DNA from: Desulfosporosinus youngiae DSM 17734 | Lineage (GTDB): Bacteria; Bacillota; Desulfitobacteriia; Desulfitobacteriales; Desulfitobacteriaceae | NCBI RefSeq assembly: GCF_000244895.1 | Contig: NZ_CM001441.1 | Span: forward strand, 4,182,198 to 4,246,197 | Direction of reading: 5' to 3' | Length of the DNA: 64,000 bases | Shown here: one piece after another, positions 1-64,000 of the stretch | Position numbering within the stretch: the stretch's first letter is position 1 | How the letters are laid out: each line of letters begins with the position of its first letter | Made by a program: the position numbers and the translations under genes | The notes under the pieces: model-generated | The model's input: only the letters and a program-made list of their open reading frames with translations | Databases searched by the model: none | What the model was told of the DNA's origin: nothing

Positions 1-909
1 TATACTTTGGACAATGTCAGTATCATTAATATGCTGCTGGTTTTATCCACCTTGGTGATATTATATTTTTTGTTGTTAATCGCCAAAAGAACGCGGAAAA
101 AGCAAATTCATTATGCTGTTTTAAGTATGACGGCCAGCATTCTCCTATGGAATATGGCGGTATTATTGTATATAACGTTTGACAATGTCCCCTGGATACT
201 GGCAGTTTGTGAGCGGCTGTACTTTTTGGGTACGATTCTTGTATCAGTTTCCATATTATTTACCGGGTTAATATTTGCCCGAACCAAAATAAAATTCACA
301 TGGAAGCATGCACTGCTGTTTGTTGTTCCTGTCATCTCTATTGGGGTGCTGCTTACGAACCAGAGTCATCACTTGTTTTATACTGTCTTTAGCCTGATAC
401 CCTCCAAGCAAAATTTTGGTATCTATTTTACGATACATACCATATATTCCTATTTGTGTATAGGGATTGGCTTGGCCTATCTTGTGATTTTCTCCATAAA
501 AAACTATGGCGTTTTCTCCAAACAATCCTCGTTAATAGGTATTGGAATTATGATTGCGCTGATCATGGATGCGATCAGCACATTTAAAATCTTTGATTGG
601 TCAACGGCACTCGAAAATATTGCCTTTGCCGTGACGATTAGCTTTTTTGTGATAGCCACGGTTAAGTTTGATTTCCTGAACGTAATACCCATCGCCTTGC
701 AAACCGTTGTTGATTTGATTTCTGACAGCTACGTGGTGATTGATGAGGATCTTGAAATCATTGATTACAACCAAGCTTTTGTAGGCGATTTTAGCGGGGT
801 ATCCAGGAAAGCCGACATTATGGCAATAATCAAAAAGAATTATAGTGATCTTGATGTTAAGAGGTTCAAGGGCTTTCTGGACGAAGCTGTTCGTGAGCAA
901 AAAAAGTGA
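1..909 (+). CDS. 7TM-sensor / PAS N-terminal half of a diguanylate-cyclase-type regulator
   Basis: The N-terminal ~220 residues are strongly hydrophobic with about seven membrane segments, the layout of the 7TM histidine-kinase-type sensor module. From about residue 230 (VIDEDLEIIDYNQAF) a PAS domain begins and is cut off at a TGA at 907-909. The first start in frame is a TTG at 7, but the frame is open to base 1, so the true start may lie outside the window. The missing rest of the PAS domain is encoded in the -1 frame by the next ORF. I infer that both halves were, or still are, one protein. Confidence 0.75.
   Translation, partial: YTLDNVSIINMLLVLSTLVILYFLLLIAKRTRKKQIHYAVLSMTASILLWNMAVLLYITFDNVPWILAVCERLYFLGTILVSVSILFTGLIFARTKIKFTWKHALLFVVPVISIGVLLTNQSHHLFYTVFSLIPSKQNFGIYFTIHTIYSYLCIGIGLAYLVIFSIKNYGVFSKQSSLIGIGIMIALIMDAISTFKIFDWSTALENIAFAVTISFFVIATVKFDFLNVIPIALQTVVDLISDSYVVIDEDLEIIDYNQAFVGDFSGVSRKADIMAIIKKNYSDLDVKRFKGFLDEAVREQKK
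899..909 (+). other. A-AAA-AAG slippery heptamer followed directly by TGA
   Basis: Seven adenines (899-905) are read as CAA AAA AAG TGA in the sensor frame. A -1 slip on A-AAA-AAG continues as GTG AGC TTT and joins the PAS half exactly to the GGDEF half. The heptamer is the classic dnaX-type site, but one missing A in a homopolymer would look identical. No strong upstream Shine-Dalgarno stimulator or downstream stem was recognised. Confidence 0.5.
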
Positions 910-1631
910 GCTTTGAAATGCCCAAGCCTGTGAATGAAGCTATTGTTTATTATAGGGTGGAAATCACCCCCATTTATGTCAGCGGCAATCCTATAGGAAC
1001 TATCATTTTAAAAAAGAATATTACAGAGCATAAAAATAATCTGATAGAGGTTATGCAGCTCAATGAGAGGCTGCAGAGTCTGGCAACCCGGGATTGGCTG
1101 ACGCAGTCTTATAATAGATATTTCTTTGATGAAAGATTGCAGCAGGAGATTGACCTCGTAAACAGGCTGCAGGCCTATGGTCAGGAATCAGAAAAAAGTG
1201 TCAATAATTTTGGGTTAATCATGTTTGATATAGACTATTTTAAAAATTATAATGATAATAATGGGCATTTGGCGGGAGATGAGCTCTTACAGACAATCGT
1301 TACGGTTGTTAAAGGGGTATTATATCCGACTGATATATTATGCAGATACGGCGGAGAAGAGTTTGCCGTTATTTGCTGCCATACCTCAGAGAAAGGGCTT
1401 GAAATAGCTGCGGAAAAGATCAGAAAGACTGTGGAGGATTATGATTTCAGGTTTCAGGATAAACAGCCGGGTGGCAACCTGACAGTCAGCATTGGCGCAG
1501 CATACTGTTCAACCCCTAACGTTAATAAAAAGGATTTAATAACAAGAGCTGATAATGATCTGTATTTAGCCAAAAGCAGCGGAAGGAATAAGGTTGTTTA
1601 TAGTCCTGTTTTTATCGTAGATATCCCATAG
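906..1631 (+). CDS. PAS C-terminal part + GGDEF diguanylate cyclase half
   Basis: Residues 1-50 complete a PAS fold (VEITPIYVSGNPIGTIILKKNITEHK). A coiled linker and a GGDEF domain follow, with the signature RYGGEEF and a D-IDYFKNYND metal-binding strand, so it should make cyclic di-GMP from two GTP. The only nominal start is a GTG at 906 inside the homopolymer region with no ribosome binding site. It is therefore probably translated only as a -1 frameshift product of the preceding sensor ORF, or is a broken half. No RxxD inhibitory site is visible immediately before GGEEF. Confidence 0.75.
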   Translation: MSFEMPKPVNEAIVYYRVEITPIYVSGNPIGTIILKKNITEHKNNLIEVMQLNERLQSLATRDWLTQSYNRYFFDERLQQEIDLVNRLQAYGQESEKSVNNFGLIMFDIDYFKNYNDNNGHLAGDELLQTIVTVVKGVLYPTDILCRYGGEEFAVICCHTSEKGLEIAAEKIRKTVEDYDFRFQDKQPGGNLTVSIGAAYCSTPNVNKKDLITRADNDLYLAKSSGRNKVVYSPVFIVDIP

Positions 1632-1776
1632 CTCTGTTATTTACATAATTCCATTTTTATACTCTTTTACACAATCGACACCAGATCATACTTATTTGTT
1701 CTACCGACAGCCATGCATCTTCTGCACCATATAGTGTAAAGCCAACTCGTCTGTTTCTAACATAACCCTCATGAAC

Positions 1777-2298
1777 TCATAATGTTTGGAGGATTGTTGG
1801 CAACACATTGCCATCTATATCGCAAATTTTTATTGCCCCCAGGCCGACAGGCAGAACAACCGCAAAGGGTTTTGTATGATCAATATCAATAATTTCGACA
1901 GTGTTGCCATTGGCAATTTCAATTTTTATAACCTGCTGCTTGTTCATTGAAAGATAAACCTTTTCCTGACGTCCTTGTGCTTTGTATTCAGCAATACCTT
2001 CATTTTCCACATTGGCTGACCCTCCGCTGCGAAAGAAGTAGCCAAATGATAACCCTTCTCTATTTTCATAGATCGAGAAGGTGTAGCGACTAAGATTTTC
2101 ATCATAAAAAAGCATGGCAGACAGGGTATCTGTTGTTGATTTTGCCACTTGCCAACTTGGATCAATTTTATGAGAAATTCTTGCATCCTTCTCAATCTTT
2201 GATTTAGGGGTACCAATCGCATTGTTAAAGTATAAACTCAAAAATAAACCGGCTATCATAACTGCGGCGATACCCATATACTTAACTGCCTTTTTCAC
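1777..2298 (-). CDS. Membrane-anchored hypothetical protein
   Basis: 173 residues with a single N-terminal hydrophobic segment (residues 7-27) and no lipobox cysteine, then a soluble extracellular part. The soluble part is rich in beta-strand-like stretches and contains no motif I recognise. It stands alone, convergent with the GGDEF gene. The strand just upstream holds the ruins of a histidine kinase, so it may once have belonged to a sensory locus. Function unknown. Confidence 0.55.
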   Translation of the reverse strand: MKKAVKYMGIAAVMIAGLFLSLYFNNAIGTPKSKIEKDARISHKIDPSWQVAKSTTDTLSAMLFYDENLSRYTFSIYENREGLSFGYFFRSGGSANVENEGIAEYKAQGRQEKVYLSMNKQQVIKIEIANGNTVEIIDIDHTKPFAVVLPVGLGAIKICDIDGNVLPTILQTL

Positions 2299-2389
2299 AA
2301 AATCACCTCTCCCAAAGCTATTTTCATTCTCCGAATAATCGCCATTCCGACCTCATGATATCAGCACGTTTCTTCTCCAAGAATACCTA

Positions 2390-2740
2390 TTATTACTGAA
2401 GTGTTTGACAATTGCCAGGCCCAAGCCTGTGGTTTCAATCTCTGCCTGTGCCAAATCAGGCACCTGATTTTTGAAACAAACATAGACCCTTTCTTTCCGC
2501 TTCTATGACTGAAATAAGGATGCCACCAATGCCATGAGTCAGATAGTTCTTAAGCAGATTTTGAAAGATCCGGGTCAAGAAGGGATTTGGAGGCCTCGCT
2601 CTTCTCCTTTCGCCAAGAAATCATAATAAAACAGCGACATCACATCCGTCAGCACATTGTTCACATTCACTTTTTCATGCTGCAATGGATATTCATCAGA
2701 CTCGTTAACCCAGGCATAAAGCCGAAATGATTCCATAATA
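2390..2740 (-). pseudogene. Decayed sensor histidine kinase fragment
   Basis: No open frame covers this stretch. Minus-strand translation in shifting frames gives typical kinase pieces in the right order: ESFRLYAWVNESDEYPLQ, then an N-box-like RIFQNLLKNYLTHG, then FKNQVPDLA and the G2-box TGLGLAIVKHF. Stop codons and frameshifts separate them. This is a remnant of the HisKA/HATPase region of a two-component kinase. It fills the otherwise empty 550-bp gap before the MerR gene. Confidence 0.65.
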
Positions 2741-2849
2741 GTGTTCTATATCCCTTACCTATGCTTTAGAGTTCAATAAAGAAGTATTTATCATTATCGG
2801 CATTCATTAAAAAAGGCTATACATAACCGAGGACTTTAGAAGGAAAACT

Positions 2850-3653
2850 CTAAAGGATTAGCAGCCGCACGCGATGTTCCTCGCTATCGATAATCGGAAT
2901 TTGCACTTCAGTAATATAATTCTTGCTGTCCCGCTCTACAAATTGGTCGATGATATTAAAGTTAACTGTTATATCCGCCAGATCGAACTCCCCGCCCGCA
3001 TCACGAATGCGCCGGGTGCTTTCATAGATATGCTCATACGCCCCCTGATGATATCCACAGAGAAAACGCCCGGCGGGTATCACCGGAAATCGCAGAAAAT
3101 CAGTGGTTTCTTTCTGCTGATTCGGGTTTTCCCCGTCATCGAACAGATAAGCACCGAAATATTTAGAATCATCTTTGTAAAACACCACAGTCGGGTTTAG
3201 GTAGAACGAATCATCTCCATAGAGCAGTTCCTCGCCGCCTATAGGAAAATAGCGCCTCTCGGGGAATTCCTTGACCGAAACGCGCTCTATGTCAACCTTC
3301 GGCAATTCCTGCTCGATGAAACGGATCTTCTGCTGAATTGCTCTGTCAGTATTGAGCAGGTTCTCTGCCTTTTTCCTTAAAATACCGGACTGTTTTTTTA
3401 GCTGCTCCAATGTGGAATCAATATCACGGGATTCTAAATAGGAGGCGTGAATCTCCTTGAGAGAATAACCAAGGCGAAGTAAATAGCGTATGGTCGCCAG
3501 CCTGTAGATCTGGTCGAACCGATATCGTCTGTAACCGTTCTTCGGATTCCGTTCGGCCGGGACGAGCAGGCCGATTGAATCATAATAGATGAGGGTTTGC
3601 ACATTCAAATTAAACAATGCACTTATTTCGCCAATGCTAAGGGTTTCTTTCAT
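2850..3653 (-). CDS. MerR-family regulator with GyrI-like effector domain
   Basis: The N-terminal winged helix (IGEISALFNLNVQTLIYYDSIGLL, then NGYRRY) is the MerR DNA-binding domain. A helical linker (about residues 75-115) and a C-terminal 150-residue domain follow, as in BmrR/BltR proteins that bind small organic ligands. 267 residues is normal for this class. It lies just downstream of, and on the same strand as, the nucleoside-uptake operon. The promoter of that operon has the long spacer typical of MerR targets, so I infer that this protein is its activator. Confidence 0.85.
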   Translation of the reverse strand: MKETLSIGEISALFNLNVQTLIYYDSIGLLVPAERNPKNGYRRYRFDQIYRLATIRYLLRLGYSLKEIHASYLESRDIDSTLEQLKKQSGILRKKAENLLNTDRAIQQKIRFIEQELPKVDIERVSVKEFPERRYFPIGGEELLYGDDSFYLNPTVVFYKDDSKYFGAYLFDDGENPNQQKETTDFLRFPVIPAGRFLCGYHQGAYEHIYESTRRIRDAGGEFDLADITVNFNIIDQFVERDSKNYITEVQIPIIDSEEHRVRLLIL

Positions 3654-3762
3654 GTCAGGGCGTTTTCCTTTCCTGTGATAAGGTCATTATATCCGGCAAT
3701 GGCTGAACAGGCAATCCTGTCATTTTTCCGGCCTTATCCAGAGTCGGAAACGTAGATCATCG

Positions 3763-4701
3763 TTACCGTTTATTGCGCTCAAAGGGGACACCCAGCGCAG
3801 ACGGATCGATGCTTTTGCCAATGGACAAGAAGAGTACGATAACGGCAACTACATAGGGGAACATGCTGAATACCTGTGTGGGAATCGGGAAGCCCAAGGT
3901 TTGGAGGTTGTACTGCAGGGCCTGGGAAAATCCGATCACCATGGAGGCGGCAAAAATCCCCACTGGATTGCGCCGTCCCAGGATTACCACCACTAAGGCA
4001 ATATACCCTCTGCCGGAGGTAACGTTCTCCATGAAGAAACCCAGCTGCCCCAAGGTGATACTTGCTCCTCCCAAACCGCCCAACACACCGTTTACAAAAC
4101 AAGCAAAATAGCGAATCCCAAAGACATTAAGGCCGGCGGAATTGGCGGCCTGGGGATGTTCACCAACGGCATGCAGGTTAATGCCCCACTCCGTCTTATA
4201 AAAGAAAACGGCTGTCAGTACCATGCCGATCAGGGCAATATAGACAAATGCATTCTGGTTGAATAAAGCCGGGCCGATAATCGGAATATCGGACAGCAAA
4301 GGGATTTTTATCTCACTGAACACACTGCAGGATGGGAGGGTCGTTGTCTGCCCAAAAGCGATCAAGAACAGGAAGCTTGTAAGCCCCATCACCATAAAAT
4401 TAAGTGCCAGACCCGCAATGGTCTGGTTGGCTTTGCAATGGATGCTCAGGACGGCATGGATCATGCTGACAAAGATGCCGCCCAGGATACCCGCCAAGAG
4501 ACCCAGGACCAGGTTTCCGGTGAAAAACGCTGCTATAAAGCTGAAGAACGCTCCGGAAAGCATAATTGCCTCAACCCCGATATTCAGGACCCCGGCTTTC
4601 TCGGAAACAGCCTCTCCCAGTCCCGCTAAGATAAGAGGGGTTGCCATTCTCACAGAGGCTATTAAATACATCGTAACAAGCGCAATAAATCCAGAATCCA
4701 T
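3763..4701 (-). CDS. Nucleoside ABC transporter permease (NupQ/YufQ-like)
   Basis: 312 residues, about nine to ten hydrophobic segments, with the signature of the BPD_transp_2 family (SEKAGVLNIGVEAIMLSGAF near the N terminus, GVLGGLGGASITLGQLG in the C-terminal half). In the Bacillus NupNOPQ and RnsBACD systems, such permease pairs import purine or pyrimidine nucleosides with a BMP lipoprotein. It is the last gene of the transporter operon, 12 bases after its partner permease. Confidence 0.88.
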   Translation of the reverse strand: MDSGFIALVTMYLIASVRMATPLILAGLGEAVSEKAGVLNIGVEAIMLSGAFFSFIAAFFTGNLVLGLLAGILGGIFVSMIHAVLSIHCKANQTIAGLALNFMVMGLTSFLFLIAFGQTTTLPSCSVFSEIKIPLLSDIPIIGPALFNQNAFVYIALIGMVLTAVFFYKTEWGINLHAVGEHPQAANSAGLNVFGIRYFACFVNGVLGGLGGASITLGQLGFFMENVTSGRGYIALVVVILGRRNPVGIFAASMVIGFSQALQYNLQTLGFPIPTQVFSMFPYVVAVIVLFLSIGKSIDPSALGVPFERNKR

Positions 4702-4713
4702 TTTGCGATCCTC

Positions 4714-5736
4714 CTATTCGTCCGTTAAAAGCCGGCGGAACAGACTTTTACGGGCCAGAATTAATAAGACGACAACCCCCATGATGATCGATGAAATGGA
4801 CGTCGGCACACCAGCCATACGCTGCATTCCTAATGAACCAACCTGAAGCGCCGCGATGCCCAGGGCAGAGATGACCACGCCCAGAGGATGATTTTTTCCC
4901 AGCAGCGCAACGATAATCGCGATATACCCATAGCCTGGGGAGATACCTTCAAGCAGCTTATGATGCAGCCCGGACACCTCGCATACACCTGCAATTCCGG
5001 CAAGGCCGCCGCTTATCAAAGAGGAACGAACGATGTTTTTATACACGGAAATACCGGAGCATTTACAGGCCCTGGGATTTAGACCAACCGCCCGCATTTC
5101 ATAGCCGGCAGGCGTCTTCCAAACCAGAATCCAAATGAGGGCTACACTGATCAGAGCAGCCAGGAGACCTGCATGCAGCCGGGTAGCGCTCATAAGGACC
5201 GGCAGTGTGGCGCTGTCGGGCAGAAAGGCCGACATTGGCAACGAACTGGCGGGGTCCTTCAGCACAGTACGCACCAAAATTCCGACAATACTTATAGCAA
5301 TATAATTGAACATAAGCGTGGTGATCACTTCCGAGATCCCGAACCGGGCCTTTAAAAATCCCGGAATAACCGACCATACACCGCCTAAAACGAACCCGCC
5401 CAGGATCACCAGCGGAATCATAAGGATTGCCGGCAGATCATTAAACCAGAAAGCAATGCCGGTAACGGCAATGGCACCCATGTAAAGCTGCCCTTCGGCA
5501 CCGATGTTGATAAAACCGCTCCGGGCACCTACGGCCACGCCCAAACCCGTCAGGATCAAGGGAGTTGCCTTTACCAGAACCTCTGAAACTGAATAAAAGG
5601 AGCCGAAGATTCCGGATAGAAAGCTAAAGAATGCCTGGTTTACATGGCTGCCAACCATAAGGATCAGTAAAATTGAGATTGCTAAGGTCAGGATAGCAAT
5701 ACCGAGCAAGGACAGAACGTTTCCAGACGTTTTCAA
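4714..5736 (-). CDS. Nucleoside ABC transporter permease (NupP/YufP-like)
   Basis: 340 residues, polytopic, with the same family signature as the next gene (VAVGARSGFINIGAEGQLYMGAIA; GLAGIAGVCEVSGLHHKLLEGI). It pairs with the 3763-4701 permease to form the membrane channel. Its ATG overlaps the stop of the upstream ATPase gene by four bases (ATGA), which implies translational coupling. Confidence 0.88.
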   Translation of the reverse strand: MKTSGNVLSLLGIAILTLAISILLILMVGSHVNQAFFSFLSGIFGSFYSVSEVLVKATPLILTGLGVAVGARSGFINIGAEGQLYMGAIAVTGIAFWFNDLPAILMIPLVILGGFVLGGVWSVIPGFLKARFGISEVITTLMFNYIAISIVGILVRTVLKDPASSLPMSAFLPDSATLPVLMSATRLHAGLLAALISVALIWILVWKTPAGYEMRAVGLNPRACKCSGISVYKNIVRSSLISGGLAGIAGVCEVSGLHHKLLEGISPGYGYIAIIVALLGKNHPLGVVISALGIAALQVGSLGMQRMAGVPTSISSIIMGVVVLLILARKSLFRRLLTDE

Positions 5737-7262
5737 AGTGATTCCTCCCTTGCCTCAGACGTTCTCCCAGCCATCATCAGACCGATGCGGGAGAGATTCA
5801 GTTCTTTAGTGTTAGGGAAAATTCCCATGAAGCGTCCTTTATAAATCACGGCGATCCTATCACTCAGTAAGAGGACTTCCTCTAAGTCGGACGAGATGAG
5901 GAGAATACAGCACCCATACGACCGGCGCAGGAGAAGCTGCTGTTGGACGAACTCCGTCGCACCAATATCAAGACCTCTTGTGGGCTGATGGGCCACAAGA
6001 GCTTTGGGGTCGCCCGCCATTTCCCGTGCCAGGATCAGCTTTTGCTGGTTTCCGCCGGACAGGTTGCGCATGGGAGTATTCAAGTCCGGAGTTTTGATGG
6101 CGTATTCTTCCACTGCCTTTTGTGTGTCTTCCCGCACTAAACGGGTATTGATCAGTCCGCCCTTAATGAATTGGGGGGCAGTGTGTGTTTTTAAAAGCAT
6201 ATTATCCTTGAGGTCCATGTCCATAACCAGGCCGTCCTGCTGACGATCGTCTGAAATATAACCAATCCCCAGCTTCTTGCGCTCAAGTACGCTCATTGAA
6301 CTCATATCTGCGCCGTCCAGTCTGATCTTCCCTCTGCTTTGTTTGCGGATGCCCAGAATGACCTCGACTAACTCCTTTTGCCCGTTGCCATCAACACCGG
6401 CGACACCGACAATCTCCCCTGGCGCGATCCGCAAGGAAAGCGAATCAAGCCGCTGTATACCTTTTTCCTTCAATGAAAGATCCTCCAGGAGAAGTCCCTC
6501 CCTGCCGGCATCGGGCACAACGGGCTCCCGCTGGATACTGTTAAGCTGGCGTCCGATCATATACTGTGATAACTCTTGCTCTGTAATGTCACTTGTTTTG
6601 GCCGTCACCACATTGCACCCATCGCGCAGAACTGTGACACGGTCTGTAATGCTCATGATCTCAGGGATGCGGTGAGTAATTATGATAACCGAACGGCCGT
6701 CCGCGCGCAGTTTGCGCAATACCTGGAAAAAGTATTCGGTCTCCTGGGGAGTAAGCATGGCAGTAGGCTCGTCCAAGATAAGCAATTCCGCATCACGGTA
6801 GAGAAGTTTAATAATCTCAACTCTTTGCTGTTCCCCCACGGACAGCGTGGAGACGTAAGCATCAACATCGATCTGCAGCCCGTATTTTTTCGAAACCTCC
6901 GCGATGGTTGCCTTAAGTGCCCTACGGTTAGGAAAGGGATATCCCTTTTCTCTAAGCCCAAGGGTTATGTTCTGCGACACGGTCAGAGTAGGAACCAGCA
7001 TGAAATGCTGATGAACCATACCAATACGGAAAGCAATGGCGTCTCTGGGCGAGGTAAAGGAAACCTCCTGCCCTTTCCAGAGAATGCTGCCGGAATCCTT
7101 GGCATAGATGCCGTATAAAATATTCATCAAGGTCGTTTTTCCGGCGCCATTTTCTCCTAAGAGCGCATGAATCTCTCCCTGCTCCAAATCGAAACTTACC
7201 TGTTTATTGGCCATTTTCCCAAAAAACGATTTATTGATGTTCTTCATGGAAAGCAAAGCCAT
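5733..7262 (-). CDS. Nucleoside ABC transporter ATPase, two cassettes (NupO/YufO-like)
   Basis: A duplicated sugar/nucleoside-type ATPase. Cassette 1 has Walker A GENGAGKTTL, signature LSVGEQQRVEI and Walker B LLILDEPTA. Cassette 2 has a divergent Walker A (GVDGNGQKEL) and signature LSGGNQQKLILARE, and its Walker B region is altered (KALVAHQPTRGLDIGA), as is normal for this family. An ORF extends upstream, but GGGAGG lies seven bases before the ATG at 7262, which I take as the start (about 509 residues). It energises import through the two permeases. Confidence 0.9.
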   Translation of the reverse strand: MALLSMKNINKSFFGKMANKQVSFDLEQGEIHALLGENGAGKTTLMNILYGIYAKDSGSILWKGQEVSFTSPRDAIAFRIGMVHQHFMLVPTLTVSQNITLGLREKGYPFPNRRALKATIAEVSKKYGLQIDVDAYVSTLSVGEQQRVEIIKLLYRDAELLILDEPTAMLTPQETEYFFQVLRKLRADGRSVIIITHRIPEIMSITDRVTVLRDGCNVVTAKTSDITEQELSQYMIGRQLNSIQREPVVPDAGREGLLLEDLSLKEKGIQRLDSLSLRIAPGEIVGVAGVDGNGQKELVEVILGIRKQSRGKIRLDGADMSSMSVLERKKLGIGYISDDRQQDGLVMDMDLKDNMLLKTHTAPQFIKGGLINTRLVREDTQKAVEEYAIKTPDLNTPMRNLSGGNQQKLILAREMAGDPKALVAHQPTRGLDIGATEFVQQQLLLRRSYGCCILLISSDLEEVLLLSDRIAVIYKGRFMGIFPNTKELNLSRIGLMMAGRTSEAREESL

Positions 7263-7345
7263 GATTAATCCTCCCCTAAACAGAAGAAGATGCCTCTGGA
7301 CAGTTTGCAACATCATCCATCGAGACACCTTCTGAATGGTTATGC

Positions 7346-8350
7346 CTATTTTGTGGATTTCTCGATAACGGGAACGGTTAAGGTTCCATCAATAATCTGT
7401 TGCTTGGTATCCTCGATCAGCTTCTTGGCAGCTTCGGGAATCTTGCTCTCGAAAGAATGGTAGGGGGAAATATCGACGACCTTTTCTTTCATTCCTAAGT
7501 GAGTAATACCGCCTTTAAATGTGCCATTTTTAACAGCATCGACAGCAGTCAGAATGACTGTCGGCATATTATACATTGTGGAACAAATGACAGTGTTCGG
7601 GGCGATGGAATTCTGGTCGTATGAATTGCCGCAAGCCAGTATGCCTTTTTCCTCTGCCGCCTTAATCGCGCCGGTGCCGGCTTGGTTGGCAACATGGTAG
7701 AGAACATCCGCGCCCTTGTCGATCATGGACAGTGCGGCATCTTTACCGGCAGAAACATCCGTAAACGAATTTACATAAATCTCATACACAACAATATCCG
7801 GGTTTACTTTTTTCGCGCCCAGCTTAAAGGCCTCAAGCTCCTTAACAATAGAGGGCTGCTCCATCCCGCCTATTACCCCGATTTTACCGGTTTTGGACAT
7901 GGAACCGGACAGGATGCCCATCAAATATCCGCCCTGCTCACAGCTCATTACATAGGAAGCCATATTCTCAGCCTGTGAATTGGACTCAGTGGCCATGAAA
8001 TGGAGCTTGGGGAATTTTCCGGCCACACGGACTGCCGGGTCCCCGAACTGAAAACCATGCCCGATGATTAAGTCATATCCCCGTGCAGCATAATCGTTGT
8101 AGGCTGATTCTGTATCGGCGACACCGACATTTTCCGTGTAGGTTGTCTCCAAGCCAAACTTCGTCTCGGCGGCCTTAAGTCCCTCCAAGGCTGTTGCATT
8201 CCAGCCTTGATCATTGGCAGGACCCGAGAGGAGCAGCGCTACTTTCATTTTCTGCTCGTTAGAGGACGTCTCTTTTGCACCTCCGCTGCCGCAGCCGGTT
8301 AACAGGATTAACAGACACATTAGAAGTGCTAAACCTTTTACAACTCTCAT
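7346..8350 (-). CDS. BMP-family nucleoside-binding lipoprotein
   Basis: A signal peptide ends in the lipobox LLTGC (Cys about residue 20), followed by a Bmp/Med substrate-binding domain (VALLLSGPANDQGWN, then GHGFQFGDPAVRVA and GVIGGMEQPSIVKELEAF). It should be tethered outside the membrane and deliver purine nucleosides to the permeases. GGAGG precedes the ATG by about ten bases. It is the first transporter gene of the operon, downstream of the deaminase. Confidence 0.9.
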   Translation of the reverse strand: MRVVKGLALLMCLLILLTGCGSGGAKETSSNEQKMKVALLLSGPANDQGWNATALEGLKAAETKFGLETTYTENVGVADTESAYNDYAARGYDLIIGHGFQFGDPAVRVAGKFPKLHFMATESNSQAENMASYVMSCEQGGYLMGILSGSMSKTGKIGVIGGMEQPSIVKELEAFKLGAKKVNPDIVVYEIYVNSFTDVSAGKDAALSMIDKGADVLYHVANQAGTGAIKAAEEKGILACGNSYDQNSIAPNTVICSTMYNMPTVILTAVDAVKNGTFKGGITHLGMKEKVVDISPYHSFESKIPEAAKKLIEDTKQQIIDGTLTVPVIEKSTK

Positions 8351-8385
8351 CTTCTTTATTCCTCCTCTTGATTTCTTATTTATTT

Positions 8386-9771
8386 TTAACGGAATGCGTC
8401 ACATTCATTGCGCAGCACCCGCGTACAAACCTTTTCCCCCTGTTCGGTTAAGGCCTGTTCATCAACACCCAACAACCGGCCATCCCGAAACACAACATTA
8501 CCATTAACCATGGTCAGCCAAACCGGACCAGTCACCCCGACCCGGGCGAGAATATTTTTCGGGTCATGCAGGGTACCCGTCAGTTCCAGCACCCCTGTGT
8601 TGATCATGAACAGGTCAGCAGCTTTTCCAACCTCCAACGACCCCAAGTTGTCCCGTCCCAGGGTTTTTGCACCATTAATTGTCGCGATTTTCAGCAATTC
8701 GTAGGGAGAAAGGCACCCTCCCCGTGCTTTGCTGTGGTAAGCCTGCATCAGATAGGCCATCCTGAGCGAATCGAGTATATTCGAACTGTCATTGGTTGCG
8801 GAACCGTCGCATCCAAGACTAATGATCACCTTATCATTCTGCAGAGCTTTCATATCAAGGATCGGGAACCCGCCCAGAACCGCCGGCGCGGGACAATGAG
8901 AAACACCTGTGCCGGCTTGCCCCATCACCTTGAATTCATCGGGCTGCAGCTCCCATCCATGGGCAATCCAGACATCCGGGCCAATAAAGCCGATTTCCTC
9001 ACACCATTCAAGGGTCCGCTTATGCCAGCGCTCCTGCATAATGATGTTTTCTCCTTCGCCAAGATGAGTATGCAGGCGCACGCCCTTTGCCCTGGCCAGA
9101 GCGGCCGATTCCTGGAAGGTTTCTCTGTAGCTGTTAATCGGCTGACAGGGTGCTACCACGATCTGCTTCATTGAAAAGGGTGAGGGATCATGATACAAAT
9201 CAATCAGACGTTCACAGTCGGCAATAAATTCATCGGTCGTTTCCAGCATATCGTCAGGAATCGTACTTCCTTCACTGCGCGGAAGTGTATTTGTACCTCT
9301 GCCTGCATGATACCTAATGCCCAGTTGGGCAGCCGCTTCCATCTGCCGGTCCACCGGCAGCTTTCCTGACAAACGTGTATAGCAATACTGGTGATCGAAG
9401 GCACAAGTGCATCCGTGTTTAAGCAAATCTCCCATGGCAGTCAATGAAGAGTAATAGATAACTTCGGAATCGATTTTTTGAAAAACACGGTAGATTTTAT
9501 CCAGCCATTCGACCACCAGCAGATTCGGATAATCGATGGTCATCAGGTTTCGCACAAAGGTTTGGAAAAAGTGGTGATGGGTGTTAATCAGGCCGGGATA
9601 AATAAATTTGTCACGTCCGTCGATCACTTCGGCGTCCTGGGTTGGCAAATTCTTGCCCATCTGCCTGATTTGAGGTCCCTCGATAAGCATATCCGTGTCA
9701 TAAAATACTTGATCTGAGGCATCACAGGTTACAATTGCCCGGGCATTTTTAATTAGGATTTTTTTAGTCAT
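8386..9771 (-). CDS. Amidohydrolase, probable 8-oxoguanine deaminase
   Basis: 461 residues of the ATZ/TRZ-type amidohydrolase family. Visible metal and catalytic motifs are NTHHHFFQT (about residue 62), HTHLGEGENI (about 235), HGWELQ and LGCDGSATND (about 318). The HxHxxQ-type N-terminal motif and this overall spacing are typical of 8-oxoguanine/isoxanthopterin deaminases and hydroxyatrazine hydrolases. Being first in a purine-nucleoside uptake operon favours purine deamination, which is inference. The operon promoter lies about 90 bases upstream. Confidence 0.8.
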   Translation of the reverse strand: MTKKILIKNARAIVTCDASDQVFYDTDMLIEGPQIRQMGKNLPTQDAEVIDGRDKFIYPGLINTHHHFFQTFVRNLMTIDYPNLLVVEWLDKIYRVFQKIDSEVIYYSSLTAMGDLLKHGCTCAFDHQYCYTRLSGKLPVDRQMEAAAQLGIRYHAGRGTNTLPRSEGSTIPDDMLETTDEFIADCERLIDLYHDPSPFSMKQIVVAPCQPINSYRETFQESAALARAKGVRLHTHLGEGENIIMQERWHKRTLEWCEEIGFIGPDVWIAHGWELQPDEFKVMGQAGTGVSHCPAPAVLGGFPILDMKALQNDKVIISLGCDGSATNDSSNILDSLRMAYLMQAYHSKARGGCLSPYELLKIATINGAKTLGRDNLGSLEVGKAADLFMINTGVLELTGTLHDPKNILARVGVTGPVWLTMVNGNVVFRDGRLLGVDEQALTEQGEKVCTRVLRNECDAFR

Positions 9772-9852
9772 CTTACTTTCATAGCCTTTCTGTTTATCGA
9801 AACTATCGTTTTATACCGGCAATCGTTGTATATTTTACCGCTATATTTAAAT

Positions 9853-9883
9853 ATTCTATAACCTATAGTTACTATAGGGTCAA
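9853..9883 (-). promoter_or_regulatory. MerR-type promoter/operator of the purine operon
   Basis: On the minus strand a TTGACC -35 and a TAGAAT -10 are separated by 19 bases. A perfect 7-3-7 inverted repeat, CCTATAG-TTA-CTATAGG (9862-9878), fills the spacer. This is the architecture of promoters activated by MerR proteins, which untwist an over-long spacer. A competing TATAGA at 17-bp spacing also exists. A MerR gene sits at the far end of this operon. Confidence 0.7.
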
Positions 9884-9913
9884 GCATTTTCTTACAAAAA
9901 AGCAGGGGTAGAA

Positions 9914-9955
9914 CCAATAAAAAAAGAGCCTCTCATCTTGTGAAAGGAACTCTCG
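9914..9955 (-). terminator. Intrinsic terminator after the YczE-like gene
   Basis: Minus-strand stem of AGAG-(TT bulge)-CCTTTC with GAGAGG-CTCT, loop of about seven bases, then a run of seven T. It lies about 65 bases after the stop of the 10018-10683 gene. Confidence 0.7.
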
Positions 9956-10017
9956 GAATAGTTTCTTAAATTCATTAGGTAAGAAGATTCAAACCATAAT
10001 AAAATTGTTGACACATG

Positions 10018-10683
10018 TCAGTCGAAATATTTGGCCAAAGGAAGTTTCGGGGAAAAATCAATATATTTCTCTAAAAACTTGCTGCATTGACCGATGATAA
10101 TACCATTGACTAAAGCGCAGATAACTGTTCCGATCCCAACCCCGCGCAGGCCGCCGAAGAAAAGGTAAGACATTGCGATGGCCACAACACAGCTGGTACA
10201 GTCATAGCCGATTTTAAACTTATTAATATTTATATGGTATTTCTTAGACACTTCTTTCACGAACAACTCGTAGACTTCGGGGGAAAGATAGGTGTGAAAA
10301 AGCAAGGAGATACCCATAGAGCATAAGAGCATCCCCGCAAGATATAGAGGGATACGTATACTCAGCGCATCAGCAGCCACATCATTCAGTATCCGGATCC
10401 AACTATCCAGAATCACACCATAAATAACCGCCGTGACAAACGAGAAACAGTAGGATAGCTTAAAGCGGCGCAGCACCAGAAACAAAACTACTAATAGTAC
10501 GGCCTGCAGTGTATATTCCGCCATGCCGAATGTGAGAGAACTAACTTTCAGCGAAATTAAATAGGCCGGAGCAACTACCATGGAAATACCGAGGTCCGCC
10601 TTTTCCATAAGCGCCACACCGAGGGCCAGAATGATCAGACCCAACAAATAGGCCAGCTCGGCAAAGTTTTTTATCTTTGTCAT
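10018..10683 (-). CDS. YczE/YitT-like integral membrane protein
   Basis: About 221 residues with five to six hydrophobic segments. It resembles the YczE/YyaS group of membrane proteins (LGLIILALGVALMEKADLGISM at the N terminus, LRGVGIGTVICALVNG near the C terminus). The function of the family is not established. The start is set at ATG 10683 because GGAGG lies five to six bases before it, rather than at the TTG five codons upstream. A strong hairpin-T-tract structure ends only about 15 bases upstream of this gene. Confidence 0.7.
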   Translation of the reverse strand: MTKIKNFAELAYLLGLIILALGVALMEKADLGISMVVAPAYLISLKVSSLTFGMAEYTLQAVLLVVLFLVLRRFKLSYCFSFVTAVIYGVILDSWIRILNDVAADALSIRIPLYLAGMLLCSMGISLLFHTYLSPEVYELFVKEVSKKYHININKFKIGYDCTSCVVAIAMSYLFFGGLRGVGIGTVICALVNGIIIGQCSKFLEKYIDFSPKLPLAKYFD

Positions 10684-10699
10684 TTTTTCCTCCAACACA

Positions 10700-10760
10700 A
10701 AAAAGCTATAACCCAGCCGCTGTTTGATACAGAAACAGCAAAAGTTATAGCTTTTCTTCT
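10700..10760 (-). terminator. Long hairpin with T tract abutting the YczE-like gene
   Basis: Outer stem AAAAGCTATAAC / GTTATAGCTTTT encloses an inner GCTGTTT/AAACAGC stem. On the minus strand six T follow directly. It should terminate transcription from the 10816-11817 gene. Because it ends next to the ribosome binding site of the next gene, no promoter fits between them, so it may act as an attenuator. Confidence 0.65.
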
Positions 10761-10815
10761 ATATAATTAGATAAAGCCTATTACAAAATCCACTGGCCGT
10801 CAATAGGGAAGATTG

Positions 10816-11817
10816 TTAAAAGTGACTAAACTGATCCAGCCTTGGAATCAGCATCCTATACATTTCCATTGAAATACTGGTCTCCCAGTGTCCCGTCAGC
10901 TTCGCGATTCCAATCATCCCGACCCATAACCCCACCACACACAAGGCTAAGCTCTTTGGCGTCAGTGAGAAAAAGGGTTTGGGAAGATCAAACTTCAAGG
11001 TGTTGCTCACAGGACACTGCCGGACACAATTTAAACACCCGGTACATTCCGGCGACCAAACGCTCGGCATTTTATCGACATTGATACGATTCGGGCAAGC
11101 GACCGAACATCGTGTACAGGAGATACAGGTTTCAGGTGCTCTTCGTATCTTCCAGGGACTTATCATGCCTAATAAACCCAGTAACGCTCCATAGGGACAG
11201 AGATACCGGCACCAGAAATTTTCAATAAGAACCGATAGAACGATCAAACCGCCGATAATGCTGAATCCTACCCAAGTCATATTGGTGAAGAAGCTTAGCA
11301 TCTTGATATCCGCAACCATGTTATAGGGGGTCTGCAAAAAGGCATAGGCAGATACCCCATCCATCAGGACGAAAATAAAAAAAATGAAGAAACCCAGAAT
11401 TAAATACTTTAAAGAGCGCAGACCATAGTCAAGCCAACGCGGGAGCATGAACTTTCTCTTGAATATCCTTTGCCCCAGCAAAGCTAAGCCCTCTGATAAA
11501 GTACCAAAAGGACAAATCCAGGAACAAAATGCCCTCTTCCATAACAGGGATACGCTCATTGCGGCCAGAAAAATCACAAGCCCGGCAGGATGAATCCGGT
11601 CAAAAACCCCGGTGGTCAGCCATGATTTGAAAGCGATTAAAGCACTGATGGGCAGAAATGCTTCCACACCCGCCGGTCTTGCTTTAAACAAGGTTGCGTT
11701 TGGATCGGAGACACTTTGAACAAAGCCTATAAATTGAATCCCAATCAGGCCAACCATGATTGCAAATAAAGCCTGGATACTCCTGCGCCAAATGTAGTTA
11801 CCTTTAGGATTAAACAT
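10816..11817 (-). CDS. NapH/YccM-like membrane 4Fe-4S electron-transfer protein
   Basis: 333 residues, about six membrane segments and four cysteine clusters. Two CxxxCP motifs in loops (CSWICPFGT, CRYLCPYGA) are followed by two ferredoxin-type 4Fe-4S motifs (CISCTRCSVACP, CTGCLNCVRQCP) at about residues 228-270. This is the NapH/NosR-C/YccM arrangement, which moves electrons across or along the membrane to periplasmic reductases. GGGGGA precedes the ATG. It follows csaA by 14 bases and is probably cotranscribed. The partner enzyme is not in this window. Confidence 0.85.
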   Translation of the reverse strand: MFNPKGNYIWRRSIQALFAIMVGLIGIQFIGFVQSVSDPNATLFKARPAGVEAFLPISALIAFKSWLTTGVFDRIHPAGLVIFLAAMSVSLLWKRAFCSWICPFGTLSEGLALLGQRIFKRKFMLPRWLDYGLRSLKYLILGFFIFFIFVLMDGVSAYAFLQTPYNMVADIKMLSFFTNMTWVGFSIIGGLIVLSVLIENFWCRYLCPYGALLGLLGMISPWKIRRAPETCISCTRCSVACPNRINVDKMPSVWSPECTGCLNCVRQCPVSNTLKFDLPKPFFSLTPKSLALCVVGLWVGMIGIAKLTGHWETSISMEMYRMLIPRLDQFSHF

Positions 11818-11831
11818 AAGTCCCCCTTTGA

Positions 11832-12161
11832 TTACCCCAATTTGCTTCCTTTACTTACCGGTTGGTCCGGCTGAATCAAAACAACCCCTTGTTTTGCGTA
11901 TACTCCCAGAATTAACACTTCTGACATGAAGTCAGCGACTTGTCTGGGCGGAAAGTTAACGACCCCTAAGACTTGTTTCCCCATCAGATCATCGATTTTA
12001 TAACATTCGGTAATTTGAGCACTCGATCTCTTGATGCCAATTTCTTCCCCGAAATCAACCCACAATTTATAGGCCGGTTTTCTTGCCTTTTCAAAAACCT
12101 CGGCCTTTACAATTTCACCGGCTCTTATATCTAATTTCATAAAATCATCAAACTCTGCCAC
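11832..12161 (-). CDS. csaA: CsaA tRNA-binding-domain protein
   Basis: 109 residues matching the CsaA/Trbp111 OB-fold family across the whole length (FMKLDIRAGEIVKAE, VDFGEEIGIKRSSAQIT, VLGVVNFPPRQVADFMSEVLILG). CsaA is described as a homodimeric tRNA-binding protein with export-chaperone-like activity in Bacillus. The start is a GTG with GGAGGG about seven bases upstream. Confidence 0.9.
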   Translation of the reverse strand: MAEFDDFMKLDIRAGEIVKAEVFEKARKPAYKLWVDFGEEIGIKRSSAQITECYKIDDLMGKQVLGVVNFPPRQVADFMSEVLILGVYAKQGVVLIQPDQPVSKGSKLG

Positions 12162-12238
12162 TTCAAACCCTCCAGTTAAGTTTATAATCTTTAACGTTCC
12201 AATTGGGCAAATAAAAGCGCGCGGCTTAGGAAAGCCCG

Positions 12239-13168
12239 TCAGTCCGGGCTTATGCCGGCATACATGCTCTTAACCTCTTTTGGCTTTATGCTTCCAATCA
12301 CAATCCCCAATGTTGTGAGCATAAGGGCGATGATATGGATTAAGCCTATTTTCTCATCTAAAAAAACCACACCGCCAACCATGCTCGCAAAAGGCATACC
12401 ATTTAAAAACATAGCCGTTCGATTTGCCCCCAAATGTTTAATCCCATGGTTCCAGCCTAAGGTACCCAAGGCTGTGGCTCCCCAGGCTGATAATAATAAA
12501 ACCAGTCCCGCTGTTGCAGAAAAATGAATCTGCCCATAAACCGAAAGCCCAAGGGAACCCATCACTCCAATATTTAACAATATCCCTCCTATCAAGGTAG
12601 AATAAGCTGTTACAACTACAGTGGGAATCGAAGTTTCCATTAATTTTTTGATAAGCAGCGCCCCGATGACATAGGTTAACATGGCTAAAACCATAAGGAT
12701 ATCCCCGATCAGTGAAAACTCCACGGAACCGTCAGAGGAATTGGAGAATACTACGAGCACAACCCCTGTAAATCCCAGTAAGATTCCCAGTCCTAAATTC
12801 CTGGTGAATTTTTCGTTCACAAAGAGGGAGGCTAAAAGCGCCGTTGTTAACGGATTTAAGGCAAGAATAAGGGCGGCATTGGTGGCAGATGTCGTAAGAA
12901 CACCATACCCTAAAAACAACTGATGAATAAAAACAGATATTAATCCGATTAAAAAAAGCAGTCTCCACTGTTTTCTATCCGGATTATAGAATCCGTATGT
13001 TTTAAAAACAAAAATAAGCAAAAAACCTCCTGCCAACAGCATTCGAAGTCCAGCTACCAGTATGGGCGGCATAAGCTGTGCTAAGTACTTAATCATAATA
13101 ACGTTTAGACCCCAAAGCATAACTACTAAAAGCAATATGAGATAGATTTGTTTCTTTCCTGTTGGCAT
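12239..13168 (-). CDS. EamA/DMT-family transporter
   Basis: About 309 residues with ten hydrophobic segments and the two tandem EamA repeats of the drug/metabolite transporter family (first repeat to about residue 140, second starting near IGDILMVLAMLTYVIGALL). It probably exports a small metabolite, which cannot be named. ATG 13168 has GGAG eight bases upstream and is preferred to the ATG six codons earlier. Confidence 0.85.
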   Translation of the reverse strand: MPTGKKQIYLILLLVVMLWGLNVIMIKYLAQLMPPILVAGLRMLLAGGFLLIFVFKTYGFYNPDRKQWRLLFLIGLISVFIHQLFLGYGVLTTSATNAALILALNPLTTALLASLFVNEKFTRNLGLGILLGFTGVVLVVFSNSSDGSVEFSLIGDILMVLAMLTYVIGALLIKKLMETSIPTVVVTAYSTLIGGILLNIGVMGSLGLSVYGQIHFSATAGLVLLLSAWGATALGTLGWNHGIKHLGANRTAMFLNGMPFASMVGGVVFLDEKIGLIHIIALMLTTLGIVIGSIKPKEVKSMYAGISPD

Positions 13169-13311
13169 TACATTATCTCCATCCATCGTTTAATTCATGT
13201 TGCAGCTCAGGACATCCTTTTGAACATCGCAATAGTACTATCATAGCACTACTTAGCCCGAATAGCTCTCAATAGTTAATTCTAATTCAAGTCCTGACAA
13301 AATGCACATCC

Positions 13312-13337
13312 AAAAAGCAGCCGGATTTCCGGCTGCT
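13312..13337 (-). terminator. Intrinsic terminator
   Basis: Perfect ten-base stem AGCAGCCGGA / TCCGGCTGCT, with T5 following on the minus strand. It ends minus-strand transcription from the 13.4-14.2 kb region. Confidence 0.75.
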
Positions 13338-13459
13338 CTTATCTATTTTATCAATTATCATTTTAAAGCCACTGATTTTTCATCACTGCTTTTTTTGTAT
13401 CTAAGCCCTATAAATCTCCGGAAGTTATGCAAGGAATGTGCCCCGCGAAGCACTTCTTA

Positions 13460-13590
13460 TCACTTATCATAAATACCTTCAATAATCTTGTACTGTGCAA
13501 CAAGTTCTCCTTTGTAATATGCGTTTACGTAATATTGTTGACTCACCTTGGCTTGCTTTTTATCTATGTGAAATTCTTTTAATGCTCATT
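13460..13590 (-). pseudogene. Gene remnant, C-terminal fragment
   Basis: A minus-strand frame reads HIDKKQAKVSQQYYVNAYY then KGELVAQYKIIEGIYDK and a stop at 13460. It has coding-like composition but no ATG, only an internal GTG without a ribosome binding site, and a stop codon closes the frame upstream. I read it as the tail of a lost gene. Product unknown. Confidence 0.3.
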
Positions 13591-13601
13591 TTCTTGGACA
13601 C

Positions 13602-14039
13602 TTAAGTTCGTTTATCATGATAAAAATAACAACTTATTTCCGCAATTATCATAATCGTGGGAACAATGCCAATCCCAATAAAAATACCGATAAACTCCTC
13701 GTGTTTTGTTAATCCAAAGGCCATTGCGGATAACACTGTAATAGCAGCACAAATAGAAAATGTAATATTATAAGCGCTGCTTTTTGATTTTAGTGTAACT
13801 AGTTTTTCTCGTTCATCATTATTTTGTTTATCTACTTTGCTGAAGCTGCTGCTTAAACTTCTCAATACCTCCGTCACCCCGAATAGGACGCAAAAAATAT
13901 CTATTAAAACATGTTTGATATTTCTCAGGGTGCTTAGCTCATCAAAGCGGATAATATCCAGGGGAATTCCAACTGCCGCCAGCAGTAAAAACACAATGCC
14001 ACTCCAAAACCTTTTCTTGTTATATATCTTTTTCTTCAT
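13602..14039 (-). CDS. Membrane protein paired with an XRE regulator
   Basis: 145 residues with four hydrophobic segments (about residues 11-30, 38-57, 90-110, 115-135) and a charged central loop (KVDKQNNDEREKL). Its start overlaps the end of the XRE gene by 20 bases, so the two are translationally coupled. Small DUF-type membrane proteins joined to an HTH regulator in this way are common in Firmicutes. Their role is unknown. Confidence 0.65.
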   Translation of the reverse strand: MKKKIYNKKRFWSGIVFLLLAAVGIPLDIIRFDELSTLRNIKHVLIDIFCVLFGVTEVLRSLSSSFSKVDKQNNDEREKLVTLKSKSSAYNITFSICAAITVLSAMAFGLTKHEEFIGIFIGIGIVPTIMIIAEISCYFYHDKRT

Positions 14040-14241
14040 TCTCCAAATTCTCCTCTAAATTATATAAATCCTCAATGGTCGTGTTGAACACGCGAGCTAT
14101 TTTATAGGCTAGCATAATCGATGGATTGTACTGTCCTTTTTCCAGTGAAATGATCGTTCTTGAAGAAACACAGACCAAATCAGCTAATTGCTGTTGAGTC
14201 ATATTAGCAAGGGTTCGCAATTCTTTTACTCTATTTTTCAC
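14020..14241 (-). CDS. XRE-family HTH regulator
   Basis: 73 residues, almost entirely a Cro/CI helix-turn-helix (LRTLANMTQQQLADLVCVSSRTIISLEKG, about residues 8-36), with the typical C-terminal ...YKIARVFNTTIEDLY helix. It is the size of the single-domain YozG/YgzD-like regulators that accompany small membrane proteins. It probably autoregulates the pair. Confidence 0.85.
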   Translation of the reverse strand: MKNRVKELRTLANMTQQQLADLVCVSSRTIISLEKGQYNPSIMLAYKIARVFNTTIEDLYNLEENLENEEKDI

Positions 14242-14423
14242 CTATTAACCTCCATGTTATTATGAAGAAAGCTTCACGCGAAGTATACTTCATATTATAA
14301 TTTGAAAGACTTGGGTTGTAAAGTAAAAAATGTAAACTGAAAGATCTGAGGCATCCCCATGATCAAGTCATGGGCATCACTGGCTCCCTGCATCTTCACC
14401 AAATAGTTTTCCGTACCAAACAA

Positions 14424-14476
14424 AGAAAGGCACCAATCAGTCTATAAAATCTGATTGGCACCTTTCTTTGTTTGTT
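14424..14476 (-). terminator. Intrinsic terminator of the Bcr/CflA gene
   Basis: A near-perfect 19-base stem (AAAGAAAGGCACCAATCAG against CTGATTGG-CA-CCTTTCTTT, two mismatches) immediately follows the stop of the 14478-15716 gene. The AT-rich outer arms allow termination on either strand. Confidence 0.7.
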
Positions 14477-14477
14477 A

Positions 14478-15716
14478 TTACCCTTTGCCCTTGGGCCGTC
14501 TTAATAAAATAAAGATGAGGAGCGCCCCTACATCACATATTGCAATAATGATACCCATAGGTACAGCATTATTGCTCCCGCCTATACCGACTAAAGGCGC
14601 TACAAAAGCACCAAAAATAAGGGAAAGCAGACCAAGCAACGCTGAAGCACTTCCTGCGGCATGCCCGTAATTCTCCATGGCCAGTGCCGAACCGGCTGTA
14701 CCTACGGCGCCAACACAAGAGACCACAAAAAACAAGGGGATTAAGACGACTGGAAGACTTGCCTTAAATAATATGGCAAGCAGTAAAGCAAAACCGCTTA
14801 CAGCCGCAAGAATGAGCCCGCCTACATATAACTTAACCCCCTTTATTTTCGGGGCAAGCCGGCCGGTGATTTGACCGGCAAGAATAATTCCGAGACCATT
14901 CATGGCAAAAATCAAACTAAACGTTTGAGGGGAAGCACCAAATATAGTTTGGATTACAAAAGGCGAACCGGAAATATAAGCAAACATGGCTGCCGTAACA
15001 AATCCTTGGGGCAAGGCATACATAATAAAATCACGATCAGAAATAAGTTTCCTGTAGGTTGTGAGAGTATTCGCAAGACCACCTGCCGTACGGCCTTTAA
15101 CCGGCAGGGTCTCGTTTAAACCGAAAATTACGGCTAAAAACATCACCAGGCCCGATAGAGACAGGGCAACAAAAACCCCTCTCCAGGAGGTGAACTCCAA
15201 AAGTTGTCCCCCTATGATCGGAGCCATGATAGGGCCTAAGCCATTGACTAACATTAATAGAGATAGAAATTTCATCATTTCGGCACCTGAGTAAAGGTCC
15301 CGGACCATTGCTTTTGAAATCACTATTCCTGCCGACCCTGCTACGCCTTGAATAAACCTTAAGGCAATAAGACCTCCAATGGATGTATTTACTGCGCACA
15401 AAAGAGAAGCGGCGGTGAAGGCAATCAGGCCTATTAACAAAGGGAGGCGGCGCCCCCGAATATCACTTAAAGATCCCATCAATAATTGTCCCAATGACAT
15501 CCCCAGTAAGCAAGCAGTTATGCTTAGCTGAGCCAGGGATGCACTCGTCTGGAGGTCTGTTGTCAGGGACGGAAGAGAAGGCAAATACATATCAATTGAT
15601 AAGGGCCCGATAGCTGCCAGGGAGCCTAAGACAAAGGCTGTCCAATAACGCAGTTTTTTAGAATCAGACAACTCTTTGCCGGTTAAAATTCCTTGATTAC
15701 TGTTACTAAATGACAT
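14478..15716 (-). CDS. Bcr/CflA-type MFS drug efflux transporter
   Basis: 412 residues with twelve hydrophobic segments. The MFS motif A region (LGMSLGQLLMGSLSDIRGRRLPLL, about residues 70-95) and RFIQGVAGSAGIVISKAMVRDLY are typical of the Bcr/CflA subfamily, which exports drugs such as bicyclomycin or chloramphenicol analogues by proton antiport. Single gene with its own terminator. Substrate unknown. Confidence 0.88.
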   Translation of the reverse strand: MSFSNSNQGILTGKELSDSKKLRYWTAFVLGSLAAIGPLSIDMYLPSLPSLTTDLQTSASLAQLSITACLLGMSLGQLLMGSLSDIRGRRLPLLIGLIAFTAASLLCAVNTSIGGLIALRFIQGVAGSAGIVISKAMVRDLYSGAEMMKFLSLLMLVNGLGPIMAPIIGGQLLEFTSWRGVFVALSLSGLVMFLAVIFGLNETLPVKGRTAGGLANTLTTYRKLISDRDFIMYALPQGFVTAAMFAYISGSPFVIQTIFGASPQTFSLIFAMNGLGIILAGQITGRLAPKIKGVKLYVGGLILAAVSGFALLLAILFKASLPVVLIPLFFVVSCVGAVGTAGSALAMENYGHAAGSASALLGLLSLIFGAFVAPLVGIGGSNNAVPMGIIIAICDVGALLIFILLRRPKGKG

Positions 15717-15759
15717 CTTATGATTCCTTTCCTATCTTGTGAACGTGTTGGATAGATAG

Positions 15760-16470
15760 TCAGCAATTGTTAGAGCTTAAATTTCTCATAGTACAATTTC
15801 CTTTAAGATGGCAGAAATCGCAATGAGTTTTGCCGCTAAAATCAGGCAAATTGCGCCCTACCCCCATCACCATGGCAATCGATTTCTTGGGCAGCATTAG
15901 ATTGGAGTCCGTTAATCTGATACCAATCCGGTCCCCCTTGAGAAAACTAATAATGGATCTCACATCCTCAAGACCTTTCCAGTAGGAATGTCCGGGCCCC
16001 AAGGGGAACGTTGTGCTAAACTGTCCGGCCTTATAAGTCTCCGCGATTTCAGCTATGGCAGTATCAGCCACTTTGGCCATAAGCGCCGACCCCGCAGAGT
16101 CTAAAATAAAGGCTTCCAAGGTTTGACCTTGATCGGTATAATCTTTTACTCTCTGATCGATAGTACTGCCGATCGTCATGGCGAATAAAACGGCACCTTC
16201 GGCAGAACCTAACACCTTAGGCAATAAGGTTCCTCTTAACGTCAGGTCGTCCTCTAAATAAATTTCCTGCTCTCCGACACCAAGAACCTTGGCTTCCTGC
16301 CAGATAACCCTGGACCTTACCAACCCTTTAGCTTCCTCCAGGATCCGCAGATTCAAGCCGGCGATTCCCGGTCGCGGCGGTCGCTTACTGTAATCTGCAC
16401 CTTGGGCGGTAAATAGGTCCTGTATGGTTACCTCCGGCAGACTTACCTCATATAGTCTTGCTTCAGGCAT
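15760..16470 (-). CDS. MetH activation-domain-like protein of the corrinoid operon
   Basis: 236 residues resembling stand-alone versions of the SAM-binding reactivation domain of cobalamin-dependent methionine synthase (GSTIDQRVKDY, FILDSAGSALMAKVAD, PLGPGHSYWKGLEDVRSIISFL). The C terminus carries a Cys pair (CDFCHLKGNC) that could bind a metal or cluster. It is the last gene of the corrinoid methyltransferase operon, next to the RACo gene. It probably serves corrinoid reactivation or SAM-dependent repriming, which is inference from context. Confidence 0.75.
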   Translation of the reverse strand: MPEARLYEVSLPEVTIQDLFTAQGADYSKRPPRPGIAGLNLRILEEAKGLVRSRVIWQEAKVLGVGEQEIYLEDDLTLRGTLLPKVLGSAEGAVLFAMTIGSTIDQRVKDYTDQGQTLEAFILDSAGSALMAKVADTAIAEIAETYKAGQFSTTFPLGPGHSYWKGLEDVRSIISFLKGDRIGIRLTDSNLMLPKKSIAMVMGVGRNLPDFSGKTHCDFCHLKGNCTMRNLSSNNC

Positions 16471-16487
16471 TTTTTTTGTTCTCTCCT

Positions 16488-18335
16488 TTAATCCAACTTG
16501 AAGTAGGTATTTTCAGCAAAAATAATATTGAATCGAGAGTAACTGCCTAGTTCGATAAATGAGACTGCGGCAGCTATATCGCCGGCTCTGGAAAATTCCC
16601 CTGCGGAAAGTAAAGCAATCTTTGCTCCTGTACCTGCCCCATTGCCGATCATTCTAATTTTAGTTTCCAGTTCCCTGGGGATTAAGCCTATTACACAGGC
16701 ACTGTGGGGATTCAGATAATTGCCGAAGGCCCCTGCCAGCAACACTTCTTTAATATCCTCAGGCTGAATACCGCTGCTCTCCATCAAGATCCTGACACCT
16801 GCGGCGATTGCTCCTTTGGCTAGCTGGAGCTCGCGAATATCATTCTGAGTGATCATAATCGGCCTGCCGTGGAGGGTTTCACCGGCATCAGCCAGCAAAA
16901 ATGCCCATGTTCCTTCATATTCAATCAGCCGATCCTTAAATCTTAAGGATTCAGGGTTGGTGAGCTGATCCGGCATAAGAAATTTACCGCGTTTGTTAAG
17001 CATACCCAGTTCAACCAGGCCCGCTACTCCATCGAGAAGAGCAGAACCACAAATTCCCGCGGGGCTCCCTCCGCCAATGACTGTAAACTCCAAGTTGTCT
17101 CCAAACTTAATATGATCAATAGCTCCAACGGCGCCCCTCATGCCATTGGTTATCTGTGCTCCTTCAAAGGCCGGGCCCGCAGCGGCTGAACAAGCAACCA
17201 TTTTCTTGCTTGAACCCAGCACAATTTCCCCATTGGTGCCAATATCCAAAATAAGGGTGACATCCTCACGCCGGTCGGGTTCCGTGGCCAATAAAACAGC
17301 CGTGGTATCTGCTCCCACAAATCCTGCAATATTGGGCAGTACAAAAACCTGACCGGCTCCGTTAATTTCCAGTCCTAACTCTGAGGGATCGACGACAAGT
17401 CCCTGATTTACTGCTGAAACATAGGGTGACACGCCAATACTTCTAGGATTGATTCCTAAGAAAAGGTGGTGCATGGTTGTATTGGCTGCGATAGAGATTC
17501 CATAGATATTGGTTCTGCTTGTTCCTGCCCTGCCGGCTGCTTCCCCGATCAGCTTATTAATGGCGTCTGTTACGGCTTTATGCAGTGAAGCCAGGCCATT
17601 CTCCTGTTTTCCTGCATAGGTGATACGGGAGATTACATCCCCTCCATATTGAGCCTGAGGATTAAGAGTGGACACCACCTCAAGTTCCTTGCCCGAGTTT
17701 AAGTCCATCAAGTATCCTACAATCGTCGTCGTCCCGATATCGAAAGCCATTCCTAACATAGTTTCGGTGGTATTGCCCGGTTCAAGCCCTAGCACCTCCG
17801 AGTCATATACGACTGTCGTCAGCTTATTATTGGCTTCCCGTAACATGTCCGGCAGCCGGCGCAAAGTAGAGAGAGGCGCCTTCAAGTTGTTCATATCTCC
17901 CTGAGCGGCCAGACTTTCCCGAAGACGCTGCCAGTCAGATTTATGCTCGCTTAGGGTCGGCTGACTCACTTCAGCAAAAAACTTTCTAAGATGAGGTTGA
18001 ACTGAGAAGGGCCTGTCTACCGAATTCATAAGAATATTATGCTTCAATTGTTTGGGATTGAGAATTTCGACGACCATATCCTCCTGAATCTCAGTCATAC
18101 AAGCCAAACGAATTCCATCTTCCAGTTCCTGCCTTGTCAGTCGGGACTGCTCAGCCGAAGTCGGCTTAGCCAATCCTTCTATTACCTTCACCCGGCACTT
18201 TCCGCATTTTCCCATCCCCCCACAAGGGAAATCAGACTCCAGTCCCGCCTGACTCATAGCTTCCATAATGGAAGTACCCGCTGCTGCTTGTTGACGAAGA
18301 GCTCCAGGTTGGAATATTATCCTAAAGTCTTTCAA
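16488..18335 (-). CDS. RACo-type corrinoid activator (2Fe-2S + ASKHA ATPase)
   Basis: About 615 residues. An N-terminal plant-type [2Fe-2S] ferredoxin domain (CGGMGKCGKCRVKV near 38-52, fourth Cys in RLACMTE) is followed by a linker and a C-terminal ASKHA ATPase domain (GMAFDIGTTTIVGYL, LILDIGTNGEIVLG, LLAGAFGNYLNP). This is the architecture of RACo and RamA-like proteins. They use ATP to drive reduction of inactive cob(II)alamin to cob(I)alamin on a partner corrinoid protein. The start is TTG 18335, preceded by AGGAGGT; an ORF extends 15 codons further. Confidence 0.92.
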   Translation of the reverse strand: MKDFRIIFQPGALRQQAAAGTSIMEAMSQAGLESDFPCGGMGKCGKCRVKVIEGLAKPTSAEQSRLTRQELEDGIRLACMTEIQEDMVVEILNPKQLKHNILMNSVDRPFSVQPHLRKFFAEVSQPTLSEHKSDWQRLRESLAAQGDMNNLKAPLSTLRRLPDMLREANNKLTTVVYDSEVLGLEPGNTTETMLGMAFDIGTTTIVGYLMDLNSGKELEVVSTLNPQAQYGGDVISRITYAGKQENGLASLHKAVTDAINKLIGEAAGRAGTSRTNIYGISIAANTTMHHLFLGINPRSIGVSPYVSAVNQGLVVDPSELGLEINGAGQVFVLPNIAGFVGADTTAVLLATEPDRREDVTLILDIGTNGEIVLGSSKKMVACSAAAGPAFEGAQITNGMRGAVGAIDHIKFGDNLEFTVIGGGSPAGICGSALLDGVAGLVELGMLNKRGKFLMPDQLTNPESLRFKDRLIEYEGTWAFLLADAGETLHGRPIMITQNDIRELQLAKGAIAAGVRILMESSGIQPEDIKEVLLAGAFGNYLNPHSACVIGLIPRELETKIRMIGNGAGTGAKIALLSAGEFSRAGDIAAAVSFIELGSYSRFNIIFAENTYFKLD

Positions 18336-18395
18336 GAAAATACCTCCTGTCCGCTTAAACGTAAAACTGCATCGAAACATGATGCAGTTGTTAAA

Positions 18396-19094
18396 TTACT
18401 CGCTATTTCCTTTTAGCTTGATATAATCCCCCCGAAAATAGGTTACACAAAAGCCGATGGGTTTATTGTCATCGTTAAAGATCTTTTGCTCAACCACCAG
18501 TAAGGCTAATTCATCATAAATATTCAGATGCTTCTTGATTTCCTCATCAGGCATTTGAGCAGAGATGGATAATTCTTTCTTTAAAGAAAAAGCAGCTATA
18601 CTGCCCGAAACCATTTCAGGAAAGGTGGCCTGTTCAATCTCTTTTTCTACAATGGGCATTCCTTTGGAATAGAGCAGATATTTAAGATCATAGGCAACCG
18701 GTTTACCCTCTGTATAAAACAATCTGCGAATAACAATCACATTCTTATTAATGGTCGTCTGAAGTTCGCCGGCAAGTTTCTCGTCAGGCATGATGATATT
18801 AACTTCTAACAGCCGGGATTGGTCTACTTTATTAATCGAGTTGTTCATTTCATTATAGTAAATGGTATACTTATTCAATTCAGGTTTCCGTACAAAACTG
18901 CCCTTGCCCGGAATTGAATAAATGTATCCGTCATTGGCCAGAATAGCGAGCCCTTTTCTAACGGTCATCCGGCTGGCGCCATACTCTTTGCTGAGGGCAT
19001 TCTCCGAAGGAACAGCATCACTTGGCTTTAACTGACCGCTATTAATTTTTTGTTTGATATCCTCAACAATCGCCAGATACATGGGATTAATCAT
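18396..19094 (-). CDS. GntR/HutC-family regulator (UTRA domain)
   Basis: 232 residues. A GntR winged helix lies at the N terminus (KINSGQLKPSDAVPSENALSKEYGASRMTVRKGL), and a UTRA ligand-binding domain fills the rest (EEEIKKHLN... VVEQKIFNDDNKPIGFCVTYFRGDYI). It lies inside the methyltransferase operon and overlaps the start of the corrinoid protein gene upstream. A GTATATAC-centred palindrome behind the operon promoter fits its family's operators, so autoregulation by a methyl-donor-related ligand is likely. Confidence 0.88.
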   Translation of the reverse strand: MINPMYLAIVEDIKQKINSGQLKPSDAVPSENALSKEYGASRMTVRKGLAILANDGYIYSIPGKGSFVRKPELNKYTIYYNEMNNSINKVDQSRLLEVNIIMPDEKLAGELQTTINKNVIVIRRLFYTEGKPVAYDLKYLLYSKGMPIVEKEIEQATFPEMVSGSIAAFSLKKELSISAQMPDEEIKKHLNIYDELALLVVEQKIFNDDNKPIGFCVTYFRGDYIKLKGNSE

Positions 19095-19764
19095 TATCTG
19101 ATTCTCCCATCTCCCCGGAAGCTTTCATCCAACGAAGGCAAATTTCGACTCCTTTTGACGCTTCAGCGGCAAAAGCGTCGGCGCCGATATAACGACAGCC
19201 ATTAGCATTGAGATAATTTGCTCCGGCAATAATTTTAACTTGGTCCCTTAATCCGGCTTTAGTAAACTCTTGAACCACCTGTTTCATTTGATCGATGGTA
19301 TTCGATAAAACTCCGCTCAACCCGATAATATCAGGTTTAAATTCCCTGGCTTTTTTCACAAATGTTTCTCCGGGCACGTCCACGCCAAGATCCATAACTT
19401 CAAAACCATTGGTCTCTAACAGAGCCCTGAAAATTTCCTTACCAATATCATGAATATCATCTTTGACAGTACCGATTAAGACTTTGCCGCTTTTCATATT
19501 GTGGCTGCTGGTATAAGAGATCATTCTGCTGAGTCCCAAGACTTCTCTAAAGATGATACCCGCCATGATTAAGTCAGCTATATAGTAATCTTTGCCTTCA
19601 TAACGCTTTCCTACCCGGTCCATACCCTCGATGATCATATTAATGACATCTAAAGGATTTATGCCTTGATCTAAAGCCTGATTAGTCAGTTCTATTACCT
19701 TTGTTTCTTCAAGTTGTTCCACACTGTCGATTAAACGTTCCTTATCTTCAAAAAAGCCCTTCAT
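19087..19764 (-). CDS. Corrinoid protein (methyltransferase cognate)
   Basis: About 225 residues. An N-terminal helical cap domain (B12-binding-2) precedes a Rossmann-like cobalamin domain with the base-off signature DIHDIG (in GTVKDDIHDIGKEI) and later GLSGVLSN and IIAGANYLN. It carries the methyl group on cobalamin between the substrate methyltransferase and the folate methyltransferase. ATG 19764 has GGAGG upstream and is preferred to the ATG four codons earlier. It is a second, diverged corrinoid protein beside the one at 22744-23382. Confidence 0.9.
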   Translation of the reverse strand: MKGFFEDKERLIDSVEQLEETKVIELTNQALDQGINPLDVINMIIEGMDRVGKRYEGKDYYIADLIMAGIIFREVLGLSRMISYTSSHNMKSGKVLIGTVKDDIHDIGKEIFRALLETNGFEVMDLGVDVPGETFVKKAREFKPDIIGLSGVLSNTIDQMKQVVQEFTKAGLRDQVKIIAGANYLNANGCRYIGADAFAAEASKGVEICLRWMKASGEMGESDND

Positions 19765-19850
19765 TACGCCCTCCATAAAACAGATTTACACAAAGGGGTA
19801 TTGGTATTTACAAAAATATCTTATTGCCCTCAAAAATGTTTGTCAACCTG

Positions 19851-20540
19851 TTATGGAAGGTCCTGGGTGATAATACCAAAATCCTGATTGCTTACCGTCT
19901 CTCCTTTTCGGATTAAACAGAAATCCTGGTCAGAGCTTCCTGCAAGAAGTTTCTTCAGCAGCCAAATATCGCCTTGGGCAAGGATCAGTTTCAAGTTGAG
20001 GCTTTCCGCTAGTGTTTTCGTTTCAGCCAAGCAGTCATCGAGACTATAGGCCTTCGTATCGATGAGCATCAGGTACTTATAGTGTTTGAACATCAGCTCA
20101 AAAACTCTTTTAGCCTGTTGCTCTCCATAACGCTTTACGGCATGCTCAATTTCTTTAGTCAAACTGTTAGTGCCTTCCAGCCAACCCTTGGTGAGATAAA
20201 AGGTGGCCTTTTGTTTCTTATATATCTGACCGGATTTACTCAGTACCATTGCTATACAGTCCTCGATCCTGGGAACGATCAGATCAGCGGTGGAAGCGTT
20301 CAAGCCAACTGTGCCATTGCCGCAGCAACCATAGGCTAAGAGAATTGTGTCAGCGTCTTTAATCTTGTCTATTTCCTCCTGGAGCTTAACCCTTAAACCA
20401 TCGGGGTCATTATGGTATTCAGAATCCACCCAAGTTATTGGGTACTGACAACCCAAATCATGCATGGCCTGATTAATTTCGTGACGAAGTGTTTTGCACG
20501 CAATGAGTGCAGTACGCCGATGTTTCCTATCCCCAGTCAT
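19851..20540 (-). CDS. DUF1638 protein of a corrinoid cluster
   Basis: 229 residues. It carries DUF1638 features (TALIACKTLRHEI, then TILLAYGCCGNGTVGL with adjacent cysteines, LIVPRIEDCIAM, KATFYLTKGWLEG). Members of this family are commonly found in methylotrophic corrinoid clusters. Their biochemical role is not established, though conserved Cys and Tyr residues suggest metal or cofactor binding. Here it lies between the MtrH-like methyltransferase and a corrinoid protein. Confidence 0.8.
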   Translation of the reverse strand: MTGDRKHRRTALIACKTLRHEINQAMHDLGCQYPITWVDSEYHNDPDGLRVKLQEEIDKIKDADTILLAYGCCGNGTVGLNASTADLIVPRIEDCIAMVLSKSGQIYKKQKATFYLTKGWLEGTNSLTKEIEHAVKRYGEQQAKRVFELMFKHYKYLMLIDTKAYSLDDCLAETKTLAESLNLKLILAQGDIWLLKKLLAGSSDQDFCLIRKGETVSNQDFGIITQDLP

Positions 20541-20558
20541 ACCTAGTTACCCCTAACC

Positions 20559-21365
20559 TTATTCCTTAATCGGTCCAATCTTATTCTTTCGGAAAGCATT
20601 CGAGAAGTTTCTGCAAAGGCGGTCCCGGCCCAGCAAAGCTTCCGTTGCCATGAGGGTTGCCATCATGTCCCGGTTAACCGGATCAATAATGGCGGAATCC
20701 ATTCCCGCATAAAGGGCGATGGTCAGAAAACCTTGATTGACAACTTTCCGCAGGGGCATGCCGAAGGAAATATTGCTTAACCCTGAGGTCACTTTAAGGG
20801 TGGGGTACAGTTCCTTAACCCGTTTTAAGGTCTCGGTAAAGTTCAGCAGCGATTTGTTATCGGCGGACAGGGCAAGCACCAGGGGGTCAAGATGAATTCG
20901 GTCAGGAGAGATCCCATGTTTTTCTGCCTTTTCCACAATATTGCGGGTAATCTCCACCCTCGTCTCCACATCCGAAGGAATTCCTCTGTTATCACATGTC
21001 AGGGCGATAACCTGCCACTCTGTCCCCTCAATCAGCGGAAAAATGATCTCACATTTATCCCCTTCTTCTGAAACAGAGTTGATTAACCCGGGGCGTCTGG
21101 CGTACTTCAGGACTTCCTTAATGACATTTGCATTTGGGCTGTCGATGCACAAAGGGGTATCCACCGTATCTTGAACCAGATTCATCAGCCAGATTAGGGT
21201 TTCGACTTCGTATTCCGGTGCGGTACTGGCACAGACATCCAGATAATGGGCTCCCGCCTCTGTTTGTTTAATGGCGAGGTTGCGGATAAACTCTTCATTT
21301 CTCTCAACAATCGCATTTTTTACGCTGGGGATCGTTCCGTTAATCTTTTCTCCTATAATAATCAT
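20559..21365 (-). CDS. Methyl-corrinoid:tetrahydrofolate methyltransferase (MtgA/MtrH-like)
   Basis: 268 residues with a dihydropteroate-synthase-like TIM barrel (MIIIGEKINGTIPSV, GAHYLDVCASTAPEYEVETL, PLCIDSPNANVI, HLDPLVLALS, SGLSNISFGMP). This is the pattern of methyltransferase II proteins such as MtgA, AcsE and MtrH, which move a methyl group from the corrinoid protein to tetrahydrofolate. It completes the three-component system with the UroD-like enzyme and the corrinoid proteins. Confidence 0.9.
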   Translation of the reverse strand: MIIIGEKINGTIPSVKNAIVERNEEFIRNLAIKQTEAGAHYLDVCASTAPEYEVETLIWLMNLVQDTVDTPLCIDSPNANVIKEVLKYARRPGLINSVSEEGDKCEIIFPLIEGTEWQVIALTCDNRGIPSDVETRVEITRNIVEKAEKHGISPDRIHLDPLVLALSADNKSLLNFTETLKRVKELYPTLKVTSGLSNISFGMPLRKVVNQGFLTIALYAGMDSAIIDPVNRDMMATLMATEALLGRDRLCRNFSNAFRKNKIGPIKE

Positions 21366-21439
21366 CGTCGAATCTCCTTCTCGTTTGTAAAAGGGGAGAG
21401 AGCGTCTTGCTCCCTCCCTTTATTTATTGCTGCGTTGCC

Positions 21440-21580
21440 TTAGGCACAGAGAAACATAATGAAGGAAAACATCATATCCTCATAACTCTGCATTTTCGGA
21501 GCCATGACCTGAGCCTCTTGCTCGTCAATTTCGGGATGCTCGGCAAGATATTCTTCCCATGTTTTATAGTAATTTGTGTT
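21440..21580 (-). CDS. Small conserved-looking protein inside the methyltransferase operon
   Basis: 46 residues (MNTNYYKTWEEYLAEHPE..., ending SFIMFLCA). AAGGAGGG lies eight bases before the ATG at 21580, as good as that of any neighbour, so it is very likely translated. It sits alone between the UroD-like methyltransferase and the MtgA-like gene, in operon orientation. It is acidic in the middle with a hydrophobic, Cys-containing end. I do not recognise it. It could be a subunit or chaperone of the methyltransferase complex, which is inference. Confidence 0.65.
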   Translation of the reverse strand, partial: NTNYYKTWEEYLAEHPEIDEQEAQVMAPKMQSYEDMMFSFIMFLCA

Positions 21581-21596
21581 CATCAAGAGTCCCTCC

Positions 21597-22742
21597 TTAA
21601 TAGCTGGCGTTATTAGCAACATAATCCAGGACAGCTTTGGTATTCTCTACATTAACACTATCTAAAGTGATAATAACTTTATCAAAACCAAAGCAATAGT
21701 TGCCGCCTGGCGCCATGATATCAATCAGTTCTTTGGCCTTGTCAACACACTCTTGCTTTGTTCCTGTTTTTAAAAGGGTAAGAGGGTATAAACCACCGAT
21801 AATGTGCTTTTTGCCCAATTTCTCCTTAATAAGCTTAGGATCTCCATACTCAAACTGCATGATGGTTCCTGCAGGAAGTTCTTCCAAATAATCGAGATAA
21901 CGCATCCAGTCCTGTTCGACGAACAGATTAGCTCTCATGCCCTTTTCAGCCAGTCCTTCAACTAATTTTTTAAAGCTTGGCCAGTATAACCTTTCAAAAT
22001 CTTTCGTACGAAGGTAGGGAGCCATGTGCAAGGGAATGAAGGTAGCATTATATTTATTCGGGAAAGGCTGGGTACCCATTTTGATCATCAGAGGGGTTGC
22101 CGCATTGACTGCGGCTTCTACTTTATCGGGAATTCTTCTTACATCTAAGGAAATGTTCTTAAAGCCTCTTAACTGATCCGTCAGGATGTCGAAGGGTGCC
22201 TCGCAGAAGCCGGCAAAAAAGGTGGATGTGCAATAATTATATTTATTGACTAGATTGCCATAAATCCTAAACAGATTATTATTTTCATCAGTATAGGCTT
22301 TGAAGGCTTTAGCCATAACCAGAGATCTTGTTGCAGGATCGGAATTAAGTTCTGAATACAAGTTGGGTAAGACCTTCTCAACGATACAGTTATAAGGTGA
22401 GGCAATAAAATCATCATAATCTTCGACCTTAAGTCCTTCCACCTCCGGATGCTGTAAAAAGCCATTGGAACCCATCACAAAGTTTCTGGACCCTAATACT
22501 TTATAAAACGACGGCATTCTAAAGGCCGAAACCGGCAATAGGTCAGAATAGAAGTCATCACATACTTTTTCAAAACAGGCTTCCAGGTCAGTCGTATCCC
22601 ATTGAACTTCTTTTAAATCCTTGCCGGCATATTGAATGGCAAATTCATGAGCAAATAAACCAACAACCGGTACACGCTTAGGAATCTTTCCATCCATGAT
22701 ATCCGTAACTAATTGTGTTCTTTCTGCCATCATATCAGTCAT
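21597..22742 (-). CDS. UroD-family corrinoid methyltransferase (substrate-specific MT I)
   Basis: 381 residues of the uroporphyrinogen-decarboxylase/MtaA superfamily (KRVPVVGLFAHEFAIQYAGK, GFCEAPFDILTDQLRGFKNI, VEQDWMRYLDYLEELPAGT, KHIIGGLYPLTLLKTGT). The H-x-C zinc motif of methylthiol:CoM-type enzymes is not visible; the position reads LFVEQDW. This fits the subgroup found beside corrinoid proteins in O-demethylation or N-demethylation clusters. It probably demethylates an unknown methoxylated or methylated donor onto the corrinoid protein encoded directly upstream. Confidence 0.82.
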   Translation of the reverse strand: MTDMMAERTQLVTDIMDGKIPKRVPVVGLFAHEFAIQYAGKDLKEVQWDTTDLEACFEKVCDDFYSDLLPVSAFRMPSFYKVLGSRNFVMGSNGFLQHPEVEGLKVEDYDDFIASPYNCIVEKVLPNLYSELNSDPATRSLVMAKAFKAYTDENNNLFRIYGNLVNKYNYCTSTFFAGFCEAPFDILTDQLRGFKNISLDVRRIPDKVEAAVNAATPLMIKMGTQPFPNKYNATFIPLHMAPYLRTKDFERLYWPSFKKLVEGLAEKGMRANLFVEQDWMRYLDYLEELPAGTIMQFEYGDPKLIKEKLGKKHIIGGLYPLTLLKTGTKQECVDKAKELIDIMAPGGNYCFGFDKVIITLDSVNVENTKAVLDYVANNASY

Positions 22743-22743
22743 G

Positions 22744-23382
22744 TTAGCTCACCCACTTCTGACAAATTTTTACTCCCTCGGCGGCATTCGTGGTAAACGT
22801 GTCAGCACCGATCTGTTTACAGGCCTCTTCGGTAACTGGGTTGCCGCCGATGATCACTTTTACCTGATCCCGCATCCCGTCCTCTTCTAAGGCTTTAACA
22901 ATTGCTTTCATTGAATCAATTGCCAGGGTGAGTACTCCGCTTAAACCTAAAATTTCCGGTTTTACCTCTTTAACCTTTTCAGCAAAAGCAGCAGGAGAAA
23001 CATCGATGCCCAGATCATATACTTCAAAACCAGCGGCTTCGACCATGCTGGCAAAAATATTTTTGCCGATATCGTGCATATCGCCCTGAACTGTACCCAC
23101 AACAATTTTGCCGATCTTACTGCTGTTTTCCCCGCCGATAACAGGTTTTAAAATATCAATGGCCCGATTCAGGAGTTCCCCAGCGAAAATAAGGTCGCCT
23201 ACATAGTACTCTTTCTTTTCAAAGAAATCTCCGACTATGCTCATTCCTTGCTGACATGCTCCCACTACCAGATTGGCATCAGCGCTGCTGGGCTTGGAAG
23301 CAACGAACTCTTCCAGCAGATTTACCACCTGACCCTCATCTAAATCGCCAATGGCTTGGGTCAATACATTTAAATCTAGCAT
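22744..23382 (-). CDS. Corrinoid protein, first gene of the methyltransferase operon
   Basis: 212 residues: helical cap (residues 1-85), then a cobalamin-binding domain with DMHDIG (in GTVQGDMHDIGKNI), GLSGVLTLAIDSM and IIGGNPVTEEACKQIGAD. Its stop and the start of the UroD-like gene are one base apart, so the two are probably translated together and act as a pair. It is clearly related to, but diverged from, the corrinoid protein at 19087-19764. Confidence 0.92.
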   Translation of the reverse strand: MLDLNVLTQAIGDLDEGQVVNLLEEFVASKPSSADANLVVGACQQGMSIVGDFFEKKEYYVGDLIFAGELLNRAIDILKPVIGGENSSKIGKIVVGTVQGDMHDIGKNIFASMVEAAGFEVYDLGIDVSPAAFAEKVKEVKPEILGLSGVLTLAIDSMKAIVKALEEDGMRDQVKVIIGGNPVTEEACKQIGADTFTTNAAEGVKICQKWVS

Positions 23383-23418
23383 ACCCTTTCACTCCCCTAA
23401 CTATTAATTTACTTACAT

Positions 23419-23438
23419 ATACCTGTATATACAAGTAT
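23419..23438. promoter_or_regulatory. GntR-type operator in the leader of the corrinoid operon
   Basis: ATACCTGTATATACAAGTAT is a 20-base palindrome with one mismatched pair, centred on GTATATAC as in TreR/GntR-UTRA operators. It lies downstream of the -10 box and upstream of the first corrinoid gene, so a bound repressor would block elongation or clearance. The GntR gene of this operon is the natural candidate ligand. Confidence 0.65.
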
Positions 23439-23459
23439 AAACAGGATCTTCATGGCTTT

Positions 23460-23487
23460 AGTTTACCATTTTACATATAAAAGTCAA
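23460..23487 (-). promoter_or_regulatory. Sigma-A-like promoter of the corrinoid operon
   Basis: TTGACT (-35) and TAAACT (-10) are separated by 16 bases on the minus strand, about 80 bases before the ATG at 23382. The GntR-type operator lies just downstream. Confidence 0.55.
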
Positions 23488-23642
23488 TAGGCAATATTCT
23501 AAAAATTTATAATATCGAAATCTTCCGCTGAGGGAAATTATTGGAGCCGCTACGGGCCTCCATACGTGGAACAAGCTCTCTTGCACCCATGTTCAGAGGA
23601 AGTTTCTTAACCTGTATCCTATTCCAGCGTTTTGATCAGCAA
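23488..23642. other. Intergenic stretch, nothing recognised
   Basis: Between the corrinoid promoter and the P-type ATPase terminator no ORF, repeat or convincing RNA structure was recognised. The 23690-23770 piece between that terminator and the ATPase stop contains CCCCACCCCGGCC-like GC-rich sequence without an assignable role. Confidence 0.3.
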
Positions 23643-23668
23643 TAAAAAAAGAGCCGATTCTTTCGGCT
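23643..23668 (-). terminator. Intrinsic terminator after the P-type ATPase
   Basis: GAGCCGA / TCGGCTC stem with a short loop, and seven T following on the minus strand, about 105 bases after the ATPase stop. Confidence 0.75.
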
Positions 23669-23772
23669 CCGGATATCTTTTTCTTGGGTTTCCCCACCCC
23701 GGCCTGAGGAGGTACCAATTCGGATCAAGTCCTTTAAATACTACGTCATTTCTTATTTGATATGATCCCAGA

Positions 23773-25668
23773 CTATGCCTGTGTCCAAAGCTGCCCTCCG
23801 TTTATACCCCGGAATTTAAAGGTCAGCATTCTCGCTGAATTTAAGACCACTAAAAAAGATGCCCCATTATGAACCACAGCCGCAGCTATGGGTGAAAGGA
23901 GACCGGATGTGGCGAGGGTGATTCCCGCAATATTGACACACACCGCAAAGAACCAGATATTCTGCTTAATAATCTGCAAAGCCTTACGGCTCAAACCAAG
24001 GGTAAAGGGAACCATTCTTAAGTCATCGGCCATTAAAGCCATATCTGCGGATTCAATGGCTACATCCGTTCCTGCCGCTCCCATGGCGATCCCCACATCT
24101 GCGAGAGCCAGAGCCGGGGCATCATTAATTCCGTCGCCGACCATCGCCACAATTTCCCCCTCTTTTTGGAGAGACCGGATAAACTCCAGCTTTTCCTCCG
24201 GCAAAAGATTGGCCTTAAATTCCTTTATACCAACTTGCCGGCTGATGGAACGCGCAACCTTTTCATTGTCGCCTGTCAGGATAATAATCCTCTTCACACC
24301 GGATTCTTTGATCTCTTCCACTGCCTTTACCGCCTGTTCTCTAAGGGTATCGGCGATGGAAATTCCCCCTATAACTTCTCCATTGACTAGAACCAAAAGG
24401 GCAGTTCGTCCTTTTTCCTCCTGAGAGTCCAAAAACCCCCGGGCGGCATCACTGTCGGTTAATTTCTCCAGAATACGCCGATTGCCTACCTCAATCCTTG
24501 CCCCTTTATGCAGGCATTGGACCCCGCAGCCAAAAACAGACTTGAATTCCTGGGGATCTTCCTGAAGGGACAATTTCCTTCCCTCAGCTTCCCGCATAAC
24601 TGCCTGGGCCAGAGGGTGTTCGGAATGCTTTTCCGCAAGGACTGCTGCCGAGAGAACTTCATCAGGAGTATAAGAGGCGAAAGGCTGGATTTCCACAACC
24701 TGAGGCCGGCCCGTGGTTAAGGTGCCGGTTTTATCCAAACAAATGGCGGTCACTTGGCCTGCCGTTTCAAGAGTAATCCCTCCTTTAATCAGGACCCCGC
24801 GCTTGGCCCCATTTCCGATACTTGCCACAACAGCCGTCGGCGTTGCTAAGACAAGGGCGCAGGGGCAGGCGATAACCAGAACCGCCATCACCCGCATTAA
24901 ATCCTGCTCGGCGATCCAGACCAAGGCGCAGATTGCTAAAATGATGGGGGTAAAATACCTGGCAAATCGGTCTGCCGTTCTTTGGGTGCTGCCTTTACTT
25001 TCCTGAGCTTCATAAACCACTTTAATAATTTTTCCCAAAGTGGTCTGACTGCCCGTTTTTTCAGTTTGCACTTCAATGGCCCCGCTTAGATTAATCGTTC
25101 CTGCAAAAACCTTTGCTCCGCTGCTCTTTTCCACAGGAAGAGATTCTCCGGTTATGGAAGCCTCATTGATAACCGCCTCTCCCGCAGCTATGGTCCCGTC
25201 AACAGGAACCCGTTCACCGGGTTTAACCAGCACCTTTTCTCCTAAACTCACCTCTTCAACCGAAACAGAGATATACTCCCCATCCCGCTTGACCCAGGCC
25301 GTATCCGGCGACAATTGCACCAGCTCTCGTACCGCGCTGCGTGTCCGTTCCAAAGTAATATCTTCTAAGAACTCTCCGCCGACCATCATGAAGGCGACAA
25401 TGGCTCCGGCCAAGTATTCGCCAACAAAGGTCGTCCCGATGAGAGCAAATACGATCAGCAAACCCGCCGTAATTTTTCTCGTTTCAATCATCGCCACCAA
25501 GGTTGACCAAGCGATAAAACCCCCGCCTAAAATCAGCGGGATAACGGCTAGATCAAAGCCCACCCATGCCTCCTGACCCGGAAGGGCAGCACAGATAATC
25601 AAAAGCAATAAGGTCCCGGGAAACAGAAATTTTCGAAGGTTAGTAAAGCTGGGATTCTTCACACTCAA
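23773..25668 (-). CDS. P1B-type heavy-metal-translocating ATPase
   Basis: 631 residues without an N-terminal HMA metal-binding domain. It shows the actuator GES motif (ASITGESLPV), membrane motif CPCALVLATP, phosphorylation site DKTGTLT, HP motif (SEHPLAQAV) and hinge GDGINDAPAL. The last membrane pair reads VVHNGASFLVVLNSARML. It should pump a soft divalent or monovalent metal out of the cytoplasm; the exact ion is not clear from the sequence. The preceding gene encodes a His-rich peptide and the promoter region has a CsoR-like palindrome, pointing to metal-induced expression. Confidence 0.9.
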   Translation of the reverse strand: MSVKNPSFTNLRKFLFPGTLLLLIICAALPGQEAWVGFDLAVIPLILGGGFIAWSTLVAMIETRKITAGLLIVFALIGTTFVGEYLAGAIVAFMMVGGEFLEDITLERTRSAVRELVQLSPDTAWVKRDGEYISVSVEEVSLGEKVLVKPGERVPVDGTIAAGEAVINEASITGESLPVEKSSGAKVFAGTINLSGAIEVQTEKTGSQTTLGKIIKVVYEAQESKGSTQRTADRFARYFTPIILAICALVWIAEQDLMRVMAVLVIACPCALVLATPTAVVASIGNGAKRGVLIKGGITLETAGQVTAICLDKTGTLTTGRPQVVEIQPFASYTPDEVLSAAVLAEKHSEHPLAQAVMREAEGRKLSLQEDPQEFKSVFGCGVQCLHKGARIEVGNRRILEKLTDSDAARGFLDSQEEKGRTALLVLVNGEVIGGISIADTLREQAVKAVEEIKESGVKRIIILTGDNEKVARSISRQVGIKEFKANLLPEEKLEFIRSLQKEGEIVAMVGDGINDAPALALADVGIAMGAAGTDVAIESADMALMADDLRMVPFTLGLSRKALQIIKQNIWFFAVCVNIAGITLATSGLLSPIAAAVVHNGASFLVVLNSARMLTFKFRGINGGQLWTQA

Positions 25669-25677
25669 TCCCCTTTC

Positions 25678-25857
25678 TTAGAATTGGGTTTTCCATATCA
25701 GCAAACCGGCTATGGCCAGAACAACAATAATTCCGGACACAATTTTTATGAGGACGGAATGCTTGGCAGAGGAGGCATGACTGTGGCTGTGGCTGTGATT
25801 CTGATTGCCTTGATCCTTCTCAATATCTTCTAAAATTCCATGATGTCCTTCATGCAT
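25678..25857 (-). CDS. Small His-rich membrane peptide upstream of the P1B ATPase
   Basis: 59 residues. The N-terminal half is histidine-rich (MHEGHHGILEDIE, then NHSHSHSHASS) and the C-terminal half is one transmembrane segment (VLIKIVSGIIVVLAIAGLLIW). AAGGAGGG precedes ATG 25857. It is ten bases from the ATPase gene and must be cotranscribed with it. It may replace the missing metal-binding domain of the ATPase as a separate metal-presenting subunit, which is inference. Confidence 0.7.
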   Translation of the reverse strand: MHEGHHGILEDIEKDQGNQNHSHSHSHASSAKHSVLIKIVSGIIVVLAIAGLLIWKTQF

Positions 25858-25876
25858 CGTTAAACCCTCCTTAATT

Positions 25877-25907
25877 CTCAAATATCCCCCCCAGGGGGTT
25901 ATTTGAG
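25877..25907. promoter_or_regulatory. CsoR/RcnR-like operator palindrome
   Basis: CTCAAATATCCCCC and GGGGGTTATTTGAG form 14-base arms with one mismatch around CCA. The TA-CCCCC-N-GGGGG-TA core is what CsoR-family metal or formaldehyde sensors recognise. It lies immediately before the His-rich peptide gene. No CsoR-family gene is in the window. Confidence 0.55.
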
Positions 25908-25979
25908 GCAAAAATAAAACAAAACTTGCGTTTCGATTTCCTTGTTAACCCCGCATCACCCAATTAAAATGTCTCACTT

Positions 25980-26822
25980 CTATGGTACTAGCTTGGGAAT
26001 GGTTTGCAACAGATCATCTTTAGTTTTAGGCAGGGGAGCAGAGGAAGCCAGCCAGCCCTTTACCACTAATTCACTGTGCATTTCGATGAGCCAAGGCAGC
26101 GCTAAATCAGCTCGTTTTACAATCTCCGGACGTATAAACAGCTCGCCGGGTTCTCCATCCGCAATGACCTCTCCTTTATACATTATGGCAATCCGGTCTG
26201 CCCAGGAATAAGCCAGATCCACATCATGAGTTGACAGGATAATCGTTATCCCCTTCTTACTCAGCTTTTCAAGAAGCTGCATAAACTCTTGAGAATGACG
26301 AGGGTCCATCCCTGCTGTGGGTTCATCAAAAATAATTATTTCCGGTTCCATTGCCAGAACGCCGGCGATAGAAACTCGTTTCTTCTGTCCATAACTTAAT
26401 AAGTGAGTCGGTTTATCCTCCAAATCCATTGTCTCTGTTGCTGCCAAGGATTGGTTCACTCTGGAAACCACTGTTTCTTCTAACAGCCCCAGATTAATAG
26501 GCCCAAAGGATACATCCTGATAAACACTGGCGGAGAAGAGCTGACTGTCCGGATCTTGAAAGACAATTCCGACTTTCTTCCGCAATTCTATTAAATCTTT
26601 GTTTTTGTAAGAAATCTTTTGCCCGCGATACCTGACGGAACCTGAGCAGGGCTGGTAGATTCCGTTAAAATGCATAAATAACGTTGATTTGCCGGCACCG
26701 TTTGATCCCAAAATAGCTACTTTTTCTCCTCGTTTAACACGCAGATTTATTTTGCGCAAGGCATTAGTCCCATCAGGATAATGATATTCCAAGTCAAGGG
26801 CTTCTAGTATAATTTCCTGCAA
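25980..26822 (-). CDS. cbiO: Energy-coupling-factor ATPase, cobalt type (CbiO-like)
   Basis: About 280 residues: ABC ATPase with Walker A GSNGAGKSTL, Q-loop GIVFQDPDSQLFS, signature LSYGQKKRVSIAG and Walker B IIIFDEPTAGMD. QDPDSQLF is typical of ECF/CbiO ATPases. A GGAGG eight bases before TTG 26822 marks the probable start. It follows cbiQ directly. No S-component (cbiM/cbiN) is encoded here; the upstream leader was disrupted by IS66. Confidence 0.87.
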   Translation of the reverse strand: MQEIILEALDLEYHYPDGTNALRKINLRVKRGEKVAILGSNGAGKSTLFMHFNGIYQPCSGSVRYRGQKISYKNKDLIELRKKVGIVFQDPDSQLFSASVYQDVSFGPINLGLLEETVVSRVNQSLAATETMDLEDKPTHLLSYGQKKRVSIAGVLAMEPEIIIFDEPTAGMDPRHSQEFMQLLEKLSKKGITIILSTHDVDLAYSWADRIAIMYKGEVIADGEPGELFIRPEIVKRADLALPWLIEMHSELVVKGWLASSAPLPKTKDDLLQTIPKLVP

Positions 26823-26827
26823 ATTGA

Positions 26828-27598
26828 TCACCTCCCAAGTACATTCAATAGGATCAGAGCCAGTTCAAACATCACAATAACCATGTAATTTTTTAAATTG
26901 ACCGGATACTTTTTGGTCAATACCTTAATTTCCCCTGTATAACAGCGGGCAGCCATGGCATTGTAAAGTTCTTGAGATTTTACAAAGACTTTGCCTAAAA
27001 GCGCTGTAAAAAGCCGGCTCATGGAGCGAAAGGAACTTTTCATTGAGACATAGCCTGATCTGGAAGTCTGAGCACGGTGAATTGTGACAGCCGTTTCCAT
27101 AAAGACAAAGATAAACCGGTAAATAAGCACCATCAACTCTGTGATGATACTTGGAACCTTTAGCCTGTGAAGCAGTGAAATTATTTCAGTCATGGGGGTA
27201 GTAAGGGCCATAAAATAGAGACAAGACACAGCCCCCAAGGATCTCAGGAATAAATTAACAGCTGTAATAAAATCTGAGTAGTATACCCCGATTGTCAGAC
27301 CATTAATTGTTTGAGCCAGCCAAAATCCTGCAGGGTCACGGGAAATTGAAAAAGCGACGGTCAGAACGCTGATCAGCAGAAATGAAAAGGGAATGAACAT
27401 AAGCTTGACGAAAACCCGGACCGGGATACCTGCTTTAAAGATAATGCCCCCTGCCATAAGTAAGAGAATGATAAAAGGAGTCGTAACCGTCGGAGAAGTC
27501 AGACATACGACCATAGTAATAACTGCAAAAAGACACTTTTCGGCTGGATGCACTGTCTTTAGATTATTACTGTAGGCATAACAATCAATACTTATCAT
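26828..27598 (-). CDS. cbiQ: ECF transporter T component (CbiQ-like)
   Basis: 256 residues with five to six hydrophobic segments and the T-component coupling motifs (RAQTSRSGY about residue 178, and AMAARCYTG near 220, the two Ala-Arg-Gly-like boxes). It couples CbiO to a substrate-binding S component. Its leader once lay directly behind a cobalamin riboswitch, consistent with cobalt uptake. That riboswitch is now separated from it by a complete IS66 element. Confidence 0.85.
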   Translation of the reverse strand: MISIDCYAYSNNLKTVHPAEKCLFAVITMVVCLTSPTVTTPFIILLLMAGGIIFKAGIPVRVFVKLMFIPFSFLLISVLTVAFSISRDPAGFWLAQTINGLTIGVYYSDFITAVNLFLRSLGAVSCLYFMALTTPMTEIISLLHRLKVPSIITELMVLIYRFIFVFMETAVTIHRAQTSRSGYVSMKSSFRSMSRLFTALLGKVFVKSQELYNAMAARCYTGEIKVLTKKYPVNLKNYMVIVMFELALILLNVLGR

Positions 27599-27725
27599 CT
27601 ATAAATCGTCTCTCTTTCATTTCTGTCTTGGCTATGACACCTGCACCTGACTTCATTGTCTCTGCAACCCCTTTCTCTTGGTTCAATTGTTGTTTCACAC
27701 ACCTCCACAAACTGAAAGTATCCAT
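27585..27725 (-). CDS. Possible 46-codon leader ORF overlapping cbiQ
   Basis: An ATG at 27725 opens a frame (MDTFSLWRCVKQQLNQEKG...) that ends at TGA 27585, inside the start of cbiQ. AGGAGGG touches the ATG, which is too close for an ordinary start. The region also forms a stem (AGTATCCAT...ATGGATACT). It may be a leader peptide, part of the old riboswitch expression platform, or chance. Confidence 0.25.
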   Translation of the reverse strand: MDTFSLWRCVKQQLNQEKGVAETMKSGAGVIAKTEMKERRFIDDKY

Positions 27726-27813
27726 CCCTCCTGCACATCAGACAGGGACATGGATACTCTAGTAAACACAAATATCCCGCCGCCCTATCCGTCGCAGGTG
27801 CAAGAATCAGATC

Positions 27814-27822
27814 GAAACAAGC
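27814..27822. repeat. IS66 target-site duplication, left copy
   Basis: GAAACAAGC, repeated at 30643-30651 directly outside the other IS end. Confidence 0.85.
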
Positions 27823-27855
27823 GTAAGCGGTGGAACAAACACCGTCGTGTAGCTC

Positions 27856-27901
27856 AACCTCCCATCTGATACACTAAGGGCAAGTAATCAGATGGGAGGT
27901 T
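27856..27901 (+). promoter_or_regulatory. Hairpin sequestering the tnpA ribosome binding site
   Basis: Perfect 15-base arms AACCTCCCATCTGAT and ATCAGATGGGAGGTT. The right arm contains the GGGAGG Shine-Dalgarno of tnpA. Such a hairpin would block translation of transposase from read-through transcripts entering from outside, a protection known from other insertion sequences. Confidence 0.6.
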
Positions 27902-27907
27902 TTTAGG

Positions 27908-28243
27908 TTGAAATCCAAAGCTGAAACCCTGCAGCTCTGGGAACAGCGAATAAAGGAAAGAGTCCAAAATGGCATGACGATCGGAGAATGGTGCGAGAAG
28001 AATGGAGTGAGCAAGTACCGGTACAATTATTGGAATAAGCGGGTACGCGAAAAACTAAAAGCAGGTGAAGAACCGACCTTCGCCGAGGTTACCCCCATCC
28101 TTTCACCTGTCGATACAGCAAGTCAGAATTCGGTTTTATCTTCCGACTTTCAGATCTCTTTCAAAAGCATCCATGTAACCGTTCCTAGTAATTTCAATCC
28201 AGCCGCATTGGCGAGACTAATGAAGGTCCTGCAGGAATTATGA
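27908..28243 (+). CDS. tnpA: IS66 TnpA (OrfA) accessory protein
   Basis: 111 residues of the IS66 Orf1 type, with a helix-turn-helix segment (TIGEWCEKNGVSKYRYNYW). TTG start with GGGAGG eight bases upstream, inside a sequestering hairpin. Its end overlaps the start of tnpB (TTATGATG). Required with TnpB for transposition in studied IS66 members. Confidence 0.85.
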   Translation: MKSKAETLQLWEQRIKERVQNGMTIGEWCEKNGVSKYRYNYWNKRVREKLKAGEEPTFAEVTPILSPVDTASQNSVLSSDFQISFKSIHVTVPSNFNPAALARLMKVLQEL

Positions 28244-28611
28244 TGCAGCATATCGCCGATGAGGCGGACCATATTTACTTGGCCCTGGGAGCCACCGATT
28301 TTCGCAAACAGCAAAGTGGACTAGCCTCCTTGGTGGCCTTGAAATTTAAACTGGATCCCCATGCGGGAACAAACGTCTTCCTGTTCTGCAATAAACGTCA
28401 CAATGCCTTGCGAGCTTTACGCTGGGACGGCAACGGCTTTATCCTGGTCACCAAAGCGCTCTCCGACGAAATGAAATTCCAATGGCCGAAGAATCAGGGC
28501 GAAGTAAGGGACATTACCAAGCGGCAACTGGCATGGCTCTTGGAAGGATTGCAGGTTGACCAGAAAAAAGCGCACCAAGACATGGTTGACACGACTGGCA
28601 TTATTTACTGA
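28240..28611 (+). CDS. tnpB: IS66 TnpB (Orf2)
   Basis: 123 residues matching the IS66 Orf2 family throughout (IYLALGATDFRKQQSGLASLV, NVFLFCNKRHNALRALRWDGNGF, FQWPKN, RQLAWLLEGLQVD). The molecular role is unknown, though it is needed for transposition in characterised members. Confidence 0.9.
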   Translation: MMQHIADEADHIYLALGATDFRKQQSGLASLVALKFKLDPHAGTNVFLFCNKRHNALRALRWDGNGFILVTKALSDEMKFQWPKNQGEVRDITKRQLAWLLEGLQVDQKKAHQDMVDTTGIIY

Positions 28612-28688
28612 AAATGCTCTAAAATGCTGAGAAAATGGCACTTTTTTGGTATAATGGAAGTAAGAAATTTGATTAGGAAGAAAGCGCC

Positions 28689-30311
28689 ATGCACGACGAA
28701 AAAGATCTGCGTATAGCACAACTTAAAATGGAAAACCAAAGACTGCATGAGAAAATTCACAGGTTAGAACACAATGTCGAAGCTCTCACGCAGGCCGTTT
28801 TGCATGCAGCAAAGCAGCGTTTCGGGGCATCCAGTGAGAAAACGCCGTCAACAGTAGGACAAGCATCCCTGTTCGGCGAGGAAGACGCAGATAACATTCC
28901 TTTACCTTATGCGCCCGTCCTTCAAATCAAGGAACACAAACGACCTGTACGAAAAAAAGGCGATCGTGAGAAACTCACGTTAGGGCTTTCCAGAGAAACC
29001 GTGGAATGTGTTCTGAATCCTGATGAATCGGCCTGTGGGATCTGTGGCAGTGAACTAAACGTCATTGGGAAGAAAAAAGTTCGTTCTGAGATGGAATATA
29101 TCCCAGCAAAGCTGGTTATGAAAGACTATGTCCAAATGGTTTATAAATGTGTGGAATGCGGAAAGAACGACGAGAATCCCTACGATGCGATATACAGCGC
29201 GCCGGTGCCGGCACCTGTACTAACACACTCCATAGCCTCCCCGTCCAGCGCAGCTTGGATCCTGTACCAAAAATATGTGCTTTCGGTCCCTTTATACCGG
29301 CAGGAACGGGATTTTAAAAGGATGGGTGCAGCACTGAAAAGAGATACCATGGCCAACTGGGCCATACGATGCGCTGAAGATTGGCTGAGACCGCTGTATG
29401 ACCGAATGCACGAACAATTGCTGAAATGCAGCATCATCATGAGTGACGAGACTTCTTGGCAGGTCAACCGCGAGCCAGGGAAAAAGGCTTCAAGCAAATC
29501 GTATATCTGGATCCACCGGAGTGGTAGTTGCGAGGGGCCGCCCATTATTCTCTACGAATACACACGAACCCGCTCGGGAGACCATGCCAGGAAATTTCTC
29601 GCAGGATTTAGCGGTTTTCATGTCAGCGACGCTTACGCGGGCTATGAAAAGGTGGAAGGCATCACACGGTGCCTCTGCTATAGTCACTTGCGGCGATATT
29701 ACCTGGAAGCCATCCCCTTAGATTCCGGAAGAAAAGAGATCCCTGGTTCCGGCGGGGCGATCGGACGGGCTTACTGTGATAAACTTTTCCGGTTGGAACG
29801 CAAGTGGAAGAAACTACAACCGGCGGAGAGGAAAAAGAACCGGCTTATTTATAGCGTCCCTGTGTTGGAGGCCTTTTTCGCGTGGGCGGAAACGACAAGG
29901 ACCCAGCAGGAGAATCTGAGAAAAGCCTTGAATTATACCTTGAACCACAAGAAATACTTCACCAACTTCTTGCTGGACGGAAGAATTCCCCTGTCCAATA
30001 ATTTATCCGAAGTCGCCGTGAAACCCGTAGCTCTCACGAGGAAGAACTCTCTGTTTTCGGATTCAGTGGCAGGGGCCAAAGCTTCCGCTATCATATTTAG
30101 CATCGTAGGGACAGCAAATGCCAACAACCTGGATCCCTACAAATATTTGGAGTATATATTCCGCGCGTTGCCGAATCTGGAGTTTACATCGGATGATACG
30201 ATATTGGATGACTATCTGCCATGGTCCGAGAAGGTGCAGCTTGAATGTCGGATGCAAAATACCAAAACGGAAGTTAAAGAGAAGGATGACCAAAGAGATG
30301 AAACTGCCTAA
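28689..30311 (+). CDS. tnpC: IS66 transposase TnpC
   Basis: 540 residues. N-terminal coiled coil (QLKMENQRLHEKIHRLEHNVEAL), a Cys zinc-binding segment (CGICGSELN ... CVECGK, about 115-160), and a DDE catalytic domain (IIMSDETSWQVNR; HVSDAYAGYE; C-terminal E in NNLSEVAVKP). Intact, which supports an active element. Confidence 0.92.
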   Translation: MHDEKDLRIAQLKMENQRLHEKIHRLEHNVEALTQAVLHAAKQRFGASSEKTPSTVGQASLFGEEDADNIPLPYAPVLQIKEHKRPVRKKGDREKLTLGLSRETVECVLNPDESACGICGSELNVIGKKKVRSEMEYIPAKLVMKDYVQMVYKCVECGKNDENPYDAIYSAPVPAPVLTHSIASPSSAAWILYQKYVLSVPLYRQERDFKRMGAALKRDTMANWAIRCAEDWLRPLYDRMHEQLLKCSIIMSDETSWQVNREPGKKASSKSYIWIHRSGSCEGPPIILYEYTRTRSGDHARKFLAGFSGFHVSDAYAGYEKVEGITRCLCYSHLRRYYLEAIPLDSGRKEIPGSGGAIGRAYCDKLFRLERKWKKLQPAERKKNRLIYSVPVLEAFFAWAETTRTQQENLRKALNYTLNHKKYFTNFLLDGRIPLSNNLSEVAVKPVALTRKNSLFSDSVAGAKASAIIFSIVGTANANNLDPYKYLEYIFRALPNLEFTSDDTILDDYLPWSEKVQLECRMQNTKTEVKEKDDQRDETA

Positions 30312-30576
30312 TATTGATTTCTTAATGAACATGACCAAGGAATATCTAGACGGTAAGATTGACAGCATGACCTACAGCCTGGATTTTCCCCATGAGCTTG
30401 ATCAGCGATACAAAAAGGCGCATCGTGAAGATGATGATTATTGTGAACTGATTTATGAGTGTCTTTATGAAGAAGGAATAGGCATGTATAATGAGCTATC
30501 CGATGGGGAATTCAAAAAGCTGATACGGAAACAGTATAACTACATCAAAAAAATTGCCCGAGAAGGATTTTATTAA
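30298..30576 (+). CDS. IS66 accessory ORF, function unknown
   Basis: About 92 residues (MKLPNIDFLMNMTKEYLDGK..., ending IKKIAREGFY), acidic and Tyr-rich. Its start lies inside the end of tnpC, in another frame, so it is translationally coupled. It resembles the small helical proteins often carried after tnpC in clostridial IS66 copies, some of which look like bacteriocin-immunity helical bundles. This is an impression only. Confidence 0.6.
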   Translation: MKLPNIDFLMNMTKEYLDGKIDSMTYSLDFPHELDQRYKKAHREDDDYCELIYECLYEEGIGMYNELSDGEFKKLIRKQYNYIKKIAREGFY

Positions 30577-30615
30577 AAACAGCTCCACTTCAAAAACAGT
30601 GGGGCTGTTTTTATC
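30577..30615 (+). terminator. Terminator at the right end of IS66
   Basis: AAACAGC-T-CCACT and AGTGG-G-GCTGTTTTT form a stem with eight-base loop and T tract after the last IS ORF. It should stop IS transcripts before they run antisense into the riboswitch. Confidence 0.7.
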
Positions 30616-30642
30616 CCACACGGTATGTGTTCCACCGCTTAC

Positions 30643-30835
30643 GAAACAAGCAGGTTTCCTGGCTTTAGGTCATCATTACTCCACGTCTTCCCGAAACAAA
30701 TCCAGTGACACTATGTGAAGCAACTCCCTATTACAGTGGCGGGACCGCGTCAGACTCTTACTGACTTCCCTTTTAAATTCTTTTCCTCAGAAAAGAATCA
30801 CTCATTCCCGGATATTAAATTGCTTTCATTATAAC
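30643..30835 (-). ncRNA. Cobalamin riboswitch aptamer, separated from its operon by IS66
   Basis: On the minus strand the conserved parts occur in order: AAAAGGGAAGTC, CGCGGTCCCGCCACTGT, the TCACTGG segment, CGGGAAGACGTGG, and the B12 box AGCCAGGAAACCTGCTT at 30649-30665. These are the cobalamin element signatures. IS66 inserted a few bases 3' of the B12 box. The likely 3' strand of P1 (CTGATTC) is now at 27804-27810, beyond the IS, where it would pair with GAATGAG 5' of the aptamer. Confidence 0.88.
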
Positions 30836-30879
30836 CTAAATAAACTGTTTTGTAATCATAAAATTGTTCAGATTGCTCC

Positions 30880-32409
30880 TTAACTCAATAGTTTAGGACC
30901 ATCATAGGGGAACCATGCCAGCAACAATAAAATCAACGCAAAAATAAACAATGAAATTCCCAGCCAACCGGCGGCAATCGGAAATACCGAGGATATAAAT
31001 AAATAATCCTGACTGATACACCATAAAAGACCTGCAGCCAAAATAACAGACAACCCGCTCTGTACTAAGCGTAAGAGTCCAAAATCCTTCCATAGCGGTA
31101 AAAAACGACGTTTTCCGGAAATTAACCCTTGCCCGATTCCCCAAACTTGCCGCAACATGCTAAACCAAAATAGACCTATTAAAAGCCACAGGGCATTTTG
31201 TACCCAAATGATCTTACTCATTCCAACTGATTCAAACCCGCTCCACGCCGCCCACTTATCTAATATATAAGCGAAAAACGGCCAACTCCGCTGGCTGTTT
31301 GTCAAAATAACAATACCATCACCTGTTTCCGGAACAGCCTGAAAATAAGACATTACCCCACCACCTTGACCACCATTAGCAACGGACTTTTTACCATTAG
31401 CTAAGGTCTCAATGTAATATCCTAATCCATATGAATCAAAAACCAGACCGTAAATACCTGGGTTTTCAACCATGGGACTATAAAGTTTATTGATATTTTC
31501 AGGGGTCAGAACTCTCTGCTCCGAATGGAAATAGTTTGTCATTCCGGCCCCGACAAAGGCAGCTATATCCTCTACGCTAGCAAAAAGACCGCCTGAAGCT
31601 TTCTCAGGATAAATGTAGACCGGTATGGGATTACCTTTGGAGTTATAACCTATAGGAACAGCCGGCTTGAGTTCCTCACTCCAGGTAAAGCTGGAATTGT
31701 CCATCCCCATGGGAAGTAAAACCTCTTCTGTTATATATTCCGCAAACTCACGGCCGGTAACCTCTTCGATCAATAATTCGAGCAAGTTATATCCTGTATT
31801 TGAATACAGAAATGATACACCGGGTTCTTGTATAAGAACCGCTTGTTTCGTTAAACTTTCTTTTAAGGAAGGGATTTCATCCTTTGGGGAATAACGTTCA
31901 AAGATATCCCCTAAAGGCATACCGGATGTATTGGCAAGCAGCTGCCTTACGGTTACTTTTTCCTCGGAAAATTGAGATTCCGGGAACTCCCAGTTTTTTA
32001 TGTATTGTTTCACAGGCTGATCCAGATCTATTTTTCGCTGTTCAACTAATTTCATTACTGCCCAGGCAGTGACTGACTTAGAAATAGACTCTACCCGGCA
32101 ATATGTATCCGCCGTCATTTTTCGTCCCTGCTCAAGGTTGGCATAACCATAAGCTTTGGCCCAGATGGTCTCACCCTTTTGAATCAGAGCAATACTCACT
32201 CCCGGAATATTATAGTCCTTCATCAGGACAGGAATACATTCGTCAAGATGTGTGGTAAACTCTTGGAAAGAAGCATCTTTTTTCACCTTCGTTATTTTGT
32301 GAACATTCGAAACTGAAAGCACCAGTACGAAAGAAATAATTAAGGACAGGGATAGTCTTAACCATAATTTATCAATGAGCTTTGATACACCTACTTTTTT
32401 GACACTCAT
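30880..32409 (-). CDS. Membrane-bound serine hydrolase (class C beta-lactamase/PBP4*-like)
   Basis: 509 residues. N-terminal membrane anchor (about residues 17-35), then a beta-lactamase/esterase domain with SxxK in VESISKSVTAW (about residue 108), Y-S-N in FLYSNTGYNLLE (about 200) and a GGQGGGVMSY box in place of HTG. Three C-terminal hydrophobic segments follow. Such proteins act outside the membrane on peptidoglycan peptides or D-amino-acid esters. It is monocistronic and unrelated to the riboswitch downstream of it. Confidence 0.82.
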   Translation of the reverse strand: MSVKKVGVSKLIDKLWLRLSLSLIISFVLVLSVSNVHKITKVKKDASFQEFTTHLDECIPVLMKDYNIPGVSIALIQKGETIWAKAYGYANLEQGRKMTADTYCRVESISKSVTAWAVMKLVEQRKIDLDQPVKQYIKNWEFPESQFSEEKVTVRQLLANTSGMPLGDIFERYSPKDEIPSLKESLTKQAVLIQEPGVSFLYSNTGYNLLELLIEEVTGREFAEYITEEVLLPMGMDNSSFTWSEELKPAVPIGYNSKGNPIPVYIYPEKASGGLFASVEDIAAFVGAGMTNYFHSEQRVLTPENINKLYSPMVENPGIYGLVFDSYGLGYYIETLANGKKSVANGGQGGGVMSYFQAVPETGDGIVILTNSQRSWPFFAYILDKWAAWSGFESVGMSKIIWVQNALWLLIGLFWFSMLRQVWGIGQGLISGKRRFLPLWKDFGLLRLVQSGLSVILAAGLLWCISQDYLFISSVFPIAAGWLGISLFIFALILLLLAWFPYDGPKLLS

Positions 32410-32503
32410 AGTAATTTAGTCTTCTCCCCTTATTCTTTACCTATTACTACTACTCTGAGCAGACTATTTCCAACGTCAGATCGTGCAGGTCTTCAAAGGC
32501 ATA

Positions 32504-32842
32504 TCATTGTTCCATTCGCTCTATACTCTTTTGCACGATTGCCACCATATCATCTTCTGCACCAAGACTAAAGTTAAACAAAATACCCTGTCCTCCGCCG
32601 GCACCAATTGCTGAAATGAATATATTATTTCCGCGGCCAGCTATGGTAAGGCTTAAGCTTGCTCTGTTTCCGTTTCTCATAAAATATTTATCATAAACCC
32701 GAACTGCTATATTTGTATCTCCCGCCGCATAATTACTTTCATCAACTAACTTCATAGTTAAACCACTATTGCCAATATCGGTTTCTAAACGATTGAGTAC
32801 TTTTTGAAATTGGCCTGTAATAGATGCTTCATACTTTGCCAT
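32504..32842 (-). CDS. DUF6054-like small protein
   Basis: About 112 residues beginning MAKYEASITGQFQ, with a TNIAVRVYDKYFM strand and an ISAIGAGGGQGILFNF loop. This is reminiscent of the DUF6054 family of small Firmicutes proteins. ATG 32842 follows a GGAGG. No function known. First gene of the accessory region. Confidence 0.5.
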   Translation of the reverse strand: MAKYEASITGQFQKVLNRLETDIGNSGLTMKLVDESNYAAGDTNIAVRVYDKYFMRNGNRASLSLTIAGRGNNIFISAIGAGGGQGILFNFSLGAEDDMVAIVQKSIERMEQ

Positions 32843-32919
32843 GTTTCTTCCGCCTCCACTATTAGTAAAAAACATTTACTCGATTTGTTTATATCAGTAC
32901 CCCTATGAAACGACAGGGA

Positions 32920-33273
32920 TTACTTTATTACCGTAAAATTTGTCTCATCATCTACTATGGGCAGTTCTTGAATTGCCACATCACTGACTGATGCTCTTTT
33001 TAATGATTTTAAACATTTAATTAGGAAAAGGATTTTCGCATTTTCTCCTTGTATTTCAGCCTCAACATTTTTATCATTTCTATTTTTTACCCATCCGGTT
33101 AAACACAGGCGTTTCGCCAGTTCATAGGTTTCCAATCTGAACCCCACCTTCTGTACTCTTCCCGAAAATATTAGCCTGTTCCTTATAATTGGCGATGGTT
33201 CAAATAAAGGTAACTTAATATGACTGACTTGATTGATAACATAGCCATCTCTTATTTTTTTCAAATAGTACAT
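32920..33273 (-). CDS. Acylphosphatase-like protein
   Basis: About 117 residues. After a short extension, the acylphosphatase fold is evident: SGRVQKVGFRLETYELA supplies the GxVQxVGFR phosphate loop and catalytic Arg, and GWVKNRNDKNVEAEIQG contains the catalytic Asn. Acylphosphatases hydrolyse acyl phosphates such as carbamoyl phosphate. An ORF extends 16 codons upstream over the end of the epimerase gene; ATG 33273 with GAGG upstream is preferred. Confidence 0.72.
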   Translation of the reverse strand: MYYLKKIRDGYVINQVSHIKLPLFEPSPIIRNRLIFSGRVQKVGFRLETYELAKRLCLTGWVKNRNDKNVEAEIQGENAKILFLIKCLKSLKRASVSDVAIQELPIVDDETNFTVIK

Positions 33274-33301
33274 GAGCCTCAAACCGAAACCTCTCCTTAT
33301 A

Positions 33302-34216
33302 TTAAAATGTTCCCAAAGCATCCTCTAAGGCGGATTTCAAATCAGGAAACCGAAATTCAAAACCGGCCTCAACAATTTTTTTAGGAATAGCCCGTTGACC
33401 GTGCAGCAGCATTTCTGACATTTGGCCCAGCGCCATTCTCAACAAGAATTCCGGAGCTGGAAGCCAGGATGGTCTGCCTAATACTTCTCCTAAAGTTTTA
33501 GAGAAGTCTTTCATAGTCACCGGATTTGGGGCAGTTCCATTGACAGGACCCGTAACTTGATCCTGTTCAATAATGAATCTTAGCATCCTTAATAGGTCTT
33601 GAATATGTATCCAGGAAAGCCATTGATCTCCTTTCCCCAACGGACCGCCCACATAAAATTTATAGGGCGTTACCATTCTTGCAAGTGCACCTTGGCTGCC
33701 TAATACTATCCCGATGCGAATGGTTACAACTCTCGTTGATTGCTTATGAACCTTGTAAGCTTCCGCTTCCCATTTCCGGCAAACTTCAGCAAGAAAATCC
33801 TGTCCCGGAGCTTCACTCTCAGTTATCTTTTCATTCTGATGAGATCCATAGTATCCTACCGCTGATGCGTTAATCAGAACTTTTGGCTTTATAGTCCCAT
33901 CATTTATGGCATTAACAATAGCCCGCGTACTATTGATCCTACTATTCAAAATTTCCGGCTTCACTGAATCGGTCCAGCGACGATTACCGATTGACTCCCC
34001 GGCAAAATTTATCACTCCATCAATGGCGCCGAGATTGCGAATTGACGATAGAGGAGTCGTATTGTCCCATTCCAGCAACTCAACATCACTTTCAATTTTG
34101 TTTGCTATCATTTGCCGATTCCTCGTTATGACCGATACCTGATAACCACAAGAGAGTAATTCTTCAGTCAGATGCCTTCCCAAAAAACCTGTTCCGCCAA
34201 AAATTAAAACATTCAT
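33302..34216 (-). CDS. TIGR01777-type NAD(P)-dependent epimerase (YfcH/SulA-like)
   Basis: About 304 residues: extended SDR with Rossmann motif VLIFGGTGFLGRHL at the N terminus, INASAVGYYGSH with the SDR Tyr, IRIGIVLGSQGALARM, WLSWIHIQDLLRM and a C-terminal DUF1731 segment (LLHGQRAIPKKIVEAGFEFRFP). Nucleotide-sugar-epimerase fold, physiological substrate unknown. GAGGTG lies nine bases before ATG 34216. Confidence 0.88.
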   Translation of the reverse strand: MNVLIFGGTGFLGRHLTEELLSCGYQVSVITRNRQMIANKIESDVELLEWDNTTPLSSIRNLGAIDGVINFAGESIGNRRWTDSVKPEILNSRINSTRAIVNAINDGTIKPKVLINASAVGYYGSHQNEKITESEAPGQDFLAEVCRKWEAEAYKVHKQSTRVVTIRIGIVLGSQGALARMVTPYKFYVGGPLGKGDQWLSWIHIQDLLRMLRFIIEQDQVTGPVNGTAPNPVTMKDFSKTLGEVLGRPSWLPAPEFLLRMALGQMSEMLLHGQRAIPKKIVEAGFEFRFPDLKSALEDALGTF

Positions 34217-34398
34217 ATACACCCACACCTCAAAAAATTATCTTTGCTGCGCTCAACCGTCCAACGGTACTTCTAATCTTTTTCAGCCGGTCTTCAGTAT
34301 TATCGAATCTGATAATTGGCCTTCATTCCTTTGCATGGTCAGTCTTTTCTATAGACTTTCCAAACCATTGAATTAATCCAATGAGATCACCTATTTAG

Positions 34399-34800
34399 TT
34401 ACGCTTTCATAGTTTTAAACTCAACAAGATCATTGACATATAAAAAAGTATTACTAATAATAAACCCGATACACAATACGCTCCCTGTCATTGTTGTCAA
34501 TTCAGATAGCGAATCATCAATCAAAATTGGTAGAGCAAGAGCAACAATTATCAAGAATGGGTGTAATTTATTTAAAATACCAATTAATCCTTGCTTTTCT
34601 CTATTTATGAATAGATTCACTATGCCAATTGCCCCAAATACAATTGGTGTTGTAAAAATAAAATGCAAAAATTGAAATCCTTCCGGCATTCGCCACGGAA
34701 CATCATATAACGAGGTATAAATCACAAATGCAAGTATGATGCCTACTAAAGTAACTATGTAGATAATAGTCTGTAATATGAATCTATTATTAATTCCCAC
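34399..34800 (-). CDS. Four-TM hypothetical membrane protein
   Basis: About 133 residues with four hydrophobic segments (beginning IIYIVTLVGIILAFVIY). No recognised motif. The start is uncertain: a GTG at 34800 lies 12 bases after GGGAGG, while an upstream TTG at 34824 would place that GGGAGG inside the gene. Confidence 0.45.
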   Translation of the reverse strand: MGINNRFILQTIIYIVTLVGIILAFVIYTSLYDVPWRMPEGFQFLHFIFTTPIVFGAIGIVNLFINREKQGLIGILNKLHPFLIIVALALPILIDDSLSELTTMTGSVLCIGFIISNTFLYVNDLVEFKTMKA

Positions 34801-34839
34801 CGTACCACTATACCTCCCTTGCAAGATAAATTTTCCCGC

Positions 34840-35109
34840 TCATCTTCGGGAATCCCCAGAAGGAGAAGGGTCTGGCAGTAACCCAAATTCGTCGGCGCCG
34901 ACGAATTTGATCCCCACCTCTCTATATTCCTCGTTGTTAAGAAACTCACTCATGAGAGGTAAGATTATCCCGTTCTCGAAAGTCGCTTTTCTGGTCTACT
35001 CATCGGGATTCACCGTTTTGATGGAGATGCATACAGATCGCCTTATGAGACAGGGCATACTCTTTTTCCCGATCGTTTCTGCCCCAACGTTTCTAAAAAT
35101 GAAGTACAT
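34840..35109 (-). pseudogene. 90-codon frame interrupted by one amber codon
   Basis: Minus-strand frame from ATG 35109: MYFIFRNVGAETIGKKSM..., SIKTVNPDE, then TAG at 34996-34998, then TRKATFENGIILPLMSEF, NNEEYREVGIKFVGADEFG and a TGA at 34840. Composition is coding-like on both sides of the TAG and there is no start site or Shine-Dalgarno of quality. Most likely a decayed gene; product unknown. Confidence 0.4.
34885..34908. repeat. 24-base perfect palindrome
   Basis: AAATTCGTCGGC is followed directly by its exact reverse complement, centred on GGCGCC. It lies inside the amber-interrupted frame (encoding KFVGADEF), so it may be a chance of coding or a binding site. Confidence 0.5.
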
Positions 35110-35193
35110 TGAGGTTGCGCCAAGTTATTTGTCCTATCTTTGTGAACCCTGTGTAAATCGAATCACCATTTGAATAACCGTGTGCGCATGTTA

Positions 35194-35982
35194 TTACCCC
35201 ACAATAACCTTTACCGGGACTATACATACGTCCTGCCGGAGTAGATTTAGTGGGTTAAAACCGAGAATGCCATTGTTACGAATTTCAGAAGTTCCACCAA
35301 TATTAGCTATAAATTTAGGTAGATCATCCGGATCAATCTCAACAAAGGAGAACATATCTTCACCAAAAAGGGAAGTTAAATCCCTTTTTGCTTCTTCACC
35401 TTCGCTGCTAGCATAAACACCAATTGAAATTTTATTGTTTCTTATATCAATTGAAGAGTTACCTATACCTTTATGTTGATTAGCATTTTCATTTAAATAA
35501 GTATAGACCTTCAATAACTCTGCGTAGCTATACTTTACACTCTTTACAGTTACTGAATTAGCGATTACTTTATTAGAAGAGTTTAGTAATTTGCCAGAAA
35601 ACTCTTCATTGTTGTTCATGGCTTTGCTTAACATATCACTGCCATTTCTATAGCAAAGCACCAGTTCGCCATTTTCCTCCATATACATCCCGCCATATTG
35701 ATTGTTTGTATACTTACTATAATCTTCTGCATGAAACTCTTTAATAATAAAGTTGCTTGGTGTTTTAACTTTTGAGGAATCTATAGCACTCAATAGCTTA
35801 GAATCATTATAGGTGAACGCAAGAGCTTCAAAAACCTCTTCCTCGCTAAGATAGCCACCGCCATTACCCATATTATATTCTGATTCAATATTTTCGTTTG
35901 ATGTTACCACATATGCAGAAAATCCAGAAAGCATCATAAATATGCATAATAATACTACTACAAGAATCTTTTTGTTTTTCAT
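35194..35982 (-). CDS. Secreted or membrane-anchored hypothetical protein
   Basis: 262 residues with an N-terminal signal/anchor (ILVVVLLCIFMMLSGFSAYVV). The soluble part contains ELLKVYTYLNENANQHKGIG...IDIRNNKISIGVYA, which recalls the pro-region preceding trypsin-like domains in some Firmicutes proteins. No catalytic domain follows; the chain ends at VPVKVIVG. It may be a truncated or protease-less relative, a weak inference. Confidence 0.5.
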   Translation of the reverse strand: MKNKKILVVVLLCIFMMLSGFSAYVVTSNENIESEYNMGNGGGYLSEEEVFEALAFTYNDSKLLSAIDSSKVKTPSNFIIKEFHAEDYSKYTNNQYGGMYMEENGELVLCYRNGSDMLSKAMNNNEEFSGKLLNSSNKVIANSVTVKSVKYSYAELLKVYTYLNENANQHKGIGNSSIDIRNNKISIGVYASSEGEEAKRDLTSLFGEDMFSFVEIDPDDLPKFIANIGGTSEIRNNGILGFNPLNLLRQDVCIVPVKVIVG

Positions 35983-36045
35983 TATACTATCTCCCGATTT
36001 ATTATTTGGTCTTTTTTAATAAGATGTAAGCTGGATTTCCGGAAA

Positions 36046-36116
36046 CACGTAACGAGAAGGACCTCAACCCACATCAATACTAAAAATTTAACTCGTTATG
36101 TGTTTTTCTCATAACG
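36046..36116. repeat. attC-like imperfect palindrome, site 1
   Basis: CACGTAACGAG (36046-36056) and CTCGTTATGTG (36092-36102) pair with one mismatch around a centre reading ACCTCAACCCACATCAAT, similar to the centre of the other sites. A second CATAACG (36110-36116) offers an alternative hairpin with CGTTATG. A GTCATGGACGGCAACC box (related to GCGCCATGGATGGCGC) follows near 36155. Confidence 0.5.
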
Positions 36117-36202
36117 ATGATTTTAAAGACAACAGCATATAGGGTTTATGAAGTCCAGTCATGGACGGCAACCCTTCCAAGGAAAACCTTACTCAGCTAA
36201 TG

Positions 36203-36403
36203 TTATATTAAAACCTTCATTGTTTGCAGTAAGCCAATAGTCAATAGTGCTAATCCTGAAATTCTTTCTCCTCGGACAAGCCTATTTATTTCCATCGGAA
36301 TCCTTTCCTTAACCCAATTGATATACCATTCTTGGTACGATAAAAAAGTCAGAATAATCCCGAAAGCAGAAAGAATTAAGCCTAATATTAATCCTAACTC
36401 CAT
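36203..36403 (-). CDS. Small two-TM hypothetical protein
   Basis: 66 residues with two hydrophobic segments (MELGLILGLILSAFGIILTF and ISGLALLTIGLLQTMKVL) and a basic middle. GGGGGT lies seven bases before ATG 36403. Resembles small DUF6199-type membrane proteins; function unknown. Confidence 0.5.
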   Translation of the reverse strand: MELGLILGLILSAFGIILTFLSYQEWYINWVKERIPMEINRLVRGERISGLALLTIGLLQTMKVLI

Positions 36404-36445
36404 TACACATACCCCCAATTACAAGTTCCTCAATCAGGGTTTTAA

Positions 36446-36766
36446 TTATTGGCTTAAAACCGTTAATCCTAACCACCCGATAATACCAACATACGGTAAT
36501 ACGAAAATCCACGCTAATCTATTTTTCTCATATTTTATAGCCAACGCCGAACCAATAAAGAATGTGGGAAGAGCATACATGATATATCTAAATTTCGGAG
36601 TGGAGCCCAAATACCAGGATATTGGTATAGCAAAAATCGCTCCTAAAATTATTAACCAAATCCTCTTGGAGGATATTCCGATACTTACAAGAACGATTGC
36701 CGTAATAATTCCGGGCCATCCAATAAGCGCTCTTAGCAATCCATAAAGCATTTCCATAGACATCAC
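36446..36766 (-). CDS. Small multi-TM hypothetical protein
   Basis: 106 residues with four hydrophobic stretches (LIGWPGIITAIVLVSIGI, IWLIILGAIFAIPISWYL, MYALPTFFIGSALA, WIFVLPYVGIIGWLGLTVL). No family recognised. Same strand and spacing as its neighbours in the cassette-like region. Confidence 0.5.
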   Translation of the reverse strand: MMSMEMLYGLLRALIGWPGIITAIVLVSIGISSKRIWLIILGAIFAIPISWYLGSTPKFRYIMYALPTFFIGSALAIKYEKNRLAWIFVLPYVGIIGWLGLTVLSQ

Positions 36767-36834
36767 TCCTCTTGTCGATCACCTGGATCAGATATAGTTC
36801 GCTTGGAACTGTTTTATGATCAACATGACACTCC

Positions 36835-36895
36835 GAAATGCCATTTTTCATAATGTCCCGCGGGTTTGCGAGGTCGGGTAGTCCGGCTTAGAGAG
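36835..36895. repeat. Partial attC-like element
   Basis: CATAATGTCCCGCGGGTTTGCGAGGTC matches the left half of the other sites (ATAACGTTCTGCGAATTTGCGACGC) with substitutions; the right half is not evident. Confidence 0.3.
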
Positions 36896-36899
36896 CTAA

Positions 36900-37586
36900 T
36901 CAAAGATTATGTCCAACTTTCCGATTTTCATTATTAGAAAACAAAATAAGATCTGGACCATTCATTGTTCCCGTTCCATTATTGTCATTCTTCAATGGAA
37001 TAGTTGTATAAGATAAAATTGTTTGTCTTTGACCAGGGTATAGAATGAAAGTCCCAGGATCTTCTAAACTCTCTACACTTGTCAAAATCAAATCCCCTGA
37101 AAACCATTCATGGGCAATAAAGCTATCTGATGGAATCTTAATACCAAATTCTACCGGATCGTTTCCGTAATTTGTAAGAGGAATTGCGCCAATTATCTCA
37201 AGCTTGTTATTGTCTAATGAGCTCCTAATATTAAAATGGCTGTTTCTAGAGTCATATTCAACTGTAGCCAGACCGCTCTGCATTCTAAAATAAACCGGTT
37301 TTACTAGAGACACAACTGACGGAGTAATTGTTAATAAAAAAATTAGCAGTACGATAAGTTGTCGGCTAGACATCACCCTTCTTGCCTCAAGACATCCGAT
37401 AATAAATAATACATAATAAATTATTATAGGATAGTGAAAACCAGTTTGACCATTCGACCATGGGGATATCCCAAACCCTAATAACATCTTGTCCCCGATT
37501 GAAAATCCAGTTTCAGTCGTATGTCCTAAAAAAATAGCGAAGAAAATTAATAGTACCGAAATTATCGCCTGCCTTGAAATTTTCAA
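36900..37586 (-). CDS. Hypothetical protein with N-terminal membrane segments and exposed C-terminal domain
   Basis: 228 residues. Two or three hydrophobic segments in the first 100 residues (AIISVLLIFFAIFLG, YYVLFIIGCLEA, LIVLLIFLLTITPSVVSL) precede a ~125-residue domain with beta-sandwich-like strands (LEIIGAIPLTNYGNDPVEFGI, TFILYPGQRQTILSYTTIPL). Possibly an envelope protein; not recognised. Confidence 0.5.
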   Translation of the reverse strand: MKISRQAIISVLLIFFAIFLGHTTETGFSIGDKMLLGFGISPWSNGQTGFHYPIIIYYVLFIIGCLEARRVMSSRQLIVLLIFLLTITPSVVSLVKPVYFRMQSGLATVEYDSRNSHFNIRSSLDNNKLEIIGAIPLTNYGNDPVEFGIKIPSDSFIAHEWFSGDLILTSVESLEDPGTFILYPGQRQTILSYTTIPLKNDNNGTGTMNGPDLILFSNNENRKVGHNL

Positions 37587-37665
37587 TTTATATCCCTCAC
37601 TTTATTCTCGAAATTTCAATCTACATTATGATAAATCTTCAAAGAAAACTCTAAAACGGGCTATA

Positions 37666-37720
37666 GCATATAACGTCATTCATAATCTCTCTCAGATTTT
37701 GGGAATACGTTGTTATACGG
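37666..37720. repeat. attC-like imperfect palindrome, site 2
   Basis: GCATATAACGTCATTC and GAATACGTTGTTATACG form facing arms (outer ATAAC/GTTAT, inner ATTC/GAAT) with two extra bases on one side, around CATAATCTCTCTCAG. A short version of the recurring element. Confidence 0.5.
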
Positions 37721-37831
37721 CGTAACGACAGATTGTACCTTAAATTATCAAACGCAAGTAATAATGCCATATAGAAATAAAGGTAGGGGTTTCAACTATG
37801 CTCCCGTGCAAATAGTAAAACCTCTACCTTG

Positions 37832-38038
37832 TTATGACTGAATGCCTTTCTTTTGAGATTGTAACTGGATAAGAGTATCAAGTTTTACTAGTAGTTCCTT
37901 GTCATTCTCGGTTTTCCGTTTAAAGAATTGTATAGTACTAATTATTAAGTATGCAATCAGAGCCAAAAGACCAATATAGATCACTAAGCCAAGAAATCTA
38001 AGTATGCCGAATCCAACGCTTGGTCCCATATAATTCAT
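37832..38038 (-). CDS. Small single-TM protein
   Basis: 68 residues: short N-terminal loop, one long hydrophobic segment (ILRFLGLVIYIGLLALIAYLI), then a charged helical tail (FKRKTENDKELLVKLDTLIQLQSQ) with coiled-coil potential. The layout is that of many small Firmicutes membrane proteins of unknown function. Confidence 0.5.
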   Translation of the reverse strand: MNYMGPSVGFGILRFLGLVIYIGLLALIAYLIISTIQFFKRKTENDKELLVKLDTLIQLQSQKKGIQS

Positions 38039-38205
38039 AATGATTATTCTCCTTCATCACAAATAATTTAACATACAACAGTTTTCTCCATAAAGCTATC
38101 CAAATCCTCCTTTTACCAGAAAAATGAATAGTACCCATTATCGCCAATTTCTATATAGATGGCGACCCTTGATTCACAGGCTGCCATGGACGACAGACCC
38201 TTTGA

Positions 38206-38654
38206 CTATTTCTGCTTTATTTTTAAATTCCTAATCCCTAAAATCTCCTCAAGATCTTCCTTTTCTTCCGTAACAAAATAGCTTGATGATTCATGGGATG
38301 TATTAACGAGCCAAAGTTTATTCCCTTTCATAAATGATAAATCTTCTGGCAGATCAGGTTGCACCCATGAGTGTAAAGAATTCGAAACCTCTTTTAATAT
38401 TTTCTTTGCATGGTTATCAGTTTTGAAATAACATACTATGGCAGGTTCTCCACCGCCTAATATAGTTCCTGGCCATTCAAACTGTTCTCTGATTTCATAA
38501 GCGAATTGGATAAACTACTCAAGACTAACTTAGCTTGAGAAGATAAAAAAAGGTCTTTTCTTACCACTAATATAAACTCATTACAATACTTAAAGGCCTT
38601 ATCAATTACATCTTGATAAACATCATCTTTGGGGTCAGAAGTGATAAACAGCAT
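38206..38654 (-). pseudogene. Frameshifted hypothetical gene
   Basis: GGAGG precedes ATG 38654. The first frame reads MLFITSDPKDDVYQDVIDKA...DLFLSSQAKLVLSS. The continuation lies in another frame (FIQFAYEIREQFEWPGT..., FKTDNHAKKILKEVSNSL..., ending RNLKIKQK at 38206). The junction is near 38515. A one- or two-base indel has split a ~148-residue protein of unknown function. Confidence 0.55.
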
Positions 38655-38704
38655 ATACAATCCTCCATCAAACATTCAACCTCAAAAGCTAGTCTCCTAC
38701 GGTT

Positions 38705-38775
38705 CCGGCCATGGATGGCAGGTCTCTTGCCATCTTTCAGATAACGTCCTGCGAATCGACGACGCGTCATATCTC
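38705..38775. repeat. Partial attC-like element with CCATGGATGG box
   Basis: GGCCATGGATGGCAGGTC is followed by CAGATAACGTCCTGCGAATCGACGACGCGTC, the left half of the recurring element. A right half with TCGGGAAT...GTTAT is missing. Confidence 0.4.
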
Positions 38776-38884
38776 ATACATCATGGCTGAGAAAAATAAG
38801 CAAAGCATAATTCGGAGAAATAGTTTCAAACACTAGCAGGAACATCACAAACATACTGACAAAAAAGTAAATTACGCTGAACAA
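38774..38884 (-). CDS. Possible 36-residue membrane peptide
   Basis: TTG-started frame (LFSVIYFFVSMFVMFLLVFE..., ending LIFLSHDV) almost entirely hydrophobic. AAGGGGTGAT lies directly upstream. No homologue recognised; the non-ATG start and small size keep confidence low. Confidence 0.3.
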   Translation of the reverse strand: MFSVIYFFVSMFVMFLLVFETISPNYALLIFLSHDV

Positions 38885-39178
38885 AACATCACCCCTTGCG
38901 AGAACCACTTTTAAAACTTTATGCTAAAGAAGCAACCCCGATACGCGAATGACAGATGACTTTTAACCCGGATGAAGAGATGAGAAGATAAGTACGGAAC
39001 AACCCCTTCCATGATTTTACTATTCTCTATTTTTCTACAAAACCCTTTATTAAAAAGCGACCAACTGTAATATTGGAACTCGGTGAGGATATCAAAACCG
39101 CCTTCACTGTCGCTTGCCCGAGTAGCGTCGGGGCTCAAAGTCCTGAATGGAAGCCCGCTTGCGTTCGGAGAGGGCAGT
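38885..39178. other. Intergenic stretch, degraded BlaR1-like 5' side
   Basis: No supported gene. The last ~95 bases (from about 39083) are in frame with the following gene and encode LKVLNGSPLAFGEGS, which resembles the end of the M56 peptidase part of BlaR1-like proteins. The rest of that domain is not found upstream. Confidence 0.4.
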
Positions 39179-40357
39179 ATGAAAGAGAGGATAAAAAATA
39201 TGCTGAATTTCAAAAAACGCTCCCTCGTGATTATTGCTGCGGCAGTGGCTCTGGCGGCTGTGTTGATTGTGGGGTTTGCGGTGAACAGGGCTGATGAAAC
39301 GAGTGAAAAATGGGATAGGCGTCCAATGATTATGGTTGACGGCCAAATCTATATGGATACCGGAAAACAAATGGCGATAGAAATTGACGATTCAGCGATT
39401 TTAGGAACAATCACATCATCAGTAGACGGTACAGAAAAGCCAGCCAAAAATGGTGAAAGCAATTTTGGCTGCGAAGGCGCACAATACGCTTTGTATGATG
39501 GTGGCCTGGTTGTCATGTTGCAAAACGAATGGGTATTCTTTGAGGGAGAAATGAAGCGCGGCGACAAATCACCCGTTTCTGAGATAGATTTTGCCGGCAT
39601 TCAGGCCAAACGGCTGACCCAACACCTTTTAGACTTTGCCGAAATCCCCCGGGGCGAAGATTTGCGCGCGCAGGAATATTCCGGCGACTGGGACGGCGAC
39701 GGAAAGGCTGACCGGGCATATTTTTCTGAAGAACCCACACAGGCTGCGGGGTACAACTATCGTAACCGGGTGGTGGCGGAACTGGGCAACGGCGAGCGCA
39801 TCATAGCCGATTCCGATGAACTAGAGCAGATGAGCAGTTGGGGCGGCAGCTTTTTGATCGAGTCCGCAGATTTGACCGGCGATGGGCAGAACGAAATCCT
39901 GCTTCTGATTGACTTGGGCGGTCAGGGCGGCAGGGGGAGCTTTGGCTTATACCCCTATGTTAGAATGGGAAGCGGCTGGATGTTGATGGATGCGCCGCAC
40001 CACGGGTTTCCCCTGGCACTGGATTACAAAGACGGCAGAGCAACGGTGACCAGCGGGGATTATTCCGAAACCGTAGCGTGCGATGCGCTACTCACTGCGC
40101 ATTATGCGGCAAGCGACAACAAATACGAGCGGGAGCAGGTGAAGGGCAAAGACTATCATGAGGAATACGCGGCAGATTCCATCTGCGACATTGCCCTGAA
40201 ACAGGAAAGCGGCAGAACCGTGGTCAAAGTTTCCCAGTATGTCGCGGGGATTACCGGCGTTCACGTGGATGGCCTTGGATACTTGGTGACCACCCTTTCC
40301 TGGAGTGCGAATGGGAGGTATTCCGTGGACGACATGTATTTCGTGTTTATGCCCTAA
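39179..40357 (+). CDS. C-terminal part of a BlaR1/M56-like membrane protein with sensor domain
   Basis: 392 residues from ATG 39179 (GGAGAGGG five bases upstream). It begins MKERIKNMLNFKKRSLVIIA and a membrane segment, the segment that in BlaR1/MecR1-type M56 metalloprotease sensors follows the peptidase domain. The large extracellular part includes FG-GAP/VCBS-like calcium loops (GDWDGDGKADRAYF; ADLTGDGQNEILLLIDLG). The HExxH protease part is absent, so this is a 5'-truncated descendant that seems to have acquired a usable start. Base composition is GC-richer than its neighbours, suggesting separate origin. It is one of the few plus-strand genes here. Confidence 0.65.
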   Translation: MKERIKNMLNFKKRSLVIIAAAVALAAVLIVGFAVNRADETSEKWDRRPMIMVDGQIYMDTGKQMAIEIDDSAILGTITSSVDGTEKPAKNGESNFGCEGAQYALYDGGLVVMLQNEWVFFEGEMKRGDKSPVSEIDFAGIQAKRLTQHLLDFAEIPRGEDLRAQEYSGDWDGDGKADRAYFSEEPTQAAGYNYRNRVVAELGNGERIIADSDELEQMSSWGGSFLIESADLTGDGQNEILLLIDLGGQGGRGSFGLYPYVRMGSGWMLMDAPHHGFPLALDYKDGRATVTSGDYSETVACDALLTAHYAASDNKYEREQVKGKDYHEEYAADSICDIALKQESGRTVVKVSQYVAGITGVHVDGLGYLVTTLSWSANGRYSVDDMYFVFMP

Positions 40358-40369
40358 GATGTCATCTTC

Positions 40370-40783
40370 CTATTCCTTAATCATTAAAAATAATCCTGAT
40401 TCATCTAAATCTATATTTACTTCCTCAGTCTCATCCTTATCCATATTTTCTCGCCGACCTTTATATAAATCACCCGAATTCTCATCGGGGTCCATCTCTT
40501 CCCAGGTCAATCCATAAGGTGCACCACCAGACGTATATCCCGCAATATAACTAAATTGATCGTCAGATTCAAACGATGTAAATAACTCCTGTTTCACTTT
40601 TAAACTTTTCCGTTCCTGTTTTTTCTCTATTTGGCCTGCAATAGTCCGCTTCAATTGCTCAACATATTCAGGCTTAAACTGGTTGCCCAACATTTCCAAT
40701 TCTTTAACTGCGCAAAGTAAATCTACTGCAAAATGCCTAGCATAACCCCTAACAATATTTTTTCTTATGTACGCTGGGGCCAA
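40370..40783 (-). CDS. Hypothetical protein, possibly 5'-truncated
   Basis: 137 residues. The N-terminal part is helical (KNIVRGYARHFAVDLLCAVKELEMLG), the rest acidic and low in complexity (DPDENSGDLYKG, MDKDETEEVNIDLDESG). The only start is a TTG just after an in-frame TAG and without a ribosome binding site, so the 5' end may have been lost where the mazF-linked segment begins. Not recognised. Confidence 0.45.
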   Translation of the reverse strand: MAPAYIRKNIVRGYARHFAVDLLCAVKELEMLGNQFKPEYVEQLKRTIAGQIEKKQERKSLKVKQELFTSFESDDQFSYIAGYTSGGAPYGLTWEEMDPDENSGDLYKGRRENMDKDETEEVNIDLDESGLFLMIKE

Positions 40784-40801
40784 TGCCTAATGGTCACATT
40801 T

Positions 40802-41177
40802 GTAAAATTCGGAAGACACAATGAAGCTGACAAAAGATTAATTAAACTAGGAGTTGGGGCAACTAACCAACTCCTAGCCTAATTACGACTTACTTCATGA
40901 TCGCTTCTAATTTAAGAATAACCTCTTCAATCGTGTCTTCCGGCACTTTGCATATAAAACTCGCGTTTCTAACTCTCCAGTCTAGAGATTTAATTTGATC
41001 TGCCAAAACGACACCTCTGATTTCTAATTCATCTGGAAGTTTAACTTCGAACGGAAATCCTTTTACCCGGCTGGTAATCGGGCAAAAAATACCCATCCCA
41101 GTCTTGCTATTATATTCCTTTGCGGATATAACCAAGGCAGGTCTAGTCCCTTGCTGTTCATGACCGGCCTGTGGATT
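40802..41177. repeat. mazF-region direct repeat, copy A
   Basis: A roughly 370-base segment (from GGAAGACACAATGAA through the mazF coding region to GCTGTTCATGACCGG) recurs almost unchanged at 44880-45255 in the same orientation. Copy A contains the complete 3' three-quarters of mazF and its terminator. Confidence 0.85.
40847..40877 (-). terminator. Terminator of mazEF
   Basis: Perfect 11-base stem CTAGGAGTTGG / CCAACTCCTAG with nine-base loop, followed on the minus strand by TTTAATTAATCTTTT. The duplicate at about 44930 has lost pairing through substitutions. Confidence 0.65.
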
Positions 41178-41228
41178 TAACTGAATCCATACTATATCAC
41201 CACGTTCCGGCGCATACTGATTCACCAT
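40890..41228 (-). CDS. mazF: MazF/PemK-family mRNA interferase toxin
   Basis: 112 residues: GDIVWIQLNPQAGHEQQGTRPALVIS at the N terminus, then IFCPITSRVKGFPFEVKLP, GVVLADQIKSLDWRVR. These are the MazF loop and catalytic Arg/Thr regions of the ribosome-independent RNA endonuclease. ATG 41228 has GGAGGGG upstream and overlaps the end of mazE, as usual for coupled TA pairs. Confidence 0.92.
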   Translation of the reverse strand: MVNQYAPERGDIVWIQLNPQAGHEQQGTRPALVISAKEYNSKTGMGIFCPITSRVKGFPFEVKLPDELEIRGVVLADQIKSLDWRVRNASFICKVPEDTIEEVILKLEAIMK

Positions 41229-41455
41229 TTTTCCCCTCCAACCGGCTCTCCCCAATCTATTTCTTTCGGTTCATATTCATCAGGGATTTGGGCAAGTAAT
41301 TCTTTTAAATCGTATTTTTTTCGAGTGACGATGATTTTATCCCCGTCAAGTTCAACATTAATTGAGGTCCCGTCATTAATTTTTATTGAATTAGCCATTG
41401 AAGCCGGTATCCTAATACCAATGCTATTTCCCCATTTCCGGGCCATTGCCTCCAC
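41222..41455 (-). CDS. mazE: MazE/AbrB-type antitoxin
   Basis: 77 residues with an AbrB/MazE swapped-hairpin DNA-binding domain (RKWGNSIGIRIPASMANSIKINDGTSINVELDGDKIIV in outline) and a C-terminal toxin-binding tail (LAQIPDEYEPKEIDWGEPVG). GTG 41455 is preceded by AGAGGTG; an ATG three codons later is an alternative. It probably represses its own promoter at the adjacent 15-base inverted repeat. Confidence 0.9.
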   Translation of the reverse strand: MEAMARKWGNSIGIRIPASMANSIKINDGTSINVELDGDKIIVTRKKYDLKELLAQIPDEYEPKEIDWGEPVGGEKW

Positions 41456-41474
41456 AGTGTGTCACCTCTTTCTT

Positions 41475-41520
41475 TTACTTTGTTTATACAAAGTATAAAC
41501 AAAGTAATGAAATTTATCAA
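41475..41520 (-). promoter_or_regulatory. mazEF promoter with 15-bp inverted-repeat operator
   Basis: TTGATA (41515-41520) and TATACT (41492-41497) are 17 bases apart on the minus strand. A perfect inverted repeat TTACTTTGTTTATAC / GTATAAACAAAGTAA (41475-41489, 41493-41507, spacer AAA) covers the -10 box, fitting autorepression by MazE or MazEF. Confidence 0.75.
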
Positions 41521-41664
41521 GTTAAGGAGTGTATACATCAAGGAAGTGATTGTAGACGAATCGAGTACAACCTATCGTTTTGTTAATGAGTACTATCTGT
41601 TCTTTGGTTGGATATAACGGAAATCTAAAGGCTCAATCAGAACAAGCACTCATAATCTCGCTAC

Positions 41665-41877
41665 TTACTTTTTTATTTTTGGTTTAACCCATTCAATGAG
41701 CAAGAAAACTAATAAAGATACAATATACCCCACAACAAAATATAAACTAGCGTGTAATAGTATAGATGGATATGTTTCATTATATAGGTTTGAAAACATG
41801 ATTCTTGGAATAAGAATACCGCCTATTGTAATCCCTATGCTAGGACCTATAGCAAACTTTAGTGCTCTTTTAAACAT
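41665..41877 (-). CDS. Small two-TM hypothetical protein
   Basis: 70 residues (MFKRALKFAIGPSIGITIGG...; SLYFVVGYIVSLLVFLLIEWVKPKIKK). GAGGTG lies four bases before ATG 41877, preferred to the longer ORF. Two membrane segments, basic C terminus, no known family. Confidence 0.5.
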   Translation of the reverse strand: MFKRALKFAIGPSIGITIGGILIPRIMFSNLYNETYPSILLHASLYFVVGYIVSLLVFLLIEWVKPKIKK

Positions 41878-42096
41878 TTTACACCTCGTCAAAATGATAA
41901 TTTTATTACACATAATCTTACCAATGCATAACAGTATAAGAACGTTATTCATTATTCGCTAAATCAGGCCCTGAATAGATTAGAGCAATACAATTTTAAT
42001 TACTGCACCCAAGCAAAATAAATATTCACCGCCAAAACCTTTACGTTATAAAATAAGAGTAGTATCTTAACGTCACGAAACTATTCACATTATTCC

Positions 42097-43008
42097 TTAA
42101 CCGCCCCAGTACGTTGGGCGATTGAGTAAAGAAGGTAATTTTGTGCTTTTATCTCCTATCGCCGTGTTAATTTGGGCTTGGGTGAGAAAGATGCTATTGG
42201 ATAGATCTGCTCCTCTGATGTCAGCATCTCGCAAATCAGCCCCAATAAGATCGGCCCCGCTCAAATCTACTCCTCTGAGATCAGCCGCAATAAGGTATGC
42301 TCCTCTTAAGTTTTTACCTCTCATATCAGTTCTTTTGAGGTCCGCCCCTATAAGGTCTAATCCCCGTCCAAGAGTCTTTTTGCTTATTGACGAAGTCTTC
42401 CGCCCGAGATAAACTTCAGCTCGTACATATTCACTAGTCTTTAGCAGCAGAGTATTAACATCTGATCGATGTAGGGCTACGTCCAGTTCAATGAGAGAAC
42501 CGGGGCTCAAGTGAGTGAGGCGTTCCGTCTTGTTGAGCATAGAGTTAAGCCCACTATGAATAGGGTGGGCTGGTTGTAATGTAAGTGCTTCCGTCAGATA
42601 CCATAGTAACTCCTGGAGTTGCCGCATGATAAGGAACACCTCAAACATTTGCGTCGCGGATTCTGGAACTTTCCGCCAGTCGTGCCCCCCGAAGCTGGCT
42701 TGGGAAACTTTTTGCCCTGCACCAAAGCAGTCAAAAGCAATGCAACCTTTAAGGCCTCGTTCCCTGAGGTTTTTGTAAACGCAACACCGAAAGTCTGATT
42801 GCAGGTTAAGGCAAGGCTGACCTGCGTCTTTGTCAATTGGAAAGCCTTCTGAAGCTGAGAAATACAGCGCAACACAGCACAGACCAAAACAGTTTTCGCA
42901 GTCAGGTCGTAAATTTTGGCAACTCTTATCAGAGAAAGGTACTGAGTATTCGTCATTCCTGGACAATATCTGTTTCCCCTTATTCTCATATAGATACTTC
43001 ATATCCAA
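42097..43008 (-). CDS. Pentapeptide-repeat protein with Cys-rich N-terminal domain
   Basis: 303 residues. The N-terminal third has a cysteine cluster (CENCFGLCCVALYF; CLNLQSDFRCCVYKNLRERGLKGCIAFDCFGAG) that could bind a metal or Fe-S cluster. The C-terminal ~70 residues form about eleven pentapeptide repeats of A(D/N)LxX type (RGAYLIAADLRGVDLSGADL...), predicted to form a right-handed quadrilateral helix. Related proteins with this two-part layout occur widely in Firmicutes and Actinobacteria, function unknown. Confidence 0.82.
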   Translation of the reverse strand: MDMKYLYENKGKQILSRNDEYSVPFSDKSCQNLRPDCENCFGLCCVALYFSASEGFPIDKDAGQPCLNLQSDFRCCVYKNLRERGLKGCIAFDCFGAGQKVSQASFGGHDWRKVPESATQMFEVFLIMRQLQELLWYLTEALTLQPAHPIHSGLNSMLNKTERLTHLSPGSLIELDVALHRSDVNTLLLKTSEYVRAEVYLGRKTSSISKKTLGRGLDLIGADLKRTDMRGKNLRGAYLIAADLRGVDLSGADLIGADLRDADIRGADLSNSIFLTQAQINTAIGDKSTKLPSLLNRPTYWGG

Positions 43009-43079
43009 TCATCTCACATTCGCAATAAATAATCTTCTACAAGTATTGTTGTAAATAGGAAACGCCTCTACAAAGTCAC

Positions 43080-43165
43080 TTCATCCGCGCCAAGGATGGC
43101 GCGTCCCAACCACTTGCATATTGGCAAAGTGTAGGAAACATTGTGTTATCGGAAGTTTTCCGTCT
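43080..43165. repeat. Cassette-junction element (GCGCC box + right half)
   Basis: CCGCGCCAAGGATGGCGCGTCCCAACCAC is followed by TTGCATATTGGCAAAGTGTAGGAAACATTGTGTTATCGGAAG. The centre (GTCCCAACCAC) and right arm (GTG-GGAA-GTTAT-GGAAG) match the recurring element at 43903. Confidence 0.5.
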
Positions 43166-43246
43166 CTCAACCCAAGACTAAATCCCTTCATTATGCATAA
43201 TAATAGTATCATTACAATTGTTCCAATTGATGAAGGGTGGTACAAT

Positions 43247-43417
43247 ATGGATATAGATAGTAAAAGTATCGAAAGGGATGATCCTATGGCCTTAGCGAAA
43301 GAACCTAAAAGTAATCTTCAACAAAACACCGCTAATGAGCATAACCAAAAAATCTCAAAGGCTATTAAGGAAGTTACTTCTAAACACTCAAAACTACTCA
43401 AGAAGTTAGCCGAGTAA
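43247..43417 (+). CDS. Probable antitoxin of a Fic/Doc pair
   Basis: 56 residues (MDIDSKSIERDDPMALAKEP..., ending SKHSKLLKKLAE). GAAGGGTGG precedes the ATG at 43247; a second ATG at 43286 is possible. It ends two bases before the Fic/Doc gene. It does not look like Phd/YefM. The helical, basic C terminus suggests a toxin-neutralising segment. Role inferred only from position. Confidence 0.55.
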   Translation: MDIDSKSIERDDPMALAKEPKSNLQQNTANEHNQKISKAIKEVTSKHSKLLKKLAE

Positions 43418-43419
43418 TT

Positions 43420-43833
43420 ATGGAAGATGTTGAGCTATTGTGTATTGACGACATTCTTGTTATTCACAAAGAAGCCATCTGGATGTTCGGTGGAAGCTCC
43501 GAATATTATCAGGATACCGTAACAAGGATTAAAAGCATAATTGACCAGCAATACCCTCATTTCGATCACGATAAATATCCAACGCCTTTTAAGAAAGCCT
43601 CCATGCTTTGGTATTTTCTTACCAAGAACCACTGTTTCGTTGATGGAAATAAAAGAGTTGGATTTTATGCCGCAACTGTCCTACTAAAAATTAACGGCTT
43701 TTACGATCAAATCAATGACGATGAAGCATATGAAAAAGCTATTGAAATAACGTGTTCGCACTTAACTGGCAATGACTTAGACCAATATATAAATGAGCTT
43801 TCAACATGGCTGGAAAAAAGATTTACTGATTAA
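43420..43833 (+). CDS. Fic/Doc-family toxin
   Basis: 137 residues with the Doc-type Fic core: substrate-flap region (YPTPFKKASMLWYFLTKN) and active site HCFVDGNKRVGFYAATVLL, i.e. H-x-F-x-D-G-N-K-R. In Doc toxins this site phosphorylates EF-Tu; canonical Fic proteins AMPylate. The upstream small gene is the likely antitoxin. Plus strand, opposite to most genes of this region. Confidence 0.85.
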   Translation: MEDVELLCIDDILVIHKEAIWMFGGSSEYYQDTVTRIKSIIDQQYPHFDHDKYPTPFKKASMLWYFLTKNHCFVDGNKRVGFYAATVLLKINGFYDQINDDEAYEKAIEITCSHLTGNDLDQYINELSTWLEKRFTD

Positions 43834-43902
43834 TGCAGATCCTGAGAGATCTGCTTTTGATTTTTCAAGGCCCATCAGATTTACAGGCAAGGAACATTTC
43901 CG

Positions 43903-43976
43903 ATAACGTTGCAAGCATTCCCGAAGCGTCCCAACCACATTTATCATCCTCTAAGTGTCGGGAATACGTGTTATAG
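43903..43976. repeat. attC-like imperfect palindrome, best-conserved site
   Basis: Outer arms ATAAC (43903-43907) and GTTAT (43970-43974); inner arms ATTCCCGA (43917-43924) and TCGGGAAT (43958-43965). The spacers are unequal (nine and four bases) and the centre reads AGCGTCCCAACCAC...CTAAGTG. Paired outer and inner arms with unequal spacers and a variable centre are the hallmark layout of integron attC sites (R''/L''/L'/R'). Confidence 0.6.
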
Positions 43977-43983
43977 GAAGTAA

Positions 43984-44030
43984 CCCCTGCAGCGCCATGG
44001 ACGGCGCTGCCTTAAATCTCGCCCACAATA
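43984..44030. repeat. GCGCC(A)TGG..GGCGC box with conserved 3' tail
   Basis: CAGCGCCATGGACGGCGCTGCC then TTAAATCTCGCCCACAAT and AATTCTAAGGCGCAA. Almost the same ~43 bases recur at 49345-49405 (one copy has CACGGGCT in the loop), directly before the stop of the next gene each time. Confidence 0.7.
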
Positions 44031-44111
44031 ATTCTAAGGCGCAAAATAAGAAAAACGCGAATCAACTTAACTTTATGCTATGCTCATTTACTCAACTATT
44101 CAAATTGGAAT

Positions 44112-44636
44112 TTATAATAGAAGCTCAAACAATAGAAAGTTCATTTCTGTCCCAATATCCTCGTAAAAAATACCTACGGTGTCAATATACTTGAACCCGT
44201 ATGACATATACATTTTCTGTGGTACATCATTTCCTTCAATGCAATCCAAGCGAATAGCCTTTTGTTTATTCTGTTTTGCGATCTGAATTGCATGTTCAAC
44301 CAGTTTCTTTGCGTAACCACGTCCACCATATTCAGGTGAAACCCGTAGAGCATGAAGAATGAAAACTTCTATTTTATCAGCATCAATCTGCCATTTTACT
44401 TTATCATAGGCACTATCACATAGATGATCCATGATATATGCAGCCATTACACAATCATTCTTTATTCCAACAAATAATTCTTTGTTTTTAATCGCTTCTA
44501 CTATCATTTCTTTAGGTGGAAATCCACCTTTATTACCATCAGGTAAGAAAGATGAATTATCAAGTATCTTACACATCTTATCATAAAAGGTCATTATTTC
44601 ATTTTTCTCGGCTATATTACCTTCTCTAATAATCAT
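44112..44636 (-). CDS. GNAT-family acetyltransferase
   Basis: About 174 residues with the acetyl-CoA-binding motif VSPEYGGRGYAKKLVEHAIQ (Q/R-x-x-G-x-G/A) and the following IRLDCIEGNDVPQKMYMSYGFKYID strand-helix. Substrate unknown. ATG 44636 follows GAGGAG at seven bases and is preferred to the ATG five codons upstream. Confidence 0.85.
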   Translation of the reverse strand: MIIREGNIAEKNEIMTFYDKMCKILDNSSFLPDGNKGGFPPKEMIVEAIKNKELFVGIKNDCVMAAYIMDHLCDSAYDKVKWQIDADKIEVFILHALRVSPEYGGRGYAKKLVEHAIQIAKQNKQKAIRLDCIEGNDVPQKMYMSYGFKYIDTVGIFYEDIGTEMNFLLFELLL

Positions 44637-44729
44637 TAGTTTACTCCTCATATTTTAGAATTTCTGCTTATTATCCTATAATATACCATTTCCCACAATA
44701 TACAACAGAATTCAATTTACTACTACTGT

Positions 44730-44846
44730 TTAATACATGTAACCTGATTCAAGCGTTTTATATCCTGTGGCACAATTTTGAGCGTACTCGGTTTCATCTC
44801 CTGTACCACCATATACATAGCCTCTTTTACTTATTATGTCTTAAAA
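44730..44846 (-). pseudogene. C-terminal gene remnant
   Basis: A closed minus-strand frame reads DIISKRGYVYGGTGDETEYA then QNCATGYKTLESGYMY and a TAA at 44730. An upstream in-frame stop leaves no start. It looks like the tail of a lost protein next to the duplicated mazF segment. Confidence 0.3.
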
Positions 44847-44879
44847 TGTTTAATCGATTGGCTCTGTCACAACGAATGG

Positions 44880-45255
44880 TTAATATTTGGCAAATCTGGA
44901 AGACACAATGAAACCGGCAAAAAGTTAATAAAACTAGGAATTGGGACAGCTAAGCAACCCCTAGCCTAATTACGACTTACTTTACGATCGCTTCTAATTT
45001 AAGAATAACCTCTTCAATCGTGTCTTCCGGCACTTTGCATATAAAACTCACGTTTCTAACTCTCCAGTCTAGAGATTTAATTTGATCTACCAAAACAACA
45101 CCTCTGATTTCTAATTCTTTTGGAAGTTTAACTTCGAACGGAAATCCCTTTACCCAGCTGGCAATCGGGCAAAAAATGCCCATCCCAGTCTTGCTATTAT
45201 ATTCCTTTGCGGATATAACCAAGGCAGGTCTAGTCCCTCGCTGTTCATGACCGGT
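44880..45255. repeat. mazF-region direct repeat, copy B
   Basis: Second copy of the segment at 40802-41177, with scattered substitutions. It ends abruptly at CATGACCGG, after which the sequence (TGATCTAGAT) is unrelated to mazE. Confidence 0.85.
44977..45255 (-). pseudogene. 5'-truncated mazF duplicate
   Basis: Encodes the C-terminal part of MazF (LVISAKEYNSKTGMGIFCPI..., ending ILKLEAIVK), nearly identical to the intact toxin. The first ~30 residues and mazE are missing. It lacks the N-terminal GDIVW strand, so no activity is expected. Confidence 0.8.
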
Positions 45256-45316
45256 GATCTAGATAGGGTACAAGAATCTCTAGTAGTTATATGATGTGGT
45301 GCTTCACTAAATTGCG

Positions 45317-45931
45317 CTATTTCCACTTTTTAATGAACGGAACTAACGCCGGCACCTCCCTTTGATATTCGATGTACGCAGAACCAAATTCCCTAATTAG
45401 TTTCCTTTCTTCTAACCAAATTCCAATGATTATGTAGATAGTAAGGATCAAATGAACGAGTACATCTACCCTTGTTGAGTCTAGGCTCCACATAAATACT
45501 ATAGTTGCCAAATTCATTGGATGGCGAACCATCCCTAGCAGGCCCTTTTTAGTAATTATTTGTGGTTGAGCAGAATTCATTTTATTACCAATGTTTAGGA
45601 TCTGGCGAATACCGATAAACTCTAAAGCATCATAGCTCAGAAAAGCCCAGATAATCATGACACCTGAAGTTATAAGTAAGACTCGTTGTAGAATCATCCA
45701 TGGCGGAACAAAATTAATGACTAATTCGGAATCCAGGCTTTTTGTGATCGAAAACAGAATAATGAATAGGACAATGGATAGTAGATTATATCCTAACCTG
45801 TAAAAGGCAAAGTATCTTACCATTACCCGCTTTGCCCAATTGGTAAATTGCAAACTAATAAGAGCACTATGAATTACTCCGAACCCAGTCCATATTAAAA
45901 CAGTAATTAGATACTTCAATTTATACCCCAC
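45317..45931 (-). CDS. Isoprenylcysteine-methyltransferase-like (NnrU/ICMT) membrane protein
   Basis: About 204 residues with five hydrophobic segments. The C-terminal signature GMVRHPMNLATIVFMWSL...GIWLEERKLIREFGSAYIEYQREVPALVP is that of the PEMT/ICMT/NnrU superfamily of membrane methyltransferases (RHP-N and EE motifs). Substrate unknown. The start is uncertain: the ORF runs upstream through an attC-like repeat. I chose GTG 45931, outside that repeat; no good Shine-Dalgarno is visible. Confidence 0.7.
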   Translation of the reverse strand: MGYKLKYLITVLIWTGFGVIHSALISLQFTNWAKRVMVRYFAFYRLGYNLLSIVLFIILFSITKSLDSELVINFVPPWMILQRVLLITSGVMIIWAFLSYDALEFIGIRQILNIGNKMNSAQPQIITKKGLLGMVRHPMNLATIVFMWSLDSTRVDVLVHLILTIYIIIGIWLEERKLIREFGSAYIEYQREVPALVPFIKKWK

Positions 45932-45953
45932 AATTCTGACCCGGCAGCACCAT

Positions 45954-46030
45954 GTCATAGATCGTTGCGGGAATCTGCGACGCGTCCCAACCACATTCAT
46001 CTATTTAAGTGTCGGGAATACCGTATTATG
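45954..46030. repeat. attC-like imperfect palindrome, site 4
   Basis: GTCATAGATCGTTGCGGGAATCTGCGACGCG, centre GTCCCAACCACATTCATC, then TTTAAGTGTCGGGAATACCGTATTATG. The centre and right half are almost identical to site 43903-43976. Arms are CATA/TATG outside; the inner arms are more decayed. Confidence 0.55.
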
Positions 46031-46070
46031 TAAAGTCGCACACCCTCAGATATAGACTGGAATCGCCCCC

Positions 46071-46775
46071 TTAAAAGATGTCTTTCAGTTCTTTGTGACA
46101 AGTACAACTGCTATTAATACTAACTAGTTTCCCATCAAACATTGAGTCTTCATTACTACATATACCATAGTCCCAAAAGTAAAAGTGACCATCCAAGCCA
46201 CGAAAATAGAAACATGTATTACATTGCAAATCACTTTCTACATGATTCACAACGCGGTTCCATCTATTATGACAGTTCTCAGAAAGCGAACTTAAAACCT
46301 CCTCAATTCTAGTAAGTTTGCTAGAGCTTTCTTTAGAACTCGTTTTTTCCCATCCATCAGAAAATAATTCATAGGTAACTTTCTCTTTTTCTCCTGATAT
46401 AACTAAACTTACATCTTCTTTAGATTGTAAAAAGTAGTCAATAATTTTTCCTGAATTAAACACTAGTCTTATATCGAAAAAGGATAGTTGAATCACCTCA
46501 CTGATACGCCCAAAATGAAGTGACTCTATAACTTCATTGCAGAATTTTACCTCATCATCATATCCACATAATAACTTTTTGCCATCAGCAATGCGCCATG
46601 AGCAAGAGAGAGATGAAATATCCCATTCCCCATAAAATTTCCCTTGTAGTCTTGGGTGTTTGTAATATATTTTATTACCCAATCCAAGCCTTAACTTCCC
46701 ACCATATCCTACTCTTATATAGCAGTGATCTAAACCTGTGATATTTTTCCTGATTTCTTCGAACTTAGCATTCAT
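46071..46775 (-). CDS. Hypothetical protein with Cys-rich C terminus
   Basis: 234 residues. The body has SRIADGKKLLCGYDD-like beta-rich segments without a known domain. The end is cysteine/aromatic-rich (CNTCFYFRGLDGHFYFWDYG, then INSSCTCHKEL), perhaps a zinc site. AAAGGTG lies six bases before ATG 46775. Unrecognised. Confidence 0.5.
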   Translation of the reverse strand: MNAKFEEIRKNITGLDHCYIRVGYGGKLRLGLGNKIYYKHPRLQGKFYGEWDISSLSCSWRIADGKKLLCGYDDEVKFCNEVIESLHFGRISEVIQLSFFDIRLVFNSGKIIDYFLQSKEDVSLVISGEKEKVTYELFSDGWEKTSSKESSSKLTRIEEVLSSLSENCHNRWNRVVNHVESDLQCNTCFYFRGLDGHFYFWDYGICSNEDSMFDGKLVSINSSCTCHKELKDIF

Positions 46776-46842
46776 AATATACACCTTTCGATCAATGACC
46801 TACAACTATCCACCCGACTTGACATCCATGCACACGATTTTA

Positions 46843-46903
46843 TATAACGTTTTGGGGATTGCCGCAGCGTCATATACTACTTCCATATTGACAAAGTTAT
46901 CTC
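46843..46903. repeat. attC-like element, decayed
   Basis: ATAAC (with GTTTTGGGGATTGCCGCAGCG) and GTTAT at 46896-46900 are outer arms about 50 bases apart; inner arms are not well paired. Confidence 0.35.
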
Positions 46904-46986
46904 ATTAGCTGAAGTCGGCACAGCTTGTATATTTCATTCACGGGTGTACAAGATATATTACTACGAAATTATTTTCTGAATATGAA

Positions 46987-47475
46987 ATGCAGGTGCTATA
47001 TTTGGCAGAAAAAGAATGGCTAATTAAACTCAAAGACGGCGAATATAGGATTTCCTTAAAGCATGGAGCTCTTCTGAGAAAATATTATGTAAAACTTAAT
47101 GGCGACATTATAAACCCGCAAAGAACAATAATTGAAAAAGGAGATAAACTTACTTTCAATATAAACTCACATTCATGCGTGCTATTAATCTATTTTATAG
47201 AAGGTGGCGCTAAATACGAATGCGTCATTGATGGCACTTCAATTGAAACTCAAAAGAAATCCGAGATTCCGCCAGAGTGGAGCCCACCAAAGCAAGGGTG
47301 CCTTAAGCAAATTCTAATGCAACTATGGTATTTGATAAGCATGACAATTGTAATAGGAATAATTAGTGCTCTTACTGGCTTGGGCTCAGCTAAAATCGAC
47401 TTAATAATAGGCTTGGCTTTTGGCGTATTAATTATTTACGTTATACTTCGACATCTCTATCTACGAAGCCAATGA
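46987..47475 (+). CDS. FAIM1-like beta domain fused to two membrane segments
   Basis: 162 residues. Residues ~10-75 (WLIKLKDGEYRISLKHGALL..., KYYVKLNGDIINPQ, IEKGDKLTFNINSHSCVLLI, YECVIDG) have the alternating strand pattern and HG/VDG turns of FAIM1, an eukaryotic death-pathway regulator with few bacterial relatives. A proline-rich linker and two hydrophobic segments (LIVIGIISAL-type and IIGLAFGVLIIYVIL) follow. Family assignment by eye only. Plus strand in a mostly minus region. Confidence 0.5.
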   Translation: MQVLYLAEKEWLIKLKDGEYRISLKHGALLRKYYVKLNGDIINPQRTIIEKGDKLTFNINSHSCVLLIYFIEGGAKYECVIDGTSIETQKKSEIPPEWSPPKQGCLKQILMQLWYLISMTIVIGIISALTGLGSAKIDLIIGLAFGVLIIYVILRHLYLRSQ

Positions 47476-47531
47476 GACTACTCCGACATGCCGATTTTCT
47501 GCTAATGTTTAACTACAGGTTATGCTTGTAA

Positions 47532-47999
47532 CTACTCTAAGCAGGATTTCACATAATCAACTGGTACATCCATTCTAATAGCGGTTTCTTCAATTGATAG
47601 CCCACTATTTAAGAATCGTCTGACAACCATAATCATATTTTCTCCGACTTCAATAATATGCTTATCAGGGTCATAGAAACGAACAACACGCTGTCCCCAA
47701 GAATGTTCTACTATAGGATGTACATAGTTAATATTTGTAATGTCATTCATCTTTTGAATAAAACCATCAAAATCATCTTCTTCAAAATATAACTCGGCTA
47801 CATTTCCTCCAAAAACAATTTCACTATCCTGTTTATGAATAAAAGTCGACCAAGTTTCTTTTGTCTGTAATGCAATGCCGCCTGTTAAAGTTACATTCGC
47901 ACCAAAATCAACAACAACTTCTAAACCAAGCACTTCATAGTAAAATCGCTTTGAGTTTTCCATATTCGAAACAACCATCAATGGACCTGAGAATTTCAT
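47532..47999 (-). CDS. VOC-family (glyoxalase/bleomycin-resistance) protein
   Basis: 155 residues. Paired beta-alpha-beta-beta units: MKFSGPLMVVSNMENSKRFY, YEVLGLEVVVDFG, VAELYFEEDDFDGFIQKM and RVVRFYDPDKHIIEVGE, the VOC metal Glu in the last. The C terminus adds a small helix-turn-helix-like tail (GLSIEETAIRMDVPVDYVKSCLE). GGAGGAG precedes ATG 47999; the ORF extension upstream is not used. Confidence 0.85.
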   Translation of the reverse strand: MKFSGPLMVVSNMENSKRFYYEVLGLEVVVDFGANVTLTGGIALQTKETWSTFIHKQDSEIVFGGNVAELYFEEDDFDGFIQKMNDITNINYVHPIVEHSWGQRVVRFYDPDKHIIEVGENMIMVVRRFLNSGLSIEETAIRMDVPVDYVKSCLE

Positions 48000-48079
48000 T
48001 GTGCTCCTCCTCACAAACATTATATTAATATTCTTAACTTCACTAATTCCTACTGCATTTGAAGGAATACTATAAATTC

Positions 48080-48122
48080 TTTTCGTCCGCGCCAAGGAGG
48101 GCGCGTCCTTTGCACGAGAAAA
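48080..48122. repeat. GCGCC..GGCGC cassette box
   Basis: CGTCCGCGCCAAGGAGGGCGCGTCCTTTGCACGAG, near-identical to the boxes at 43085 and 50060 (CCGCGCCAAAGAGGGGCACGATCTTTGCACGA). Confidence 0.55.
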
Positions 48123-48128
48123 TAATAT

Positions 48129-48398
48129 CTATGATTTTCTTGAATGTTCCTTAATATAACGGAGTACTTTCTTCTCAATTTCGCAGACTTGTTCTCTTGA
48201 TACTCCAAATATCGATTCAATATCACTCAAGGACTTAGTAACTCCATCCTCTATTCCAAATCTAGTAATAATAACTTGTCTCTCGCTTCCATTTAAACAA
48301 TTTTCAATAGCATCCAAAACTTGCTCACGTGTATACAATTGGCCACTCCTATCGAAAATTTCTATTTTGTTAAGAACCAATTCTTCGATCTTTCGCAA
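48129..48398 (-). CDS. Orphan sigma-70 region-4-like protein
   Basis: 89 residues. LDAIENCLNGSERQVIITRFGIEDGVTKSLSDIESIFGVSREQVCEIEKKVLRYIKEHSRKS in outline matches the sigma-70 region 4 helix-turn-helix of primary sigma factors (...ERQVI..RFG...L..I...GVSRE.V..IE..al...). Regions 1-3 are absent. It could bind -35 elements or antagonise a sigma factor. Start is a TTG with weak GAGAG upstream. Confidence 0.65.
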   Translation of the reverse strand: MRKIEELVLNKIEIFDRSGQLYTREQVLDAIENCLNGSERQVIITRFGIEDGVTKSLSDIESIFGVSREQVCEIEKKVLRYIKEHSRKS

Positions 48399-48505
48399 TT
48401 ACTCTCTTTTCTTGCTGCCTTCTTGATACCCATATTTACAAATGGTTCCATGGTAAGACGACAACAATAAATTCCCTTAACAATGAATAGTTTTCACTTA
48501 AACAG

Positions 48506-48910
48506 TCAAAAAGGTAGACGTAAAAATATTTCTAATAAATTTTCCCCAAGCATAGAGCTAGGATAATCAGAAATATGTTCAAAATCATTATCTTTAAAAA
48601 ACCCACTCTTTTTTCTAATTCCCCATAATTCAGGAACTTCATCAATTTTTCCTTGACGGACAAAACCATAAATCAAATCGGATTTAGATAAAATATTTTT
48701 TATTTTATCCATTGGTATATGATCTGTTGTTACATATATAACCATATACGCGTTCATTTTTTTCGTAGTAACCACTAAATCCGCTAACTCAGTACTCCCA
48801 TCAGTCAAATTAATGGGATAATCAATTAATATGTGTTCAGGTCGATATTTGTAATACTCTACCAAGAAATCTTTTGTTTTACTAACCATCTGATTCCTAT
48901 TTTGGTCCAA
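48506..48910 (-). CDS. HSDR_N/PD-(D/E)XK-like small protein
   Basis: 134 residues. KTKDFLVEYYKYRPEHILIDYPINLTDGSTELADLVV then YMVIYVTT resembles the N-terminal nuclease fold of type I restriction R subunits and related HSDR_N proteins, with the Asp of ADLVV. The usual E-x-K strand is replaced, so activity is doubtful. Stand-alone. Confidence 0.45.
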   Translation of the reverse strand: MDQNRNQMVSKTKDFLVEYYKYRPEHILIDYPINLTDGSTELADLVVTTKKMNAYMVIYVTTDHIPMDKIKNILSKSDLIYGFVRQGKIDEVPELWGIRKKSGFFKDNDFEHISDYPSSMLGENLLEIFLRLPF

Positions 48911-49099
48911 CGGGATTCCCCCTCTTTCTAAAAACTATTATTATCTACTAAAACCTCCCATATTACATATCATCATGCAAGCCCTACCCGTATCAAAACA
49001 TTCATAACCGCACCCTCGCGGGAATCCTCGCGTTAGGCGGAGTGCCATGGGCCCGCTAAGCCAGAGCTACACGGATGCGGCACCTTGGATCTTCTCACA
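48911..49099. other. Cassette junction region with GTTAGGC half-site
   Basis: No large gene. CATTCATAACC...TCGCGGGAATCCTCGCGTTAGGCGGAG (48994-49040) resembles the right half of the attC-like element and ends in a canonical GTTRRRY core (GTTAGGC). A CCATGGG box follows at 49043. Confidence 0.4.
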
Positions 49100-49177
49100 T
49101 TAATACTCATCAATTAATCTCTTGCCAAGTTCAATATTATGTAATGTAAAGGACATCAAAAATAATAATTCAAACAT
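49100..49177 (-). CDS. 25-residue ORF with excellent ribosome binding site
   Basis: MFELLFLMSFTLHNIELGK... ending LIDEY. GGGGAGG lies six bases before the ATG at 49177, which strongly suggests translation. It is the only candidate coding sequence between the GTTAGGC core at 49034 and the GCCTAAC core at 49253. Function unknown; the hydrophobic N terminus suggests membrane contact. Confidence 0.45.
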   Translation of the reverse strand: MFELLFLMSFTLHNIELGKRLIDEY

Positions 49178-49252
49178 CTATTTCCTCCCCAGTTACATAG
49201 AACAACTTAAAACGTGAGGCAGGACACCAGGCTTAGCTTTCCGCGGTATTTC

Positions 49253-49321
49253 GCCTAACGTTCTGCGAATTTGCGAAGTCTGGTTACAACATTCATATCT
49301 TCTCAGATTTCGCAAATTCGC
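49253..49321. repeat. attC-like palindrome with canonical GCCTAAC core
   Basis: Starts GCCTAAC (an exact RYYYAAC core). GCGAATTTGCGAAGTCTG (49265-49282) and CAGATTTCGCAAATTCGC (49304-49321) are 18-base arms with one mismatch, around GTTACAACATTCATATCTT. The strongest hairpin of the series. Confidence 0.65.
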
Positions 49322-49344
49322 TGTCTACGACGTCGTGCCCCGTG

Positions 49345-49405
49345 ACTCAGACAGCGCCACGGGCTGCGCTGCCTTAAATCTCACCCGCAATGATTCTAAG
49401 GCACA
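49345..49405. repeat. GCGCC box with conserved tail, second copy
   Basis: CAGCGCCACGGGCTGCGCTGCC then TTAAATCTCACCCGCAAT and GATTCTAAGGCACAA, the counterpart of 43984-44030. Confidence 0.7.
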
Positions 49406-49420
49406 ATACTATATGTTTTA

Positions 49421-49987
49421 CTATGACTTGGGCTTTTTACGCAGTTGTAATGAAATATCTCGCTTCTTTGCCATAGTTTGCAATAATCGAACTGCTGTTG
49501 TGCACTTTTCTTTTAATGTATCATCGGGTTTCGTTTCATCTTTAGTTTGCTCCATAACACTCTTTAAGTCTTGTAAGTCTAACAGATTAACAGTGATACA
49601 AAAAAAACTCTTTCGTCGCCCATCATCATAATTCATTAACAAGACTTTCAGTAATTCGACTTTGATGTTCAGTTCAGCCTCATAAGCATCTAGTCCAATG
49701 TTTTTAACCTTATCAAAATCCGTTAATTGGTTCTTATGAGTAATAAAGGAGTCTGAATTGTCAACGCCTTCAAATTTCTTGCAGGGATATTCATCACACT
49801 GATAGCAATATTCAATTCCGTGTCGTTGGCTACAAGATAAAACACCACATGTAGGATGTTTTGATAAAAAATCTTCTCCTGCACATCCGGGACACTTAGA
49901 TTTTCCATCTGTATGATAACGGGGACACAGTCCACAATTTAATCCACAAGCCGAAAACAAAGGATATTTCCTTTGCTTGTAATCCAT
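49421..49987 (-). CDS. DUF3795 Cys-rich protein
   Basis: 188 residues. The N-terminal domain has the DUF3795 cysteine pattern (SACGLNCGLCPRYHTDGKSKCPGC, HPTCGVLSCSQRHGIEYCYQCDEYPCKKFE), probably zinc- or cluster-binding, followed by a helical region. ATG 49987 has GAGGTG upstream; the ORF extends 11 codons further. Function of the family unknown. Confidence 0.82.
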   Translation of the reverse strand: MDYKQRKYPLFSACGLNCGLCPRYHTDGKSKCPGCAGEDFLSKHPTCGVLSCSQRHGIEYCYQCDEYPCKKFEGVDNSDSFITHKNQLTDFDKVKNIGLDAYEAELNIKVELLKVLLMNYDDGRRKSFFCITVNLLDLQDLKSVMEQTKDETKPDDTLKEKCTTAVRLLQTMAKKRDISLQLRKKPKS

Positions 49988-50059
49988 TTTTGTCACCTCG
50001 ATTTCAATAACGGGCTTCACTTTATTCTACTACTGCGAAGGAATACTCTAAATTCTGTT

Positions 50060-50172
50060 TGTCCGCGCCAAAGAGGGGCACGATCTTTGCACGATATATC
50101 GTATAACGTTCCGACTTGTTTGCGACGCGACATAACGCATTCATCAGGCTAAGTGTTGAAAACACTTTATTA
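50060..50172. repeat. attC-like element, site 7, with GCGCC box
   Basis: CCGCGCCAAAGAGGGGCACGATCTTTGCACGA, then GTATAACGTTCCGACTTGTTTGCGACGCG, centre ACATAACGCATTCATC, right arm CTAAGTGTTGAAAACACTTTATTATC. Outer ATAA/TTAT arms remain; inner arms have changed. Confidence 0.5.
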
Positions 50173-50264
50173 TCTGATGCCGCAGCAAAGGCTTACCAAA
50201 GAAATCCCTTAGTCCAACAAGACTACTTATGTCTCAGTTAATCCTGGCCCTTAAATATGTTTCT

Positions 50265-50438
50265 TCAATACGTTAATGGGGTAGAAGTTCCTCGCCATTC
50301 GATACCGCCACGGCTTATTGTCTTAACCTCTGCCTCCTGAAACTTATCATTCATTTCCAAGACCCAAGCAAGACCGACATATCCGGAACTTATACTCTGT
50401 CAACGCTTAGTAATATAAGCATTATTCTTCTTAGCCAT
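50265..50438 (-). pseudogene. 58-codon frame with internal TGA
   Basis: ATG 50438: MAKKNNAYITKR, TGA (50400-50402), then QSISSGYVGLAWVLEMNDKF, QEAEVKTISRGGIEWRGTS and stop at 50265. Coding-like on both sides of the TGA. A single nonsense change probably inactivated a small gene of unknown function. The rest of 50173-50453 shows nothing recognisable. Confidence 0.4.
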
Positions 50439-50453
50439 AATTCTCAACTTTTC

Positions 50454-51458
50454 CTAATTCATCGGAAACTTATCTGGATAGATCGCAATTTCGGGAAAAA
50501 GCGCTGCCTGATAAATACCGCCATAAGAAAAATCGCTTAAATTTCTCTCGGCAAAACTCTCCGTTTTAGAACTATTTGAGCCCACATAAGCCAATTCAGG
50601 AGCAACGGTATTATTTTTATAGACGAGTGTAACATTGTCAAAATCAACGTTATTTTTATCGCCGGAATGATAATTAATGTTTATTAAATTGTTGGCACGA
50701 TAATAAATATCGTCGATAGTATGGCCGGATTTGGTAATTGCATCGATTATCGCCTGTGAGCCTTTCACTTTTAACAACTGTTGCCGCGTGATTTTTAACC
50801 CGCCGTATTCCCTTAGCCCATCGGTTGCCCAATAAAGGTAATAGGGTTTATAGGTATGCCCTGCTCCTACCCCATCTATAAAATTCGAATCAAAACTATC
50901 GCCTATTGTCGTAAACTGACCGTTGCCGCTATAAGAAAGGCCCATACCGGTATAGGGAAGTTCAACAGGTTTTCCGTCTTTTACATACCAGGCACAGGAT
51001 GCTGAACTGCTGCCGCCGGGATTACTTTCGCATTTAAATATCTTGACGTCGCCGACTGTCCAAAGCAAGGGCGCATCAGACTGATTGTCTGCTGAAAATG
51101 CAATATCACTTTTTAATTTCTGAGCGCTGGAGGCGGTGATATACCAAACATCACCGCCAGATACAATTGCAAATGCGGCGTTTTGCTTGTCACCAATTGT
51201 CATGCTCTGAAAAACCACAATTTGATTTGTCGTGTATTTCGCGAGAATAGACTTTAATTGTTCCGGTGAAGCTGAACCGTTTGATATGATTGAAGCTATA
51301 GACAATGAATTAACTTGGTCAATTTTTAACTTTAGCTCTGTATTCTCATTTTCTAAGGATTGAATCTTATTATTTAAATTATCTGGATTAGAACATCCTG
51401 TAATAACAAAGACATTAGTAAGCAAAATGGAAATTAAGACCCACAATAATTTCCTCAT
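50454..51458 (-). CDS. Lipoprotein with coiled coil, function unknown
   Basis: 334 residues. Signal peptide with lipobox VITGC (Cys about 22), a short coiled coil (IQSLENENTELKLKIDQV), then a large soluble domain with a Ser/Ala-rich loop (CESNPGGSSSASCAWYVKDG). GGAGGG precedes ATG 51458. The apparent upstream extension of the frame lies in a group II intron remnant and is not used. Not recognised. Confidence 0.6.
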   Translation of the reverse strand: MRKLLWVLISILLTNVFVITGCSNPDNLNNKIQSLENENTELKLKIDQVNSLSIASIISNGSASPEQLKSILAKYTTNQIVVFQSMTIGDKQNAAFAIVSGGDVWYITASSAQKLKSDIAFSADNQSDAPLLWTVGDVKIFKCESNPGGSSSASCAWYVKDGKPVELPYTGMGLSYSGNGQFTTIGDSFDSNFIDGVGAGHTYKPYYLYWATDGLREYGGLKITRQQLLKVKGSQAIIDAITKSGHTIDDIYYRANNLININYHSGDKNNVDFDNVTLVYKNNTVAPELAYVGSNSSKTESFAERNLSDFSYGGIYQAALFPEIAIYPDKFPMN

Positions 51459-51504
51459 AAAGAATCCCTCCTCTCCAAAAAACAGCCTAGTAGAGTCTGT
51501 CGCC

Positions 51505-51600
51505 GTCATGAGACGCCAGTTACCCAATGTCCCCCGCACATCCCGGCGTACAAATTTCTAGCACCGGGCTCTTCAAAAATACTTGCTTCCGTACTTCCAG
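51505..51600 (-). mobile_element. Group II intron 3' remnant (domains V-VI)
   Basis: On the minus strand AGCCCGGTGCTAGAAATTTG then TACGCCGGGAT (about 51541-51572) folds like domain V: AGC triad, CCGG/CCGG stem, GAAA tetraloop and a two-base bulge. The following GTGCGGGGGAC...GGGTAACTGGCGTCTC resembles domain VI and the 3' end of bacterial group II introns. No reverse transcriptase ORF is left. Confidence 0.5.
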
Positions 51601-51729
51601 CATTAGAAATCAAAGTGAAGTTGTCCATTCATATCACTCCACGATGTCGCAACCCCTCTGTTACCTGAAGTGTCAGTCCTTGTAAATACGACTTGCAAAA
51701 TTCTCCTTATTATTTGCATTATTCTCCAG

Positions 51730-52121
51730 CTATCGATTATTCCCTTCTAATCTGGAAAAAATAAACATAGAGTATTGAACAATATTCGGAGGATGATAGT
51801 CTTGAAGAGCTAGAATATCAAACTCAGTAATAATAGATGTGGGAATCTCTGCGTACAGGCATTCATAATAGGCATCGTGGATCTTACCCGGAAGTTTCGG
51901 TTTAATTATGATTTTTTCGCAGCCCATATCCATGATCTGGGCCCAAACCGTACAGCATTTCTATTTTCGTTGCAGCAAGCAGCAGCATTCCACGTGCCTT
52001 GAGGATAAAAAAAAGATGCCGCTTGAGCCTTGATGGGCCTTGGCGGCAGGTAATCAACAATGTTATTAAGATCGGCTTCGAATCTAGGAATATATCTTAA
52101 AGTATATTTACCTTCCACCAT
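51730..52121 (-). pseudogene. Decayed ParE/RelE toxin and following remnant
   Basis: After the antitoxin, KYTLRYIPRFEADLNNIVDYL is the N terminus of a RelE/ParE toxin. The frame then continues into unrelated sequence (NAAACCNENRNAVRFGPR) and stops at 51906. A second, unrelated frame fragment (KIHDAYYECLYAEIPTSIIT..., end 51730) follows. The toxin's catalytic C terminus is missing. Confidence 0.55.
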
Positions 52122-52347
52122 TGATTCTCTCTTTCACCTTTGAAAAAACCTCATTGTGAGTATAGCAGATGTCTGTTGAATCTGCCTCTTTATCCGCTTC
52201 ATCAAGTTTCAGTTCTATATCATCCGTCAATTCCGCATATTTTTCCAGACTTAACACTACCATTGAGCCATAACCGTTTTTCGTTAAATAAACAGGCTCT
52301 CCTTCTTTTATAAATAAATTTTCAATTTCCGGAAATTTATTTCTCAA
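52108..52347 (-). CDS. Phd/YefM-type antitoxin, N terminus probably lost
   Basis: 79 residues: RNKFPEIENLFIKEGEPVYLTKNGYGSMVVLSLEKYAEL is the Phd/YefM DNA-binding fold, then an acidic helical tail. The usual first ~10 residues and an ATG are missing; only a TTG is available after an upstream TAA. With its toxin truncated, the pair is probably decaying. Confidence 0.7.
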   Translation of the reverse strand: MRNKFPEIENLFIKEGEPVYLTKNGYGSMVVLSLEKYAELTDDIELKLDEADKEADSTDICYTHNEVFSKVKERINGGR

Positions 52348-52388
52348 ATCAGACTTAGCCTTTTAAGGATGCTGAAGTACAAAATCTG

Positions 52389-53177
52389 TTATTTCATAGA
52401 AGACCAGGCGGACGATTCTATCGTTGCAGCTTTCCTGGCCGAAATCATAAACAGCGGATTTGCTCCATACAAAAGCTGTTCTTTTTCATCCCATACCCGA
52501 TCGGAAATATTAATCACATTATTGATTTCTGCAAAACCCAAAGCTGCCAGGGCACCATTATCCCAGGAAGGTCTATGCTGATCGTGAAGAAGCAGCTTTG
52601 AAGATTCATCACGCTTTGCCCTGGGTCCATAATAGTCGTCATCCGGTTCGCCATATCGGCTTCTGTATTCCCAATCCCGTTTCTTCACCTCTTCCATTAA
52701 CCCGCTGTCATATTGGTAGAGATGCCAGTTAGCATCAAAAATCAACAGCCTTCCGCCTGGTTTTAGAACCCGTTTCCACTCTCCATAAGCTGTAACCGGA
52801 TCATGGAGAGTCCAGGTCACATTGCGGCTGATCACCAAATCAAACGATTGGTCGGCAAAGTCCAGACGATGGCTGTCCATAACCGCAAACTCTGCTTTAA
52901 TTCCCGCGCCTTCCGCATTTTTTCCGGCCTTTTCAATCATCTCCGGACTGCTGTCAATGGCCGTCACCTGATGGCCGGCCCTTCCCATTAAAAGTGTAAA
53001 AAAACCGGGACCGGTACCCACGTCCAGGATCTGCAGTGTTTTGTTCTCCGGAATCTGTTTTTGAATGAGATCAAGCCAGGCGGCTGCTTTAAAGCTTTTC
53101 AGTTCATTCCGAACAGTGTCGTTGTATTCGCTGGCAGCTTTGTTCCATTTTTCTTCAATTTTTACTTGAGTATCCAC
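52389..53177 (-). CDS. Class I SAM-dependent methyltransferase in the cobalamin-regulated operon
   Basis: About 262 residues with SAM motif I ILDVGTGPGFFTLLMG (about residues 50-65), an acidic motif II (VTAIDSSPEMIEKA), DFADQSFDLVISRNVTWTL and LKPGGRLLIFDAN. GGAGG lies six bases before GTG 53177, preferred to the ATG adjoining the GGAGG. Last gene of the operon behind the 61115 riboswitch. It may methylate a corrinoid, heme-like or metallophore ligand, which is inference. Confidence 0.82.
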   Translation of the reverse strand: MDTQVKIEEKWNKAASEYNDTVRNELKSFKAAAWLDLIQKQIPENKTLQILDVGTGPGFFTLLMGRAGHQVTAIDSSPEMIEKAGKNAEGAGIKAEFAVMDSHRLDFADQSFDLVISRNVTWTLHDPVTAYGEWKRVLKPGGRLLIFDANWHLYQYDSGLMEEVKKRDWEYRSRYGEPDDDYYGPRAKRDESSKLLLHDQHRPSWDNGALAALGFAEINNVINISDRVWDEKEQLLYGANPLFMISARKAATIESSAWSSMK

Positions 53178-53219
53178 CGGCATCCTCCTTTTGGCGTTTA
53201 TTGAAATCTCTATCTATTA

Positions 53220-53981
53220 TTAAGGTAAAAATGTGATGTTCGGCTTTTTCGTCAAGGGATGAATCGCTACTTCAGCCGCAACGCCGAACACCCTTGCCAA
53301 TATTTCGGGGCAAAGCACGGCTTCAGGAGTTCCCTCGCAAACAATTCTTCCTTCATTAATTACGTAGAGCCTGTCACAATAGAGGGCAGCTATATTGAGG
53401 TCGTGGAGAGTTGTAAACACGGTAATTCCCAAGTCCCTGACCATCTTCATGATCTGAAGTTTATAGGCAATATCCAAGTGATTGGTAGGCTCATCCATAA
53501 TCAGCAGCTGCGCTTTCTGGGCCAGAGCCCGGGCCACCTGCACCCGCTGCTTTTCCCCCCCGGAAAGGGTGGCATAATGCCGGTCCATCAGTTCAAGTAT
53601 GCCCACCTCAGCCAGGGACTCACTGATAATTTTCTCATCCTCTTCCGTATCCTGTTCAAGCATGGTTTTATGAGGTGTGCGCCCCATCATCACCACTTCC
53701 CGGACGGTGAAATCAAAATCATGGGTGGTTTCCTGCGCCACAACCGACATTTTTTGAAAGGTCTTTTTGAAAGGCTGCCTGGAAATATCCTCTCCCATTA
53801 AGGAAATCACGCCTTTACTGGGGGAATAGACCCGATAAATGTTTTTAAGCAAAGTGGTCTTGCCGCTGCCATTGGGGCCGATCAAGCCCACAAATTCCCC
53901 TTTCTTTACTTCAAGGCTGACATCCTGAACAATAGTGATCTCTTGAATTTTGCAGGCGACACCTGTTACTTTCAGTTCCAT
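53220..53981 (-). CDS. Iron/cobalamin-type ABC transporter ATPase (FecE/BtuD-like)
   Basis: 253 residues with Walker A GPNGSGKTTLL, Q-loop MSVVAQETTHD, signature LSGGEKQRVQVARAL, Walker B LLIMDEPTNHLD and H-loop (TVFTTLHDLN). TNHLDIAYK is typical of the FepC/BtuD group. It directly follows the FecCD permease gene with no gap. Confidence 0.9.
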   Translation of the reverse strand: MELKVTGVACKIQEITIVQDVSLEVKKGEFVGLIGPNGSGKTTLLKNIYRVYSPSKGVISLMGEDISRQPFKKTFQKMSVVAQETTHDFDFTVREVVMMGRTPHKTMLEQDTEEDEKIISESLAEVGILELMDRHYATLSGGEKQRVQVARALAQKAQLLIMDEPTNHLDIAYKLQIMKMVRDLGITVFTTLHDLNIAALYCDRLYVINEGRIVCEGTPEAVLCPEILARVFGVAAEVAIHPLTKKPNITFLP

Positions 53982-55088
53982 CTAACCCCTCCCTGCCGCG
54001 CTTCTCTTTTTCTTGCGCAGCATCCAGATAAAAAACGGGCCGCCCACAATGGAGGTGAGCACACCGATGGGAAATTCCGACGGAGCGGCCACAGTTCGTG
54101 CCAGCAAATCCATCCAAATGGTAAAGATAGCGCCGATAAGCATGCTCACCGGAATAACCTTGCGGTTGTCGGCGCCGACAATCATCCTGGAGACATGGGG
54201 TACCATCAGTCCGATAAAACCAATAGCCCCGCTTACTGCCACAAGGACTCCGGTAATGACGGAGGTGGTGATCAACAGGAACTTCCGATAGCGAACCACG
54301 TTAATCCCCATGGATACCGCCACATCGTCGCCCATCAGTATCCCGTTAAGAGAACGGTAGGTTATAAACAGGGCCGCGGTGCCCAGCAGCATCACAATGG
54401 CGGGAATGGGCAGCTGCTCCCAGGAAGCGCTGGACAAACTGCCCAGCATCCACTGCAAGGCCGAACGTATTCCGGCTTCCGAGCCTCCCATGGTAACAAT
54501 CAGGTTGGTAACGCCCCCCAAGGTCATGGAGAGAGCCACACCGCCCAGGACCAGCCTGGTAGTGATGACGCGGCCATTTTCCTGGGCAATAAAATAGACT
54601 AAAACCATGGTTCCCAGTGCCCCAATAAAAGCACTCAAGGACAGGCCGTATTGCCCAAAGGCTGAAAATACGCCGAAAAGGATGGACAACACAGCTGTTA
54701 CGGAAGCACCGGAAGATATACCCAGCAAATGAGGATCAGCCAGCTGGTTCCGGGTGAGGGCCTGCAATCCGGTGCCTACCACCGCCAGTCCCGCCCCTAC
54801 AACCAAGCCAAGCAAAACCCGGGGGTAGCGAATCAGCCAGACGATAATAAACTGGGATTTGTCCCAGTCCACTTCCAGCGAACTCCGATCCCCCAGAATT
54901 TGATGCAGCAAAATACGCCAGGTAAACCGGGGTTCCACGTGAACAGGTCCCAGGATAATGCACAACACCGTTGATAGGATAAGCAAAGCCAGCAATGCCG
55001 TGATAATCAGGGAGAAGCGCCTATTCGAAAAAGTGCAGGCCGATAGTTTCTTGTTTATGGCATCGTCTTTAGATAATTTCGTTTTCAA
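53982..55088 (-). CDS. FecCD/BtuC-family permease
   Basis: 368 residues with about ten hydrophobic segments and FecCD signatures (RYPRVLLGLVVGAGLAVVGTGLQALTRNQLADPHLLGISSGAS in outline; AVSGAIGFIGLMVPHVSRMIVGADNRKVIP). It forms the importer with the FecE-like ATPase and the two lipoproteins of the same operon. An N-terminal extension precedes the first membrane segment. Confidence 0.92.
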   Translation of the reverse strand: MKTKLSKDDAINKKLSACTFSNRRFSLIITALLALLILSTVLCIILGPVHVEPRFTWRILLHQILGDRSSLEVDWDKSQFIIVWLIRYPRVLLGLVVGAGLAVVGTGLQALTRNQLADPHLLGISSGASVTAVLSILFGVFSAFGQYGLSLSAFIGALGTMVLVYFIAQENGRVITTRLVLGGVALSMTLGGVTNLIVTMGGSEAGIRSALQWMLGSLSSASWEQLPIPAIVMLLGTAALFITYRSLNGILMGDDVAVSMGINVVRYRKFLLITTSVITGVLVAVSGAIGFIGLMVPHVSRMIVGADNRKVIPVSMLIGAIFTIWMDLLARTVAAPSEFPIGVLTSIVGGPFFIWMLRKKKRSAAGRG

Positions 55089-55103
55089 TCCATCCTCTCC
55101 TTT

Positions 55104-56888
55104 CTAGGCACTGGCCTGAATCGCCACCAGTCTGGCGTAAATACCGTCTTTAGCGATCAGTTCCTGATGGGAACCACTTTCTGCCACATATCCATTGTCA
55201 AGCACTACAATACGGTCCGCGGACATAATGGTTGACAATCTGTGGGCAATGATCAGGGTCGTCCGGTTTTTCTGCAGATTTTTAATAGCAATCTGCAACA
55301 ATTGTTCATTGGTAGTGTCCAGATTGGAGACCGCCTCATCCATGAGCAGGATAGGCGAATTTTTCAAAAAGGCCCGGGCAATGGCGATGCGTTGGCGCTG
55401 ACCGCCCGAGAGCTGGGCACCGCGCTCCCCGACAATGGTATCGTAACCATCAGGCATCTCCATAATGAAATCGTGGGCCAGAGCGGCTCTGGCTGCCTTT
55501 TCGATGTCTTTATCCCCGGCAGCAGGCAGCCCCAGGGAAATGTTCTCGCGGATAGTGGTGTTGAACAGATAAACATCCTGTGACACTAAGGAAATTGTTT
55601 CCCGCAGGGCTTTTTGAGGCATGTCCCGTAAATCCACGCCGTCGATGGATATGGAACCGCCTGTTACCTCCCAAAAGCGCAGAAGCAGGCTGATACAGGT
55701 GGATTTCCCCGCTCCGGAGTGTCCCACCAATGCCACAGTCTCCCCGGGCTTCACTTCAAAACTGATCTTGTCCAGCACCAAAGGCAGTTTTTCCTGGTAC
55801 CGGAAACTGACCTTTTGATAATCAATATGGGGCAAACTAAACCGGGCAGGGGATTCAGTCACCCGGTCCACTGCGGCCGGCGAAGCCTCCAGGATGGAAA
55901 ACACACGATCTGCGGAAGCGGATATTAAGCCAAAATTAGTGATCATCTCCATAAGCTCTAAAAGAGGGTTGAAGGCATACACGGTTAAAATAACCGCCAC
56001 AGGATAAAGGGATTCGTGAATCACTCCGCTTGAGGCCATTTGGGATGATACAATAAGCACAGAAAGCATCCCCAGGGCTGTGAAGGTCTTAATAAGCGCT
56101 TGTTCAAGGCCCAACCGTTTTCCATCTTTGACCTGGGCTTCATTAAGGCGTTTCGTTTTACCGACCAGACGGCTGAGGTAGGGGCTTTGCTGGCCAAAGG
56201 AAATGATTTCCCGCAACCCCTGCACACCGTCAATGGTTTCGGCATTGACTTCGGCCAGACTTTCCTTTACTTCTCTGCCCTGGGTGTCGGCTTTTTTCCT
56301 GAACCACAGGTGTGTCACTGCTGTCAGCACCATCCATGGTATCAATACCAAAGGCAGAAGCCAATGAAGAGAAAGCATATAGATCAAAATCGCGGCCGGT
56401 ACCAGCACCGCTATAAAGAAGGTGCCCAGGGTGTGGGCGTAGAACCACTCCAGCTGCTCCACATCATCCATGACGGTTGAAGTAACGGCACCGGATTTTT
56501 TGTCGATCATATAGGCGGGGCAAAGCTGTTCCAGCTTGCGGTAGATCATCATGCGGAAATCATGGAGCATGCGGAAGGCAGCCGCGTGAGCAATGTACAT
56601 CTCCAAATATTCAAACAGTGCCCGCAGCAAAACCACGATACCCAAAACAACCAGATAACCAATAATGGTTTCGGCAGTTGCGCCCGAAGCTGCTGTACCG
56701 ACAACATACGCCACCAGGGCAGCACTCAGGACCGGCAACGTTTTATTGAAAATACCTGTCAATACGGAAAGTCCGATCAACCAATAATGATTTTTTATAT
56801 AGAGCGTAAGCTTCATCACTCGCCCGAATTTTGCCAGGAATGCGGTGTTATCCATTTCTGTTCGATGGTTTTTTTTACTGGTTTCCAT
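55104..56888 (-). CDS. ABC exporter half-transporter A (membrane + ATPase)
   Basis: 594 residues. Type I exporter membrane domain (six segments, residues ~35-320) fused to an ATPase domain: Walker A VGHSGAGKSTCI, Q-loop SLVSQDVYLFNTT, signature LSGGQRQRIAIARAF, Walker B ILLMDEAVSNLD. It likely heterodimerises with the next ABC protein. Pairs of such proteins beside FecB/FecCD importers also occur in siderophore systems of YbtP/YbtQ type, where exporter-fold proteins import the metal complex. Confidence 0.88.
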   Translation of the reverse strand: METSKKNHRTEMDNTAFLAKFGRVMKLTLYIKNHYWLIGLSVLTGIFNKTLPVLSAALVAYVVGTAASGATAETIIGYLVVLGIVVLLRALFEYLEMYIAHAAAFRMLHDFRMMIYRKLEQLCPAYMIDKKSGAVTSTVMDDVEQLEWFYAHTLGTFFIAVLVPAAILIYMLSLHWLLPLVLIPWMVLTAVTHLWFRKKADTQGREVKESLAEVNAETIDGVQGLREIISFGQQSPYLSRLVGKTKRLNEAQVKDGKRLGLEQALIKTFTALGMLSVLIVSSQMASSGVIHESLYPVAVILTVYAFNPLLELMEMITNFGLISASADRVFSILEASPAAVDRVTESPARFSLPHIDYQKVSFRYQEKLPLVLDKISFEVKPGETVALVGHSGAGKSTCISLLLRFWEVTGGSISIDGVDLRDMPQKALRETISLVSQDVYLFNTTIRENISLGLPAAGDKDIEKAARAALAHDFIMEMPDGYDTIVGERGAQLSGGQRQRIAIARAFLKNSPILLMDEAVSNLDTTNEQLLQIAIKNLQKNRTTLIIAHRLSTIMSADRIVVLDNGYVAESGSHQELIAKDGIYARLVAIQASA

Positions 56889-56902
56889 GTCTCTCTCCTT
56901 TT

Positions 56903-58630
56903 CTAAAGCTGAGCTCTCAACAACTGGGCATATGCGCCGCCGCCAAAGGCCATGAGTTCGTCATGAGTGCCGGTTTGCACAATTTTGTGATCATCCAGCA
57001 CGATAATACGGTCGGCCTCACGAATGGTTGAGAAACGATGGGCAATAATCAGCACCGTACGGTTTTGCATCAGGTGCTGCAATCCCTTCTGAATGGCGGC
57101 TTCATTCTCAGCATCCAGGCTGGAGGTGGCCTCATCTAAGATCAAAATAGGCGCATCTTTTAAAAATGCCCGGGCCACGGCTATCCGCTGCCGCTCGCCG
57201 CCTGAAAAGCGCACTCCCCGTTCTCCCACCTGTGTATGGTAACCCTCCGGCAAAGAGACAATAAATTCGTGAATATTGGCCAGTTTTGCCGCTTTTTCAA
57301 TTTCCTCATTGCTTGCGCCGGGCTTGGCAATACGTAAGTTCTCTTCTATTGTCCCGTGAAAAAGATAGGTATCCTGCCATACCACCGAAATCAAGGAGTG
57401 AAAAGATACACTGGGCACGGTCTTAAGGTCGCGCCCGGAGATGCGGACACTTCCATCCTGAGGGTCAAAAAAGCGCAACAGCAGATTGACCAGGGTGGAT
57501 TTACCTGCCCCGGATTTTCCTACAACCGCTACCTTTTCACCCTGGCCAATGGTGAATATTACCTTTTGCAGGGCCTGCCGCACCCCCTCGTTATAGCCGA
57601 AGGTTACATTGTCAAAAACGATTTCCGAATGGAAGTCCCCTTTTTCCAGGGGCGGGGCATCGATTGGCTCTGCAACTTGCGGCTGTGTATCTAAAAAGGC
57701 AAATAGTTTATCCGCAGCTGTCAGGCCCCGAAAACCAACGTGCCAGTATTTCACAAGGTCGGTCATCGGCCGGAAGCATTCTACAGACAAAAAGAGGATT
57801 AAAAATATACTTGTGATATTAAGTTGTCCGACAGCAAAAAGATAAGCGGCCACACCCACCGAAAAAGCCGAACCGATCGCCGCTCCCAGTCCAATCAGGC
57901 AGGAATCCAGCAGGGAGACTGCCAGGTTGTGCATGATGGACTTATACCAGTCCCGAGAGTTGGTTTCCAGTTCTTTTCCCTTTGCAGCCGAGGCATTAAA
58001 GGCCTTGAGTGTCATCATGCCCTGGAGAGCGTCAAGAAACTGGGCGTTGAAATGATTTCGCTTTTCCCAGCTGGTCATACCTGTTGAGCGCATTACTTTA
58101 AGCCACAGGGAAGGTACAACCATGACAATTATCATACCCAGGAGCATAATGGCTCCCACCATGGTATTCAGATAAAACACATAAGCAAGTATTCCCAGGG
58201 AGCTGATAAGAGTTACGAAGCAATGGGGTATATAGTAGGCTATATAAGGTCCTATTGCTTCCACGCCATCCACAAACACTGACTGAATACTGCCGGAACG
58301 ATTATTCTGCAAAAAACCGGGGCCGAGGCTCAAAAGCTTCTCAAACATAATGTAGCGGAGTTTTTCCTTGGCTTGGCCGGCCAGGATTTTGCTTTGCACT
58401 TCATTGAACCAGTTAAGGGCAGACCGTATCAATATCATCCCTAAGATGACAACAAAGTTTGTGACGAACTTATCCCAGGCTTCGCCTGCGAAAACCTTGC
58501 TTAAAACCGTAGCTGTAAGCACGCCTTGAATAATATATGTGCCTGTCACCAATACACCGATTAGCACTTTGAGCACAACACTTCCCCGCATGCCCCTGGT
58601 TATGGCAAACAATCTTCTACTGATCAGCAT
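56903..58630 (-). CDS. ABC exporter half-transporter B (membrane + ATPase)
   Basis: 575 residues with the same layout as its neighbour: Walker A VGKSGAGKSTLV, signature FSGGERQRIAVARAF, Walker B ILILDEATSSLD. The genes are 14 bases apart. Its membrane half differs enough that the two should form a heterodimer. Substrate unknown; control by a cobalamin riboswitch points to corrinoids, cobalt or a related chelate. Confidence 0.88.
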   Translation of the reverse strand: MLISRRLFAITRGMRGSVVLKVLIGVLVTGTYIIQGVLTATVLSKVFAGEAWDKFVTNFVVILGMILIRSALNWFNEVQSKILAGQAKEKLRYIMFEKLLSLGPGFLQNNRSGSIQSVFVDGVEAIGPYIAYYIPHCFVTLISSLGILAYVFYLNTMVGAIMLLGMIIVMVVPSLWLKVMRSTGMTSWEKRNHFNAQFLDALQGMMTLKAFNASAAKGKELETNSRDWYKSIMHNLAVSLLDSCLIGLGAAIGSAFSVGVAAYLFAVGQLNITSIFLILFLSVECFRPMTDLVKYWHVGFRGLTAADKLFAFLDTQPQVAEPIDAPPLEKGDFHSEIVFDNVTFGYNEGVRQALQKVIFTIGQGEKVAVVGKSGAGKSTLVNLLLRFFDPQDGSVRISGRDLKTVPSVSFHSLISVVWQDTYLFHGTIEENLRIAKPGASNEEIEKAAKLANIHEFIVSLPEGYHTQVGERGVRFSGGERQRIAVARAFLKDAPILILDEATSSLDAENEAAIQKGLQHLMQNRTVLIIAHRFSTIREADRIIVLDDHKIVQTGTHDELMAFGGGAYAQLLRAQL

Positions 58631-58651
58631 CTCATCTTCTCCTAATGTTTG

Positions 58652-59701
58652 TTATTTAAATTTTTCCGGGTAAAAGCCTTTGGCAAGTTTTTCTACGCAA
58701 TCAGCGTTGCGGGTGCCGGGCAAAACATCGTTGAGATTTACCACTACAAATTGATCATTGACCACAGCAGGCAGTTTAGCAAAGAGGGGGTTATTCTTAA
58801 ACGAAGTGATTTTCCCCTCCGCTCCAGCTTCGCCGTAATCAACGATGACAATAATCTCAGGTTTGCTTCCTATAATTTTTTCATTGTTGGCAAACAACCA
58901 GTTTCTATTAACGTCAGAAAAAATATTTTTTCCGCCTGCTATTTTAATTAAGTTTGAAAGCAGAGAAGTGCCTGCTGTGAAGATCATTCCTTCTTCTTCG
59001 GAATCAAAAACAAACACGGATACAGGCTCTTCGATGATGCCTAATTTGCCCTGCACCCCACTTATTTTTGTTGACATGTTTTGTACTAATTCGCTGGCAC
59101 GGCCTTCTACATTAAAGATACGGCCCAGGGTTAAAATTTCATTATATACATCATCCATTTGTGCGTTAAGCATATCGGTGGGCTTATTTATATAAGTAGC
59201 AATGCCCATTTTATCAATATTTTCCAACGGTGAAATGGTGCCGGTTTTTCCTAAAGAAAAGGACGTGCCGTAAATAAAATCAGGCTTTGTATTAACGACG
59301 GCCTCGAAAGATGGATAACCGCCTGCCCCGCCAACGAGATTATCTCCCAGAATATTTAATGAGTTGTAGATTTCCTGATATTCAGGCAAAAAGTCAGCGT
59401 CATAGCCTGGAGCCACACCGACAATTTTCTCTTGCAGGCCAAGGGCTATAAGCGTTTCAATATTCGTTGTCTGCACTGCAAAAACGGCTTCCGGCACTTC
59501 GTCAATGACAAGCTGCCGATTATAGTTCTGGACAACAAAAGGCTTAAAGTCCGTCTCCTGGTTAACTTTGGCAGATGCCTCTTTATCGGTGCCGGATTCA
59601 TTTACCTTTTCATTCAAGGGGCTTGGGCCGCAGGCAGACATCGAAAGAACAAGAAACAGCACCATAAATAACACCATAATACGATTCATCACTGTTTTCA
59701 C
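58652..59701 (-). CDS. FecB/BtuF-like binding lipoprotein, copy 1
   Basis: 349 residues from GTG 59701 (GGAGGTG six bases upstream). Lipobox MSACG, then a type III periplasmic binding domain (EVPEAVFAVQTTNIETLIAL, KPDFIYGTSFSLGKTG, EEEGMIFTAGTSLLSNLIKIAGGKNIF). It captures the ligand for the FecCD/FecE importer. Strongly similar to the protein at 59901-60950 along its whole length, including the last codons and 3' flank, so the two arose by tandem duplication. Confidence 0.9.
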   Translation of the reverse strand: MKTVMNRIMVLFMVLFLVLSMSACGPSPLNEKVNESGTDKEASAKVNQETDFKPFVVQNYNRQLVIDEVPEAVFAVQTTNIETLIALGLQEKIVGVAPGYDADFLPEYQEIYNSLNILGDNLVGGAGGYPSFEAVVNTKPDFIYGTSFSLGKTGTISPLENIDKMGIATYINKPTDMLNAQMDDVYNEILTLGRIFNVEGRASELVQNMSTKISGVQGKLGIIEEPVSVFVFDSEEEGMIFTAGTSLLSNLIKIAGGKNIFSDVNRNWLFANNEKIIGSKPEIIVIVDYGEAGAEGKITSFKNNPLFAKLPAVVNDQFVVVNLNDVLPGTRNADCVEKLAKGFYPEKFK

Positions 59702-59778
59702 GCTGAGCACCTCCAAATTCTTACAAGTATTTGAGCCAGACTATTTTTTCCATTAAAACCCCCTTCATTTTATGAATA

Positions 59779-59817
59779 AAGTTAGATTGACCTAATAAAG
59801 TTAGTTCAATCTAACTT
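59779..59817. promoter_or_regulatory. 12-bp perfect inverted repeat between the two lipoprotein genes
   Basis: AAGTTAGATTGA (59779-59790) and TCAATCTAACTT (59806-59817) with a 15-base spacer that contains a further AAAGTTAG half-site. No T tract follows on the minus strand, so an operator is more likely than a terminator. Confidence 0.5.
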
Positions 59818-59900
59818 ACAGTTTTTAATTATACGGTTGAATCCATATAAAACAATAGATTCACAGACGATTTCATAATATTTCATAACCTTAATGTTTG

Positions 59901-60950
59901 TTATTTAAATTTTTCCGGATAAAAGCCTTTGGCAAGCTCCTCGATGCAATCAGCGTTGCGGATGCCGGGCAAAACGTCATTAAAGCTGACAACGACAAAT
60001 TGATCATTGACTACCGCAGGCAGTTCGGCAAAAAGAGGGTTATTTTTAAAGGCGGCAATTTTATCCTCGGCACTGGTCTCCCCATAATCGATAATGATAA
60101 CAATTTCCGGCTTGCTGTTGACGATTTTTTCCTTATTGGCAAACAGCCAGTTTTTATTAGTGTCAAAAAAAATGTTTTTCCCGCCGGCCAGCTCGATTAT
60201 GTTGGTAATAAGCGCCGGGCCTGCTGTAAAGATCATGCCTTCTTCTTCGGAATCGTAGACAAACACAGGGATTGGTTTTTCAATCTCCCCTAGTTTATCC
60301 TGGGTCCTGCCAATCTTTTCCGACATGTTCTGTACTAATTCATGAGCCTGAGTTTCGACGGCAAAGATCCGCCCTATGGTCAAAATTTCTTCATACACAT
60401 CATCCATCCCGGCATTGAGCATATCGGTAGGCTTGCTTATAAAGGTGGTAATGCCGGTTTTAGTGATATTATCCAGGGATGTAATATTGCCGGCGTTTCC
60501 CACCGAGAAGGATGTGCCGTAAATAAAGTCCGGGTTTGTACCCACAACCGCTTCAAAGGAAGGGTAGTTGTGACCCCGGATAAGTTTTCCCTCCAGGCGG
60601 TTTAAGGAATTATAAGCGTCCTGAAATTGGGGTAAAATATCAACCTCACTGACACCCGGCGCCACACCGACAATTTTATCCTTTAGGCCAAGAGCCATAA
60701 GAATTTCGGTATTTGGCGTGGAAACAGCAAAAACCGCTTGCGGCACTTTTTCAATAGCAAGCTGCCGGTTATAGTTCTGAATAACAAACGGCTTAAAATC
60801 TGCTGTTTGGCTAGCTTGAGAAGATGTCCTTTTATCGGTTTCGGATTTATTTGCCTGTTCATTCGAGGGGCTTCGGCCGCAAGCAGAAATCGAAAAAACA
60901 AGCAGCGCCACCAATAATAACGTCATAATAGAATTCATCTCTTTTTTCAC
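59901..60950 (-). CDS. FecB/BtuF-like binding lipoprotein, copy 2 (riboswitch-proximal)
   Basis: 349 residues. Signal peptide with lipobox ISACG, then the same binding domain as copy 1 (KVPQAVFAVSTPNTEILMAL, RLEGKLIRGHNYPSFEAVVG, EEEGMIFTAGPALITNIIELAGGKN). GTG start with GGGGAGGT upstream. It is the first gene after the cobalamin riboswitch and its terminator. Divergence between the copies suggests related but distinct ligands. Confidence 0.9.
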   Translation of the reverse strand: MKKEMNSIMTLLLVALLVFSISACGRSPSNEQANKSETDKRTSSQASQTADFKPFVIQNYNRQLAIEKVPQAVFAVSTPNTEILMALGLKDKIVGVAPGVSEVDILPQFQDAYNSLNRLEGKLIRGHNYPSFEAVVGTNPDFIYGTSFSVGNAGNITSLDNITKTGITTFISKPTDMLNAGMDDVYEEILTIGRIFAVETQAHELVQNMSEKIGRTQDKLGEIEKPIPVFVYDSEEEGMIFTAGPALITNIIELAGGKNIFFDTNKNWLFANKEKIVNSKPEIVIIIDYGETSAEDKIAAFKNNPLFAELPAVVNDQFVVVSFNDVLPGIRNADCIEELAKGFYPEKFK

Positions 60951-61030
60951 AATAAGACCTCCCCAATTTATACGAGCATTTGAGTTAGAATAACCTCACT
61001 TATTGGACGATGGGATAAAAGCCGGAAAAC

Positions 61031-61063
61031 AGAAAAAACTCTTTGCCCTCACGAGCAAAGAGT
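61031..61063 (-). terminator. Riboswitch expression-platform terminator
   Basis: ACTCTTTGC / GCAAAGAGT stem with a short loop, followed by TTTTTT on the minus strand. It lies between the cobalamin aptamer and the first lipoprotein gene, so ligand binding should cause premature termination. Confidence 0.75.
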
Positions 61064-61114
61064 CAGAAAATACAGCTATCACCTCCTAACATCCCGTAGG
61101 TATTTACAGTGGTC

Positions 61115-61280
61115 GGCATAAGCAGGTTTCCTGGCTCAAGATCCTTATCCATTCACGTCTTCCCGGGCGCAGCCCAGTGACAATCTATGAATCGACTCCC
61201 TTATACAGTGGCGGGTACCGCGTCAGCTTATCTGACTTCCCTTTTCAATCCTTGCCCTCGAGCAAAGATCACTTATCGCC
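61115..61280 (-). ncRNA. Cobalamin riboswitch controlling the FecBCD/ABC operon
   Basis: Minus-strand order: P1 5' arm GGCGATAA, AAAAGGGAAGTCAG, CGCGGTACCCGCCACTGT, GTCACTGGGCTGCG, CCCGGGAAGACGTG, B12 box AGCCAGGAAACCTGCTTA, and P1 3' arm TTATGCC. All hallmark elements are intact. It shares its conserved blocks with the disrupted copy at 30643-30835. Confidence 0.92.
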
Positions 61281-61458
61281 AATATTCGATTTTTTTCATT
61301 ATAGCACGTCTGCAGCAGCCCGCTTATGATTTCATAATATTTCACAAATCTAAGACTATATAGGATACCTGTTACCGTTGTCTTTTAAATTATGATAAAT
61401 TATGCTGTTATAATAGATTCACAGAGACTTAGGTTTTGGGCAAGGAGTGTGCGAGAAA

Positions 61459-62157
61459 ATGGGTGCCATGATTATGATTGTTGATGATAGCAAGGATATC
61501 CGTGAAGTCGTTGAAGTCCTGCTGGGCAGTGAGGGTTATCAAGTTATCCCTGCCGACAGCGGCGAAATGGCTCTCAACTTGCTGAAAACTCATCAAGCCA
61601 TTGATTTAATCATATTGGATATTATGATGCCGGGTAAATCCGGTTTTGAAACCTGCCGGGAAATCAGAGAAATGACCACTGCACCGGTTTTGTTTTTATC
61701 CGCCAAAACCCATATTGAGGATAAGGAAACCGGCCTTACTATCGGAGGAGATGATTACCTGTCAAAACCCTTTTCACCCGTTGAGCTGGTTGCCCGGGTA
61801 AAAGCTCTGCTGCGCAGATATGCTATTTATCAGGGCAAAGATCATAATTTCAGCTCAGATGTGATACGAATCCGGGAATTGTCTATTCATCCGTCATCGG
61901 GTGAGGTGATACTTTCGGATGAACCTATTTCCTTGCGCTATATGGAATACCGCCTGCTGGTACAGTTGGCCTCCCACAGAGGCAAAATATTCTCCGCCCA
62001 GGAACTGTATGAAACCATCTGGGAGGAGCCTTTTTTGCCGCTCTCCAATAATACGGTAGTGGCTCATATCAAGAACCTTCGCCAAAAAATCGAAAAAGAC
62101 CCCAAGAATCCCAAGTATATCCTCACAGTTTGGGGAAGGGGGTATCAGATTGTTTAA
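61459..62157 (+). CDS. OmpR-family response regulator
   Basis: About 232 residues. Receiver domain with acidic pocket (IVDDS), phosphorylation Asp in LIILDIMMPGKSG and Lys in DYLSKPFSP; C-terminal winged helix (ISLRYMEYRLLVQLAS, NNTVVAHIKNLRQKIEKDP, ILTVWGRGYQIV). ATG 61459 is chosen because AAGGAG lies about 11 bases upstream; the longer GTG start at 61447 nearly touches it. A TATAAT at about 61408 may be the -10. It overlaps the kinase start and forms a two-component pair divergent from the cobalamin-controlled operon. Confidence 0.9.
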   Translation: MGAMIMIVDDSKDIREVVEVLLGSEGYQVIPADSGEMALNLLKTHQAIDLIILDIMMPGKSGFETCREIREMTTAPVLFLSAKTHIEDKETGLTIGGDDYLSKPFSPVELVARVKALLRRYAIYQGKDHNFSSDVIRIRELSIHPSSGEVILSDEPISLRYMEYRLLVQLASHRGKIFSAQELYETIWEEPFLPLSNNTVVAHIKNLRQKIEKDPKNPKYILTVWGRGYQIV

Positions 62158-64000
62158 AAAGCTGCTTGTAAGAAGGCTGATACTATCTGTTGTCCTGGCC
62201 TTTGTCTGTGCCGGAACTGTTTTTGCCTTGCTTCAACAAGTATCTTCTTACAAGATAGAAGCTAAGTATAAGAATGGGGACTATCTGGAACAAAGAATGG
62301 AGAAAGAGGCAGCCGCTTTCCAACACTATATCACGGAAAATGATCTTGCCATCCATGACTTTCCTATGATTTCGAAATGGCTGGATACCACTAAGATCAC
62401 GACCATTTCCCTGTACTATGATAATCGGATCATTTTTAATTCCGGGATCCCTTACATGGAGGAAACCCTCAGCTCGGGTATCCCCCATCAGCCTTTGCCG
62501 TGGGAAAAACTATATCCGATCCATTTCAAGGATGCCGACGTGTTACTGAGTTTATCCCTTGATTTAAAGCATTATGATTATGATATTGCCCTGCTCTTTA
62601 GTTTAGCCACATTCTTTGCTGTTTTTTTGGGAATCGTACTATTTTTCGTTCATGGCAAAACATCCTACCTCTTGCAATTAGAGCAGCAGGTTTTGCTGAT
62701 GCAGGGCGGAAAGCTGGACATAACCATCCCTCTGAAAGGAAAGGATGAAATCACCTCTTTAGCCGAAAATATCGATGGCATGCGTCAGGCTTTTATTAAG
62801 CAAAAACAGGCTCAGGAAGCCCGGCAACGATTTTCGGCTGCTATGTCCCATGATATTCGCACGCCATTAGCGGCCCTCATTGGTTATCTTGATATTATTG
62901 TGAACAAGCGCACCTCCGATGAACAGCGTTTGCAGCAATTTTTGGCCAAAAGCGTGGAAAAGGCCAATCAACTGAAAAGTCTCACAGATCATCTTTTTGA
63001 TTATTTCGTTGCTTCCGAACAGCAGCCGAAAGAAGCGGCTGAGAATCTCAGCCGCACTGATTTTGAAAAACTGATTTTTGACGGGATTTTCTTGCTTGAA
63101 TCCAGCGGATTTACGGTAAATATAACTCTGACTCACCTTCAGTATTATCTGAAGATACCCAAACACGCCCTGCAGCGGGTGCTTGATAATATGTTTTCAA
63201 ATATCCTGAAATATGCGGCGGCGGATAAACCTGTTATGATCAAAATGGAATTAGCCAAGGAGATTCTGACCTTATGCTTAAAAAATGAAGCCAAGACAGA
63301 TGCCGGGCCTTCCGCAGACACCGGCATGGGTCTTAAAAACACACGGGCTATTGTGGAACGCTATCGCGGCAGGATGACCCAAAGCAAGGTTGAAAATGAC
63401 TACTCAATTGAGCTTTCCATCCCTGTGGAAATGCCGAAAGCCGTTTTTGCAGTGCAGACTACGAATATTGAAACCCTCATCGCCCTTGGTTTGCAAGAGA
63501 AAATTGTGGGTGTGGCTCCGGGTCACGAGGCTGACTTTTTACCTGAACACCGGAAAATTTATAATTCATTAAACCGCTTAGAGGGTAAGCTTATCCGGGG
63601 TCACCGCTATCCTTCCTTTGAAGCTGTTGTTGGCACAAAACCGGACTTTATTTACGGCACATCCTTCTCATTAGACACCACCGGAATTATTTCCCTATTG
63701 AAAAATGTTGATAAGACCAGCATTGCTACTTATGTAAACAAGCCCACTGATCTGCTCAACGCCAAGCTGGAGGATGTTTATGACGAAATCTTGACTTTAG
63801 GCCGGATCTTTAATGTGGAGGACCGGGCTGATAAATTAGTGCAAACTATGTCGGCAAAAATCAGGGCGGTGCGGGACAAATCAGGCGGCATGGAAGAGCT
63901 TCTGCCTGTGTTTGTCTTTGATACTGAAGAAGCAGGAATGATCTTTACGGCAGGCGCCGCCCTTCTTTCCAGCCTGATCCAACTGGCCGGCGGAAAGAAT
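62150..64000 (+). CDS. Sensor histidine kinase fused in frame to a FecB/BtuF-like binding domain (open at window end)
   Basis: From TTG 62150, overlapping the regulator gene, one frame runs without a stop to base 64000. Residues ~8-29 are TM1, ~30-145 an external loop, ~146-170 TM2, then a linker. HisKA has H in SAAMSHDIRTPLAAL (about residue 234). HATPase follows with an N-box (VLDNMFSNILKYAA), a compact GMGLKNTRAIVERYRG box and the usual end YSIELSIPV (about 425). The next residues are EMPKAVFAVQTTNIETLIAL, i.e. the binding-protein domain of the neighbouring lipoproteins, continuing to AGGKN at the edge. That domain lacks signal peptide and lipobox and would lie in the cytoplasm. It may be a real sensor fusion or a deletion product. 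Confidence 0.85.
   Translation, partial: MFKKLLVRRLILSVVLAFVCAGTVFALLQQVSSYKIEAKYKNGDYLEQRMEKEAAAFQHYITENDLAIHDFPMISKWLDTTKITTISLYYDNRIIFNSGIPYMEETLSSGIPHQPLPWEKLYPIHFKDADVLLSLSLDLKHYDYDIALLFSLATFFAVFLGIVLFFVHGKTSYLLQLEQQVLLMQGGKLDITIPLKGKDEITSLAENIDGMRQAFIKQKQAQEARQRFSAAMSHDIRTPLAALIGYLDIIVNKRTSDEQRLQQFLAKSVEKANQLKSLTDHLFDYFVASEQQPKEAAENLSRTDFEKLIFDGIFLLESSGFTVNITLTHLQYYLKIPKHALQRVLDNMFSNILKYAAADKPVMIKMELAKEILTLCLKNEAKTDAGPSADTGMGLKNTRAIVERYRGRMTQSKVENDYSIELSIPVEMPKAVFAVQTTNIETLIALGLQEKIVGVAPGHEADFLPEHRKIYNSLNRLEGKLIRGHRYPSFEAVVGTKPDFIYGTSFSLDTTGIISLLKNVDKTSIATYVNKPTDLLNAKLEDVYDEILTLGRIFNVEDRADKLVQTMSAKIRAVRDKSGGMEELLPVFVFDTEEAGMIFTAGAALLSSLIQLAGGKN

Follow-up and report, generated by a model that had tools for sequence, protein, structure and literature searches.

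The short ORF between the UroD-like and MtgA-like methyltransferase genes of the Desulfosporosinus youngiae DSM 17734 window, the 64,000-nucleotide stretch of DNA analyzed here, very probably encodes a genuine protein of 47 amino acids that constitutes a detached C-terminal domain, or small subunit, belonging to the UroD-type methyltransferase I whose gene lies directly upstream. The best reading of the comparative data is that such a subunit would be near-obligate for one clade of UroD-superfamily corrinoid methyltransferases I. The coding status of the ORF, its near-obligate pairing with UroD-type genes and its fusion to them in other genomes are direct outcomes of the computations described below. 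The features of the operon are as follows:

21440..21583, minus strand: 47-aa protein MNTNYYKTWEEYLAEHPEIDEQEAQVMAPKMQSYEDMMFSFIMFLCA, putative small subunit of the UroD-type methyltransferase (47 codons plus TAA)
21591..21598, minus strand: Shine-Dalgarno sequence AAGGAGGG, 7 nt upstream of the small-ORF ATG; its bases overlap the UroD-like stop codon (21597-21599)
21597..22742, minus strand: UroD-superfamily methyltransferase I, 381 aa (PF01208, E 2.5e-11, 43.6 bits versus a cut-off of 23.9)
22744..23382, minus strand: corrinoid protein (CorA), 212 aa (PF02310 and PF02607)
21394..21418, minus strand: predicted 10-bp stem-loop in the gap that separates the small gene from the MtgA-type gene
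20559..21365, minus strand: methyltetrahydrofolate:corrinoid methyltransferase (MtgA/AcsE type), methyltransferase II (NF005719, 374.8 bits, cut-off 259)
19851..20540, minus strand: DUF1638 protein (PF07796, E 2.5e-46)
19087..19776, minus strand: second corrinoid protein (CorB; PF02310 and PF02607)
18396..19094, minus strand: GntR/UTRA regulator
16488..18380, minus strand: RACo/RamA-like reductive activator of corrinoid proteins (PF14574, PF17651, PF17650)
15760..16470, minus strand: protein weakly like the methionine-synthase activation domain (PF02965, 23.2 bits, below the cut-off of 25)

The UroD-like gene of the window is accordingly found in one operon with genes for a corrinoid protein, a methyltransferase II and a reductive activator. 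This operon includes one UroD-type methyltransferase, yet two corrinoid proteins (19087-19776 and 22744-23382). Of 200 shuffled versions, 197 folded less well than the 80-nt stretch containing the stem-loop (z -2.87), and a stem-loop also follows the small gene in all four close relatives compared (L002, L003, L004 and L006), in two of which the stem sequence differs, so that two sequence versions of the structure exist. A consensus terminator scan of positions 21300-23700 returned two terminator-like sites, a number close to that expected by chance, neither of which corresponds to the stem-loop. The location of the hairpin downstream of the small gene fits co-expression of this gene with the UroD gene.

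The ATG of the small ORF occupies positions 21581-21583 on the minus strand. The original prediction had placed the ORF at 21440-21580 with a length of 46 aa, which left out the ATG and is corrected here to 21440-21583 and 47 aa, while its call of a strong ribosome-binding sequence ahead of an ATG was borne out by AAGGAGGG, as were the orientation and the neighboring genes, a UroD-like gene (PF01208) upstream and an MtgA-type gene downstream. An alternative in-frame ATG at 21622 would yield 60 aa; the start at 21583 is the one kept in relatives. Comparison with the five nearest relatives (L002-L006) gave dN/dS ratios of 0.01-0.08, which are rough because dS amounted to 1.3-2.9, and the pooled substitutions at the three codon positions numbered 25/10/82, a pattern that indicates strong purifying selection on the small ORF. 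Values of dN/dS near 1 between distant subfamilies were set aside, as gapped pairs had been compared ungapped in these cases.

The frequency of short ORFs behind UroD-like genes was compared with that behind other genes at the 78 named loci, counting ORFs that start no more than 100 nt after the gene. An ORF of 30-70 aa with a five-base ribosome-binding match was present after 58 of 68 unfused UroD-like genes, whereas fused UroD-like genes had one in 3 of 40 cases and other genes in 6 of 485. Under a looser requirement for the ribosome-binding site the counts were 62/68, 3/40 and 22/485, and under an ATG-only rule they were 58/68, 9/40 and 73/485, respectively, while stricter rules for start and ribosome site left 41/68 unfused and 1/40 fused UroD genes as well as 0/483 controls. 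The small ORF thus exceeds chance because position and start site discriminate it from the controls; length alone proves nothing. Searches of family databases returned little: the 47-mer matched no Pfam-A family at E <= 0.01, and its sole NCBIfam match at E <= 1 was MysB (NF008544), with 16.5 bits against a cut-off of 157. When 53 members of the small-protein group, the window's included, were searched against Pfam-A, stray matches to UPF0154 (two, best E 0.0016) and DUF5647 (one, E 0.0099) were obtained.

The members recovered from other genomes form a small family characterized by an (S/T)KYYxTWEEY segment and a C-terminal helix of the form YExxxFxFxMxL, and they are located directly after a UroD-type methyltransferase or fused to it. 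Even before any profile was built, the 47-mer alone found fused forms with E-values of 2.3e-9 and 2.2e-8. At the loci retrieved by using the small protein as query, 75 of 77 profile matches (59 of 61 distinct sequences) adjoin or are fused to a UroD-type methyltransferase, the two exceptions being L148 and L149, which were judged false. These loci provide a fair test of the pairing because many others were fetched with the UroD query. Over all loci 174 of 177 small-profile matches are adjacent to a UroD gene or part of one, with L063, which is cut by the contig end, and the false L148 and L149 accounting for the remaining three. Conversely, among 200 UroD-like ORFs from 151 loci, a redundant set, the small ORF was separate and downstream in 120, fused in 55 and unrecognized in 16, with six further ORFs at contig edges and three partial. 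Reduction to 148 distinct UroD cores resulted in 83 with the domain separate downstream, 47 with it fused at the C-terminus and 18 in which it was unrecognized. Conservation in related operons, the absence of which the original prediction had named as its refutation, thus proved to be strong and partner-specific, and together with the fused forms and the purifying selection it largely supports the proposed overlooked accessory subunit. Fusion of two adjacent genes is a classical sign of physical partnership, and the fused forms and the purifying selection point to a subunit that acts at the protein level and that, we infer, takes part in methyl transfer.

The distribution of fused and separate forms was followed on a quick, midpoint-rooted tree of the 148 distinct UroD cores without the small domain, from which incomplete and identical cores were left out. 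The three labels (separate, fused, unrecognized) required eight changes in all on this tree, where shuffled labels needed 55.5 on average. The fused rows formed two groups lying apart, of 43 and 4 rows, with separate rows branching earlier than both, and the group of four was located in a clade with 19 separate rows. The simplest reading of this quick, midpoint-rooted tree is that the fusion would have arisen at least twice, with a single fusion followed by later splits as the alternative that it also allows. In the 50 distinct fused ORFs the linker measured 23-30 residues, with 24-26 in 43 of them.

Searches with the single 47-aa sequence matched 41 of 100 genomes (its own and relatives) at E <= 1, many by chance, and 26 of the 100, its own included, at E 2.2e-6 or better. 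A 17-row small-protein profile detected the family in 28 of 398 genomes of the phylum, representing 19 of 266 genera, at E <= 0.001. Its matches in L148 and L149 were rejected by eye, since they lie in frames of 562-576 aa away from UroD genes. When one genome of each of 84,980 species was scanned with the UroD alignment, 161 matches were confirmed, the best 80 of which correspond to 78 loci and include Desulfosporosinus, Desulfotruncus, Thermincola, Formimonas, Geosporobacter, Anaerovirgula, Acetobacterium and Eubacterium as well as other Clostridia-like Bacillota. The genomic context of small-protein matches was checked at the fetched loci. Searches with the UroD protein returned three pattern stretches and no relatives among viral contigs, and no matches in a plasmid collection. 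Two genomes of the same order (L042 and L044) carry two or three UroD/small pairs within 12 kb, and the aromatic YY of their small proteins is replaced by LL.

Structure prediction with AlphaFold2 was performed for a fused relative from Geosporobacter ferrireducens (L082 5992-7356), the UroD part of which is 55% identical to the window's UroD-like protein, and for the window 47-mer alone. The fused model reached a mean pLDDT of 95.2 and a pTM of 0.92, and in blocks of ten residues its last domain scored 90-95, while the linker dropped to 81. The 47-mer modeled alone reached a pLDDT of 79.5 and a pTM of 0.43, with helices at residues 9-15 and 21-46; the underlying alignments differ between the two predictions, with 76 rows for the fused relative versus 53 for the 47-mer. 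These predictions agree with a small domain that folds on its partner, and a confident fold of this domain is predicted in the fused setting only, where a high pLDDT alone is no proof of a fixed interface. Within the C-terminal helix of the small protein the hydrophobic residues F39, F/Y41 and L45 are well kept. Structural comparison placed the fused relative with UroD structures (Z 23.4, rmsd 3.7 over 312 residues) and identified it as a UroD/MetE-type TIM barrel, although the matches are filled by the barrel, the aligned ranges stop by residue 390 and the last domain is barely covered. The fold of the 47-mer alone gave two matches in the PDB, the best with an E-value of 7.8 and neither usable. 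When 130 UroD/small pairs (Neff 66) were subjected to mean-field coupling analysis, no interpretable contacts emerged, and the top pairs within UroD resembled clade structure. The only match of the small profile among PDB sequences, a molybdopterin synthase sulfur carrier subunit (E 0.07), was taken as chance.

The UroD-like partner enzyme retains a zinc-type H-E-C set, with H239 (numbered as in the window's UroD-like protein) present in 148, E276 in 144 and C332 in 141 of the 148 UroD cores. The equivalent residues bind zinc in MetE and MtaA. Among the O-demethylase methyltransferases I, OdmB and VdmB are shorter proteins of about 36 kDa. Searched against PDB sequences, the UroD-like protein of the window matched only CdmB at E <= 0.01 (E 3.1e-18). 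CdmB, from Acetobacterium dehalogenans (PDB 9rui, 9rul, 9ruo), is described as likewise a UroD-superfamily methyltransferase I, operating together with a corrinoid protein and methyltransferase II (PMC13222342). It is the closest UroD-type methyltransferase I for which a structure has been solved; it reportedly has no zinc, and its assay contained the corrinoid protein and an activator but no additional subunit (PMC13222342). The absence of zinc given there for CdmB (PMC13222342) differs from the kept H-E-C set in the window's clade; since this set is retained as in MetE and MtaA, the window enzyme is, judging from its residues, probably zinc-dependent, unlike CdmB. The CdmB protein bears no sign of the small domain, as its match to a fused relative covers only residues 104-374 of the relative's 451 and ends at CdmB 421/429. 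OdmB, VdmB, MtvB and MtoB are described as further members of the UroD superfamily, whose systems likewise include a corrinoid protein and methyltransferase II (PMC13222342, PMC8630106). The MtaA-type methyltransferase of Methanosarcina mazei (PDB 4AY7, 4AY8) shares the fold of the fused relative (Z 20.6-20.7, 308 residues) in an alignment that stops short of the small domain, at model residue 384-385, and the NCBIfam models of CoM methyltransferases scored far below their cut-offs against the window's UroD-like protein (18.9/244 and 16.4/600 bits).

Eighteen of the distinct UroD cores had been left without a recognized family domain. Two of these carry a diverged C-terminal tail (L096 and L109), one runs off the contig (L140) and one is too near the contig end for a decision (L043). 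At L049, L115 and L123 a scripted search found no short downstream ORF with a ribosome-binding match, while the remaining 11 are followed by another short ORF. Of the 15 domain-less cores without tail or contig cut inside the gene, 13 belong to one clade and L065 and L066 are positioned on a long branch; the 11 short ORFs with a ribosome-binding match encode 36-46 aa. Over the loci listed below such ORFs measure 36-50 aa and, by eye, comprise at least four mutually dissimilar sequence groups:

L035 7663-7785, L118 after 8582, L099 after 4858, and L182: short ORFs with FLP..., then a GF-hydrophobic end
L084, L067, L070, L114 and L040: KTPEEVEKAVK-like short ORFs
L065 and L066: a further group of short ORFs
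L124: a single short ORF

One short ORF from each of three of these groups was compared with Pfam, resulting in no matches. The genome of A. dehalogenans contains 28 URO-D Pfam matches, and since the model misses two family genes on the L110 contig at least 30 UroD-like genes are present. The small profile matches three places in this genome, and a fourth UroD-like gene includes a weak fused copy (L110 10604-11998, E 0.017), which places the domain on at least four UroD-like genes versus the at least 30. The presence of the domain on a minority of them implies that it is unneeded for this chemistry in general. The small domain is therefore a feature of some branches of UroD-type methyltransferases and not of all. 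Since genes of neighboring UroD clades often have other short ORFs at the corresponding position, microprotein partners may be a wider rule among these enzymes. A bolder extension, which we regard as possible but rather doubtful, would be that a whole branch of UroD-type corrinoid methyltransferases is built of two parts, a TIM barrel and a cap subunit that is specific to the lineage and about 36-62 aa long, with dissimilar cap families at the same gene position and the cap setting the methyl donor or corrinoid partner. If true, substrate range could change by a microprotein swap.

The methyl-transfer reaction and the roles of MtgA-type and RACo-like proteins are established for these families. 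The UroD-like protein would transfer a methyl group from a substrate to the corrinoid protein at its Co(I), from which the MtgA-type enzyme would hand it to tetrahydrofolate, and the RACo-like protein would re-reduce the cobalt. The overlap between the ribosome-binding site of the small ORF and the UroD stop codon makes reinitiation or translational coupling the probable route by which the 47-mer is produced. The 47-mer would consist of the aromatic (S/T)KYYxTWEEY segment followed by a long amphipathic helix ending in F-x-F-x-M-x-L, and the separate protein would bind the UroD TIM barrel, fold on it and stay bound throughout; in related bacteria a linker some 24 residues long connects the same domain covalently to the barrel. 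In proteins of this fold, the C-terminus of the barrel itself is expected at the bottom. Because a linker of this length could carry the domain from there up to the mouth, a role as lid or seat for the substrate or the corrinoid protein is preferred, with a stabilizing role close behind. Bound in this manner, the domain would help to build or close the mouth of the barrel, the place at which the methyl donor meets the corrinoid protein, with no catalysis of its own.

The stabilizing role would make the small protein a factor for stability or dimerization that covers a hydrophobic barrel surface far from the active site and binds neither substrate nor corrinoid protein. We consider this a serious though less probable alternative, with which the well-kept hydrophobic residues of the C-terminal helix and the lack of a confident fold in the 47-mer alone are consistent, whereas the conserved aromatic KYYxTW and the near-fixed linker (23-30 residues, 24-26 in 43 of 50) suggest a defined seat, perhaps away from the barrel C-terminus, without being decisive. 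Somewhat less likely still is a docking element for the cognate corrinoid protein that sets which one is served: genes for corrinoid proteins share the window operon, and a homologue was present in the fetched region of 42 of the 78 named loci, several of them cut by contig ends, but for CdmB the reaction with the cognate corrinoid protein is reported to proceed in the absence of any third subunit (PMC13222342).

Two further explanations deny the peptide a function. The tight coupling to the upstream stop codon and the hairpin directly after the small ORF would suit a regulatory leader or translation-coupling ORF with a functionless peptide, which is rejected as very improbable in view of the very low dN/dS, the conservation of amino acids across Clostridia and the fusions to the enzyme. 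The same three lines of evidence make a chance ORF the least credible reading of all; some ATG ORF of 30-70 aa was indeed found near 73 of 485 controls when the ribosome-site rule was omitted, but the five-base ribosome-binding match reduced this number to 6 of 485.

In the titles and abstract beginnings of the open-licence literature no description of such a small UroD partner protein was found; papers that shared the relevant terms dealt with pyrrolysine systems and with tetrapyrrole biosynthesis. The window would thus hold a UroD-type corrinoid methyltransferase with an apparently unrecognized microprotein subunit. Anaerobic methylotrophs and acetogens possess many UroD-type methyltransferases, and the Fig. 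5 legend of the 2026 CdmB study marks some UroD-type clades as acting on unknown substrates (PMC13222342). If this clade requires a microprotein subunit, its UroD proteins may seem inactive when produced without that subunit, and the search for their substrates would fail. For assays and crystallography, the 47 distinct fusions found in nature are single-chain constructs ready for use. The small gene is moreover a clean example of the kind of gene that length cut-offs may conceal, for which evidence from fusion, selection and synteny could be joined.

MFS-type transporters are encoded near the UroD genes of L049, L082 and L091, which fits an imported small molecule. The window genome consists of one contig of 5,660,978 bases. 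Near the corrinoid operon, positions 25980-27598 on the minus strand encode an ABC ATPase and a membrane protein that by eye resemble a CbiO/CbiQ-like cobalt uptake pair, and positions 27908-30311 on the plus strand comprise three ORFs (111, 123 and 540 aa) that by eye resemble an IS66-type insertion sequence.
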